Source: Odiellus spinosus (taxonomy: Eukaryota > Arthropoda > Arachnida > Opiliones > Phalangiidae). From it: a stretch of 64,000 bases of DNA. Of this stretch, positions 1-64,000 are shown piece by piece (within the stretch, counting starts at the first letter, position 1; each line of letters begins with the position of its first letter). Under the pieces are notes generated by a model, which saw only the letters and a program-made list of their open reading frames with translations, ran no database searches and was not told the DNA's origin. Where the stretch lies: contig OY987230.1 in the NCBI GenBank assembly GCA_963920705.1, forward strand, positions 16,269,320-16,333,319, given 5' to 3'. A program made the position numbers and the translations under genes.

Positions 1-1009
1 CGCGCGAAAGCCATAATATCACGCGCGAGAATATGTGTAGGCTAAAGTTGTAGACAACATAGTTTAGTTTCTCCATAGGGTAATTCAAATGTTACCTATT
101 TGTTGGATCAATAGTTGAATAATATTCTCATCAGTTTTTCCTACTCAGGACTATAAAAGGTATTCCTGCGCGGTAGCCTTCTACTCGCTAAGAATTCAAA
201 TTAATTTTGACTATAATATATCACGGCTCAATGCATCTAGCAGACGATTTTTCAAAAGGCTTTCGGACAAAAAAGAGATAATCATTCACGTTAACAAGAC
301 AGTTGTATAATCGCATAATTTATCAATGTCCACAATTCTAACAATTCCAATGGTTATTTAGAATTTTTAAATTCTTCGCTACATGGGAATAAATAAGATG
401 AATTCGAGAAAGTTGGGTGTTCAGATCAATAAAATAGTCTTTTCTCTCGTTGTCGTCGCGACGCCTACTCGCGAGCGAACGCGACTTCCGGTGGGTACAA
501 AGACTCTTCTATTCAAGGAATGAAATTCACCGGAAGTTCAATTATTTCTTTAAAAATACCAACACAATCTCATTCAAACTGATTTCAAAATAAAGTTCGC
601 CTTTTTTTAAAATGTTACATTATTAGTAATGGAAAAGCAAGTCTGAACTTTATATATATACGACTTTCTCAAAGGTTAACTGGTCAATAACTTAAAATAA
701 TTAGTTAAAGTAGATAGAGTTAATAAAGTGAAAATTAGTTGAGCAAAGATTATAATTAAGAAACGTCGTTCAGCCAAAATAGTTTTTTACAAGCAAAATT
801 AGTTGAGCAAAGATATTATCTAAAAGCGGAAGAAAATATTTTCTTCTGATAAAAGCGAGAAAGCCTAAATAATTAGGCTTAGCATTTTCAATGTACCGTT
901 TTATATACCGAAAAATTTATCCAATTATATTTACCTTTAATATAATTAAACACCACTTTTACGAGTTAAGGTCACGTGATGACTTCGGGTCGTTTCACCA
1001 GGAACGAAA
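1..1009. other. 3' flank of the VP/OT receptor gene
   Basis: AT-rich sequence downstream of the receptor stop codon. A variant poly(A) signal, ATTAAA on the minus strand (936-941), lies about 70 bp past the stop. A direct repeat, AAAATTAGTTGAGCAAAGAT, occurs twice near 730-815. I see no gene here. Confidence 0.4.
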
Positions 1010-1416
1010 TCACGCGTTGGTTTCGTCACTAACGTCATTTTCAGACACAAATGATGAATCTTTGTCACCAGAAACTTCGTTCATTGGGATTAAAGTGTTA
1101 TTTGTCGCGTCACTGGAGTCCGAAGTCGCGTTCCTATTGGCTGATTTAGCTCTTAAGTGGCTCAAGGAGGGTGTGGAACGGGGTCCGGGTATAGAAACGG
1201 CGTAGCGATTGTCGTTGACCGCGTGGCTTTGAACCGATTGGAATTCCGTGTGAGTGGACAAAACGGTGTCGTTTTTGTTCCCCTTGGCCGAACTACGACG
1301 ACAGCGGCAAAAATTTTTTAGCGCCGTCATCAGATTAGGATTGAAACACAGATAGATCCATGGGTTGACGCAGCTATTCAGACTCGAAAGCAGCATAAGA
1401 ATGGTTATAACTGGAC
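1010..1416 (-). CDS. VP/OT receptor exon 5 (TM7 and C-terminal tail)
   Basis: Acceptor AATATTTCAG at 1417-1418; the first two bases complete the Gly codon left by exon 4 and give WSG-PVITILMLLSSLNSC. Encodes TM7 with NPWIY and a Ser/Thr-rich tail ending SDETNA and a stop. It lies about 20.3 kb from exon 4; phase and the continuous ECL3/TM7 sequence support the join. Confidence 0.9.
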
Positions 1417-4400
1417 CTGAAATATTGAGAAAAAAAAAACGTGTCTAAATATTTAATGAGATATAGCTGATTTGTACGAATATATCTCTATATATCTATC
1501 TATATATATCAATCTCTATATCTCTATATGTCTATCTCTATATATCAATCTCTATATCTCTATATATCTATCTCTATATATCAATCTCTATATCTATCTC
1601 TATATCTCTACATATCTATCTCTATATATCAATCTCTATATCTCTACATGTCTATCTCTATATATCAATCTCTATATCTCTATATATCTATCTCTATATC
1701 TCTATATATCTATCTCTATATCTCTATATATCTATCTCTATATCTCTATATATCTATCTCTATATCTCTATATATCTATCTCTATATCTCTATCTCTATA
1801 TCTCTATATATCTATCTCTATATCTCTATATATCTATTTCTATATCTCTATATAGCTATATATCTATCTCTATATCTCTATATATCTATTTCTATATCTC
1901 TATATAGCTATATATCTATCTCTATATAGCTATATATCTATCTCTATATATCTACCTCTATATCTCTATATATCTACCTCTATATCTCTATATATCTATC
2001 TATAATTATATTTATATTTCTGTTCAAAGGAAGTAGAAGAAATGTGAAAGCTTTGATACATCATTTTAAACCATTCCTATTAGTCGAGGAGACAATAGGG
2101 TGAACCGTCGGATTCGGTATGACTAAGGTTTTTTGATTGATTCCGGTATTTTAGAGGGTGCTGATCACGAATCTGCCGGGTGCCAGAGCGAGAAAGTTGA
2201 GCATTTTAAGTTATGACGTCATCAAGATGACCACTGGTCACCTAACACCAAACGAGTCATATCTCCTTAAATAATGGTCATATAATAACGAGCAGTATAT
2301 CATTTAATAGATAATGAGGCGAGGAACAATATAAAATTATAAGATTTTCCAGGTCTGCCGCCAGGGGGCGCTGTTACGAGTGTAAACTTACCCTTCGGTT
2401 ATTTTTACACACAAAGGATTGTAATACCTCATTTAAAAGCATTTAATTTGCTGATTATAAATATAAACTTGTGTAAGGTTGCAACAGTAGATGTCACTAT
2501 CATAGCGTGGAAACACCCGCCGATGACTCATGAGTCATCGACGCGTGTTCCTCGCTATATTCCGAAGACTCACATTCCGAAGTGGCTTGGCTCAAACGCG
2601 TTTTTATTGTCTGTGGATTTTACGAGTTTTTTGTTCGAAACTGTTACGGACTTCGCTTCTACGTTATGTGGCTACGTGAAAAGTAGTCACGAAACTTTTG
2701 TTATTTTCGATAAATATCAGAAACAGTCGATTAAATCTCATGAAAGAAGTCGACGCTCTGGAAATGTGTCTATAAAGCAAGTAATTTTGACAAAGGAGAC
2801 AGTTCTTCCACCCATAGATATGATAATGAAAAGTGATGATAATAAACGTGAACTAATCAAAGCTCTCTGCAGTTCTAACTTAGAAACTAATCTCCATCTT
2901 ATTGGGGAGGAGAAATGTTTGTTTCAACACGAAGAGGCTGACGTGACAATTATTAGCTATCTCCTTAAACTCCATTCCGAAGGAAGAACTCATATTCGAG
3001 TAACAGCCGACGATACAGATATTTTTCTCCTTCTAATCTACTTTGTTTGGAAATACAAAATAAGTTCAACAGTTTCAATGAAGAAGTTTGATGGAAGAAT
3101 AATTGATATAAATAAAACAGCTTCAAATCTAGGAGCTAGGAGATAGAGCTGGGTCGATTTTGCCTTTTCATGCCTTGACTGGATGTGATTCTGTTTCTTA
3201 TCCTTTCGGAAAAGGCAAAGTCAGTGCCTTAAAATCGTTTTTAAAAACCAACATTGATCTCTCCTCTATGTGTGACCACGAAGCCCTAGGAGAAACTTAC
3301 ATGAAAGCGGGGACATCTTTCATGATTAGTTTATACGGAGGTAACAAAGATAATCATGACTTGAGCACATTAAGGTATGAAATTTTTAGCCGAAGGAAGG
3401 ACCCACCAAAGATTAAATCTCTTCCACCAACCAATGAAGCTGCTATTCAACATATTAAGCGTGCTCGACTTCAAGTAATGATTTTGTGTGCCGCTGACAA
3501 GCTTGGACCTCCAAAATTGGAAATTAGAAATTTCGGGTGGCAGTTAGATCAGGAAGTACCTGTGCCGAGTTTTGGAACATCTGCTATAGCCCCTGAAGGA
3601 TTACTAAAAGTTGTTGCTTGCTCTTGCCAATCTAAAAACGCGTGTGAAGGAAAACGATGCACCTGTAAATCATCAGGGTTATCGTGTACTTCTTACTGCA
3701 AATGTGAAGGCGGTGATAACTGCAAAAATCCCAACTCCATCAAAATCCCTATTTTAGAATCTGAAGACGATGAAGGTGATGACGAATAAATATTTTTTCA
3801 ATTCATTTCTATTAACTGAAGTACTTTTTTCTTATTGCGAGTGCATATGTCTTTGAAAAGCTTCTAAATTCATGCTCAAAGCAGCTCAATGCCCATGTTC
3901 ATTCTTGAGATTCAAGCTAGCTCGCTCATAGAAATCTAATGGCGCACAAGCTTGAATCACACAAAAAAGTCATCTTTGGGCATCTATAATCAATAGTTAA
4001 TTTAAAACATTTTAATTATTTCTAAACAGTAAAAGATATGCTTCTAAATTAGGTATAACAAGCCAATATGTGGGTAAAAATAACAGAAAGGTAAGTTTAC
4101 ACTCGTAACAGCGCCCCCTGACGGCAGACATGGAAAATCTTATAATTTTATATTGTTCCTCGCCTCATTATCTATTAAATGATATACTGCTCGTTATTAT
4201 ATGACCATTATTTAAGGAGATAAGACTCGTTTGGTGTTAGGTGACCAGTGGTCATCTTGATGACGTCATAACTTAAAATGCTCAACTTTCTCGCTCTGGC
4301 ACCCGGCAGATTCGTGATCAGCACCCTTGAAAATACCGGAATCAATCAAAAAACTTTAGTCATACCGAATCCGACGGTTCACCCCAAAATAGGGCTTTGT

Positions 4401-7400
4401 CTCCTCGACTATATAAAAGCTTTGACCCTTTGATTTTACTACTCTAAAGTAGCAAAAAAAAAATTAAAATTTGTAGATGTGAATGTAGTTTATATCTTGA
4501 CACATTTTGTAGGTTAGTAAAGTTTTTTTTTTATATTTTATAGTTAACTCTTTTCACTTTAAGAGATGGCCAAAATGTAAATTTTCCTTCGGTTAAATAA
4601 AACATTATTTTAAAACTTTAAAAAAATAAAAAAAATATAATCTTTATTCAAACTTTATGTGGTTTAGGAAGAATAAATCTTTATTTCTTTTGTTTATAAA
4701 CCATAAAACAACGTGAGCCTTTCTCGCAGCAAAACCGGCTTTTTAAACAAATGAACTTGCAGATTTAAACCTAGATGCAGACCAGTGGATTAATACGCCT
4801 TTCTCTTTGTATTAAATCATCCAATGAATAGTGGCAATATATATTAAGGCGGGATGAAAGAAGATACGCCAACATAAGTACCACTATCTCGCTAGGTTTC
4901 ATTCCATTGCTTCTAAATAAATGGCTAGAATACAAGCCGATGAAACAGCGACAAGGCGTATCTTCTTGGATGTTTGAACGTCAACGCCAAGATACTATTC
5001 GCGTTCTCTTTAATAAAGTGATTCAAATAGCGTTGCCAAAGGCAAAACCTCAACGTACACGTTCAAACAACCAGACATAATTCTTTAAAAAGCTTTCCCT
5101 TTAGAATATCCCGCGCGAAGATGCCATAACCCCTTAGTGCTTTTGACAGGAGATTCAAAAGAGCTTTTGTTGGGTTTTATGTTCCTTTGTTTCGTGGCTC
5201 ATGCACGTTAATGTATACACTTTTACGACCTTAAAAGGATCCATTATTAGCGTACATATAACACGTTTATGACGGAAATATTAAGACTCTTCTAAGAATA
5301 AAATTCTTCTAGATCTTTTTTTCGGTTATTTTTTTATTCGTTAAGACTTTATTTCCATTCTAGACTAATTCTTACGCAAACACGGTCCTAAAGGGGGATT
5401 TATTCTTAGTATAGGGGATGGATACTAGAGGATATATACGCAATCCCTTGAAATCTCGAGGCTTTGCAGTTTGCAATTGCAAGAGAGCCCCCAAAACGTA
5501 GAGGGAGCGTGAAATTGTCTGTTGAATCCATTTTAATTATATTTAATTAGTAATAATTTATCGAATGACTATTTGTTAATTCACCGTAATTAATACTGAC
5601 GAATTAAAGTAAACCAGCAAGCTGACTCGATTCGGGCCTTGTGCAATTGATCTCGCGCCAATTTCGCGATAGACTAAAATTCCCGAGGCTGATTTTATAT
5701 AAGTGTGAGGTGACGTCGGTTTTACTTTTCATTTAAATATGATCCCTAAGCCTAAATACGCCTATTGGCAAAGCGCGAAAGGAAGACAAATCGTGCTTCA
5801 TCAAAAAAGGAATTAGGTTAACTAGCACAGTTTAAAATCAAAGGAATAAAGTATTAAGTTTAAGTTTTGACACCACCTTATCAATCTAAATCGATCGAAG
5901 GAAATGGGTATGTCTCTCTTAAATTGAATGTACACTACAGTTCAGCTTCGACAGTACATTGGACGAGAAAATAGATCAAATATTTTGTACACCCTAGTTC
6001 TCAAGTGTCTACCCCTTCAGTATTCCTTTATAACAAGTCATTTTTGGTAGATTTTCTCGCGGTGGCGCAGCCGTGGCGGAAAAGGTGCCAATCAAAGTCG
6101 TATTAGTAAAGCTCCCTGATTCGGCTTCACTTATATCGTAAACAATTCTCGTTTGTCAGTGAAGCTTAAACCGATGGAAAACTTAGGAGTAGGGTCACGT
6201 CTGGTATACGGAACAGTATAAAAAAGCTAATAGAATGTGAGATTTTCTAGATGACAAGACAAAGATCCGAATAAGTTACGTTGAGGTAATGGTAGAAAGA
6301 AAACATCTATATACCATTGGTATTTCAATATATAACTTAAGAAGTTTGAGCGTAAAGAGAGGCAAGGGGTCATGTAACCTCTTTACCGGAAGAACGCTTT
6401 CAAGCTGGGCTGCGCATAACGTACATTTGACTACTAAAAACATTGCACTGACTATACAATAGGCTTACTATGTTAACTAGTGCAATGCGAGTAATTCAGC
6501 CCAAACCTTTTCACAAATGCTCGAGGTATAGAGGTTCACTATCACTACTCACGCGGACTACTAACAAATTTTGTTTATTTACATCCCAGCTTACAAGGGT
6601 AAATAATGTCACTACCTCACTAAAGGGAAGACACAGTGGTGAGATATAGAAGCCTTTGACGTTTCAAAGCTTGCCTTGCCATCTCCCCAGTTAACTATAG
6701 TTAGGTTTACCCGCCTTTTGAAGAGGTCTGGATTCATAACGATACCTAAAAAGTGATTAAAAGAATGTCTAAAGTGTTCAAGCAAAAATTCGCGCAAAAA
6801 CCATAAGCCATGACGAAATCACCGTCATCTATAAATGGCCCCTTAAATTTTTTATGGGATTTTTCTTTTTTTTCATCATATTTGTAGTCATGGTATCATA
6901 TCGCCTTGCGGGGGGATTATGAAAAAGAAACGAAAACTTAGTTTCTCATAAAAACACTTAATAGTTTTCGTAACTTTTCCCGAACTCGCGATAAAAACTT
7001 TCTGTAGTTAATGACTAATCATAGAGTTTAACAGCGGGATCAAGACTAGATTTCTATATAAAAACAAGAATAAAAAGTCGTAAATACTGAAAAAACCAAA
7101 TTAAAATATAATTCTTCTTTGAAATTTTAAACCAAGTTTTAAAGGTAAACATTATTTTGCAATTATAATTATTGTTTAGGCTTAGGGATTTAGTATCAAC
7201 TCAAAGTTAATTTTGTAAAAAACTGGACCAAAGTAAGAGAAATATAAGTAATTATAAATTACATATGTTACCTACGTCATTTTTAAAGGGTAAGAGCTAA
7301 TATCTGTATAAAATTTTAATTGTTTTTTAACGATCTTTCTTAGTCTTCATGAGAAAAATCGGTTACATTTTAAAAACGTTTTGAGTTATATATAAACTAA

Positions 7401-10400
7401 TTAGCTTTAGATTGAATATCCAATTTGGCAGAGACAACCTTTCTCCCTCTCTCATTGGTCGAGGAAGGAGAGGCTAAAATTAATAGTTTGAATCATTTTT
7501 CAATCAAATTTCCCTATAAAATTGAATTAATATGACACATATTTAATTAAGGGTATAGCAAAAATCTTTCCATTACACCATTATCCTATTATAAACCACA
7601 GAAATTCATTAACGTCAGCAATTTTCCTCTGGCGACAGGCAATAAAACCAAATTGAGATATATAGAAAAGCAATCACGTTTTAATCCCACTCGTTTCCCA
7701 ATAAAATCAGAGAAACGCAGACTTATTCTTAATTTGAAAGTTTCGAGAACGCTGGCGCAATCTAACTAATGATTAAAAGGATGAAAAGAAATGAGGAGTT
7801 TTCCCATATCGGTCATTTCAACGAAATTAATCCGAACAAGTAAAGCAGTAGTAGTTTCATCTATTTTCTTAAGCTATACCAACATTTAATAATTTCTTAA
7901 AGATATACTTAAACGTTTCAAAATGTATTTTATATTTTAAGTCCTAATTACGCTTAGAATTGATTTGGAGAAGTGATTTGGTCGGTGGCTCATGTTAATT
8001 TTATTAATTAAAATTAATCTAGGGAATGTCTTATTTCTAAAGGTGCTATCGTTTTATGCCTTATAGTGATAGCAGAGAGAAGTTACGGCCATTTTAAGGA
8101 AGGGGTCATTTTGGGATTTTTGCTCGATTTCTATCAGTGGCGGAATAATCTTTAACGAGTGGCTCATGTCAATTTTATTATATTAAATTAATCTAGGGAA
8201 TGTCTTATTTCTAAAGGTGCTATCGTTTTATGCCTTATAGTGATAGCAGAGAAAAGTTACGGCCATTTTAAGCTAGGGGTAATTTTCGGATTTTTACTCG
8301 ATTTCTATCAGTTGCGGAATAATCTTTAATGAGTGGCTCATGTCAATTTTATTATTTTAAGTTAATCTAGATCTAGGGAATGTCTTCTTTCTAAAGGTGC
8401 TATCGTTTTATGCCTTGGTGACAGCAGAGAAAAGTTACGGCCATTTTAAGATAGGGGTAATTTTTGGATTTTTGTTCGATTTCTATCAGTGGCGGAATAA
8501 TCTTTAATTAATGGCTCGTGTCAATTTTATTATTTTAAATTAATCTAGGGAATGTCTTCTTGGCATAGTGGTAAAAGTTCAGAGTGAAAATAAAAATCCA
8601 ATATCCAAAAGAGAATTGCATAATATATCAAAAAACTAAGTAATATATGATCTTCATGAATGGCATGGGAAATTTGATAACCAGTTGGGAAAAATCTTTC
8701 ATTTGTTCGGATTTTTATCATCTTTTTCCATTCTTGACTATTATATTTCGTGTTCCTCGATTAGAAATGATTATAGAGAAAAGCAGAGTAAAGATAAAAT
8801 GCGTATGACATCATTACATATACTTCTTTCTCCTTGCTTTTCAATCTATTGTTTCTAAACCATGCAGCGGACAAACTTCATAGTAGTAATTTAAGACGTC
8901 TTTTTTCCTTTTGTCAAGTATCTTATATACTGTACCACAATTACACAAAGTACCAATGTCATGGAAGTAGTTTTATACATAAAGTAAGAACCGGACAACT
9001 GAGTTTTCACTACGTTCTATATTTGAGCCCTTTAAATAACTCGAGAGTCAATAAGATAAATCATCGCAGAGTTTAACGGGTTATTTAAATTTAAATGTAC
9101 CGCGATTTCCGGCCGGTTCTGAGCTATTCAAATGAGTTTAATTCCCTGCCGTTTCTAAACTTTCTATTACGTTTAAGTTCTTCAACATAATTTAAATTAT
9201 TTCTGGATTCAATCAGAGCTAGGTTTCTTATCTAGGAATATATGATACAACTTATTTTCGTTGCTTTTATTTTCCACGAAATTAGAGGCGACTATAGTTT
9301 CAGGTACTGGAAAAACAATTGATAATAAATTTCAAGCGTAGAATATTAATGAGAGTTTCAAAAAAGAAAGTTTTTAATTAAATTAAGTTTTAATGATAAA
9401 ATTTAAGGAGTGAATATCTTAAAGTATATTAAACACTTTCAGAGTTTGACTAAGAGCATGTAAGAAGTTTTACCGGAGCTAGATGATCTTAGCTTAAACC
9501 CTGTAAGAATGAAGATATTGAACTTTTGTCTGTATACAGTCTATCCAGACAATGTCTAATATTATCGTTAAAGTCTGATGGGGCCCTCTGGATTTAGATT
9601 TTAGTTATTATACTTAGGCCTGAAAACTGGGATATAATTAAGCCCTTGTTGCCCACCTCAAATTAAGTTTAGCTACTGTCAGTTTACTGTAGCAATTTTA
9701 CTTTATATCCCGAAACATTGGCTTTTCCCTCGGGCTTGTCTACGATTTTCGGCCCTGTCCAACTTCGTACATTTCTAAAAGGAGCTTATAATTTCATATT
9801 TTCTGACATTTAAACTACGTTACTATCTTAAACATCATATTATTATACTTCGCAGCCTGGGAACCATCTACACCAGCCTAATGTCGGCCACTCTAATTAA
9901 GAATCCCTAATTCTCATCGAAAATAAAGTCCCAACATATAATAGGCGGGTTAGGAGGTTGACATCATCTAGAACTATTAACAAGCATGGGCCTTTACCTT
10001 AATAGACAAAAATGAATAAAAAAATCTGGTGTACTGAAGGGTCCTCTACGAGCAAACAGTGACGGCAAAAGTAGGGACAAACAAGATCTCGTGCTCGTCT
10101 GTTATGGATAATAGCAGAGGTATATAATAACCCCCTTCGGGGGGAAGTATGAAAGCCCCTATACTACCAATGCTAAAAATCACGAACAACAAGAGCCCGC
10201 TGCTGATTATCTAGGCCACTAGCTCGCGCTGGACTTCTCAATGTCGCTACTCTAGTAAATGGTCTTTGTATAAACAAGACGGCTCGATTTGTGTTTAGAA
10301 CTTCCTGTCCCAGGAGCCAGGCTGTCTGTTAAATTGGAGTCGAAGGTTGACTTCAGCTCGCAAGTTCCGGAAGTGTGCGTAGGGAAAATTTAGTGAGGTT

Positions 10401-13400
10401 CAAAATGGTGTAACTATTTTTTGGGAGTAAAGCGGTGTGTCGATCCGCCGCGATTTACGCCGGGCACTTGTTGTTCGTCGATTTTGCCTACCTTTCATAC
10501 TTCCCCCCGAAGGGGGTTATTATATACCTCTGATAATAGTCAGTCTCGCCCACGTGGTTTTGTTGGTTACTACTTTTTCCAGCACTGTTTGCCATTAGAG
10601 GACGCCTTAAGAACGTCAGATGTTGTTAATCATCTTCGAGCCAAAAATTAAACAGCTAAAGTTTAGAAATTAATTTAAATGCCAAAAACGTGTCTAAAAA
10701 TTGTGAAAAAATTCTCGAATACGTTTTATGGCATGGTGATTCCGTAAATAAATTCGAAAGCTGTTCTACTTTAGCTCCAAGTTTCCCTTTAATAGCGTTA
10801 ATCCTAAACATCATTTATCTAAGACCCCGGGTCTTTCAATTTAAGTTATATACCAAATTAACTAATATTTAAAAGTAAGTTTATAGACAAACTTAATAAA
10901 CTTACGCTATCATAGGTGGTCCTAAAACTAATTATACTACGTATACGGAATTGTAAATGTTTTAGGCGATTAGCCTCTAACTCTTAATTTATAGCCACGC
11001 GAGCAAAATCCCAAATGAAGGTCGTGTTTACGTACGATCAACATAAGTTTACAAAACTACCGAAAGCGAAAGGGTTCTAATATTCAACGTCGAGCCTCGT
11101 ATGGGATGAAAGTAGTTGGACAAATATCTTTTCAACTGTCAAACAAATTAAGATAAATAAGAAAAGCCGATCCCTGCCTGTTTGCCCGAAGTTCAACAAA
11201 CCGTAACCGAATTATGAAAGTAATAAAGCCACGTGGAATAAGATAATAATTAAGTGAAACGCGAAAGCTGAGGCCTAGTTATAGCCGCGAAACAATAAAT
11301 TGAACGTCACGCGAAAGAGAACCAATTCAACCAAAAATAACACCGTAGTTATTTTTCTCAGTAACCCCGCCTTTTTCTTTCACTAGATACGATTGATGGA
11401 ACAATTCGATATGTATAAAAACATTCTTCACTTTTAATTACGTTACGAGCGAAGCGAAAAGCGAATGAGGAGTTTCTTAGTTAGGGATCGAGTCGAATCA
11501 TAGACCGATAAGAGAAGACACGCAATGTTTTCACTCGAAATTAGAAAGGATAGTGGTTGAAATTCGGACAAAGATTCCGCGCATACAAAGCGCTGTTTAA
11601 TATTCTTGTGTGGATAGTGATCTAATCTTGCAATTACTTATCATACCCTTTTCGTAACAGTTTCAAAACATTCCACAGACAATTTCGCACTAAATTCCTT
11701 GAATGTTTCTTTATAATTTCCCTGACAAATTCTTAACATTTCCACTCTATACTTGTGTTCGCGAGTTTATGACCTTGACCACCTTTTCACTAAGAGATTT
11801 GACCCAATGTCATGTCTAATTACTCAGAATAAGAGAATAAAGGGAATATTTCGACAACTATTTCCAGTTTTAAATAATTTATGTTACAATTAAATTGTAA
11901 ACCATTGGGCTATATTTCAAATTCTCGGGCTTTTCGGCGACCTTATCCGCCCTTTTCAATTTCCCTAACTTCTTCAGGTCATGTACCAACCCTGTCCGGT
12001 TGATTAGTTTTTCTAAGGTCAGATTTTCATTTACGACGCAGTCCCTACAGCGACTAGCGTGCCATATAAGTCTGCTAAGACTTGGCCATAAAAAAAGTGT
12101 TATTTCTTATTGTATTAATTGAGTTAGAAAGAAAATAGGTTGAATAGAATGAAAGAGGAAACTCAGAGGGTACCATCGATTGATTATTATCATCCTAGCT
12201 TCAAAGGGGGGATGACACGAAATGTGCTAATGTTGACTTTCGTCAGGAAGTCATTACATAAATATAAACGGAATGATCAACATATTTCCTTTAATGTATC
12301 CCGACTCATAGACAAGGGAAGAACCCACCCTGTAACACCTCAATGTCTTTCAAAACTTTATAGACTTTCTATTGGCTCTCTTGAATTTGATTTAATGACG
12401 TTGTTGACTGCGGAAGGGAAATAAACTAGGCCTAGCTCAGAACTGCCAGACAAGCGTCGCTCTTTCATAGAAGATATACATGCGTAAGGACCACTTTCAA
12501 ACCTTAAATATTACGCTTATTCAACTTAAAAAACTGTGTTACAGTTTACCCTCCCTTTAAAGAATAATTCAGAAACAAAACCAAAAGTTTACATATACAT
12601 TTTTTTCTTTTCTGTCATTTGTCTTCATCTCCCTAGAGATTTTTTTTAATCATGTTTGGTGAAATTCACAAGATTAAAACCCCCATCTGCGCCGATATGC
12701 AAATAATGGCTTTCTTTTTAAATGAAAAATAAAAATAAAACCAGAAACCCGGTACTAGAATTGATTGCGTGAACAGTCGGGAAATGAAGTATAAAAAAAT
12801 TTGATGAGTTTATTACGTTTCGACTGTACGGTATTTGTATAATTTAAATGTCAAGTTTAAGGCTATACTAAATCGATTTTTTTTTTAAATAAGCTATCAA
12901 ATTATTGAGTCTAATTTCTCTTCTGTTTTCGACAGATGAAATAATCAAAAATGTGCTTCGTATTGAGTAAATATATGCAAAAAAATAAAGTCAGTTACAT
13001 ATTCATCACGAATTTAGAATGAACAAACAATAGAGCTAATCAAAGAGGTTTAAAAAGTTGAGTAGCGTGAGGAAGTTACGGACTTGCGTTCAACTAAATA
13101 CGTCAAAGAGAAATTCAATAGGGACTGTTTTATCTTTGTTTTAAAGAGATGATGTCACTAATGTTTTCTATTTTAGACTTTTCATCTTGTTGAATTTCTA
13201 ACTCTTCAAAATTCTTATTTCTGACTAAAAAAACTCCTACACAAGGAACTTTTTTCATGACATGCTTGACCATTTGAGTTTCCAATGACAGGGCAAAGTG
13301 ACTCAGATTTGAATAATTACATTAATATGTCACTAAAGCCGCCAAACACGAATAAATATTGAAAATTTAGCCTTGTGAACGATTTAAAACGTTAAACTTT

Positions 13401-16400
13401 TAATCAAAAAAATTACCATTTCGGTAATTTGACCAGAGCAAATTTTAATAATTCTAAATCTCATTTGATAATTAAAATCCCGTTATGTAACTCATTTAAA
13501 GGCCAAATAGGTCGAGTTTCGTCGGTTTAAGAGTTGCTTGAGTTACTACTTTTATCCCTATGTGGTTTATAATTGCGTATTAATGCGCCTCGACTTTCGC
13601 GATAGTACAAACTAATCATGAATTAAAAAAGATTAAATATTAATATTTGATACACGAACTTCCATCAAGTTACCATTAGCGAATTTTCAAGAGTTTTAAT
13701 TGGTCCAAGTTTAAAACTTGGTCAAACTGTTTAATTTAACTAACGAGGATTTAAAAGATAAGGGATGAGTTAGTTGGCAATGAACGTGCACTCTTTCGTG
13801 CTTATCATTACGCAGATAAAGCTTTGTGATAATTAAAATAACTGTAAATAATTTCACCTGTAGTTGGAAACACGAATAAAGTTATCGCTAGTCCTAATAA
13901 CTATAGTTTCTTATAGTGATAAAGAGATCCTAACAATCCGTGTGTTACCGAATCAAGGTGAAATGAAAGATTATATTTAAAGGGAGGGTCAAAAGGAAAA
14001 TAAAACATGTTTGCGTAGTAAAACATTCACAAAGTGTCTCAGAATTGCACAAAAAATCATATATATTATAATTTTTGCATTTGATTAAAAGGAAAATCTG
14101 ACTAATTAAAAGACGCCATACCATCGCTTTAATAAAATCCCAGCGACACGTGCTGCGGCACACGCTCTGAATCGCGCTAAATCTCGTTCCTGACAGTTTT
14201 CAGGCGTAAAATATGATATTTTACGAAACCAAAGGTCTAATGATTAGTCGTTTTTTTTTTTTTGTTTTTTTCCCCACAATTCAGTAACATTTTACGAATG
14301 TTTTAATTGGCGATAAAGACTTATTTTTAGTAGTAGAACACACCTTCATTTTCCTCTTCAATCTACCTTTAAACAGACAGATTAAATAATTGGTGGTTTA
14401 TTTCGTATTTTTCCCAAAACTAAGACTTAATATCTCATTTTACAAATTAATCGTATTATTTCGGGCCTAATTACTCGTTTAAAATTTAGGGATTCCGCCT
14501 AGTTAGGTTCGAATTTCCGGTAGAACAACGTAATGCGGAATATAATATATATTATCATTTCCGGGTTTTACGACAAATCTGATTAAAATCTAAAATGTAA
14601 ACTTTGAGTCAAGGAGATAGTTCCGGAAACGAGCAATGAGGCAAACGGAGACAAAAGGCTAGACTGATAAGCTCAAAGACAGCATGTAATTACAAAAGGG
14701 AGACACGTGTAATTAAATATCACTTGAAAGCCAGATCTACGTAATGATTACGTTAAAAGTTATCACAAATAAGGTGTGTTTAAATTGAAGTACTATATTA
14801 TTCCCAATTGTAAGCTTGGACGGGATAGAAATAGAAAGTTTCATAACAACACAAGATATTCAAATTTAAGGTAACCGATAATCTAAATATACATCAGCTT
14901 GGGCATGGATTAAAATATCAAGATACTAGCTTGGTTCAAAAATTATTGGGATCCTGTAGCATGGTTCAAAAATGATTGGGACCCTGTAGCTTGGTTGAAA
15001 AAGGATTGGGACCCTGTAGCTTTGTTCTAAATCAATTGGGACCATGTAACTTAATTAGTACCCTACCTAAAATGTTTCAAAACTAATTGAAGCGTTGTAG
15101 CACCCTGTACCTCAATTGGTTCAAAAATAATTGGGACCCTGCACCTTGGTTCAAAAATAATTGGGACCCTGTACCTTGGTTCAAAAATAATTGAGACCCT
15201 GTACCTTGGTTCAAAAATAATTGGGACCCTGCACCTTGGCTCAAAAATAATGGGGACCCTGCACCTTGGCTCAAAAATAATGGGGACCCTGTACCTTGGT
15301 TCAAAAGTAATTGGGACCCTGTACCTTGGTTCAAAAGTAATTGGGACCCTGTACCTTGGTTCAAAAGTAATTGGGACCCTGTACCTTGGTTTGAATAAAA
15401 TTTGGATCAAGTAACTTGGTTCAAAACTAAATGTGATCCTGTAACTTGATTAAAAAATAAATGAAATCCTGTAACTTGATTCAAAAATAAATGAAATCCT
15501 GTAACTTGGTTTCAAAAGTAAATCAGAACCTGTAACATGGTTTCAAAACTAAATTAGATCCTGTAACTTGGTTCAAAACTAGTCGAGACGCAAGGATATA
15601 TCTTGGCTCACAATTAAATGACACCATGGCCATATACGTGGCTCTAAACTAACAGAGACATTGTAGCATGGTTCGAAACTAACACTTTAGAAATAATTAT
15701 TATAATAGCGTTTACTATCTCTTTAAAAGCATAGAAACTCCATTTCCTATGGGAATTGGAGACGATCTTATATTTTGCCGACGCCAACCATAATAGTATA
15801 AGATGGGAAGATTGGTTCCTATATGGAGCTTTCTCGAGATGATGAGGGAACTTAATCTTAAAAGAAAACTGCGTGGACAAAGAAAACTGGAAGGACCAGG
15901 CTAGCTGATTAATAACAACAATGTCTATCGCGTAGAAGACGTCAAATAAAAAAATCCTAAACCGTTTCGGTTATCGGAAACTCCAAGAAAAATACTCCTC
16001 GCTATCGACAATCGATGAAGAAAAAAGGTCATGAATCATTCATGAAATGCCTTAACTCAAATCCCTTTACTAAACCGCGCTAAAATCTTATTTAGATTAA
16101 CTGTCGATTTCATTAGCTCAGCCTAATTTAAATACATTAAATTTGTTAACAAAAATAACAACAACACAGCAAGACTAGGCCGAAAAAATAAGTTTCGAAT
16201 CAACTGTTAATCAAGGCTTCCAAAAACACTTGACTAAACAAACAGCAACGAGTAAGAGCAACTATCTAGACTAGGGCTTTCTTCACAGCTAGTGTATAAA
16301 ACGGAAGAGAGGATGGTGAATTATGGGTGATATTATAGTCTTGCCTGTATAAAGTCCCCTCTATATAGGAGCTTACAAAAGACGGAGTAAATTGGCCGTA

Positions 16401-19400
16401 TGAAAAGGTTAATAGGATCAAGAGTACGAAGTCAAGAATAGTTTGTAAATTATTTTGGTTTTGAGGTTAAAAACGAGTCAAAATAAATTTGAAACATTAT
16501 TTTATAATCTATCTATATAGTATGGAAAATCGTAGAAGAGTATACTTGAATAGTTTTAAAGGGAGGGTGAATAGGAAAATGAGCTGATTTGTTTTTAATG
16601 AATTATACATTTACGTAGAACAACCTTCAAAATTGGAAACCTTCTGATTATAGTAATTAAAATGAGAACCTCCGACTAATCAAAACACGCCCCACCTTTG
16701 TCTTAATAAAATCCCCGCCACTTGTGCTGCGGAACACTCTTTGAATCGCGCTAAAGCTAATTCTTAATTATTTTCAATCGAGCGTACAACAGCGCGTGTT
16801 GTGGATATTTTTTGAAGCCAAAAGTAGGGAATCTTTGGATTAGTCGGAGCTTCTCCTTTTAATTGAATTGGATGCCAAAATCAGAATTTTTAACAATTTT
16901 TACACTATATCCAAAAACATTTTCAGAATGTTTTACTACGCAAACATCTGTCTTACGTTTAGAAATATAATCAATAAAAAAAAATCACTTTACTTTTTCT
17001 TCGACACAATCCCTTTAAACCTTTAAGACTGACCTTGACTTATATTTGATTAAGCTTAGTTTACATAAGAGCGATTGTCCACTCGAAAAGATTGAAAAAA
17101 GAATTTCAGGCTGAGAATGTAGAGACATACATTATCCTAATTACATCGATCTCATTCTGATAAATTAATACGAAATTCTAATTTTCTTAAGAGCTAAGCC
17201 AATCTAACTAAAATATAATAGAAAGAGTATAAGATTTCAAACTCGTTAACACGTTTCACTTCGATACGTGAATCCCGCGAATAAACTGACGGAAAAACAA
17301 GTTTGTATGACAGCCTCTCGACTTCGCTCCAAAGATAAATTTCAACAAAACTGAAATAAAACTAGGTCCCGCAACAATACTAACTCCTAAAGATAGTCTT
17401 AATCAAAATTGTAATTTAAAACTAAACCGAATACCCCAATTAGTAAGAATCATTGTGAAATTTAAGCTTGAATAAAATTACACACCACATTCTTTGATAT
17501 TGAAGTGGGGAATCTTAGAGCTTCGAACGTATTGAAATCTCAGACTGATTACTATATTGCAAACCACTTTTCATTTTACGAATAATCACTTAGCGATCCT
17601 AGCAAAATTCAGGTCATGTTTCCTAAAATATTGTATATATATTTATGATACATGTTAGAAATTTCGACCCCGCGTGTCAAAAGTGTTTCAAAATATATAA
17701 AAATGAATTTCTTTTATCCTAATTTGAAAGCTTCCTTGTCTAAAATGTCTACAGAATTTTGAATCATTTAGAAATTTCATCACGTATCTACTATCTAGGG
17801 GACAGGCATCTGAGAATATTTTTTCGCAAATTCTATTCAGTGTCAGACCTCCTAGTCCATTCTATTTTATATGGTTAATTCATTGTTCCCCATGCATAGA
17901 AGTAATTTACTTAGTAATTTACGGTTTGCTCTCGTAAAATTACCAATAGTAATTATTATTTGAAACCATTTGAATTAAAATTTTAATAAATTACTAAAAG
18001 AGGTCAAAGTTTAACGTTTTAAATCGTCTACAAGTCTACTTTCAACAGTTATTCGTCTTTGGCGTCGCTAAAAAGACATGTTAATGTAATTTTCATGTCT
18101 GAGTCACTTTGCCTTATATCATTACAAGTTATTAATCTAAGAACTGATGAATTTCTCTAGATATTTAAAAAAAACCTCAAACTATTAGTCAAATCAAGGT
18201 TGCCAACACATACATAGGAACATCGTTATCCTTTGACTCGCTCTATTAGCTTTGAACCTCCCCAAACCTAGATCTTTAATAGAAACCCCCCACAAAAGAG
18301 GTTGAGCGTTGAAAGAATGACAGTTATATTAAAAGAAAGGAAGTTGCTTAACATTAAGGGAAAAAAGGATATCTTTCTCTTTTCTTTTTAGCTTATACTC
18401 CCGAATGTTCTTAAGGAGTTAACTGGACTACTTCTTTCGCTACGAAGTTTATCATTATGTATCAAACAGCCTTAACTTTGGCCACTGAAACATCTTCCCT
18501 TGAACAAGAGAATATTTAGTTTCAGGCAAGTTCACGTTATGCTTAACGATGCGTAGCCGAAAAACGTTTTACATTTTTTACATACCACGGGATATATTAG
18601 AACTGTTTTTTTTTTATTACCCAAAAAGCCAATTAGTTATGTTTCCTCAAAGAGAATGCCGCGAACTATAAAGATAAGCCTTGTCAAAATGGTACTTTTT
18701 TGGTTCAATAATTAGAATATATTTGAATTAACATTAATATGAGAATAAATAATCTACAATAAAATAACCTTAAAAAACCCTAATAATATTAATAAAATTT
18801 ATGTAGAAATTACCAAAAATCTATTTTACCCTTTCAAAGCTCATAATTATAAAACTATCGGTAAATAATAAAACTCTAAACAGACCTCAAAAGATAAAAA
18901 TCATCTCAGAAATCGAAAATTCTAAAACTCGCGCTCAAAAATGATCTCAGAAACCCAAAATTCTAAAACACACGGTCAAAAATTATCTTAGGAACCCAAA
19001 ATTCAAAATTTTAACCTCAAAAATTATCTCAGAAACCCAAATTTCTAAAACAAACCCTCAAATATCATCTCAGACATCCACAAATTGCAAAACACTCCAT
19101 GAAAATCATTCTAAAAGGCCCAAAAAAAAACTCCTTAAAAATACATGAACTAAACCATAAAATCTTTTTCCCAAATAAATTATTCCAACATTCTGCACTT
19201 ATTTTGGATTAATAAAATGCATAATTAACTCCTAAAAGTCAAAAACAAGACAGTTTAGTAGAAGATATGGATTAAAATTTCTACCAGTAATGAGAAACAT
19301 CAAACAAAACCTGCGCATAAAACATTTCACTGTGACTATATCAAAAAGCGCTTAAGTAGAGTTATCAAAAGCTCCGCGCATAACTCAGCCCCAAAGTATT

Positions 19401-22400
19401 AAATATACGCAACTTCTTCTAAAGCTAAAAAAATCCCACGGTTGACATCTTGCAACCCCCTAAAAAAGATATCAAAATCTCGTAAAGCTGAGGGATTTAA
19501 AATGCCGAAATAATCGGATAATCTATATCATCTTGGCCGATGTGTCTCGGCAAAATCTTATAGATAGGCCTTCTAAAGCTCAGAAGATAAATAGACTATC
19601 CATATGGGTTGACTACACTGGAATATAAATAGGCTTAGAACTCACCCGTAGAACCTTAGAATAATAAATTATTCGCTTCGAAAATTCGCTGATCTATCGC
19701 TAGTTGCCCGGCCTACTTCCCAACCTGAATGCATCGCTTTTGGGTAAGACACTGTTATTCAATGAAAATGCCAACTAAAGGTTTAGGTGGGCAGGCACCT
19801 CTTTTAAAGATTAAAGGGAAAATACGAGTTAAAAATGACTCAGATCGTTCGTCAACCTATCATAAAAATTTCCATTTCCTTGAAGTGTACCTAAATCATT
19901 TATTTCCCTTGCCTATTAGGCCTATTTTTAAAATCACTTAATTTTTGAGCTATTCCAGGAATGGAGGTCGTGTTCGAACCCTGTCTAAGCTTAGATGTTG
20001 AGTAATTCTACGTGCTTACAGTTTTTTCTAAAATTAACCTAATTAACCTATTAAGTAGCTTCCCTTTCATCATCCATTTAAGTTCTAGCAGAAGCCGATG
20101 AAACCCTCCTTTGAAGTATATTACTCCCGTGTCTTGTCTACCCCTCTCTGTATGGGTTATTCTCAAAAGGCGCGATTCGTACGCCTCCTAACGGTAGATG
20201 TTTTCGGAGCGGGAGCTCGTCGAGCGAATATCTCTAGCAGCCTTGGAGTTCGTCCAAAAAACGTCGTCGTTTGTGGAGAGAATTTCCAATTTTCAGTAGA
20301 CAGGGGGGATGAAGTAGGACCCCTTCTAACTCATAAAATTGTGAATTTTGCCCATACTCTCTGTATGGGCAAAATTCACAAGAGCGCTATATGGAACATT
20401 GGAGTAGTAGATTTCAAAGGAGGGTTTCATCGGCTTCTGCGTTATTGTATTAATTTAATAAGATTAGTAAATAAAATTTATGGATGCTTTTGAAGATCTT
20501 ATTTAAGACTAGTTCGCCGCTGCTTTTACAATTTTGTACAATCCTTTGAAGAGAAATATAATTAAATTTATAATTTGAACAAATGTTCGAAAACTTCCCC
20601 TTCTTAGTTTGAAAATAAAAGTCACAATTTCAAATTGAAATATTTTTGGAGGAAACAAATTATTAACCATGATATTTCAAGAGTAATTTACATGTACTAC
20701 TTTTATCTATTATTAGGTTTAACATTGCGTATACATCCGCAACAGCTTAAACCTTTATGACAGCCCTTCTTGAAAAATTGGTTGTCTCTCTATAGTAATT
20801 TCATTATTATTTGACAGCACGAATAAAGCAGGGGCAACTGGTTATCTCTATGATTTTTTTGAGCCTAGAAAATAAAGGGAGCTAGCCTGTATAGCATCGA
20901 GCGTGCTAACGAATTACGATGAAATAAATTTATCTTCTTGTTTCCAAAAACTACTTCGGGGAAATGATATCCCAGCACGAGCAGACACAACTCTTAATCA
21001 GAAGGAACATTTTCTTTCTTGACCAGTGGCCAGGAATAATGAAACGGTGAAAGAGATCCGATAGTTCCGGTCTTTCAGATATGTGATATAATATTTCCCC
21101 AAAGGCGATAATAAGATATAGCTAACACTCGGAAATATTTATTTCAACACCTTGCGCGTTATTCAGCATTATAATATTCAGAGGCGCTTTTGGACCCAGT
21201 ACTCTCGAATACCAGACCAAGATTATTTTGGGATCAAGGAATAGAATGCCTACGCTAAGAAGTTACGAGATCCTACTCTGTGTAGAACTCTATTTGTTAT
21301 AAAACCTAGCTTTGTACATTCTGAAAACTCTTCAAATTGTTTCCGAGTCTAGCAACTGTTACGTGGATCTACTGACTAAATAATAATTTGGTTGAGTAAA
21401 AGTGATGAATTTTTACTACCTATTAGTCCAAAAGTCTCTCCCCCTATAGCCAAGAGTTTTCCCCAAACATAGAAAGCATTCTTAGTAAAATTTATACTCC
21501 AATGTTGGAAAACAGATAAGAGAAACTAAGAAATGCACTTAAGAAGATACACGTAAATATAAACGAAACAGACCCAACAAAATTCTGCGTCATTTGTATT
21601 GTAAAGTATACGGACTCTCAACTTAGTTAAGTTGAGACTTGAAGCAGTGAAAGATTTAACTCACTGAACCGTACTCTTAAGTTTACAGTTTAATTTCCCT
21701 CATTTACCCAAACACTTTACGGAGTTTTAGTAAATAATTGTTTTTTTAAATATCACACTCACCACTCCAAAAGCTGGACTCTTGAGCTCCCGGCACCCAG
21801 TAAGCCCATAGTTGAACTAGAATGAACGGTGTAGAGCACAAAATGTATCCCAAGATGACCACTACGGTGATTTTCACAGTTTTAATTTTGGCACGTGATA
21901 ATCCACGCATAGAATGAGTTCTCGGCGCTACTAAATTATCCGAACAGGATTTGAATGAAGATCGCGTTGACTTAGGCCTTGGTTTTAAGTTAGGGCTTGT
22001 ATCACCGTTATTTTCTTCTGGTGAGTTATCTTCGCAATCTTGTAAAGTTATTTCCACTTGATCTTTGTTACGAAAACGGTACGATCTAACGAATTTTAAT
22101 AAACAATTATATTAATTAGTTCCTAATTGCTAATAACATCGCGATAAATCCTCATAACCGACTTAATGCAACACCTCAGACGCCTTTTGACGCGACTTTA
22201 ATGGAGGGGAGGAGAGTTACATGACAGCGCCATCTAGACGAGAACTACCAAGGTCAGGTTCATAAAGTGGTGTTTGGCGGAAAACATAAATAACATTATA
22301 ATTTATTGCTTCTAAACTATGTATAACCCTTAAATTACATATCAAAACAAATTAAATATAATACGATATATAGTTTATGTGGACAGGCATTAGACTTAAC

Positions 22401-23656
22401 ATTATAACGAGGGAAACTATTTAAAATTTAGAGCCTAAACTAAGCCTAATTGTAGTAGATAATGAATAAACAGTAACCTTGTTATCAAAACGCTTAATAT
22501 TAGCAAAAGTAGAGTACATACATTAAAAAAAAATTAAGAAAGCTTTTAACTCACCTCCCAATGACCAAGAAGGTAGATTTCCCTTTAATCTTCTTCAGGT
22601 CTTTCTTCATAATCTCAGTGACGCAAGAACTCTTTCTTTTGAGCTGGACATTGACCCAGATGGCCCGGCAGATACAGACGTACGTAAAGGTCAAGACGAT
22701 TAAGGGTAAGAAGAAAACGCTGATGGCGTACCACGTCACGTAGGCCCGCTCGCCCCAAGGTTGAATAAAAGTTCCCCAACAATCTTCTACTTCCGGGGAA
22801 CTGCCAGGAACTAATTGGTAGGAGAAAATCGCTAGCTGGGGACAACAACACAGTAAAGAAACGACCCAAGCGCTCCCAATCATAATCTTAGATCTATAAG
22901 AACGAGCAAAACCAATGGAATTAAAGACAAGAGCAGTGGGGCGATAATCAAGGTCAAAAAAGTTACCTCTTGGGAGTCCAATGGCAATTAGACAAAGGGA
23001 AACATATGGCTTGATAACGATCGATGGCAGTGACCACTAGAACGTAAGAACTCAAGTAAGGCCCCAAGAGCTGCAGAAACTTGACAGATTTACACATAAA
23101 ATCGCCTCCTTTGAATCGATAAGTGGCGTCCCAAGCGATTTGAGGCAAGACGTTAAAGAATGCCGTTGTGAGGTCGGCGATACACAGATGCAGAAGAAAG
23201 TAATACATTCGGGTCATTTTGATTCCGCGTAAAGCCAAAGCCAACAGAACGCAACTATTTCCAAGAACGGTTAAAACAAATATTGACGATAACGTGCCAA
23301 GCTAAAGCGGAGAAAAATATTAATACAATATTAACTATTAAACTAAAAAACGGTATCCAGAAATTTAGCTCATTATGGTTCAGACATTCCTCAGTGTTTG
23401 ACACAAAATATACACGTGTTTGCCTACAACGCTTAATTACTTTAAATCTACTTACTTCGGCTTTAGCCAACGCTTCGTCCCTAACCATGGTGTGAACAGT
23501 TTTATTGGTTTCATTGGCACCACTTCCATTGGATATCCAAATGGTTCGATCGACTTCATTAGCCACTGTACTTAAAACGTCATCAAAAACGTAGCTTTCG
23601 CTGCTAGCAACTTCGGCGGACCATCTGACGTACAACTCCGTAGCTTTAACTTCCAT
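1010..23656 (-). CDS. Vasopressin/oxytocin-type (inotocin-like) GPCR, 5 coding exons
   Basis: Model: join of 23656-23456, 23301-22967, 22893-22555, 22085-21763 and 1416-1010 on the minus strand; 1,605 nt, 534 aa plus stop. All introns are GT-AG and phases agree. It is a seven-helix receptor predicted to sit in the plasma membrane and bind a vasopressin/oxytocin-like neuropeptide. The N-terminus carries three NxS/T sites. TM1 has VLGNSCVLLAL, and the conserved ECL1/TM3 disulfide Cys is about residue 137. The DRY motif is at about 161-163. The ECL2 Cys is near 217, followed by the family hallmark DCWGTFIQPWG and TW after it. TM6 is preceded by RAKIKTVK, and TM7 has NSCVNPWIY (about 413-421). 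A CRCRR motif in the tail suggests palmitoylation. These hallmarks are closer to vasopressin/oxytocin receptors than to CCAP, corazonin or AKH receptors. Subtype is inference; a family-level call is secure. Confidence 0.9.
1478..2008. repeat. TATATCTC-type microsatellite
   Basis: About 530 bp made of TATATCTC and TATATATCTATC units with slight variation. Every open frame across it is simple-sequence artefact. The left edge lies only about 60 bp from the exon 5 acceptor of the receptor. Confidence 0.97.
2083..2411 (+). repeat. Left terminal inverted repeat of the TIR element
   Basis: About 330 bp, starting GTCGAGGAGACAA and ending near TTATTTTTACACACA. It is nearly identical to the reverse complement of 4071-4409 and includes a TGACGTCA palindrome near 2214. 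Confidence 0.85.
2448..3789 (+). pseudogene. PIN/XPG-like plus tesmin/TSO1-type CXC protein of the TIR element
   Basis: Two adjoining reading frames (2448-3146 and about 3133-3789) carry one protein family, with one frame change near 3130. The first part has VIFDKYQKQSIKS and SRRSG, then EADVTIISYLLKLH and ADDTDIFLLL, an acidic pattern like PIN/XPG-I nuclease folds. The second has FHALTGCDSVSYPFGKGK, a conserved middle (RARLQVMILCAADKLGPP), and a cysteine cluster, CSCQSKNACEGKRCTC... SGLSCTSYCKC, matching the CXC (tesmin/TSO1) type. Such proteins recur as unnamed multi-copy genes in many invertebrate genomes. This copy starts just inside the left TIR and seems to lack the usual N-terminal part. 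Nuclease activity is inference. Confidence 0.7.
4071..4409 (-). repeat. Right terminal inverted repeat of the TIR element
   Basis: Reverse complement of the left arm with scattered mismatches and a 14-bp extra stretch close to the outer end. Confidence 0.85.
4412..5904. other. Non-coding intron sequence
   Basis: No gene recognised. A perfect 13-bp inverted repeat, AAGAAGATACGCC (4858-4870) and its complement (4955-4967), may be the remnant of a short MITE. Confidence 0.4.
5905..6018. mobile_element. Short inverted-repeat MITE, copy A
   Basis: The left end, with GGGTATGTCTCTC and TGTACAC, and the right end, TTTTGTACACCCTAGTTC then GTGTCTACCCC, are inverted relatives. The same ends recur at 49031-49194, which supports a dispersed family. 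Confidence 0.5.
6019..7980. other. Non-coding intron sequence
   Basis: AT-rich, with short poly-T runs. I found no reading frame with protein-family features and no clear repeat. Confidence 0.4.
7987..8563 (+). repeat. 174-bp tandem satellite, about 3.3 units
   Basis: Units start with GGCTCATG/GGCTCGTG at 7987, 8161, 8335 and 8513, so the period is 174-178 bp. Each unit contains AATCTAGGGAATGTCTT and TGCTATCGTTTTATGCC. The last unit is cut short near 8563. Confidence 0.92.
8564..10038. other. Non-coding intron sequence
   Basis: No gene or clear repeat seen. A slightly GC-richer patch lies at 9570-9790 with no recognised function. Confidence 0.35.
10039..10605. mobile_element. 567-bp inverted-repeat element, GCGTCC-TIR family
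   Basis: The outer ends (10039-10110 and 10535-10605) are inverted with about 70-80% identity and contain CTCTA..GGCAAACAGTG. Further in lies a perfect 41-bp inverted repeat (10115-10155, 10493-10533) built around CCCCCTTCGGGGGG. The outer ends resemble the MITE at 39185-39327. The target duplication is not clear, so the copy is probably old. Confidence 0.7.
10606..12204. other. Non-coding intron sequence
   Basis: No recognisable gene. 11640-11780 has a weak TTTCCCTGACAAATTCTTAA-like degenerate repetition. Confidence 0.35.
12205..12556. mobile_element. Possible TTAA-type MITE (weak)
   Basis: The right end, ACCCTCCCT followed by TTAA (12557-12560), matches the family at 13981 and 16560. The proposed left end, AGGGGGGATGACACG preceded by TCAA, is degenerate, so the left boundary is uncertain. 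Confidence 0.3.
12561..13976. other. Non-coding intron sequence
   Basis: AT-rich. No gene or organised repeat seen. Confidence 0.35.
13981..14368. mobile_element. MITE with TTAA target duplication, copy 1
   Basis: Flanked by TTAA (13977-13980, 14369-14372). Ends start AGGGAGGGTC and, inverted, AGGTAGATTGAAGAGGAAAATG. The interior shares GCTGCGG.ACACNCT.TGAATCGCGCTAAA-like sequence with 16560-17014. TTAA duplication points to piggyBac- or Kolobok-type mobilisation; no transposase inside. Confidence 0.6.
14377..14927. other. Non-coding intron sequence
   Basis: Nothing recognised. Confidence 0.35.
14928..15680. repeat. 30-bp minisatellite
   Basis: About 24 units of TTGGTTCAAAAATAATTGGG plus ACCCTGTACC, most regular at 15110-15400 and degrading outward. 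Because the period is a multiple of three, open frames appear on the minus strand; they are not genes. Confidence 0.95.
15681..16555. other. Non-coding intron sequence
   Basis: Nothing recognised. Confidence 0.35.
16560..17014. mobile_element. MITE with TTAA target duplication, copy 2
   Basis: Flanked by TTAA (16556-16559, 17015-17018). The left end is AGGGAGGGTGAATAGGAAAA; the right end is the inverted ...GACACAATCCCT. The middle is a diverged relative of 13981-14368. Confidence 0.62.
17019..18889. other. Non-coding intron sequence
   Basis: AT-rich. No gene or clear repeat seen. Confidence 0.35.
18890..19100. repeat. 41-bp tandem repeat, five units
   Basis: The core ATCTCAGAAACCCAAAATTC recurs at 18901, 18942, 18983, 19024 and 19065, an exact 41-bp spacing despite base changes. 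Confidence 0.88.
19101..20087. other. Non-coding intron sequence
   Basis: No gene recognised. 19500-19620 contains two partial TAAAGCTNAG-like motifs only. Confidence 0.35.
20088..20440. mobile_element. 353-bp MITE with internal perfect hairpin
   Basis: Ends are GCAGAAGCCGATGAAACCCT on the left and its complement on the right (20421-20440), continuing as CCTTTGAA... TACTCC, about 40 bp of inverted repeat. Inside, a 17-bp perfect stem with a 5-bp loop occupies 20341-20379. The phrase CTCTCTGTATGGG occurs twice in the same orientation. A target duplication is not clear. Confidence 0.75.
20341..20379. repeat. 17-bp perfect palindromic stem, 5-bp loop
   Basis: GTGAATTTTGCCCATAC, loop TCTCT, then the exact complement. 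It lies within the MITE at 20088-20440. Confidence 0.92.
20441..21756. other. Non-coding intron sequence
   Basis: Nothing recognised up to the exon 4 donor of the receptor. Confidence 0.35.
21763..22085 (-). CDS. VP/OT receptor exon 4 (ICL3 and TM6)
   Basis: Acceptor CGTTAG, donor GTGAGT; 323 nt. The first codon is completed by one base, giving RSYRFRNKDQVEITLQ. Encodes a long acidic/serine-rich ICL3, then LSRAKIKTVKITVVV and TM6, up to FWSG in ECL3. The upstream intron is 469 bp. Confidence 0.9.
22555..22893 (-). CDS. VP/OT receptor exon 3 (TM4-TM5, start of ICL3)
   Basis: Acceptor TTATAG, donor GTGAGT; 339 nt. The split codon AG|A restores TPKRSKIMIGSAW, and the upstream intron is only 73 bp. 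Encodes TM4, ECL2 with VEDCWGTFIQPWGERAY, TM5, and a lysine-rich ICL3 start. Confidence 0.92.
22967..23301 (-). CDS. VP/OT receptor exon 2 (TM1-TM3)
   Basis: Acceptor CTTTAG, donor GTAACT; 335 nt, phase 0 in, phase 2 out. Encodes TM1, ICL1 (RGIKMTRMYYF), TM2 (LLHLCIADL), the ECL1 pattern LPQIAWDATYRF, the disulfide Cys, TM3 and DRYQAIC. The upstream intron (23455-23302) is 154 bp. Confidence 0.92.
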
Positions 23657-23713
23657 TATTTATGACTATCCATATAACCACAAACTGTTGTTAAATTCCT
23701 CCGGTAATTTTGC
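23456..23713 (-). CDS. VP/OT receptor exon with 5'UTR end and N-terminus
   Basis: The coding part is 23656-23456 (67 aa). An in-frame TAA lies just upstream of the ATG, so this is the first possible Met. An ATTTCAG acceptor ends at 23714, so the exon probably begins at 23713 with 57 nt of 5'UTR and at least one non-coding exon lies further upstream (not located). The encoded part is the extracellular N-terminus with glycosylation sites NGS, NET and NKT and ends with the family-typical EALAKAE before TM1. Donor GTAAGT, phase 0. Confidence 0.85.
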
Positions 23714-23715
23714 CT

Positions 23716-25751
23716 GAAATTAAAATAAAGAGCAATTAATATAATATAGAAGGGCATAAATTATGCAAATTTCAAGGGCGAGTCAAACACGACAAAAATA
23801 TTTAGATTCTTTGATACAAAATTATGGTTTGAAGCTCATTGGACCAAAAATTCGAACAATTAGGCCTACCAGCAAATTATCTTTTTTGTTTGAAACATGT
23901 GTTAGCACAAAAAACCTTAAAAATCTTTGAATTATAATAAAAGTTCGGATTTAATTTACAGTAACCTAACCCTTTAACCCTTATTTTATACTTCTAAACA
24001 CGTACCAACAGCGTTCATTGTTCAACACTCGTGGAAAATGTTTACCGGGGAGATTTTTGCAACTCCTAATAGCGCGTAACCACACCCATTATCGATTACA
24101 ACTAATTGGGGATGTAATTAAGAAGAATATTGATACAAATCTTTTTAATTATTTCTCTAATTAGTCGAGGCTTAATTAAAAACGTTCTTCAACGTCTCTC
24201 AAAACCGGTTAAAGTTCTAACATTTACCCATTAAAATCAATTCAACAAAATCTTACGTAAGCCTAATTGAACCAACAATATCACGATCGTTAATTCCGCT
24301 GGAAAAACGCTAAGCCTAATGATTTTTAATCTTTAATTCGCTTTGTTGGGGATTAAGAAAGACTAAGAAAAAGAGAATTTTTAATTCTCAATTTTGGTAG
24401 AATAATTATAAAAAACAAGCTTTGAAATCCTCCGAGAAATTACAGTCACAAATCAAAAAAACCAATAATAAATTAGTTCATTTAAAGTGAGGCTGTAACT
24501 AATTGGAATTTATTTTTTATAATCGACAAGAATTCAGATATTTGTCTGTAGTTTAAAGCACCATTTTAGAACAGATTTAGCTCCTTAAATTATCAACATA
24601 AAAAAGGGATTAGAGTTGTAGTTTCACACTTTTTTTTACGAATCAAATTTTCGTTAAGCCTAACGACTTGTAAATGTCACCAAAGTATATTTGGCAAAGT
24701 TGTTTCGTGATTTTTTTTATTCTATAATAAAACTCGACTTTCTCCTTCGTGTTGCTACTGTTAATGTCTTGATGAAAGGTTTCTCTAGTTCTAACTTTGA
24801 AACGTGGACCTTTTATCGCATTATTTAAGGCGTGAATACCACGCCAAGACTATTATTCAGTCGGAATTTGCAATACTGTTCTAAAAAAAAGTAAGCCATA
24901 GCTTGGATAAGATTAATCATTAAGAAGGTTAAACCTTGTTCTTGGTGTTGTAAAATATAATTTTTGCGAACAATTCATTGAAACGAACGCGTGCTTTTCC
25001 TATTGTTTCGGTTTTTTTCTTCTTTTCCAAGAATAGAAATGAATTCAAGCTATACTTGGTAATCATCCTAGAATTCACAGCGAAGCTTTTATGATATCAA
25101 TTTTTTTATATCCACAAATATATTCATTTAAATCTAAACATAATGTTAAAAATAAATGTTTTGTTTGGCCAAAATAAGTAGCAAACAAACATTAGAGTTT
25201 TAAATATCAATTTTATTTTTAAAATAAGGTGTGTTTATTATTCTATTTCCCAAATTTAAAATAAATTTTTGACATTGAATGAAAACTTTTATTTTTAACA
25301 ATAGCTTGCCCAAATTCTTATGAAATATTTGGGTCCTTCTTTGCACATTTGCTCGTCAAGTATCTAATATACATTAATGAAATTTTAAATGGGCCTATAC
25401 TTAATTGGTTCTTAAAATATTTGGATAATTAATTATACTCTTGTAAAACTAAATTCAAATCTAATGACACACCTTAAATATGTCTGCATATTGATGCTAG
25501 GGAGAAACTTATGTATATTGTAGGAGCCTGAAATAATGCACTTCTCGTGTATCTGTAAATCTATTTTAAATGAGTTGTAATGAGTTTCATAAAGGAAATT
25601 AGAGCTCCCGAACACTATTTTGCAGCAAATATAGTAATAATCTAAATGTACTCGGGCTATATGTTGAAAATATACCAACCCTAAACCTTTGTATAAGGCT
25701 AATTTAGTATTACCATAATTAAATTTATAACAATGGTAATTTTCTTCAGTC

Positions 25752-25785
<34 letters not shown>

Positions 25786-27114
25786 GGTTAGCATTTTTCA
25801 AACAACGCCTTCTTACGTATATATTTAGGTTTTAATCAATTATAACGAGCATAAAGAAAATTTACAAAAAATACCGCCCTTCCCCGTGCCTAATTATTTC
25901 GGATGGGAACCGAAATTGCTCCCTTCTTGAGTAATTACGTCTCAAATTGAAAAAAAAGGGGTTTACTTTCAGAGGAGATACATAATATTCTTCCTAATGA
26001 ATATAACGTACATGTAGTGGTTAAAAACCATCACCTTTCCTAAAGGAATCCAAGGTACCAAGAACCTGTTGATGTACCAATAACCTATTGAAGTCCCAAG
26101 AGTCAAAATTTGAATCTTTTCCGATTTTTTCCACTTAAGGCATCTCCCTTTAAGTATTAATTGTAGAAAAGATAAAATCACTAAATTTTCTTCTTCATTC
26201 CCTTTAAATATATATTAAACCTTGGAACTACCTATGAGTAAGAGTGGTTGGATTTTACTATGTGATGATTTATGAATGTAATTACAGAGATCATCAACCA
26301 AAAAAGTATTTACTTATTTTACTATTCTAGAAATTAAATTTTTTTCTGCATGGCCTACATTTATATATTCGTTCAAAGCATGCAGTTAAAATGGTTTCAG
26401 CACTTGCAAACCTAGGATATCAATTATCTTTAACGTTTTGTATGTTAAAATTAGAAAGGGGTCTACAATCGCGAGTACTGAACTCTCAAACTGACGAAGA
26501 CTGGAACAGTACTTCATCATTTCCGCCCAATTTCTTTATTATACGAAAACCATCCTTCCTATATTTTTGCGGGGGTGATTTACACCGAAAATCAGCGTGA
26601 AATTTCAGCATTTAGAAAGCGGAGCTCCTTCATTTCTCTAAGAAGTCAAAGTATTCTTATTACAAAGGAATTTATACTTTAACCTTTACTGAAATCTCGG
26701 TGAATAAGACTGAATATTTTCCATTTCTTCTATAATCCTTACTTCACTCAACTATAATCGGTTTCTGAACGTTCTTTGCCCGATCCTCTCCGTATTTAGA
26801 ATAAGATTTGTACTTAAGAAGAAAGATCCTAGAGTTCTTCGCAACTTCTTAGGAGATAATCGACCCCAAATTGACCCCGAGAAACCCCATCATCGCTCTT
26901 GTTAACCTTCAAAATCGTCTGAGTATAGAAATAGCCTTATACACTTAATACAACCGAAGATAAATCTTACATCGTAAATGTATTTTGTTATCCTTGTGTT
27001 TAAACGGAAAGAGAGAGCATCGACTTTTTCCTTATACGGTTTGACATAATATATCAATCCGCTCTTAGTATTTCCCATTTTGTAAACGTTTCCTTAAACA
27101 GAAGCCTGCAGTCA
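23716..27114. other. Upstream region of the VP/OT receptor
   Basis: A non-coding first exon and promoter of the receptor should lie at or beyond here but could not be placed. An A30 run is at 25753-25782. No other gene recognised. Confidence 0.35.
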
Positions 27115-27475
27115 CTAAAATAATGGATTCTCGCCAATCGCCACTAAAAGAAGGGATTCCTGTCACTCAAAAAGAAGAGATTCGATTTCTTCAATCTCAC
27201 GCGATTCTCGCCACTCAATGTAGAGATTCTCACCATCCAATGAAGCGAACGCACGAAAAAAAAAATCAACTCACTGAAGGGATTCTCGTTTTTCAATGAA
27301 GAAATTCTAGTCACCAATGAACGAATTCTTGCCCATCAACGAAGGAATTCTCGCCAATCAATGAAGGAATTCTCGCCAATCAATGAAGGAATTCTCGCCA
27401 ATCAAAGGAATTCTCGCCAATCAAAGAAGGGATTCTCACCAATCAAAGAAGGAATTCTCACAACTCTCATGAGTT
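27115..27475. repeat. About 22-bp minisatellite
   Basis: Units of ATTCTCGCCAATCAATGAAG with variants, most regular at 27330-27460. Confidence 0.88.
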
Positions 27476-28809
27476 TCCTAATTCCCTGACATTGTAATTT
27501 TAACCTAGTACATATCAATAAGATTCTTATATGGAAACGAAATAAATTTAAAAATAACCAAGATATACTTGTTGATCTAGAATGAAGTATCCCATTTAAA
27601 ATCAGTTTCCCTTTATAAAATCCACTTGACATGCACCATACCATTTTTAATTTTATGATTAATAGCGGAACAATATTGATTCAATCTTTCTCTAATAGTC
27701 GCTAATTAAAAACAATGAAAAATTGTTTGAAAAGATTTATCGAAACCATTTTTTTTTTGTTCACTATCATATTCTAAAATTCAGTTAAAACCGAATTTAA
27801 TCTTTTTTTTTATTATTTATTTGATCGGGCTCCTCCTAGGCGCTTTCATACGAATTTTCCAAACTTCATTCTTTACTTATCCATCCTCCCGTTGCAAGAG
27901 TAGTTTGCGAAACTATTTTTAGCCTTATATAAGATTTAACATAATGTATTAATTCACCGAAACTTTCGCTACATTTGCAAAGAGTTTTAAATCGAAAGAA
28001 TGTATTCAAAATCAGTTGCAATTTTAAGCACCTACAAAGCTACACTACTCTTTGTCTCTGTCCGATTTAGTTTGTATACGCGAGATATAGAGGGTGGAGC
28101 TTCGAATGGGCTGAAAACCCAACAAACTCAGACAATAGAGTGTCAATTTAGCTGGCCTTTTTGAATTTATTTTTCAAAGCCGCAGCGCATCTTTATATAT
28201 GTTTTCAGCTTTCCATTTATAACGGAAAAATCAATTTTAACCGACAGATCCCTTTGGTATTGAAATGAACGCGGGGAATACGTTACGCCAGTATCTTTTC
28301 GATCCTAGGAGAATTGCAAATTTTACTCCTAAATTCTATAGTTTAAAGTCGCGTTCTTTGAGAGATTGCAAGCGCCGCTATACTTTTATTATCTTAGTAA
28401 CAATGTTGGAAGTACCTTAATTCTCATATTTCACAGCGTTTTACAATTATTATTTAGATCCCTTACAAGACTGGAACTGAATATATTACGAGGAGTTTCG
28501 CAACTTTGAGAAAACTAAGGAACATTAATACGTAATGTTACACTCCATAGGGATTAAAAATAGTTTTTAAACTGTGTTGTAGCGTCTCTAAGTTTTAGGT
28601 AGGACTAACTAGTGTTATTATGCTTGGCTCCCATTTAAAACTCGTGATATATTCGCATTAAGCTCGTACAAAATTTAAAGCGGTCTTAAACCGCGACCAA
28701 AATATTTTATATATCAACATTAAAGCACCTTTTAATGTACACTATTAATGATTTATGACTTTTTCGACACCCCGCTGGGACGATTTGTACGCTAATCCTA
28801 TAAATCTTT
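27476..28809. other. Intergenic sequence
   Basis: AT-rich. No gene recognised. Confidence 0.35.
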
Positions 28810-29445
28810 GAGTTTGAAAATTAGGCTAAAGGTCTAGTCTAAAAAATTAACTTAAGGATATTGTGTCTAAAAGTAGGCTTAACGCGGCTTAATGTCAAAA
28901 AAAGGCTTAAGCTCGTATCAATGAACAAATTACACTTAAGCTCGTATCCAAGAACAAAGTAGGCTTAATTTTGTGTCTTAAAACAAGGCTTTAAAATCTC
29001 GCCTAAAAGTAGGCTTAAAGTATTTAGCTAAATTTTTTTTAACTGGTAACTACGTTATCTAAATTAATTTCTTCCTTTAATAAAATTAAGAAAATAATGA
29101 TAAAGCACATCACTAAATTCCCTATTATATCGTATTTAAAGAGTTAAGTTCAACAAGTAGGCTTAGGATGGTGTTAAAAAGTAGGCTTAGGGTGGTGTCA
29201 AAAATTGGCTTAGGATGGTGTTAAAAAGTAGGCTTAGGGTGGTGTCAAAAATTGGCTTAAGGTGGTGTCAAAAAGTAGGCTTAGGGTGGTGTCAAAAAGT
29301 AGGCTTAATGTCGTGATTAAAAGTAGGGTTATAAGGTCGTGATTAAAAGTAGGGTTATAAGGTCGTGATTAAAAGTAGGGTTATTAGGTCGTGATTAAAA
29401 GTAGGGTTATAAGGTCGTGATTAAAAGTAGGCTTAAGATCGCCAA
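28810..29445. repeat. 23-26-bp minisatellite built on AAAAGTAGGCTTA
   Basis: Degenerate units at 28820-29030, then regular AAAAGTAGGCTTAGGGTGGT blocks (29158-29310), then GGTCGTGATTAAAAGTAGGG blocks (29310-29440). An AT-rich spacer splits the field near 29040-29150. Confidence 0.9.
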
Positions 29446-31070
29446 TTTAAAATATCGTTCTAACGAGTAGATTCTAATATAATCTCTGAATTAAATTATA
29501 GGTTGCATGGTAGTATACTTACTAACATAATGAATTAATTATACAATTTAAATCAAAAGTGAAGCTACAGTTCAAATATTTTATCCTCCCTTTTTAAATT
29601 AAATGCAAAATCCCAAACAAAGAGTTTTCTTGTTGATTCAGTATCGAAAATAAAATAGAAATAAAGATTAATGAACAAAAAAGTCCAAGGAAAGTAATTA
29701 TGAAAATGAAGGATTTAAAAGTTTAAAAGAGAATATTAAGTACACAAAACTCTGACACAAGAAGTCTGGACGTTATTATCAAACAAAGAAATAGAAATCT
29801 ACGAAATAAATACTCCGAGAAAGAAGTCAAATAAAAGAGGTTCGTAAACATCTATTCTTCTAGAAAGTTTCCTACACTAGAAACTAAAATCCTGACTTAT
29901 TAGTTAAGAAATGAGTTTTCATTAATCTTAGCTGAAACTATGTTGGTTAAATTAATTACTATATTAATTAAAAAGAGTTGATACGTAAAACATCGCCGAC
30001 TTCACCGGAAGTTTCTCATTTCTAATGAAGCAGTACCTGACGATTGCATTCAATTGTGTGCTTCAATTACAGATTTTTTCCAATTATTTTTCCACTTCAA
30101 TTATGTATATTTGGTTATTACACAGATTAGGCTAAAGCTAAAAGAATATACGCTCGACTTATCAAAATTATTAATTAACAGAAACTTCAGAAAGAGATTA
30201 TTAATACGAGTTATTTAAATAAATTAATTATATCGCAGTCAATTGAAGGTAAATTTAATGGGATCTACATAGCCTTCAATTTAAAGGAATCGATCCAATT
30301 TAAATAATCTCACACGACGTAATTTATTTAAAATGAATTTTAAATAAATTTTGTTGTAGAATAAGTGAACTACCATTTTTAACTTTGGATTCAATTTAAA
30401 CCTAAAGGATTGACTTCTACAAATATCTTTGCATAATTTTGAATAAATCGTTTTTGCGAATTAAGTCCTCAAACTTGAGTAAACTTGGATATGATTTATA
30501 TCAAGCTAATGATATAGTTTAAGTTAATTAATGAATGAATTCATATTTTTGAATAGCTCTCAATAATAATCATTGGAAATTTTCTCATATTTTAATTAAA
30601 CTTCGAGTAAAAACTTTCTACTTTGTTTTAGACTTTATAAAATTTAGTATTTGACCAAATTCAAAAACCCGTTAAGCGCTTAAGACTGAGAGTTAATAAC
30701 TTGTTAAGAGAAAAACCAATGCATCAATTCACATATAAATCCAAAAACCTAACTCGAAAGTTCAATAATTAATAAAAAAAACATACAATAATTTGAATAT
30801 ATAAAAAAATTAATAAAATCATCATTGAATCTTCAAAACCTACTTCTTTGAGGAATAATTAAATTTAAGTATCTTGGGAGCGAAATCTTACATGAATTAG
30901 ATAGATAATCCCAAAGTTTTTAACCAAATCACTCAGTAAAGTTCGATTAATAAATCCATATTAATCCATATTAACTGCGTACGTAATCCATAAAATTTGT
31001 CGTTAACTTGTACCTCAATACTGTTATTTTTAATTATATCATTGAATTTCTATATAAAAAAACCTAAAAA
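29446..31070. other. Very AT-rich intergenic sequence
   Basis: No gene, repeat array or RNA gene recognised. Confidence 0.35.
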
Positions 31071-31275
31071 ACCCCTGCAGGACCGTTTCCCCAATACGCA
31101 CAGCTCGGAACGCGACTATCTGACAAGTGCGTTCGTCCAGTAAAGAGTGGTATGAGATCGACTCCGTACCATCCACCGAGAGAAGGAGAGAGGTTTCTCC
31201 AACTCTAGAACCCTAGCTATAGCTGACTCTAGCCTATCTCATATAGGACTTTCTTCGACCCAGAAAAGGCCAGAA
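31071..31275. other. GC-richer island of unknown nature
   Basis: About 200 bp much less AT-rich than its flanks, with GAGATCGACTCC (like an RNA polymerase III B box) near 31157 and short complementary stretches. No convincing box A or cloverleaf is visible. A SINE fragment or non-coding RNA gene is possible. Confidence 0.25.
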
Positions 31276-31837
31276 TCCACATTATTTGGTAATTTATCCC
31301 TCTGATAAATTTAATAGCTTCGCAAATTCATTTTCACCATTTTACATAAATAAAGCAAAGGGAATTAAACTAGGCCTAATTATTTTGATATCCTTATCCT
31401 TATTTAATTAGATTTGTAGCTGAAAGTTTGATATCTTTAATTAATGACACTTGTAGAGGTCATTTCGAACGACCTATAGTTGAAAGGCCTTCAATTAACA
31501 GTATCGGAGCTTAATCGAATGTTTAAAAGAATAAATTAATGAACAAAATAATAAATATTTTTTAAAGTGAGGCTGTCACGTATTTTCAATGAACTCCAAA
31601 TGGAAATTGAGTATCATTTTCGGAAAGATCCTTAAAAATGTTTCAAAATATATATTCATTTATGTCTGAGAAAAGTATCCCAAATGTTGGAAAACAAACG
31701 CATTCCGATTTCGATTGTGTTTAGTGAGGTATACCAAAGAGTCTGGAAGGCTACCAGGTAATGTATTTTCTATATTCTCTATGGCATTAATCTAGAATAA
31801 ACACCACTTTTGGTGCAAAATTGCCTAAATAGATAAA

Positions 31838-32060
31838 TATATAAAAGGGAGGAGTCCTTTTTCCTAAGTTGAGCGTCGACGTCACCTGTGACGTTTCTTG
31901 TGCAGAAGCACGGCGCCCGCAGTCAGAATGACAAAATTCTAAAGATCTCTAGTTTTACTCTCAAGCTTAACGCCTGCTTTTTCCGCGCCTGCGCTCTTTT
32001 TACATCCGGAACTCTAGGGATGAGTGACGTCTACAGTGACGCGCCGCTAAACTAACAAGT
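31838..32060 (+). promoter_or_regulatory. Candidate promoter with strong TATA and CRE-like motifs
   Basis: TATATAAAAGGG at 31838-31849 is followed by a GC-richer 200 bp with GACGTCAC, GTGACGT and GTGACGTC motifs. No reading frame longer than about a dozen codons follows, so if it is active the product is non-coding or spliced. It could also be the distal promoter region of a flanking gene. Confidence 0.3.
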
Positions 32061-32429
32061 TGATCAAGCCGAACTGAGCTTTTTATATATATTTATCTAT
32101 TAAAAGTAATTTCAGCACGCGCTTGAACAGAATATAAAAACAATAATAAAACCTTAACTGTCTTTAAATAGTTATTGTAATGTTAAGGCGTGTAAGGGCG
32201 GTTTTAAATCAATCTTAACTAAGCGTATGGTCAAGAACCGTAAAGAGCACTCGGTGAAGAGTTTTAGGTGAGATAGAAGAAAAAATAAACTTTCATTAGA
32301 GAGAGAGCGCGAAAGAAAACTTTCTCACATTAAGATTGGCAAAAGCCTTGATGTAAACTACACATGCACAGTCTTCCAAAGAGAGAGAAAAATGTCCTCG
32401 TATACAATATTTTCTTAACACCTTTTCCA

Positions 32430-33560
32430 GCGCTCACGTACTGAGCTCTGTAGCGGCATACGTTTTTGTATTAGAAATTATTCTGACCCCCTTTGGCGTG
32501 GGAGGGACGCGCACTCAAAAGTTTTTATTTATTCTTCTAACGTTTATTTTTGTTCTGTCGTATTTTTACGAAATTCTAGAGTGTATTTTTGGTTGTCACC
32601 AGGTCGGGGTTCTTTTTACTATAGAGCTAACATACGAGAGTAAAGAGCTGGTGATCGAAATAATACACAAAAAAAATAATTCATCACGAAAAGTCAAACT
32701 ACCTTTTTGGTCAACAGACAAGAGTAGTTTGAAAACTAACGAAAGGTAAGCCGCCTTAATACACAATGACATATACTTCAAATCTGAGGGAAAAAATTGT
32801 GATGTTCCAAGCTGTTCTTTAACACAAGTTCTAGTTCTCTCTGTAGACTATTCTTATTGTCAGAAGTAAATATAAGAACAACAAATCTAGGATGGAGCAA
32901 CCGAGGAGGAAGGAACTCTGTGACGGCTAGAAAAGGTTTCGTAAAATGCGTACGATCCCTTTGCCTATTCAACGGAGGAAAAACCTGGTAGTATCTACAG
33001 CCGCTTTCAAATAGTTCGTGTCTGCGGGCGCGGAAAGAAGAGAGATAGCTTTTCATTGCTCTGCCTATGCTAGACCGTGACCCTTCAGAATCGAGGTATT
33101 CCAGGGGAAAGATTACCTCTATGAAGCGCAATTTTTTAATCGCTTCTACTAATTTCTTGATTAAATCTTAGGCTATTTTTCCCCTCTACAAGATCCAATC
33201 AAAACATATCCATGGGAACTTGAATTAGACTGGTAAAAACTCTTTTTCAAGATTACTTGGACAAATGATAATATCTGACGCGGTTAGATACATAATGGTA
33301 AACCTCATAGAGAAAAAAATATATGTTACCAACGTCTGATAAATACTAGACAGTATTTATTTGAGCGCCTGTAAAAGTGTTCCAACAACCGTATTTCGGT
33401 GTCCGCGGAAAAGTGGTTTCTAGGGGCAAAAGGTCAGTAAAAGTAAACGACAGCTGTATAGTTAATTACAAATTCGCTTGGCAGTCATTTGGCAGTAAGC
33501 GCAAAGCAAGGCAAGCTGCGATGATTTGTTGATTTAGAAATAGAGGTCGACCAAAGCTCT
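32430..33560. other. GC-moderate stretch without a supported gene
   Basis: Contains open frames of 80-120 codons on both strands, none with an ATG-led, family-like protein. 32880-33120 and 33360-33560 are less AT-rich than the surroundings. I cannot assign a function. Confidence 0.25.
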
Positions 33561-35034
33561 CTCGAGTGCTGATAGCTCGAAATGGAATTTACACTAATTA
33601 TGGGACAGACAATAAAATACTTGGTTGATGAAGATTACTTTACATAACGGATTGTTAATTAATTAAAACGAATTACTTGTTTAATTACGGCTTTAAGTTC
33701 AGTTATTTAGAGTTTAATTTAATTATAATTTAATAAAATTATCACGATTAGAACCACTAGAGTTGAGAAAAACACTAGTAAACCCCTTTGTTTAATTTAA
33801 ACAAGGGAGTAAAGGACGATATTTAAAATTATGTTTAGTTCCACAGTTAGGGTCTAAGATATCAGTTTTATTCTATCTCTCAGTTGAGATCACTTCGTGA
33901 TCATCCTAGATAGAAATTTAGAAAAGCATTTCCTGTTGAAATCTCAAACTAAGAAAAATCCGTCGATAGTATAAAGGTAGAAAATCCATATTTCACTACA
34001 TCTCAAACATTTTATAGTGTTTTGAATATTCAACAGACCATTTAAATTCGATTCGGATCGCAAAAGATATTTATATATTTTTTTCTCTAAAACGTTTAAC
34101 ATCGCGTATCACTTCGCCTACACCTTTGTGACGAGAAACATTTCGGGTTAGAACCGAATTAAAAGGTAGAAACAGTTCAGCAAATACTGAATAGAATTCT
34201 TCTATTCAATCCAAGAAAGGAGCTTGAAAAAAAGTTATAAAATAAGCCAGAGTAACCTTTAATTTTCTATTAGCTCTATTTAATTGGTCATTTGCGAAAA
34301 AATTTTTGGGAGGGACTGATTACAAAATCGATCAACTTCCTAATGTACTTAAAAATGTAGCAAGAAGCCACTCATTTTCTGAATAAAAGGGATTGACCCC
34401 ATTTATGATCTGAAGTCGGTATAAAACAGTTAACTTTTCCGTTGGTGATACTCTTATTACACAATTAATTAAAGCATGAAGTGTATCCCTTCACATCTTA
34501 TCCCCTTCTGGTATTGGTTTAAATACGTGTTAGAACTTGTACGTGATATATCTGAAAGCTTAGTAATTAATAAACTAACCAAACCCTAAAATTCTCGAAG
34601 TCAAAGCAATCAAATCGCTGGAGATTTCAATAAATATGTTTGCCATTTAGAAAGAGTAGAAGCGGATTAATACACAATGATTAACCACATATAGATAAAA
34701 GTAGCTCTTTCGAATTTCTCTTGACTAGGATAGAGTTAAAATCAGATATTCTATAACAATTATAATTGGTCTCGACATATAGCATCGGGTTTGGGTAACC
34801 CTAGCACTGGACTAGACAATCTTTGGCGTGTCGAACTGAATACGAATGTTACAGAAGTGTTCTTGATTAAAGGGATAGTATCACGATTATGGAAAAAATT
34901 TAATTGGAAAGAATATAGATATAAATTAAAGTATATCATAAAATAACGCTAACTTACATCAAAATTACCATTTTTTCGGTAAAATTTTATGTAAACTTGT
35001 CTTTTTAGGCCGCTTACTGGTAATTTATAAGTAA
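33561..35034. other. AT-rich intergenic sequence
   Basis: Nothing recognised. Confidence 0.35.
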
Positions 35035-35300
35035 ATTGCCGTGATATTTGGAAAATTGCCGCGGTATTTGGTAAATTACCGTGGTATTTGGTAAATTACC
35101 GTGGTATTTGGTATATTACCGTGGTATTTGGTATATTACCACGGTATTTGGTAAAATGCCGCGGTGTTTGGTAAATGGCCGCGGTATTTGGTAAATGACC
35201 GCGGTATTCGGTAAATGACCGCGGTATTTGGTAAATGGCCGCGGTATTTGGTAAATGGCCGCGGTATTTGGTAAATTACCACGGTATTTGGTAAATTACA
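35035..35300. repeat. 20-bp minisatellite
   Basis: About 13 units of GGTATTTGGTAAATTACCGC. Each unit contains a partly self-complementary GGTAAATTACC or GGTAATTTACC. Confidence 0.93.
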
Positions 35301-36099
35301 AACCGACCGCAAAGATCGTGATAAATTTAAGATGATATCAACCAGCAACGTTTTTAGGCGCGTAATGAGAAACGCTATAGTGAAAACTAAGCTTTACTAC
35401 CCCTTTAGTAAAGTACTTGTATATATTACAACTTCTGTAAGGAAGACCTATAATAAAGCCGCGAGTGATGAATTAACATTGGTTATAAGGCGTGATTTCG
35501 ACTAGTTAATCAGAGAAGATTGCTTCGTGGAAATTTTCCCGGCAATCATTAATCCTTGATTATAAAGGCCTATTATTATACTGGCAACGCTCAAGTTGCT
35601 ATCTATTATCAACTCTGTACATTGCCGGCACCTTATCCGAATAAAGTTTCGTGTATATATCTTTGGAATGTAGATCTAAGGGTATATACAGATATTGATC
35701 AAAAGGTTTTACTACCTTTCCCGGTTGCACCATCTCTTGGTAGATAGCTAAAGAGCAGGTACAGGTCAAAAGTGTTGACGTTCGTGTCATGAGTTGATCA
35801 AATCGTGTAAAATAAACGCGACTAATTTTAGGTTTAAAGTAAATGGAAAAATCATCCTTAATTGCGCAAATATCGATCAATATTACGTATATTTTCAGTT
35901 TGTTCAATATTGCAAGGTCACGTGTTAGATTTCAATTCAAGAGCATAGGGTGTTTAGGAGGCTAGTCGACTCTTAATTGAGAGTCAAGCGGAAATGACGG
36001 GTTATAATTTATCCGCTTGTTTTAGGGCGGTGATGTAAGACCCGCAAACTCGAATATGTAGTTCGTTTGACCTCTAGGTCATCGAGTTGACATTATTAT
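35301..36099. other. Intergenic sequence
   Basis: Nothing recognised; open frames here lack ATG starts or family features. Confidence 0.35.
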
Positions 36100-36480
36100 A
36101 GACGTTTTCAAGACTTAACTCAACAATAAGCTATCTTAACCTACTTGTGAGGTCACAAACCTATAAAAACCAACTACTAGTGTGAGGTCACTCAACGAAA
36201 TCCTAAACTACGAGACATCACCCAACGATATACTAAAATACTTGTGACGTCATTCGAGAACGAAAACTATTTATGGCGTCACACGATGATAGATTAAGCT
36301 ACCTATGACGTCACTCAACGATAGCCTCACCTAATTATGACGTCACTCAATAACTAAAACGAAATGTGTATTCACAACGATAAACTAATTAGATGTTACT
36401 CAACAAAATCCTTAATTACTTCTGACGTTTTAATGATTATCTAGATTAAGTGACGTCACTCAAGGGTAACCATTAAACGT
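36100..36480. repeat. Degenerate tandem field of CRE-like TGACGTCA motifs
   Basis: About ten units of 35-45 bp with the core GTGACGTCACTCAACGATA, spaced by variable AT-rich stretches. TGACGTCA is intact or nearly intact in several units (near 36245, 36307, 36339, 36461). It lies about 0.8 kb beyond the 3' end of the CCP/HYR gene. Confidence 0.75.
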
Positions 36481-37199
36481 CTCTCAGAAACCGACTGAAT
36501 TCCCGTTTTAACCTGACATTTTTAGTGTAATTAAAGCAAGCCATGCATTTGGTTATTAACCTACCTCCGTAAAATTTCAAGCTTGCGTGGAAAGCGGGTT
36601 AGTGACATATCATTTAGGTTTGAAGGCGGAAATGCATTAACTATTTCAATTGTCCACGTTTGTTAGTTCTCGAACCGTTTCACGAATTACGTTTTGTTTC
36701 ACGTTTAAACCCGTAATCTAAAAGCGACAAAGGAGAATTTTTATTAGAAATAAAAACAACACAACATTTACTATAATACCGTACGGTTTATCAATATGGC
36801 AAAATTTTCTGACGATTTGTTTTTTAAAATCTATATAAAAAATACTTAATTGGAAAGTGAAACTCGAAATTTTATAACAAGTTTAAAATAAAAGGTTTAA
36901 GTAGCAACTTGAATAAAAGTTTGAAATAGGCTTAGAGGTTTCTGGGAAATATATTTCTATTAGGCTTAGGAAGCTTTTAGAATAACTTAATTCCCAAGCT
37001 CCGAAACATCCGGAATTGAGATTAAACTTAAGAAGAGAGATAGAGAGTTGTCCCCTTGACAATATCTTAAGCCTAACTTCCGGCGATAGGGAATAGGGGT
37101 GGAATTAGGCCTAAATTTTTCCATTCAAGTATCGAAACAAGTTTCACTCTCCTTTTAAAAGTCGTAGAAATAATTTAAATAAACACCTAATAAACGTTT
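36481..37199. other. 3' flank of the CCP/HYR gene
   Basis: Likely 3'UTR and flank of the minus-strand gene ending at 37200. A minus-strand AATAAA is near 36737-36742. No other gene seen. Confidence 0.35.
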
Positions 37200-37360
37200 T
37201 TAGCACTCGGATTGTAATCTGGCACCGGTCGCGTTCGGTTTGGCCTTGGTTTCGGTGCAAGGTTTACACTCGGTCGCCCCGGTTCCGTCCTGGTAAGTTC
37301 CGAACGGACATGGGAGACAATCTTCGCCACCGTCGTGATACGTTCCCGAAGAACATTCGA
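37200..37360 (-). CDS. CCP/HYR gene exon 8 (GCC2/GCC3 module, stop)
   Basis: Acceptor TTTGCTCAG; 161 nt to TAA. Encodes ECSSGTYHDGGEDCLPC, PFGTYQDGTGATECKPC, and ends GARLQSEC. This is a clear GCC2/GCC3 (ephrin-receptor-like) cysteine module, and the stop follows its last Cys directly. Confidence 0.82.
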
Positions 37361-40300
37361 CTGAGCAAATACAAATGAAAATACGTATTAAACTTCCGGA
37401 TTTCGAAAGAGCCTCATTGAATTAATAAAATGATTCAACCGGAAGTTACTTACCGCACATGTCAGTTTCCTTTTCGACAGCAAATCCCATTGAATCGCAA
37501 ACCAATCGGAATTTGCTTTGATGGAAAGAGTTCGGTACCAATTGTCGATCCTGAGACGCGATTTCGTCGCGGAAATCGTCGTCTTGGGTTACAGTCTTTT
37601 TCGTTTGGCTAATCACCTGTTCAATCAGCGTTTCCGCTTCCGGAACTCCCTGGACGCTTTCGTATTCCTTAGGATCGAAAGACGCCTGAAAAGATAACGT
37701 TAATATTTTGTTAAATGTATTTCGAGTTTCGTTTCAACCTCGATTTTCACTTCAAATCTATTAAAGGATTTATTAACGAAACTGGGTCGCTGGTATTGTA
37801 TGAAATGACCTTCAGTTCTGGTATTATATGAAATGACCTTTAGTTCTGGTATTGTATGAAATGACCTTTAGTTCTGGTATTGTATGAAATGACCTTTAGT
37901 TCTGGTATTGTATGAAATGAACTTTAGTTCTGGTATTGTATGAAATGAACTTTAGTTCTGGTATTGTATGAAATGAACTTTAGTTCTGGTATTGTATGAA
38001 ATGAACTTTAGTTCTGGTATTGTATGAAATGAACTTTAGTTCTGGTATTGTATGAAATGAACTTTAGTTCTGGTATTGTATGAAATGAACTTTAGTTCTG
38101 GTATTGTTTGAAGTTAAGGCCCTTAAGTTAAGATACCCTTTGAAATTCCCTCAAATTCTGGTATTGTTTGAAATGAGCTTATGTTAAAAATAACCTTTAT
38201 ATAATTGTCTAAATTAACAAACCTTCGCAGTCCATTTGAAAGATATGATAGAAGAATCAACGTTCTCCCAACATTGAACGTTCCAATCGTGACAATTCAT
38301 GAAAGGACAACTCTTGACGTTTTTAGTTATTAGTGTCGTTTGCGTCTTGTTTATGAACTTCTCATTATCACCGCAGCTTGGTAAAGATACGTTGAAACCT
38401 AAGACCACTTCCAAGGATGTTCTAGGAAGCTCTCCTGATCAATTAAACGCAAAAAAAACGCGATTTAATAACACTAAACACGTTTCGTAAATACATTAAT
38501 AAAAATAATTAGGGCATTTGGTCCATTAATAATATTGAAGTACACAACTTAGAAGGGTCCCTGACCTCGTTGAAGTGTTATTTCATTAAATATTAAGTTT
38601 TGTTTGTTTGAAAATCAACACCTTTCAAATTCAAAAGAATATAATAATATTTTGAGATTAAAAGATCTATAGACGTCATCGACATTTTAAAATATACAAG
38701 TTACAAAGTTTTCAAATCAAAATTTGATCTGTGAAAAGCTGAAAAGCGAAATGTCGTGTCATTTCGGAAAGAAATGGGAACTTTAAACATAACCTTGATC
38801 TCCATAGATCTCGCATCTAGTTGTTTGTTAAACATATTATTTAGCTGTTCAAATAATAGTCTAGAGTTTCGTTTAAATACCGGGTAAGGAATTCCAAAGC
38901 ATTTAAAAGATAATTTCACTATTAAATCGACTACTGAACAATACATTTATTGCGAAAAATATCCCGAATTGGTTATATAATGACTCGAGAAACTCTGTTT
39001 GTAATCTTTGTAACATTACAACTCAATTTCCTTTCTATCAATGGACAAAACGGTAAGACGGAACCTATATTGGTTTTCTATCAAAAAATAATTCTTGTTT
39101 GGAGAACAATTTTGGCATGGTTAAATTAATTTTATCTTACTAGATAAAGATGAATTACAAAACCAGGTGTTACCGTGTTCATAAGCGTCCACTAAGGGCA
39201 AACAGAGCCAAACGTAATAACTAACAAAACCTCGTGCGTGCAGCTGCAATGGATAAAGAATAGGCGGATGTGCTCGTGGTTTTGTTAGTTACTACTTTTG
39301 CTCGCCCTGTTTGACGTTAAGGAACGCTAATACCCTCTTCAGACGAGGCGCAATTAGCCGGCTTAATCAGATTTAATGAGGTTTACATAGCCTTCTCAAT
39401 TCAATAAATCTCAGTCAAATCTAATTAAACCTCGGTTAACTAAGCCTCGTCTGTAGAGGGTATAATGAACGCCAGGTATGGTTATTCATCTTTTTTTATT
39501 AAGATATGTGACCAAGAATGTTAATAATCCTAGGTTTCTCAGAATCATGAGTCCATTGAGATGTTTTTTGTATACGGGGTATATTTATAATAATTAAGTG
39601 CTCATATTTATAGAAACTTGCGGTTCAATACCACCGATAGAAAACGGTAACACGACTGGAAAGTGTCAAATTATGAAAGACAAAGAAGTATGCCAATTTC
39701 AATGCAACCAAGGCTACAAATTGTTAGGATTCGAAGCTGTAGCCTGTCTCGAAGATGGAACTTGGTCTAACCACCCTCCTACTTGTGTAAAAAAATAAAA
39801 ACTTATATCTATTTTTATTTAACTATAAAGTTATATTCTTCTAAATATGGTATAAATTTCGTGTGCTCTTCCCGTGTCATTGTATTGTAATATATTTTTA
39901 CATTAAATATATCAATATTAATTCTTAAATAACGTTTACTTACTTAAACAATCGGGTAATTTGGGAGGAGAATCCTTCTTTTCCATAAAGCTCCATTTGC
40001 CTTGGTCTTTCAAGCATTCGATTGTCATAGTTCGTTTAGATCTTCCGGAGAATTTGGGAGAATGTAAAGTGTGGAATTCGTCACACGTCACCACGCAAGT
40101 ACCGGTTGCTGGGTCACACTCTAAGTCTCCGTTAGCGGGGGACAGCAAATCCGGGCATTTGTCGTCAAGTTTAACTACAAAAATGAATATAAATCCAATA
40201 TTTAATACCTTATTATTTCAATTAAAAATATTAACGATTGATTCTATTGTTAATATATATTTACTTTAAAATTTTCATAAAAAATGTATTTTATTAACCT

Positions 40301-43300
40301 AATATTGCATAACAAATTTATTTTACTAGATATATTTATTTTTTAGTGTTTCAAAAAATGCTCCGACTAATTTTTCGTTCAATATCTACACTTCCCGACT
40401 GCATGCACTTAATTATAAGTTCATTGTCTACTTTTGATTAAACTTTCGGCCCAATTTCTATATTTCGTTACCTCTATATTTCATATATTGGGCCTAAATT
40501 AATAAAATTCATGGCGCAATATATTCAGATTCCCTAGCCAGATTCTAAGTATAGCTGGATAAGGTAAAAAATTAACATACCTAATTCTCTGTTTTCCGTA
40601 CTACTACTAGCATCGATCATGGGCGCGGAATTAAAAGTGGTAAACTCGTCTAAAGGCACTTCAACATCCAAGGCCTTTATGGTATAATTGCAGGTATTGG
40701 TTACGTCCAAATCGGCATCGTACGCTTCGCAGATAATATCAAAAATACCCAAACTGGACAACTTCATTTGATCTTTGAACGTGGCTAAAACGTTGCCAGT
40801 CTCGTCACTAACGCTGCAAGTAGTGTCCAATTTTTTCCCGCTAAAAGATGAGAAGTAATCTGGAGCTACGAGCAACTCTGGGTCGGTATTATCGGGCGGT
40901 ACGTTATCACAGGTTGGGGTTTCTGGAGGTATTTGTTGCGCGCAAGTAGGCGCTTGCGTATTGCTCCATTGTAACGCCTCGGTACACGTTATGACTTCTA
41001 ATTCGCTTTGACTCGCGGGAATAACCGAACCGGAATCGCACGCGAAATGGCAGTTACTACCCACTGTGTGTAATATGGGTCCGACGTTACCGAAATCCTC
41101 GGTGACGTCATCGCAGGTTATACTACCGTTAACGGGAGGCGCTGGGGGTTCGGGACACTGTCCTACCACGTTCACTTTAAATTTACAAAAGGCACTGGTA
41201 CTGTAAAAATAATCCGTGGTGTTGCAGGTATAAACCCGAGGACCTAGTCTTTTAGTTTTCGTCTTAGTGGAACACTTTGTCTTTAATCTCCTCGGAGGTG
41301 AATCGGCCGAATAAGCTACTGGTAGTTTGTACAAGTTATCTTTCCACTGGCCTTTCAATACCACGACGGAATCGGGATCTTGACACTTGATAATTGGTTC
41401 CAATCTTGGAATACATTGGGGTAATGCGTCGGTAACGTTCCACGCGGGCGGTTTGCATTCTATCGTCCAAGAATCGATCATTTTCGCGCGATTTAAATCG
41501 CCACTCGCGTCCGGGATGACCATTAAGTATTCCGATTGGCATCTATAAGTGCAAGAGCTGGAATCCGATCGATATTTTCCGTTTATAGTATCGGCGTCTT
41601 CCAACGATATATCGCCTCGTCTAGGCGACGATACTTCGTTCTCCATCTCTTCGTCCGATTTATCGCTACACATCAAAATCGTATTCTCTATATTGGGTGC
41701 TTTGGGGCAACTGCTGGCTAAAAATGAAAAGGAAAAAGAAATATGGACATGCCTTGCAAGACTAGCTTTTAATTTTCCTAATCTTACTTTGACACTGAGC
41801 TTTAAGCGTTTCATTCCATTTGCTACCAGCGCAAACGATGACGCCTTCGTTGGGGTCTTCGGTGGATAACTCGTATCCGGCGATGCAAAAATATCTGCAT
41901 ATGGTTCCAGTCGGGTAGATGAGAGTTCTGCTAGCGTCCGAGCCAGGATTAAGCGAATCTTCGACCGCCACTAATGTGTCTTCGTCACAAACCACCAAAC
42001 CGTTTTCGGGTCTCTGAGGTGACAGACAGTAAGTGAATTTCGTTGTGGTAGACACTGTAGTCGTGCTGATTTGAGTAGTTGTCTTGGGAATTTGAGTAGT
42101 AGTCTTGGGAACGGGAGCTGTAGTTGGAGGTGGGGTAGTAGTTGAAATTTTAGTAGTGTAATAGTCAGGTCTAGGGGTAATCATGTCGGGCGGTCTCCGG
42201 TTAAACACTGGTTCGGTAGTTAGACCAGGTCTGTACGGTGTCCAACTGGGGGTTGGTCTCGTGCCGTGTGGTATATAAGGTGTCCAACTATAATATCTTG
42301 GGGTTGTTAAATTTGGTCTGTATGGCGTCCAATATGAAGTTGCCTCCGTTCGAGGCGTCGTCCAATAAGGTCTCTCAGTGGTTGTGTAAGGATTTGGCGT
42401 TGGTCGATATGGAGTCGGAGTTTTGGGGTAAGGGCGAGGTGTTGATTGATATTCCCTGGGAGGTGGTCGGTAAGGTCTTTCGGTTGTTCGATAAGGGCTT
42501 TGTGTTGGCCAATAGGGTGTTTGTGTTGACTGGTACGGCCTAGGCGTTGATTGGTATTCTCTAGGTGGTGGACGATATGGTTTAGGTGTTGACTGGTATT
42601 CTCTTGGAGGGTAGTAAGGTATTAGTGTTGTAGTTCGTCTGGGGTCACGACGAGGGTCGTAAGGGCCTGGTGTTGTATTTAATCTGGGGTCACGACGAGG
42701 GTCGTAAGGGCCTGGTGTTGTATTTAATCTGGGGTCGCGACGAGGGTCTTTAGGTGCTGGCGTTGTATTTAATCGAGGGTCACGACGAGGATAGTAAGGA
42801 GCCAGAGTTGTAGTTATTCTAGGGTCATAACGAGGGTCGTATGGTCTAGGCATTGGTCGGTATTCCTTAGGAGGTGGGCGATATGGTCTTTCAGTAGTTC
42901 GGTAAGGACTTTGAGTAGGCCAATACGAAGTTGATGTAGGTCTCGCGGTTGACTGGTATTCTCTGCGCGGTGAGTAATTAGGCACGGTCGGTCTTGTATA
43001 AGGTCTTGGTTTTTCTGAAGTTCTGTAAGGTCTTAGCGTCGTAGGGTAAGTATAGGGCCTTGGTGTAGTAGTGGCTTGGGTGATTATAGAGGTACCGGAT
43101 GAGGCTTTTGGTAACCAAACCAAAAAGAAAGGTTTGTTTTGGCAAATTTGCTTTCCTTTGGCTATGGCCGCTCTATATTAAGGAGTTAATAAGTTAAACT
43201 ACAATAAATAAAATAACCAAAAGATCAGATAATCAATCTTACTTGATAATTTCTTCACATTTCTTAGCGTATTTGCATTCCTTGTCTCGGTTACGTGGAT

Positions 43301-46300
43301 CATGCTTGTGTTTGGGTACAAAACACTTTGGTGGGACTTTTTCACATTTGCGACGCGGGTCTTGATTCGTTGCAGTCGGATACAGTTTTGGGTCGCGCCG
43401 CCTTTGGTCACGACGAGGGTTGTAAGGAGCTAGCGTAGTAGTAAGTCTAGGGTCGCGCCAAGGATCGTAAGAAACTGGCGTTGTAAATAATCTGGGATCA
43501 CGACGAGGGTCGTAAGGTGCTGGCGTTGTACTTAGTCTGGGGTCTTGACGAGGATCGTAAGGAAGAGTTGTAGTTACCACGGAGTCAACCCGATGGCCGT
43601 AAGGATCTGGTTTTGGATAGCTTCTAACATCGTTCTCGGAATTTTCAGGATATCGTCTAGGATCATTGGGATCTTCTGGAACTGGTGTTGAATATAGCCT
43701 TGGATCTTTGCGAGAAATGTCGGTTGTAACTGACGGATCTTTCCTAGAATCTCTCTTGGGTTCTTCAGTGTTTTGTGTAGGGTACTGCCTAGGATCATTA
43801 CGAGAGTCATCAGGAGCTGGTCTTGGATGTTTCCTTGGATCTTTGCGAGGGCCATACGGATATCGTCTAGGATCTTTACGAGGGCCTCGAGGAGGGCGTG
43901 TTTGGTTTCTTCGGGGTGAGGGAGTAGAATACTGTCTTGGATCAAAACGTGGATTGAGAGTTGGGTAAAGCGTTTCCTCAGCTGGAAAATTAGCGGGTGG
44001 TCGTGTTGGATATTTTCTACTATCTTCGCGAGAATTATCAGATCTAGCGGGATAATTTCCAGGATTTTCACGAGAATTGTTAGGTGTTTTTGTTGGATAA
44101 TTATCAGCAGGTCTTAAAGGATAATTTCTAGGGTCTTCACGAGAATTATCGTGTTGTCTAGTTGGATAATTTCTGGGATCGACAGGCGAATTATCCGGTT
44201 GCCTTGTAGGATAATTTTTGGGATCATCATGAGAGTTATCTGGCTGCCTTGAAGGATAATTTCTGGGATCTTCACGAGAGTTATCTGCCTGCCTTGAAGG
44301 ATAATTTCTGGGATCTTCACGAGAATTATCTGGCTGCCTTGATGGATAATTCCTTGGATCTTCACGAGAGTTACCAGGCTGCCTTGATGGATAACTCCTG
44401 GGATTATCACGAGAGTTACCTGGCTGTCTTGATGGATAATTTCTGGGATCTTCACGCGGATTACCAGGCTGCCTTGATGGATAATTTCTGGGATCTTCAC
44501 GCGGATTACCAGGCTGCCTTGATGGATAATTTCTGGGATCTTCACGCGGATTACCAGGCTGCCTTGATGGGTAATTTCTTGGATCTTCACGAGAGTTATC
44601 TGGCTGCCTTGATGGATTATTCCTGGGATATTCACGAGAGTTATCTGGCTGCCTTGATGGATAATTCCTGGGATCGTCACGAGAGTTATCTGGCTTCCTG
44701 GATGGATAATTCCTGGGATCTTCACGTGAATTTTCAGGTTGTCTTGATTGATCATTCCTATGATCTAGAGGCAAATTATCCGGCGGCCGTGTTGGATATC
44801 GCCTACCGTGTACTTGCGTATCTTCAACAGGTTCCTCCCTCCTTGGTTCGGCTCTCCCATACAGCCTCGGGTCCCTTCTATTGTCCAAATGTCGGCCATT
44901 CGAGAGTGAATAATATTTAGGATCCCTACGCGGATCAGGAGTAGTAGATATTTCGACAGCATTAGGTCTTGGTGTTTGATATGGATCGTAATGAGACTTG
45001 GTAACTCTGCGTCCTCTAAACCGTCTAGGATCTTGAGTTCTGACTGTGTCGTTAGAATATAGGTGATAATCTTGAGGCTTCGGATGTAACCCGAGCTCAC
45101 GATCTCTTCGTGGATCAGAAGAAAACGGGGTAGGGTGGCGATCATAATGATGACTCCTAATTTCGACCGAATGACGTTCATGATGACGTTTAGGGTGATT
45201 ATTGGGTTGAGACGAACGATGAAAATCTCTAGGAACTGTTTGTGGAGAGGGGTAATCCCCGAAAGTGACTTCAGCCGAAGCGGACACGTAAACTTGCGGT
45301 TGATCTTTACGTAGGGATTCTGGGATACTGTTAATTCGATTCTTTCTGTGGAAAAGAATGAATAAATCTATCTATTACCCAACTTTCTCATATCTCAAAC
45401 TGTATTTAATCAATACTTTCAAAACAAAAAACATATTGACTAAACAAAACTGTTGCAAAAATTAATAAAAAGATAAATGACATCCATATTTTAAAGTTCG
45501 TCCAAACAGTTTATGAAGATATTTTAAACATAACACTGCCACAATTTAAAACCCTTATCATTTCATACACTTGAGACTGTCTTTCCAGCACTCTCTAAAT
45601 TCACAAACGGGGGAGGTCAAGAGAGACACAAGAGCTAAACTTAGAAACCCTAAACTCTCCCAGCAGATTTAAGGGAACATCGGTGCCCCATTACACGGTC
45701 TCCTGGAACTCTAAAACAAACTAGGCGAAGACTGCTCCACCCGTAATGAGCAATAGATTCAAAGGCAAAACACCTCCTTTATTATACTTCGGTAAAAGGG
45801 ATTATAATTAAAACTAGACAATATCAAGCTATGGATAAGAAATTAAACTCTCAATTATTTTGGTTAGTGAACCAAATATAGTTTGCTTTATAATAAAAAC
45901 TAATACCATGTTTGAAATTTCAACACGTTAATATTATCTTTATGTTTTGGTTTTAAAGAGTTGAGAGCGAACTATAACTTTGAACTTGATGAATACTAGA
46001 TTAGGCTTAGTGTATAATAATAGTTTTACCACTAGCGCAATCTCTGATTGGTTTCGCATATTTGAGGCAGACCTAACATTGTTTACAGTTGCGTTCTCAA
46101 CGAGGCGATCTTTTGCGCTATTCATCCGGCTAAATAGTTTCAATGAAGATAAAGGGCAGGAATGAGGGATGATCTTCCATCATTTTAGAAGATAAAACCA
46201 TCCATTATCCTAAGTTTACTCAACTAGCTTCAATTCGGTAAACAAAATTTGATAGCGAGGGAGTTAGTTATTCGGAATTAAAGCAAGAAGATTAAAGGCA

Positions 46301-48931
46301 GGGACAAGCCAAAATGGGTAGAAACTTGAAAGGGTTAGAATAGCTCTTATTGAAACTGGTTGTATCCATCAAAACCAAGTTTTTATAGAGGCGACGTCCT
46401 GTTTACTGTAACTAAAGGGGCACCCTTCCTATTTTACGGGCCAAAGCGGCAATTAAAAGAGCGCGGTTTTAGGTTTTATGTTTTCCATTGGCCTTGCTCC
46501 CAAAAATGCGAGCTTTAATAACCCGATTTCGTGGGCGAATAATGCGGGAAGGAGTGAACAAATAATGACTCTCAGGTGGCCAAAGTCCAATAAGTATAAC
46601 TGGTTAACATTCCTAGCTGGATTTCACCCGGGAAACAAAATTGAATACGTTGAAAGATTCTTAATATGCAGGCAGGGTAATTGTTTATGTTTAAATAAAA
46701 CTCTTATTAATTTAATACGTGAACTAAATTTCAAATAAATTGGATTTCCGAGGTCCTTATATAGAAATATTGATACAATATCATTTTTCGGAGATATGGT
46801 TACATCATTCGACAAATTTCTTAATTCCAAGAGTTTTCTCTGGTCTTTTGGCCTATTTTTCATATTCTCAAAGTTTTGCATTATCTTCTGACTATACTAT
46901 AATACTTTTCAATTTTCCCTGATTTTTACTGACCTTTTTATGTTAATACGAATAGGCTAGGTAACGTGAATACACTAATAAGTTAGTTTAAAGAGACTGA
47001 TACCTTTACGTTCAGGAAGTCTTTCGAGCTTATTTAAATAAAATTATTAATTAAATTATTTTTTCTTATTAAAACAATCCTAGAAATTTTATTTGATTTT
47101 CTTTTTCACACGTCCTTCTTAATAAATATAAATAAATACCAAGTTGTTGTCACATCTTAATCACGATTGTAACTAGGAATTCACTTTATATTTCGCCGTT
47201 ACGTAATCAACACGCCGTGAGACGCGTTTTCATTAAAATAAATATTTGTTTTTCGAATTTTTGCATTCCCGCCTTCTGTTTAATGAGCTTAATTTTTGTC
47301 CGGTGTAATTTTCAAATTGCGAACAACATATTTCCCTTCTCTAATTTTAACCCTGAACATCGTTTGAATTGTACCGTCAAGATGATAATTTTTGGGTTTT
47401 AAACTTGAGAGAATGATATCACCTCCTCTTTTTTTTTTTTTATTTAAGTTCTCAAGGTTGGTGATTAAATTTTACGAGAGGGTTAAACGGAATGGCATAT
47501 ACCGTAACCGTAAATGCGTTCATTAAATGCGAACAAGAGTTTTAGAAATAGTTATTCTCTACAAGTCTGTATGTATGTATTAGAATCATTGTGGGTAAAT
47601 TAAGGAAGGAAATGGGAAACCAAGAACGATAAAAAAAAAAATATTAAAGGCATAGTGAACTGTTAAACGCTGACAAGAAGGATTAGATAAGGAGAGGAAA
47701 TGTGGGGCTGCGTTGAGTTAGAGAGAGAAGAGCCAGCCTCCCACTCGGGTGGAAAGGGGGGATAGGAAATTCTCGAGGTAAACTGTTGTCACGTGGTCGC
47801 TAGCGTCGTTGGCTACTACGCGTCTCATAAAGGATCCGTTTTCCCCACATGACAACAATGTACCACGAAACGTCTCTACCCCCGTTCTCCCAGAGTGGGA
47901 GTTTAGGCCGACGCAGTACGAGCCGCGCCGTTCCCACATTTCCTCTCCTTATTTAATCCTTCTTGACGCTGATTAATGATTTTTAGAATATTTGTTGATT
48001 TTTTTTCGATGGTAGAATATATTATTTGTCAATGTATAATTGATAAAAATTATATATTTGACCTATTTACAAAGGATTTGTGGATTTTTTCTAGATTTTT
48101 TCGACTTTCATGATTAGATGGACACAAGGTGCACACCATATTGGTCAATTAAATGATTAAATCATGCGTAAAATTATTAATCCGTGATTAAATGGATGAA
48201 TCATATTGATTATTACGATTAAAATATTATATAGACGATTTAATCGCGGTTAATAAATATTTAGAGGATTAAATTGTAATTAAATTAATATTTCAACGAT
48301 TAAATTTTAATTAAATTAATATTTTAACGTTTAAATCGTGGGTAATGTTATATATAAAAGTTTAAAATAATATTTAAATATTTAAATTGCTTTTAAATTA
48401 ATTTTTAAACGATGAAATCACGTTTAAATATTTTTTCATGATTAAACGATAATTAAAACTTAACTTCAATTTAATAAAATTCGTGATATATGTACTTTAA
48501 AAATTATATGCTTTAAACAAAAAACGTGGTAAGTACGTCTATTTATTTATTTTGAAGAAAGCCTGGTAATTATATTCTAAGATTTCGAGTTGAAATTTGA
48601 AACTGATTTTGACGCTAGCATTTCGCTATCCCTTTCGAGGGTTGATGACTTAAAAAAAAAGCTTACGGAGAGATTTGGATCGAAATGGGTCGGAAGAAAC
48701 TTAATCCGCAGACCACGTGCGATTTTGTGTGAGTGACTGCAGTTCGAGTACTTACTAGTACACCGTTTTTGTTAAAAACGAACTCAGCATATATGCGTAC
48801 CTGTGGAATTGAGCGTAATTCTGGGCTATGACGTCGTGAGCGTGACTCCCCGGATGAACCCATTTCTCCGATAAACTTCCGGTGGTGCAAAAATCAAACG
48901 CGTACAAACAAAAGATAAGAAAATCTGTCAT
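37200..48931 (-). CDS. Large secreted CCP/HYR/GCC2-GCC3 protein with Pro-Arg and Thr-Pro repeat region (SVEP1/polydom-like modules)
   Basis: Model: join of 48931-48801, 45345-43243, 43172-41788, 41717-40581, 40174-39944, 38434-38223, 37685-37454 and 37360-37200, minus strand; 5,592 nt, 1,863 aa. All junctions are GT-AG and phases agree to the stop. Order: hydrophobic N-terminus, a PRRDPR-rich region with 15-residue repeats (about 245-480), more DPRRDPRL/TTP units, a Thr/Pro/Tyr-rich mucin-like stretch to about 1120, CCP1, CCP2, a HYR-like block, CCP3, a second HYR-like block, another CCP-like module, two linker exons with paired cysteines, and a GCC2/GCC3 module (ECSSGTYHDGGEDCLPCPFG). It is probably an extracellular matrix or adhesion protein. 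No vWA, EGF or pentraxin domain is seen, so it is not a full SVEP1. Confidence 0.8.
37454..37685 (-). CDS. CCP/HYR gene exon 7
   Basis: Acceptor TCTTTTCAG, donor GTAAGT; 232 nt. Encodes an acidic, possibly helical stretch (ASFDPKEYESVQGVPEAET...) ending RLVCDSMGFAVEKETDMC. Two cysteines near the end precede the last exon. Confidence 0.72.
37784..38170. repeat. 28-bp minisatellite in intron 6 of the CCP/HYR gene
   Basis: About 12 near-identical units of AGTTCTGGTATTGTATGAAA plus TGAACTTT or TGACCTTT. The CC/AC variant divides the array into two homogeneous blocks. It fills most of a 537-bp intron. Confidence 0.95.
38223..38434 (-). CDS. CCP/HYR gene exon 6
   Basis: Acceptor TTGATCAG, donor GTTTGT; 212 nt. 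The split codon A|GA gives CLRELPRTSLEVVLGFNV. It has five cysteines, including SCGDNEK, SCPFMNC and VQCWE. Domain type not recognised; probably a conserved linker between the CCP and GCC2/GCC3 parts. Confidence 0.7.
38980..39052 (+). CDS. Single-CCP protein exon 1 (signal peptide)
   Basis: ATG at 38980; 24 codons plus one base, then GTAAGA. The hydrophobic core FVIFVTLQL fits a signal peptide. This exon is too short to be found by open-frame length alone. Confidence 0.7.
38980..39798 (+). CDS. Small secreted single-CCP (sushi) protein, two exons
   Basis: Model: join of 38980-39052 and 39614-39798; 258 nt, 85 aa. Exon 1 encodes MTRETLFVIFVTLQLNF then LSINGQN, a signal peptide, and ends with donor GTAAGA in phase 1. 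Exon 2 follows an acceptor ATTTATAG and encodes one CCP domain from ETCGSIPPIENG to HPPTCVKK and stop. Six cysteines are present instead of the usual four, the spacing seen in selectin-type CCP domains. The gene is nested in intron 5 of the minus-strand CCP/HYR gene, in opposite orientation. The 561-bp intron carries two MITEs. A role in the extracellular space, such as binding or immunity, is inference. Confidence 0.72.
39185..39327. mobile_element. 143-bp MITE with TAA duplication (GCGTCC-TIR family)
   Basis: Flanked by TAA (39182-39184, 39328-39330). Ends GCGTCCACTAAGGGCAAACA and, inverted, GCGTTCCTTAACGTCAAACA. Inner arms ACTAACAAAACCTCGTG and complement extend the inverted repeat. A 3-bp TAA duplication fits PIF/Harbinger. 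Related to the element at 10039-10605. Confidence 0.72.
39331..39462. mobile_element. 132-bp MITE with TAA duplication, second family
   Basis: Flanked by TAA (39328-39330, 39463-39465). Ends TACCCTCTTCAGACGAGGC and, inverted, TACCCTCTACAGACGAGGC. It abuts the preceding MITE and shares its TAA. Confidence 0.7.
39614..39798 (+). CDS. Single-CCP protein exon 2 (CCP domain)
   Basis: Begins by completing Glu (G|AA) and runs to TAA. Cys pattern: TCG, GKC, VC, QC, AC, TC; the W of GTWSN and the G of QGYKL are conserved CCP positions. AATAAA overlaps the stop codon. Confidence 0.82.
39944..40174 (-). CDS. CCP/HYR gene exon 5 (CCP-like module)
   Basis: Acceptor TTTGTAG, donor GTAAGT; 231 nt. Encodes VKLDDKCPDLLSPANG... 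to LPDCL, one CCP-like module with CVVTC and ECL cysteines. A stop shortly after the donor belongs to the intron. Confidence 0.82.
40581..41717 (-). CDS. CCP/HYR gene exon 4 (CCP2, HYR-like, CCP3, HYR-like)
   Basis: 1,137 nt after a 70-bp intron; acceptor TTTTAG, donor GTATGT. CCP2 runs from SSCPKAPNIENT to ALPQCIP. The block ending FCKFKVNVVG is HYR-like. CCP3 runs from QCPEPPAPPVNGS to APTCAQ. The block ending CNYTIKALDVEVP is also HYR-like. The alternation of CCP and HYR is the SVEP1-like feature. Confidence 0.88.
41788..43172 (-). CDS. CCP/HYR gene exon 3 (Thr/Pro/Tyr-rich region and CCP1)
   Basis: 1,385 nt after a 70-bp intron; acceptor AATATAG, donor GTAAGA. Begins AAIAKGKQICQNK, continues with TTTPRPY, YRTTERPYRPP and DPRRDPRLNTTP repeats (likely O-glycosylated), a Thr-rich stretch, and then a CCP module from YCLSPQRPENG to LKAQCQ. 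Confidence 0.88.
43243..45345 (-). CDS. CCP/HYR gene exon 2 (RDPR-rich and 15-aa repeat region)
   Basis: 2,103 nt, acceptor TTCCACAG, donor GTAAGA. Codes for DPRRDPR-type low-complexity sequence and an array of QPDNSREDPRNYPSR units. It ends with a small cysteine cluster (CEKVPPKCF, ECKYAKKCEE). The protein frame is intact through the whole array. Confidence 0.85.
44095..44760 (-). repeat. 45-bp coding repeat array (15-residue unit)
   Basis: About 15 units encoding DNSREDPRNYPSRQP with few changes. The period is 45 bp, so unit gain or loss keeps the frame. The lack of stops also opens long antisense frames that are not genes. Confidence 0.93.
47674..47965. mobile_element. 292-bp MITE with 7-bp target duplication
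   Basis: Flanked by ACGCTGA (47667-47673, 47966-47972). The ~32-bp TIR begins CAAGAAGGATTA and includes ATAAGGAGAGGAAATGTGGG with one mismatch. The interior is GC-richer than the flanks. Length of TIR and duplication suggest a hAT- or P-like family; assignment is not certain. Confidence 0.78.
48150..48450. repeat. Degenerate AT-rich ~33-bp repeat
   Basis: Recurring ACGATTAAAT...TAATTAAATTAATATTT units with strong decay. Confidence 0.6.
48801..48931 (-). CDS. CCP/HYR gene exon 1 (signal-like N-terminus)
   Basis: ATG at 48931, donor GTACGC; phase 2 out. It encodes MTDFLIFCLYAFDFCTTG, a plausible signal peptide, then SLSEKWVHPGS. An in-frame stop lies five codons upstream of the ATG. Caution: TTTTTATGACAG around this ATG also looks like a splice acceptor, so the true start codon could lie in an exon further upstream. 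Confidence 0.6.
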
Positions 48932-49030
48932 AAAAACAAAATACAATTAGAAATAATCATTATATTACAACACAAAGAATGGTAGAAAACGGAACAATAT
49001 ATTGATAAATTATTTGAATTTTTTAAAATG

Positions 49031-49194
49031 CGAGGGGGTCCGACACTCTTGAATTCGTAGTACACCTGAGTTCACTGAGTTCAGATTTGACAGTTCATTG
49101 AGTTAGAACTTTTATGAACTCTGAGTTCAGCTTTGATAGTGCAAAGAGTTCAAAAATTTTGTACACCTTAGTTCGCGAGTGTCTGGCCCCTCGT
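49031..49194. mobile_element. Short inverted-repeat MITE, copy B
   Basis: Ends CGAGGGGGTCCGACACTC and, inverted, CGAGGGGCCAGACACTCGCG, continuing to GTACACC. Internal GAGTTCA motifs repeat. Related to 5905-6018. Confidence 0.62.
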
Positions 49195-51000
49195 TCGAAT
49201 GTTACCAAATTAGTATGTAGAATTAATTAAAAGTAACTAAGCTTACGGTCTACTATTTTAAATATCCGCTACGCCTAATTCAGGGTTTAAGCAACATTTG
49301 AAAAACCAATTTTCCAGGTTTTACCATTGAAGAAGTTGTTTTCTAACTAACGATATATATCTTATATTTATAAATTGATTGTAAAGGTATTACTAATCGT
49401 TATTACAATGAATTTAGTGTTATAAAAAATATAATCTAAAACCACAAGGCTTAAAAACTTCAGAGAAAAATCAATTGACGCGGGCGATGCATGCTTAATT
49501 TCTATAGAAGATAACTTTGTCGGTACCAATTTCTTATCATCTGACGTTTTTAGCGGCACTTAAACATTAACGTTATCTATCAAAAGAGAAAGCCCGCTTC
49601 TTTCTTTTCGTTCTTCATTCATTAATGGGAGTACGTCGTAACGTATCGCGATGGTGGGTGTTAGTCAGGGTCTTCGAGCCCGCAAGTTGAAACAAATCCG
49701 GTATAATCTTGCAGGGTCAATCGCGAGAACCAGAACCACGCTAGGGGTCAAACCGTCAAACGTACATTGACGTGCGTGCGCCTTAGGCCCTAAAATACAC
49801 ACCCTTTTTTTTAAATAATAACAAGTCTCTTTCAAAGGGTGTTTCTTTAAATAACCTTAAACTCTAACCTCTTTCTATTTTAAACCGAGTTAGGTTAATT
49901 ATATCTATAGGGGAGTTCGAATTTTTCCCACAGTTTGAACTTGAATTGGGTTTTGGTTTAACAAAGAATGTATGTAGTTGTATAGATATATCCCGATCAA
50001 GAAAGAGTTCTTTGTGAGAACCTTTTTATTCATAATATTGTGTATTAGTCCGTCTGTTAAGTTCGAATATTCTATGGAACTATGCAATGCATTGAAAAAT
50101 TTAAACAGTCTATGAAACATTTCGACTATCAAACCCTAACAATTAATAGAACCATTTTATTTATACCATACTGTCCCTGAGAAAAAACGTTTAGCCACAA
50201 TTAAGAAATAAGACCACATCTCTACAGCATCGACTTTTGATCAAAGTTTAATTTTTATAGACTGTCATGATAATTAATTCATGAACGCATGTCGAAGTAT
50301 ATCTCGGGTCAAATCCTAACTTAATATGGAAATTTTATATAATTTGCAAGGTCTTCAATTGGTGTTATTTCAATCGTAGCGGATATTGAAATAGGTTACA
50401 ACTGATTGTTTATGAGTAAAACAAATTACCATAAGCGCAAATTATGTAATTAAATTTAACATTTTAACCCTTTTTGTCAAAGAAAAAAAAATGGATAAGC
50501 AAAAAATATTGAAATCAACTCACATTTAAACGTCATGGCCATACCTTAGAGAATTGGGCCAGCATAGACGCGACGTAAGACATTCATAATAATTCCGATA
50601 CTGGTTTGTCCACCCAAATATATCAACCCTGCCCAACAACGCGAGCAAAGATATACTCAATGATACCAGGTCGGATTAATAACCCAACTATTCAATGATC
50701 CCCCAAAACGAGAGGGTATAATTCCGACCCAGGTACTCGCTAGTCGCTAGAGACTGAACAGTCTCAACTCCGCTAAAGACAGTGACAGACAAAAATCACC
50801 GGTTTTTTGAGGAGGCACGTTTTTGAGACCACAGAGACTCACTCGAGAAGGAACGGGGGGATGATGCTCTACTACGCTACTCTTATAAATAAAAAGAAAT
50901 AAAAAAAAAATAAGATTTTTGTGTGGGCCAAAAAATCTTCCAAGCCGGAGGAAGAGAAATCTTTTCGACACAGCGAGAACACTAAGCGAGATCAGCGTCT
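49195..51000. other. Upstream region of the CCP/HYR gene
   Basis: Mostly AT-rich. 49610-49800 and 50540-51000 are GC-richer. A minus-strand donor-like CGA|GTGAGT near 50846 could end a 5'UTR exon of the CCP/HYR gene. No protein gene supported. Confidence 0.3.
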
Positions 51001-51023
51001 AGAGTAACTCTAAACCGAAATTT

Positions 51024-51240
51024 TTACGGAACCAGAGGGTTTAAACTTGAAAGACCCGCCGTGGCAATAAAAAAAATAATAATATCCAAAACAAAAGTTT
51101 CGTTTCTGGATGGAGTGTTTGCTATTGGCGCCATTTTGTTAAACACTTCACGGTTACGCGGCGTGACGGTGAGGTCTGGAAGACTGACGTCACGGGTAAA
51201 CCCTTTATAAAGTATACACGCATTGGAGTTTTACAAATGT
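51024..51240 (-). promoter_or_regulatory. Candidate minus-strand promoter and first exon
   Basis: A minus-strand TATAAAG (51203-51209) lies 70 bp upstream of an ATG with good context (51134). Between them is TGACGTCA (51185-51192). The ATG opens a 36-codon frame, MAPIANTPSRNETFV then DIIIFFIATAGLSS, stop at 51024, with a hydrophobic segment. It could be a short membrane or signal peptide frame, or the 5' end of the CCP/HYR gene. A plus-strand TATA-like sequence overlaps, so the site may be bidirectional. Confidence 0.3.
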
Positions 51241-51399
51241 CCGCGTAGTATTGATATTGTTTACGATGAACGTGAATACAAAATTATTTTTAGAAAAGCA
51301 ATTGACCCAGAGTTTCAACTCTAAATTATTTTTGCTCCAGGGTAATTCTTATAGCCCCATTCAGCTCCATTTTGCGACAACTTGTTTAAACGAAAGGCA

Positions 51400-51580
51400 A
51401 TGAAGGTGGTAGACAATTAAGTTAAACATTTAGACAATGAAGTTGAAGTGTTAGAAAATTAAGATTAATTGGTACACAATTAAATTAAATTGGTTGAAAA
51501 TTAAGATAAATTGGTTGAAAATTAAGATAAATTGGATGACAATTAAGATAAAATGGTAGACAATTACTTTAAATTAGTAA
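51400..51580. repeat. 22-bp degenerate minisatellite
   Basis: Units like AATTAAGATAAATTGGTTGA, about eight copies. Confidence 0.75.
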
Positions 51581-54500
51581 AAAAATAAGCAAAATTAACT
51601 GATTAAATTGATAAATGGTATTTAATAAAACGCTCGAAGTATGCGACACTAAATACACCAGTGATCGAGAGACTTTAATTTAGAAAGATTAAGATATCGA
51701 ACGACGAACGGGTGCATTTATTATATACTTTTAATAGAACCAGTTTTGTTACGAAACCCTTGAACTAAAAGGTAAATTTCTTATACCTAACTAATTAAGG
51801 TTCACGATTAAGCTCGAGATCAAGTGGAACAATCTTTCACCTCGCTATCATCCCCCTTGGTGGAGAGATTATGATATTCGCGCTTACAAATGCTCTCTCC
51901 CAGGTCGTTTGCCCTCTTTTCCACGCATTGTGTAAATGCATTCAGAAGGCTGCAAACCTTTTGTAATTAATTAGGTATGTACTTAAGTTCCTGGTTCAAC
52001 TGGACTCGGAATACGTGACGTTATAACATTTACACTAATATAAACTCGTTATTACTTCAACCAACGAGAGTCTTGGCACGAAAAATGAAAGGTTAAAATC
52101 GCGTGACCTTAAAAAGGTTCTCATTTACACGAGTTTACAGAGCTTTTGATAGTCTACGATGGTGATATAAATTTAGAAGTAACTCGTTAAGAAGTAAAGC
52201 AAAAGGGATTGACCTTTTTAATCTCTCTATATATAAACGTGAGAGGGTATTGGCTTTTTTCAAACGGATAACACGTTTTTACGAGTAAATCTATTTAAAA
52301 TTTATTGTTTTTACTATTGGCTTAAGTGTCAAATTTTATCTTGAAATAATAACAAACCCCGCCAAGTTTCGTCCTCGATTTCATCTTAATATTGCAATAA
52401 ATAAAGTTTTAGATTTTGCCACTTTATTGTGATTACGTCAAAATGGATTTTAAAAGTACCAGCATATATTCTTAAACGTTGCATTATCTTTTTGAGACGA
52501 TAATTCAACGTAAGATTGTAGCGAAGACAAACTCTTAGGTCTATATATATCTATGGTAAATCTAATTTCCAACGCCATAGTTCTGGCTTTGTTTCTACTA
52601 AAGATTGAAATTGAAAAACGAGTAATTTTAGTTTTAATAAAAAGGCATAAATCCCGGGGCCGCCAACTTTAGAAAAAAAAGAAGCCGCTGAGTTGAAAAT
52701 CAGTTCACGCCCCGACAAACGTGTTAAAAAGAAAAATATACGATCAAGATCAACTTAAGATTTTAGCAAGCGCGAAACTAAAATACCTTCTTACTTAACA
52801 GAATTAAATAGTATTTGTATCCGCTGCAAACTGAAATTAATTTTGAATATAGCCCATTTACTTTTAGGGGAACCCCTAGATATTGAATTTTGTTCGTGAT
52901 TGAACTATTAATGGTGGAAAAGTGGGAAAAAAAGAGGAACGTTAGATAAAGGAAGAATGAAATTATAAAAAAAAAGTTATAATTTGATTATTTATACGTT
53001 AATATAAAGATTGAGGTACTACTGTTTATCTCTCTAATGCTCTTTAAAACTTAATCAAACTTTTACAAATTAATTTAAACACCAAAAACGTGTCCTATAA
53101 TTATGAATAAAACTTTTCTTTTAAATTATTTCATCCAACCTTTAAAGTTGTTATCAAAGCACCCTCTCCTACTTTTCACTAAATTAAAGGTCTCCCAACG
53201 GATTGTAGAATACCTGGATAAGAAAAAAGGTGTTTGAACTGGAATTAACATTACCAGTCGCGGCGAAAGAATAACCGTCAAAGGAACATGGTATAATCAT
53301 TGAGAAACATTTATCATATCCGTCATGGATTTATAAAACCAATGAAGCGAAAAGCCACGAGAGAATGGAAACGGGGCATTAAGGTGAATATAAACCCTTC
53401 ATTACGAATTGGCTCCAAAATACTGGATAGAAAAATTGATTTTCGTTCAAGGTTAGTTTGTGAAATTGCGTAAGTATAGGTGGAGTGATACTCAATGTTA
53501 ATCCTAATCAGAATAAAAGAAGTTTTAAGTGGTGACAACATTTTAACGAATAAATATTTTACAATTCGCTCCCTTTTTTTGTCGGGGAAAAGTTTTTGAA
53601 GTAAATTGCTTTTGTTAAGTATCAATTATGTCATTCGATTACAATCGTACTTTTCACTGCGTATAAAGGTATGGTTTACCCTTCTATCTTTAATCAATTA
53701 AGTCATGGAGGTATAGTGATGGAACCTAGCTTTGTACCTTTTGAAATATCAGAGCGATCTATATTTTCGCAAGAATTTTAGTCAAAACTAAATTTAGAGC
53801 TACCGTAATTTTTGAAAACTTGGAATAAATGAGTCCAATAAACAGCGATTGACTTCTAGGAAAACAAACACGTATCAAAGGAATGGTTTAAGTTAAAAAT
53901 ATGTTAATAAGAATATAAATTATGTAATATTTCAAACTGGATGAATATTGTCGTGTGGCCTACAGTATTTATTTTACCCTATTATGGTCCATGATAAGGT
54001 TGCGTTTGCGCGGTCTCTTTTGCGAAAGTACTTAATCCAGAAAGATATAAATCTTTCATTCGAAACTTATCGTTAATCTCGTACCAGTTAAAAAAAATTA
54101 AATATTTTTGGGAATTTAATTTTGAAGTTTCTTTAAAAACTTTCAAACCAGAGATGATTAAGGCTAATATCTTCACGGTAGAAGGTAGCTTCGCGTACAC
54201 GTACACGTTCCAAGTACGATTTTCCAATACATATCTAGCTGTGCTATTCCTTTAAGGATATAATTTCGGAAACTTAATTTTGAAGTTAGAATTTTTTTCT
54301 AAAATGACGAGATACGTATATGAGCTAATTATAACGCGTTAAACGTAGGCGTAAACATTGCAATTTAACGAGAAAGTATAAGACATAAACTGATGACAAA
54401 AGTAGTTAAATATTACGTGATGTACATCAAGGTATAAGTCTTCATTTTTTTTTTTTTTTTTTTTTTCAGAGCGCCATATTAGGGTAAAATTGGGTAGGTA

Positions 54501-55561
54501 GAACATGGTATGTACATTAGAGCCCACTAGTTTAAAATTTTTAACTTGAAATTGTGCAATATTAGATTTACCACCCACTAATAAATCTTAAGTAACGAAA
54601 TAAGTGTAGCATCACTAGGGTTCCTCCTTAATTACGTACACTAACCAAATTTTTTAACTAAAAAAAAAAAAGAAAAAATAATACAAGCTAGATAATCTAA
54701 TGAATTTTAATAATATAAAATAATAATGTGTATGGTTTTATAAAGCTACGGTCACACTAGCGTTTGAAACGGTAAAATCAAACCGATATTCAAATCGCCA
54801 GGAATCATTTTTAAGCGTAATGTGTTCATGCATTATCGATTTATAAATCGATTTATCATAGCTTCATCTATCGGTTGTTGAAACCAAATAGGTATGAAAC
54901 TGGTTCCCGAAGCAGTTTCGAGAAATTGAATCAAATCAATTCCTGAAAAGACTGTTCCCGTTCACACGACTCTAGCGAAACGTTTTAGATCGTTTCCAAG
55001 GTCTAGTATGATGTCATATTACAAAACCGATCGACACTCATCACCTAAAACTCAACTACTATCAAAATAAGATCAAAAATATATATGGCTAATCGAAAAT
55101 AAAAAAGAATAATGATATCATCGAGCTCGCGTATGTAGAAATCAAAACAAGATTGAGAAATTTATGATATTGATAAGATTTATGATATCATAGTAAGAAA
55201 TCATAGTTATTTTGGGGCTGGGAAGGTTAGGGGCTATTAAAGTTTTGACTCAAAAACGCCGACATTGCTAAAAAACGCGGAAACTAGGAAAATGACGTAG
55301 TGACATTACGTGATTCATATAAAGCGTGTGCCGGCCGAAAACGAACCATATCGCCGTGAAGTCTAATTAATAGCATTCGTAGTCATGAAACTACTTAATG
55401 GCTATAATTAAAAACAAAATTTGAAGCAAGGGGTGCCTATCGTTTCAGTCAGATCTTGTTTTTGAGAATGCTAATTAAAAAGCCGAGAAGGGAGACAGGC
55501 TTAGGCCCATCGCAAACCGACATAAAATTTTGATACGAGTTTCAAATTCTCATTAGAAAAG
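51581..55561. other. Intergenic sequence
   Basis: AT-rich. A T22 run followed by CAGAGCGCC lies at 54445-54466. No gene recognised. Confidence 0.35.
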
Positions 55562-55565
55562 ATAA

Positions 55566-55981
55566 AGGGAGAATGCAACCTAACAATTAATTATGTTTTA
55601 TCCATTCCTTATCGTTTAAATAGGTCTAGTCCACTAGTAAAATTTTTTACAAACAAATATTAAACTAAAAATAAAAAACTTACCAGGAAAATAGGCTTAG
55701 CTGGATTTATGGAGATCCTGAATTTCTTCGCATTGATGGATCAGCGACCAATGAGGAAAGACCCGTCGTTAAGGCGAGATCTTCATTCAATTTGCTCGCT
55801 GACCCATCAATGCCAAGAAATTCAAGATCTAAATGAATCCAGCTAAGCCTATTTTTCAAGGTAAGTTTTAAATTGATATTTAGTTTAATATTTGTTTGTA
55901 AAAAAATTTACTGGTTTATTAGGCCTATTTAAACGATAATGAATCTAAAAAACTCACATGTTGTTAGGTTGCATTCTCCCT
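55566..55981. mobile_element. 416-bp palindromic MITE, AGGGAGAATGCA family, copy 1
   Basis: The left end AGGGAGAATGCAACCTAACA is mirrored by the right end; TTAA follows on the right (55982-55985) and a decayed ATAA precedes on the left. Long inner arms pair almost throughout (ACAAACAAATATTAAACTA, AATAGGCTTAGCTGGAT), so the single strand could fold into one long hairpin. Confidence 0.75.
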
Positions 55982-56781
55982 TTAAAATAATTATCAAAAT
56001 TGTAAAAAAAAAATGGAAATATTCCGGTTCGCGACTGGCTTTATTTAAAGAAAGTGGAATATTTTTTTTAATTCCGGGGTTGCTGCTCGTACATTCGCGC
56101 GCGGGCCAAGGCGTAAACTTATCCTGGCAACGTTATCGAGAATTAATCAACGCGTAGCGAATCGGGGAGGAAAAGCAAAGCGCGAGCCATTTCGATCGGA
56201 ATCTTTCAAAATAACTCGGTATATATCTATGCCGTTCGCAAAACTAACAAAACCCCCACGTAGTTCACGTCCACACACTATATCTCTGTCCGATAACAGT
56301 TTGTCAAATTAATTTGAAAATTTGACAATTTGTTTTTAATTAAATTGTCATGTTCTTTTAATTAAAGTCGAGTGTTTTTTGTTTTTGGAAAATATAGGAT
56401 ATCTTCTATTTTTGAATTCCCTTACGTTTTAGGAGACTTTTTTAGAACTTAACGAGCCATGAATAATTTAACTACTATTCCTATATCAAATACCAAATTT
56501 AAATAACTTACAAAGAAAGCGCAGCGTTAATTTGAGATAGAGCCAAATGCGAACGTGTATCTTAAATCTAAAGAAGAATGAAAAGAGTGAAAAGAGGCAG
56601 AATTCATTTATAAAAGAATTTCAAATATGCCTCCTTTCTTTTTGATTGTTGGCAAAGAAGTCGAACCTATCTAATTTCTGTTCAACATGAACTTACGTAA
56701 TGGAAAAAAAGCTGAGGCTTATTGATACACTATGTTAAATCTCAGAGAGATGAAAGTAGTCGATGCCAAAGTCATCTTTAA

Positions 56782-57246
56782 AGGGAGAATGCAATCTAAC
56801 AATCTATCGATTCCTTAAACAAACAAATATTAAACTAGAATTAAATTTAAAACCTACCTTCAAAATAGGCTTAGCTGGATTCATGGAGATTTCCTGAACT
56901 CCCCGTATAAGGACTACTAACCAATGACATTGATCATTGAGATCCTTCATTCCCCATATAAGAGCCATCGATCAATGTCATTGGTCGCTAGTCCTTACAC
57001 GGGAAGTTCTGAATATCTCCATTAATCCAGCTAAGCCTATTTTGATGGTAAGTTTTAAATTTATTTATAGTTAAATATTTGTTTGTAATTTTATTTACTG
57101 TTGGATTAGGCTTATTTAAACTGTAAGAAATCGATAAATTCATCAAATGGAAATGTGGAATTTTTGCAGGAAAGCTATACATTTTTTTGATCTTCGAAAA
57201 AATCACCCACACCTTAAAGTTCTTAAAATCACGTGATATTATCCCT
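56782..57246. mobile_element. 465-bp palindromic MITE, AGGGAGAATGCA family, copy 2
   Basis: Flanked by TTAA (56778-56781, 57247-57250). Shares the AGGGAGAATGCAATCTAACA end and the AATAGGCTTAGCTGGATTCA inner arm with copy 1; the right tail is more diverged. Confidence 0.68.
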
Positions 57247-57250
57247 TTAA

Positions 57251-58973
57251 AAAAAAAGAATAGAATACTAACGGGAAAAGACTTGAAAATATTCATTCTC
57301 ATTTCGTTTCAACCGGTTTGTTAGTTATTTTCAAATGAGCCGATACTCGGTCATAATCGGTTTTTCGTTAAAAATTATAAAATAAAAAAAAAAAAAAAAA
57401 ACACACTAAAAACTTTTAAGCCATGATGTAAACCTCTCGAAAAAGAATGGAAATATGAGAAAATATAAATTCTATACTCTTAATTGTTCAATTGAAGTTT
57501 TCAAAACTACTTTTAATCCCTACAAGGTTTCACAATGTGTATTACTCCGCCTGAACTATCGATATATTTCAACATTACTCGCGAATAAGAGTACCTAGAT
57601 AAAATCAGAGTTAGTTTTCAGTAAAATCTAGTAAAACGCTTGATATTGGCCCAAAGAAACCAAAAGTCTAATAGATACGAGAGATACAATGCAGTCTAAA
57701 GTCTGTTTTTCTGCAAATTAAAAGTAATTCTACTTATACTTATTTGAACAATAAAAAAATGCATAAATTAAATTTTGTAATTTGAGCCTGGAAGGGAATG
57801 ATCATGTTTTTACGAAATACCTTACGGACAATGGGATTTTTCATTAATTAGGGGAGGAGGAGGAAACGAGTCGTTCGTGAAACTAGTTGATAATTGAGCG
57901 TATCCACCCCCAAGATATATTTTAAAATTATCTCGGAAAAAGAAAAAAATTACGATGAAGAAATTGGTTCATAAGATTTAAAGGTATAATGAACAAAGCT
58001 CCCATCAAAATCCGAAACAAAAATATGGAAAAAAGGGACCAGAATTTTAGAGATATACCTGAACCACATTTGGACCAATAAAAAACGAAATTAGACCTCT
58101 ATCATTACTTATCATTTATCATAGAACTTTTAGTATTTTGATTGGAAAATTTAGGCTGTCTAAATATTTCCTGGAAATATCGAAAATAGAGTAGTTTAAT
58201 GAGCAAATTCTGATTTTACGGTAATTTAGGGACCTATAATTAATAGGAATTTTTAAGTATTGAATTGAAACATTGTCGATTTCGAAGCTAAAAGTTTCAG
58301 AATTTTCCAGACCTTTTAAAAACTTTCAAGTACGTTCTAGAATTTTACTAGATCTCTCGAGATATTTCTGGAACCTTCTAGAAAAGGTTACGGACGTAGG
58401 GAAATTGTAAATTATTAGTATTTGATTGATATTTCTCTTTCTTTCGTAATACAATTTCTCCAATAAGGGCCTCTCCCACACTAAAGTTTTAGTAAAAGCT
58501 CTTCTTCTACACAAATCATAAAATACTTGGACCAATATTGTGAACTCCCGTCACCATTGTAGGCTATAAAGTCAAATGAAAAGAGGTTTTGTTTTCTGGC
58601 TGATTAATGAGCCCACAATACTAATTTAAACAATTCATCATCTCTTTAATATCACCCCAATAATAAAGGACATTTATAACTATAATGAGTCCGTGAAATT
58701 AAATGGCGATGCACATGGTTATTAAATATCTGTTACAAAACAATTTCATTGTATTTTTTTTTAGCCCCTCCTAGCTATTTCGCTATATAGTTTAGGCTAA
58801 AGGATGATTAAGTTTAGATGAAGTTGGGAGAACGAGAAGAAAAAAAAAAACCTGTTTTGATTAAATAAAAACGGCCCAACCTTTGGAGGAATCACGAGTT
58901 GTAAAGTTTTACGAGTCGAAGTTTTTTTACGCTATCTTAAATTCTGGTTCTTGATATGATATCTTTGATTCAA
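57251..58973. other. Intergenic sequence
   Basis: No gene recognised. Confidence 0.35.
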
Positions 58974-59531
58974 AGGGAAGGTGAAATGTTATTTTGTTTT
59001 ACTGATTCTTCAACGGTAAACAGGTTTTAGTTAACATTAATTAAACTGGAAAGCAAACGTTTAGTTAGACTGATAGTTTGAAATTAATAATGCAGTTTCC
59101 TACCATACGGAATTAATAACAGATGAAATTAACTATAATTTGAATAAAACTCCATTAGTAAGATCGAATAATCCTCTATGTCGCTCTCAAAATGGGAGGA
59201 GAGCACTAATAACTGAAAAAGAGCTCTGATTGGTCAAAGGTTCTCAAAATTTAAACGTTTTAATCTTCAATCGATTATAGATGTATAACCTTAACTTTTA
59301 CTAAGACTAAATCACACACACGAGGGGATTCTAGGACTAAAGAATTCCAAGATTATGAAACTTTGCTCTGACTGGACAAAGATTCATTAAAATCTATTTT
59401 AGATTAATAATTTATATAGTCACGAAAATGACGAGGTCACTTATAGTTTGAGAGATTTATTTAGGCTAATCAAAAATAATCCAATTTAATCAAGAATAAA
59501 AGCTAATCGGAGTTTTATTTTCACCTTTCCT
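58974..59531. mobile_element. Possible 558-bp TTAA-type element
   Basis: The left end AGGGAAGGTGAAATG (after TCAA) and the right end, inverted AGGAAAGGTGAAAATAAAA with TTAA beyond (59532-59535), resemble the AGGGAGGGTGAA family. The interior shows little palindromy. Confidence 0.4.
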
Positions 59532-59535
59532 TTAA

Positions 59536-61189
59536 CTGCGAAATAAGTGGGTGTATAGATGATGAAATTTACAGCTTCCCTTCAAAAAAACTTGGACACA
59601 AAATTGAGCCCCGTAAAATATTAAAGCAGCGAGCGAAACAAATTTGAAAAGAGAAAAGAGAGAGAGAGAAAAAAATTAAACCGGCCTGAATTTGAAAAGA
59701 AGCCATAAGTTAAGGAAGGGCCCAACAATTTCTATACGTATAAGAGGTCTAAGGTTAAGGAACTAATTTGGATGCCTCGTTTAAAATTCTTCAAGCTGCA
59801 ATATATAATATACCTACATGTTTATACTAGTATATATTACGACATTCTTCTACGACATCGAGCTAGTATAGAGACTTGTAACTTAAGCCTCCGTTTTTCA
59901 TCATTTTTAAAAGAGATTATGGCACGAAATAATTTTATTTTCATTATTTTAAAAGATTTAAATGGCATTATGATGTATTATGGTATAATGAAGATAATTT
60001 TTTTAGGTGGATTAACTTGGTAATTAACCCAAGGCAATTTATTTTAATTAAGCATTGAACGCGAAAGCTTACGGTTCATAAATAAAATATTTATCGATCC
60101 ATAATAATTTACAATATTTAATTTCTTAAAGTGAGAATGAAAATCAGCTAGGACTTTAAATTAAAATGTAACCTTTGGGCCATTTTACAGGTTATACTTT
60201 TCTAATAGATTCCTGTCGCGCCTATAACTGGGTATGTTCCGGATCTGGTGAATGACTATTGGCCCTAAAGGCAGTGAGGTCATTTAAAAAGTCAGTTAAT
60301 TCCTATACGTCATTCAGCGAGAAGATACACGGTTTTAGTCTGTATGTTTATTGTCTATGTTTAGAGCTATCCAAATTTCTTCCCTGACCTTTTGGAAGGA
60401 ACAAACTTAATTACTACCGTTACTATCGCTTTAAAGTTATTTTCTACTGTATGGTATAATACGTAATTAAAACACCCACATTGGCATCTTAGCGAGGGTG
60501 AAATAGCTAACGCACGACGCTCGCTCTCCTGGAGACGACAGGCAGTCTCCTATAATAAAGTATGACGGCTCAAATCAAATTCACACTGGCTTTGCTCTAA
60601 AATCTAAAGCCAATTCTAATCCATTTCACACCGCGTTGAAAAATACGTTAAAAGTAGTATTCTAATAGAGTAAACTTGGAAGCATCTTTTGAAAGAAAAA
60701 CAAGAGATTTCGGAGCGCGATTTTCCTAACGGTTTGGTTAATTCTTTTGACACAACGGGAAATTATTGTATATAGCGACGCGGTTCGGCTTCCGCCCCAG
60801 ATAAGAAAGAACGGCCTGGACAAACAGCTAGCTTTGTACGCCGCTTTTTGGAACACGAGTATATATCTAAAAGGGGAAAACGCCTACCTAAGAATTTTTT
60901 TTTTAGTAATTAACACCCCCATAGATTGACTCAAGCAATAGATATAGATTGATGTAATACTTCTCAATCGTTTCTGAAATAAGCCGTAGTCTCCGTAGAG
61001 AGCTTCTTTTTTTATTAGGCAAGACAGTTTGACACCTTGCTATATAATTAAAACAATTATACCGGGAAAAACATCCCTAAGAATAATTTGAAACATTACA
61101 TGCAGCCATAAATACAAAAATCTACGAGATCGTAAAATGCAGTATACAGACCCCAAAAATATTTATATTAATAAGTGATCTAAAAATTT
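59536..61189. other. Intergenic sequence
   Basis: A GA-rich run lies near 59648-59670. 60740-60870 has a GC-richer open frame without an ATG start or family features. No gene supported. Confidence 0.3.
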
Positions 61190-61640
61190 TAATTTAAATG
61201 CCTGAAAATATCTTTAGCTCTATTTACAGTCTTCTTGACCTTTTTCCCTGCCCTTATGAACCAATTTTAGAATTCTATGACCTTTCACCAACCTTCTTGG
61301 TAAATTTTCAAATTATATTGGCCGTCTGGAGCATTTTCCAAATTAATTTACTTTACCCTCACATTCTGAACCAATTTTAAAATTCTCTCAATTTTCCTTG
61401 ACTTTCTGGACCAATATGAAATACAAAAACCTTTTCCTGACCTTATAGACCACTTTAAAAATATTCAAGGACAATTCTCTGACTGTCTGGACAAAGTTTC
61501 AAATTTCCTGGGCTTTCTCATTTTTATTTTCATGACTTTATGGGTTCGTTTTCAAATTCCTTGATTTTTTCCAAACCTTTTAAACCCATTTCCAAATTCC
61601 CTGACTTATCCAGGTTTTCCAGGTCGTGTAAAAACCACGA
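61190..61640. repeat. Degenerate TTCCTGACCTTCTGGACCAA-type repeat
   Basis: Irregular units of about 45-55 bp combining CTGAC/CTTTCTGGACCAA and TTTCAAATTCC. Similar fragments recur near 11640-11780 and 46800-46930. Confidence 0.55.
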
Positions 61641-62011
61641 ATAAATAAAAATATTTCTTCTATTTTTCACCGTCGCTCGAAACCAACGGAGATTTAGGCC
61701 TAAGTGCATGATGATATAATAATCGATTACGATTGTTTTTAACACCAACTCGCAAAGATAAGGCGTTAACCTATCCCGTATTATATTTATATATAAATTT
61801 AACCTAATCTATATATTAAACTTCCGTTCAAACAAGGCGAAACAATATGAAATTGTCATCCCCGAAAATTATGAAAGGTTCCGCTGAGTAAGGCCAACAT
61901 TCGCCGAACTTTGATCAACATCTATACACCCACGTATTTGCGGACAAAAAGATAACGGAACGTGAGATATTTGCAATTACTTCAATTTCCTCCCCGAAAT
62001 CTCCCGTGAAC

Positions 62012-62018
62012 TATAAAT
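62012..62018 (+). promoter_or_regulatory. TATA box of the esterase-like gene
   Basis: TATAAAT 113 bp upstream of the ATG. A start near 62042-62050 would leave a 5'UTR of about 80 nt. Confidence 0.5.
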
Positions 62019-62124
62019 ATCAAATCAAATGATCTATAGGAATCATTTCTAGTTCGAGTCTAATCTTCAACCGAACTGTGTCCAGCTCGAGGGATTTATT
62101 AAAACAACGCAGCAACCGACAAAC

Positions 62125-63987
<1,863 letters not shown>

Positions 63988-64000
63988 GTGAGTAACTATT

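Follow-up and report, generated by a model that had tools for sequence, protein, structure and literature searches.

The window, a 64,000-nt stretch of the Odiellus spinosus genome, contains a 2331-bp non-autonomous DNA transposon at positions 2081-4411 (no strand assigned). We interpret it, with a probability of roughly 0.85, as an internally deleted, non-autonomous member of an Academ-type cut-and-paste family (AcademX by its features), the Academ name being drawn from published descriptions rather than from sequence comparison with Academ references. The element terminates in TAGTCGAGGAG...CTCCTCGACTA, and the same ends delimit four copies of exactly 2331 bp (two on C6, one each on C12 and C2), which differ pairwise at 0-12 positions. 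An earlier note on this DNA had placed the element at 2083-4409; that extent is corrected here, since the TA at each flank is part of the terminus (TAG...CTA).

The same note's description of long, near-identical inverted repeats was accurate. The left arm spans 2081-2442 (forward strand) and the right arm 4038-4411 (reverse strand), with an ungapped core of 316 nt (2098-2413 and 4069-4384) that is 97% complementary; the outermost 15 bp also pair once a 10-bp length difference between the arms, near the left tip, is taken into account. An inner palindromic stretch in the leader (2502-2558, no strand assigned; 86% self-complementary over 58 aligned columns) recurs in copies L009, L011, L012 and L013. 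Six 53-bp tip matches were considered as separate elements and rejected, as the four that were read (L068-L071) proved to be a tip fragment within another repeat.

Insertion generates a 3-bp target-site duplication, in place of the TA duplication previously proposed, as demonstrated by both the flanks of the copies and their empty sites. The window copy is flanked by TAT at 2078-2080 and 4412-4414, and the duplications of the four 2331-bp copies are TAT, TAC, TAG and TAT, with different flanks at all four. Seventeen copies were tallied: 15 of the 16 with both ends placed have a 3-bp duplication at TAG...CTA ends, the exception being L052, and in L054 the outer ends could not be placed. Two further copies, L014 (C1) and L015 (C36), were omitted because only one end was found. 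Joined flanks of 11 copies were used to query the genome for empty sites. For the sister copy L011, at least 38 places were identical along the full 137 bp and a further one matched at 97%, the number being a lower bound from the 40 of 1910 candidates scored; those of a copy of a related family on C14 matched at 100% over 137 bp at C3:7552389-7552525. L010 reached 80% in its match, and the remaining eight queries gave none among the same 40 of 1910 candidates, which says little; several were weak queries (C2a, C2b and C6 have right flanks of 17-20 bases, and the C3 joint is one base off). The empty sites carry a single copy of a 3-bp TAG or TAA.

These sites bear on two alternative readings. 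The first, a Tc1/mariner-type element with a TA duplication and a captured host gene, draws on the TA that adjoins the ends in each of 11 copies when G is counted as the first base of the element. It is refuted by the single 3-bp TAG or TAA of the empty sites; in addition, Pfam scans of the long-copy proteins revealed no mariner-type transposase at E values up to 1, and the same protein lies between inverted repeats in all six lineages read. We regard its probability as negligible. The second reading, an ordinary host gene or pseudogene lying between inverted repeats by chance, found no support among the loci read (a minority of the 140 protein matches). Near-identical 2331-bp units occur at four sites, and one 2331-bp copy has exact empty sites, which together refute this reading for the window element and leave it next to no likelihood, while a domesticated member may exist elsewhere in the genome.

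The window element encodes the EADV, DDTD and HALTGCDSVSYPFGKGK motifs and a C-terminal cysteine cluster, as the earlier note had claimed, yet not in the single protein it described. The reading frame is broken at approximately 3135-3146, giving two open reading frames (2448-3146 and 3160-3789), and roughly 60 codons at the start of the former consist of leader or inverted-repeat sequence, which extends to a deletion junction near 2640. The coding remnants proper, both on the forward strand, comprise an XPG-like stretch at 2643-3146, which begins shortly upstream of the second conserved Asp (IFDKY), continues beyond DDTD and ends at TAG, and a stretch at 3160-3789 from the HALTGCD motif to the cysteine cluster. 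A 7-bp frame-breaking insertion (3135-3141, forward strand; placement within a local repeat arbitrary) is present in all four short copies and absent from the longer copy L009. The note had called it a tesmin/TSO1-type CXC cluster; a cysteine cluster is encoded, but the Pfam CXC models remain below their cut-offs (MSL2-CXC, 14.1 of 26.7 bits; TCR, 11.7 of 23.5 bits). Structure prediction on the coding remnant (single sequence, 386 residues) returned a mean pLDDT of 35.6, too low to be informative.

Comparison with L009, a 5559-bp copy with window-type ends, accounts for the state of the window copy. Element positions 1-559 correspond to L009 positions 1-548 and positions 554-2331 to 3789-5559, and likewise in all four short copies, so that an internal deletion of approximately 3.2 kb lies at a junction at 2634-2643 (forward strand); the sequence missing from the 2331-bp copies is present in L009 between the same ends. 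The deletion removed the probable transposase core from the window copy. Frame-broken and without the first XPG-type Asp, the window coding stretch is a dead remnant.

The intact form of the protein is found in longer relatives. L009 itself has an open frame of 1133 codons with the N-terminal part in other frames, a degraded 5.5-kb copy with the same ends is also present, and among the copies read none from the window element's family has a frame that is open throughout. Longer relatives measure about 5.3-6.2 kb, lie within inverted repeats and mostly end in TAG...CTA; in four lineages they carry an open frame of 1445-1604 codons. One intact element of 5724 bp is present in five copies, each with a 1464-codon frame; over 2542 bp at one end the copies show 0-1 differences, and over 982 bp at the opposite end 0-2 differing bases and no more than a single gap. 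This near-identity of intact copies suggests that the transposition machinery still works. The next longest stop-to-stop frame in the 5724-bp element has 168 codons. Inverted repeats bound the protein in each of the lineages read (L009, L044, L052, L053, L054 and L062), which represent only part of the 140 protein matches in the genome. In these lineages the protein does lie within inverted-repeat elements; together with the lack of a second long frame in the 5724-bp element, this supports the earlier suggestion that the protein family is itself the mobility protein. Its PIN-like part is probably an accessory nuclease of that protein.

Two sets of largely acidic residues are conserved across all six lineages. 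The first (D432, D435, D600, H631 and E845) forms a D...D...H...E core that lies upstream of the XPG-like part in the relatives; the second (D1072, D1112, D/E1182, D1184, D1206, D1208 and D1264) is of XPG type. Pfam family DUF6589 (PF20231), which is mostly fungal, exceeded its cut-off at two loci, which are copies of a single lineage of this family, and stayed under it in five other members, two of which gave matches (best E 0.028). On the basis of these sequence features the upstream core is probably an RNase-H-type transposase, and the earlier observation of no visible transposase does not extend to the group. For the downstream part, hhalign comparison of the family profile with an EXO1-like protein encoded in this genome gave a probability of 87.3, an E value of 3.8e-6 and a score of 50, whereas none of 20 shuffles scored above 17.7. 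This one-to-one alignment has 21% identity over 163 columns and stops short of the first Asp (D1072), and the EXO1-like protein exceeds the Pfam XPG_I cut-off, its EXO1 assignment having been made by eye. The XPG/FEN1 acidic motifs are collinear in the family, the first Asp being matched by position only. The C-terminal cysteine cluster is usual in the relatives and absent from L062. Cys/His motifs were seen by eye in the N-terminal part of the relatives. A profile search of solved structures gave no match at E 10, and no helicase is among the Pfam families matched by five members at E values up to 1. No relatives turned up in viral contigs or prokaryote genomes, both scanned with short conserved patterns only, nor in phages; of two proteins compared with PHROGs, one had two weak matches and the other none.

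The conservation of the XPG-type set in all six lineages, and the fact that the window copy retains no other recognisable part of an enzyme, would fit the strongest reading of the earlier note, that the XPG/PIN-like domain itself catalyses transposition and no DDE enzyme is involved; moreover, the upstream core has a putative rather than a demonstrated RNase-H fold. We consider this reading very improbable, as the upstream D/D/H/E set is equally conserved, with a DUF6589 region in one lineage, and FEN1/XPG enzymes are hydrolases with no known strand-joining activity.

In the mechanism that we consider most likely, the N-terminal Cys/His motifs and the cysteine cluster would bind DNA, and the D...D...H...E core would cut the ends and join them to the target with a 3-nt stagger, yielding the 3-bp duplication. 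The FEN1/XPG-type domain would process either flaps or the second strand while the element is excised or gaps are filled. Both ends are retained in the 2331-bp copies, which were probably moved in trans by the protein of a full-length relative. A bolder version, put forward tentatively and quite possibly wrong, is a two-nuclease machine in which DUF6589-type D/D/E strand transfer and FEN1/XPG-type cutting or trimming of the other strand would both be indispensable, with cutting, joining and flap repair all performed by a single polypeptide.

Proteins with HALTGCD, EADV/DDTD and a cysteine cluster are unnamed and multi-copy in invertebrates. The present analysis offers an explanation for this class, as transposases in the present genome, and links Pfam DUF6589 to it. 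Because the genome offers near-identical full-length copies together with exact empty sites, the role of an XPG-type nuclease in such transposons is directly testable.

The nuclease of AcademX elements is of the XPG type. In published work, AcademX is described with a 3 or 4 bp duplication and a "nuclease" (PMC10045372), Academ with a 3 bp duplication (PMC5199201) and a DDD/E transposase (PMC9587614), and Academ elements of bivalves with a mean length of 5565 bp (PMC10294476). The present family agrees, by description, in duplication length, nuclease, a putative DDD/E-type core and length (~5.5 kb). The group therefore looks like one already named rather than a new kind and is probably not undescribed, contrary to the suggestion of a poorly described transposon group. 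That the elements constitute a separate superfamily, resembling Academ only in the 3-bp duplication and the nuclease, is unlikely in view of this agreement; in favour of that reading, the likeness is one of descriptions rather than of directly compared sequences, and the literature searched gave no recognisable description of TAG...CTA ends or an XPG-cysteine-cluster protein, nor was the name DUF6589 found there. AcademH, of the same superfamily according to the literature, is characterised by duplications of 9-10 bp together with a helicase (PMC10045372), neither of which was found in the present family. Tc1/mariner elements appear alike at first sight in the TA beside the ends; the present family differs in its 3-bp duplication and in a different, much larger protein. 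DUF6589, to which Pfam assigns no function, is represented over its cut-off by one lineage. The acidic motifs are collinear with those of the FEN1/XPG/EXO1 nucleases, but here they form the C-terminal domain of a transposon protein, at 21% identity. Relative to AcademX, the window copy has suffered a deletion and is non-autonomous, and the TAG...CTA termini and cysteine cluster are features of the present family described here.

The window (C6:16269320-16333319 of the 443-Mb host genome) contains the 2331-bp element at 2081-4411 and no second copy of it. The near-identical inverted repeats described in an earlier note on this DNA were confirmed: positions 2098-2413 pair with 4069-4384 over an ungapped 316-nt core with 97% complementarity, and the outermost 15 bp also pair once a 10-bp difference in length close to the tip of the left arm is allowed. 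Four short copies (C6 twice, C12 and C2) are each exactly 2331 bp long with 0 to 12 differing positions, and all four share one deletion junction near window position 2640 and one 7-bp insertion near 3135. A 5559-bp copy on C8, L009, has the same ends together with the DNA that the short copies lost; its frame is open over 1133 codons, with the N-terminal part in other frames. The copy on C18, L010, is more degraded, with related ends and a length similar to L009. The earlier note saw a whole protein in the window element, which was not borne out: the coding stretch is frame-broken and, because of the deletion seen against L009, lacks the N-terminal motifs, the entire D-D-E core and the first XPG-type Asp. 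We conclude that the window element is a well-defined, recently mobile, non-autonomous transposon.

An inner palindrome in the element leader (2502-2558) contains GATGACTCATGAGTCATC and is possibly a regulatory or protein-binding site. A long TATCTC-type simple repeat array (1399-2010) ends about 70 bp before the element, and a minus-strand ORF at 1010-1396 contains NSCVNPWIYLCF, which resembles the final helix of class A G-protein-coupled receptors. Window positions 42001-44000 have G+C up to 0.47 and a GC skew of +0.35, the highest among 2-kb steps.

TA lies beside all 11 copies of the window family and a related family if the element start is set at GTCGAG (GCCCAG in the related family). 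With the TA counted into the element, giving TAG...CTA ends, 3-bp duplications flank 6/6 window-family copies (TAT, GTA, TTT, TAG, TAT, TAC) and 5/5 related-family copies (TAA, ATA, CAA, TTA, TAG). Duplications were also observed in three of four copies of two further lineages (L062, TTA; L064, CAA; L063, TCA; none at L052) and at L053 (AAT); in the sixth lineage, L054, the positions of the outer ends could not be fixed. The total is 15 of 17 copies examined, leaving out two one-ended copies (L014 and L015). Empty sites were sought with 11 joined flanks, scoring 40 of 1910 candidates. The flanks of L011, one of the 2331-bp copies, joined with a single TAG, have perfect matches along the full 137 bp in at least 38 places, plus a single match at 97%; those of the related-family C14 copy equal C3:7552389-7552525 (100% over 137 bp), and for L010 there was a single match, at 80% across the full length of the flanks. 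Eight of the 11 had no match, which says little with 40 of 1910 candidates scored, three short right flanks and one one-base slip. Because empty sites were found, the 3-bp duplication with TA inside the element is settled, and it replaces the TA duplication proposed before.

The repeat into which L011 is inserted belongs to a recent family of high copy number: it has at least 39 other copies, and 38 of these show no difference over 137 bp. At L068-L071 (C144, C84, C33 and C14), the outermost ~53 bp of the element tip is embedded in another repeat, whose copies share 98.6-100% identity over 1.2-1.6 kb; the 1.6 kb read there contained no second tip.

The second remnant of the window coding stretch has at least 140 matches in the host genome, a lower bound (150 of 219 candidates scored) in which some copies match more than once. 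A 5724-bp element at C14:155758-161481 holds a frame of 1464 codons, and its second-longest stop-to-stop frame has 168; the two inverted repeats of this element match at 83% in a 90-bp alignment and have the common tip TAGCCCAGTAAA. The same frame is found in four more copies. Their comparison with the C14 element covered two stretches outside the central 2.2 kb: 2542 bp at one end, with 0-1 differences, and 982 bp at the other, with 0-2 differing bases and no more than one gap. Further family members have frames of 1587 (L052), 1475 (L063), 1604 (L053), 299 and 1094 (L054), 1445 (L062) and 1292 plus 180 codons (L064). Inverted repeats of 250-377 bp (84.8-98.6%) bound L052, L053, L054, L062 and L064; in L063, too, both tips were located. 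Each of the six lineages read (L009, L044, L052, L053, L054 and L062) is thus an inverted-repeat element. These single-protein elements bear out the earlier suggestion that the protein family is the group's mobility protein; domesticated members may exist among the matches beyond the lineages read. C-terminal fragments also occur as divergent inverted pairs ~0.5 kb apart at five places (C2:32550887-32552504, C3:25044724-25046341, C8:6093667-6095191, C12:17607626-17609151 and C107:2090574-2092098), which look like palindromic, foldback-type deletion derivatives.

Alignment of five family proteins (A1), then widened to six lineages, revealed two sets of conserved residues (L044 numbering). The first comprises D432, D435, D600, H631 and E845. 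In this region Pfam DUF6589 passes its cut-off of 27 at two places, both of them copies of the L062/L064 lineage, with 37.4 and 37.0 bits; two of the five A1 members match beneath the cut-off, the better of them at E 0.028. The second set (D1072, D1112, D/E1182, D1184, D1206, D1208 and D1264) follows XPG/FEN1 motif order. A profile of this part matches L057, a protein encoded in the host genome that passes the Pfam XPG_I cut-off and was judged EXO1-like by eye; the match has a probability of 87.3, E 3.8e-6, a score of 50 and 21% identity over 163 columns covering the whole second set but D1072; 20/20 shuffled controls score at most 17.7. The XPG/PIN-like domain noted from the window is thus upheld by the acidic set and the profile match. 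When members were scanned singly, 5_3_exonuc_N (E 0.11) and NYN_YacP (E 0.22) matched below threshold, structure prediction of the window coding fragment gave no usable fold, and a profile search of solved structures gave no match. The C-terminal cysteine cluster is below Pfam cut-offs, and the L062 protein, read to its end, is without it and keeps the core and XPG-type motifs; the lineage without the cluster (L062/L064) is the one that DUF6589 recognises over its cut-off. Replacement/silent ratios, drawn from few differences, do no more than hint at selection on the protein: 0.42-0.43 (L009 vs L010), 0.61 (L062 vs L064), 0.77 (L052 vs L063) and 0.27 (L009 vs the second remnant, with three replacement and three silent changes).

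The D-D-E core, which would adopt an RNase-H fold, most likely carries out cut-and-paste transposition with a 3-nt stagger, aided by the XPG-type nuclease and by Cys/His motifs that would bind DNA. The ends are retained in the 2331-bp form, which would be moved in trans, presumably by a protein of this family.

Searches of viral contigs, prokaryote genomes and phages yielded no relatives. In 2020 Kojima reportedly described an XPG nuclease in AcademX, a lineage of the Academ superfamily. In published accounts, Academ is counted among the DDD/E superfamilies (PMC9587614), has a 3-bp target duplication (PMC5199201) and is mentioned with a RecQ helicase (PMC3627910), and bivalve Academ elements average 5565 bp (PMC10294476). 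A further account gives duplications of 3 or 4 bp for AcademX and 9 or 10 bp for AcademH, with a link to 'helicase and nuclease' (PMC10045372). The group, regarded as poorly described in the earlier note, has probably been described already, as its features fit AcademX. The comparison covered published features, and we consider the name AcademX probable (about 0.8) rather than proven.
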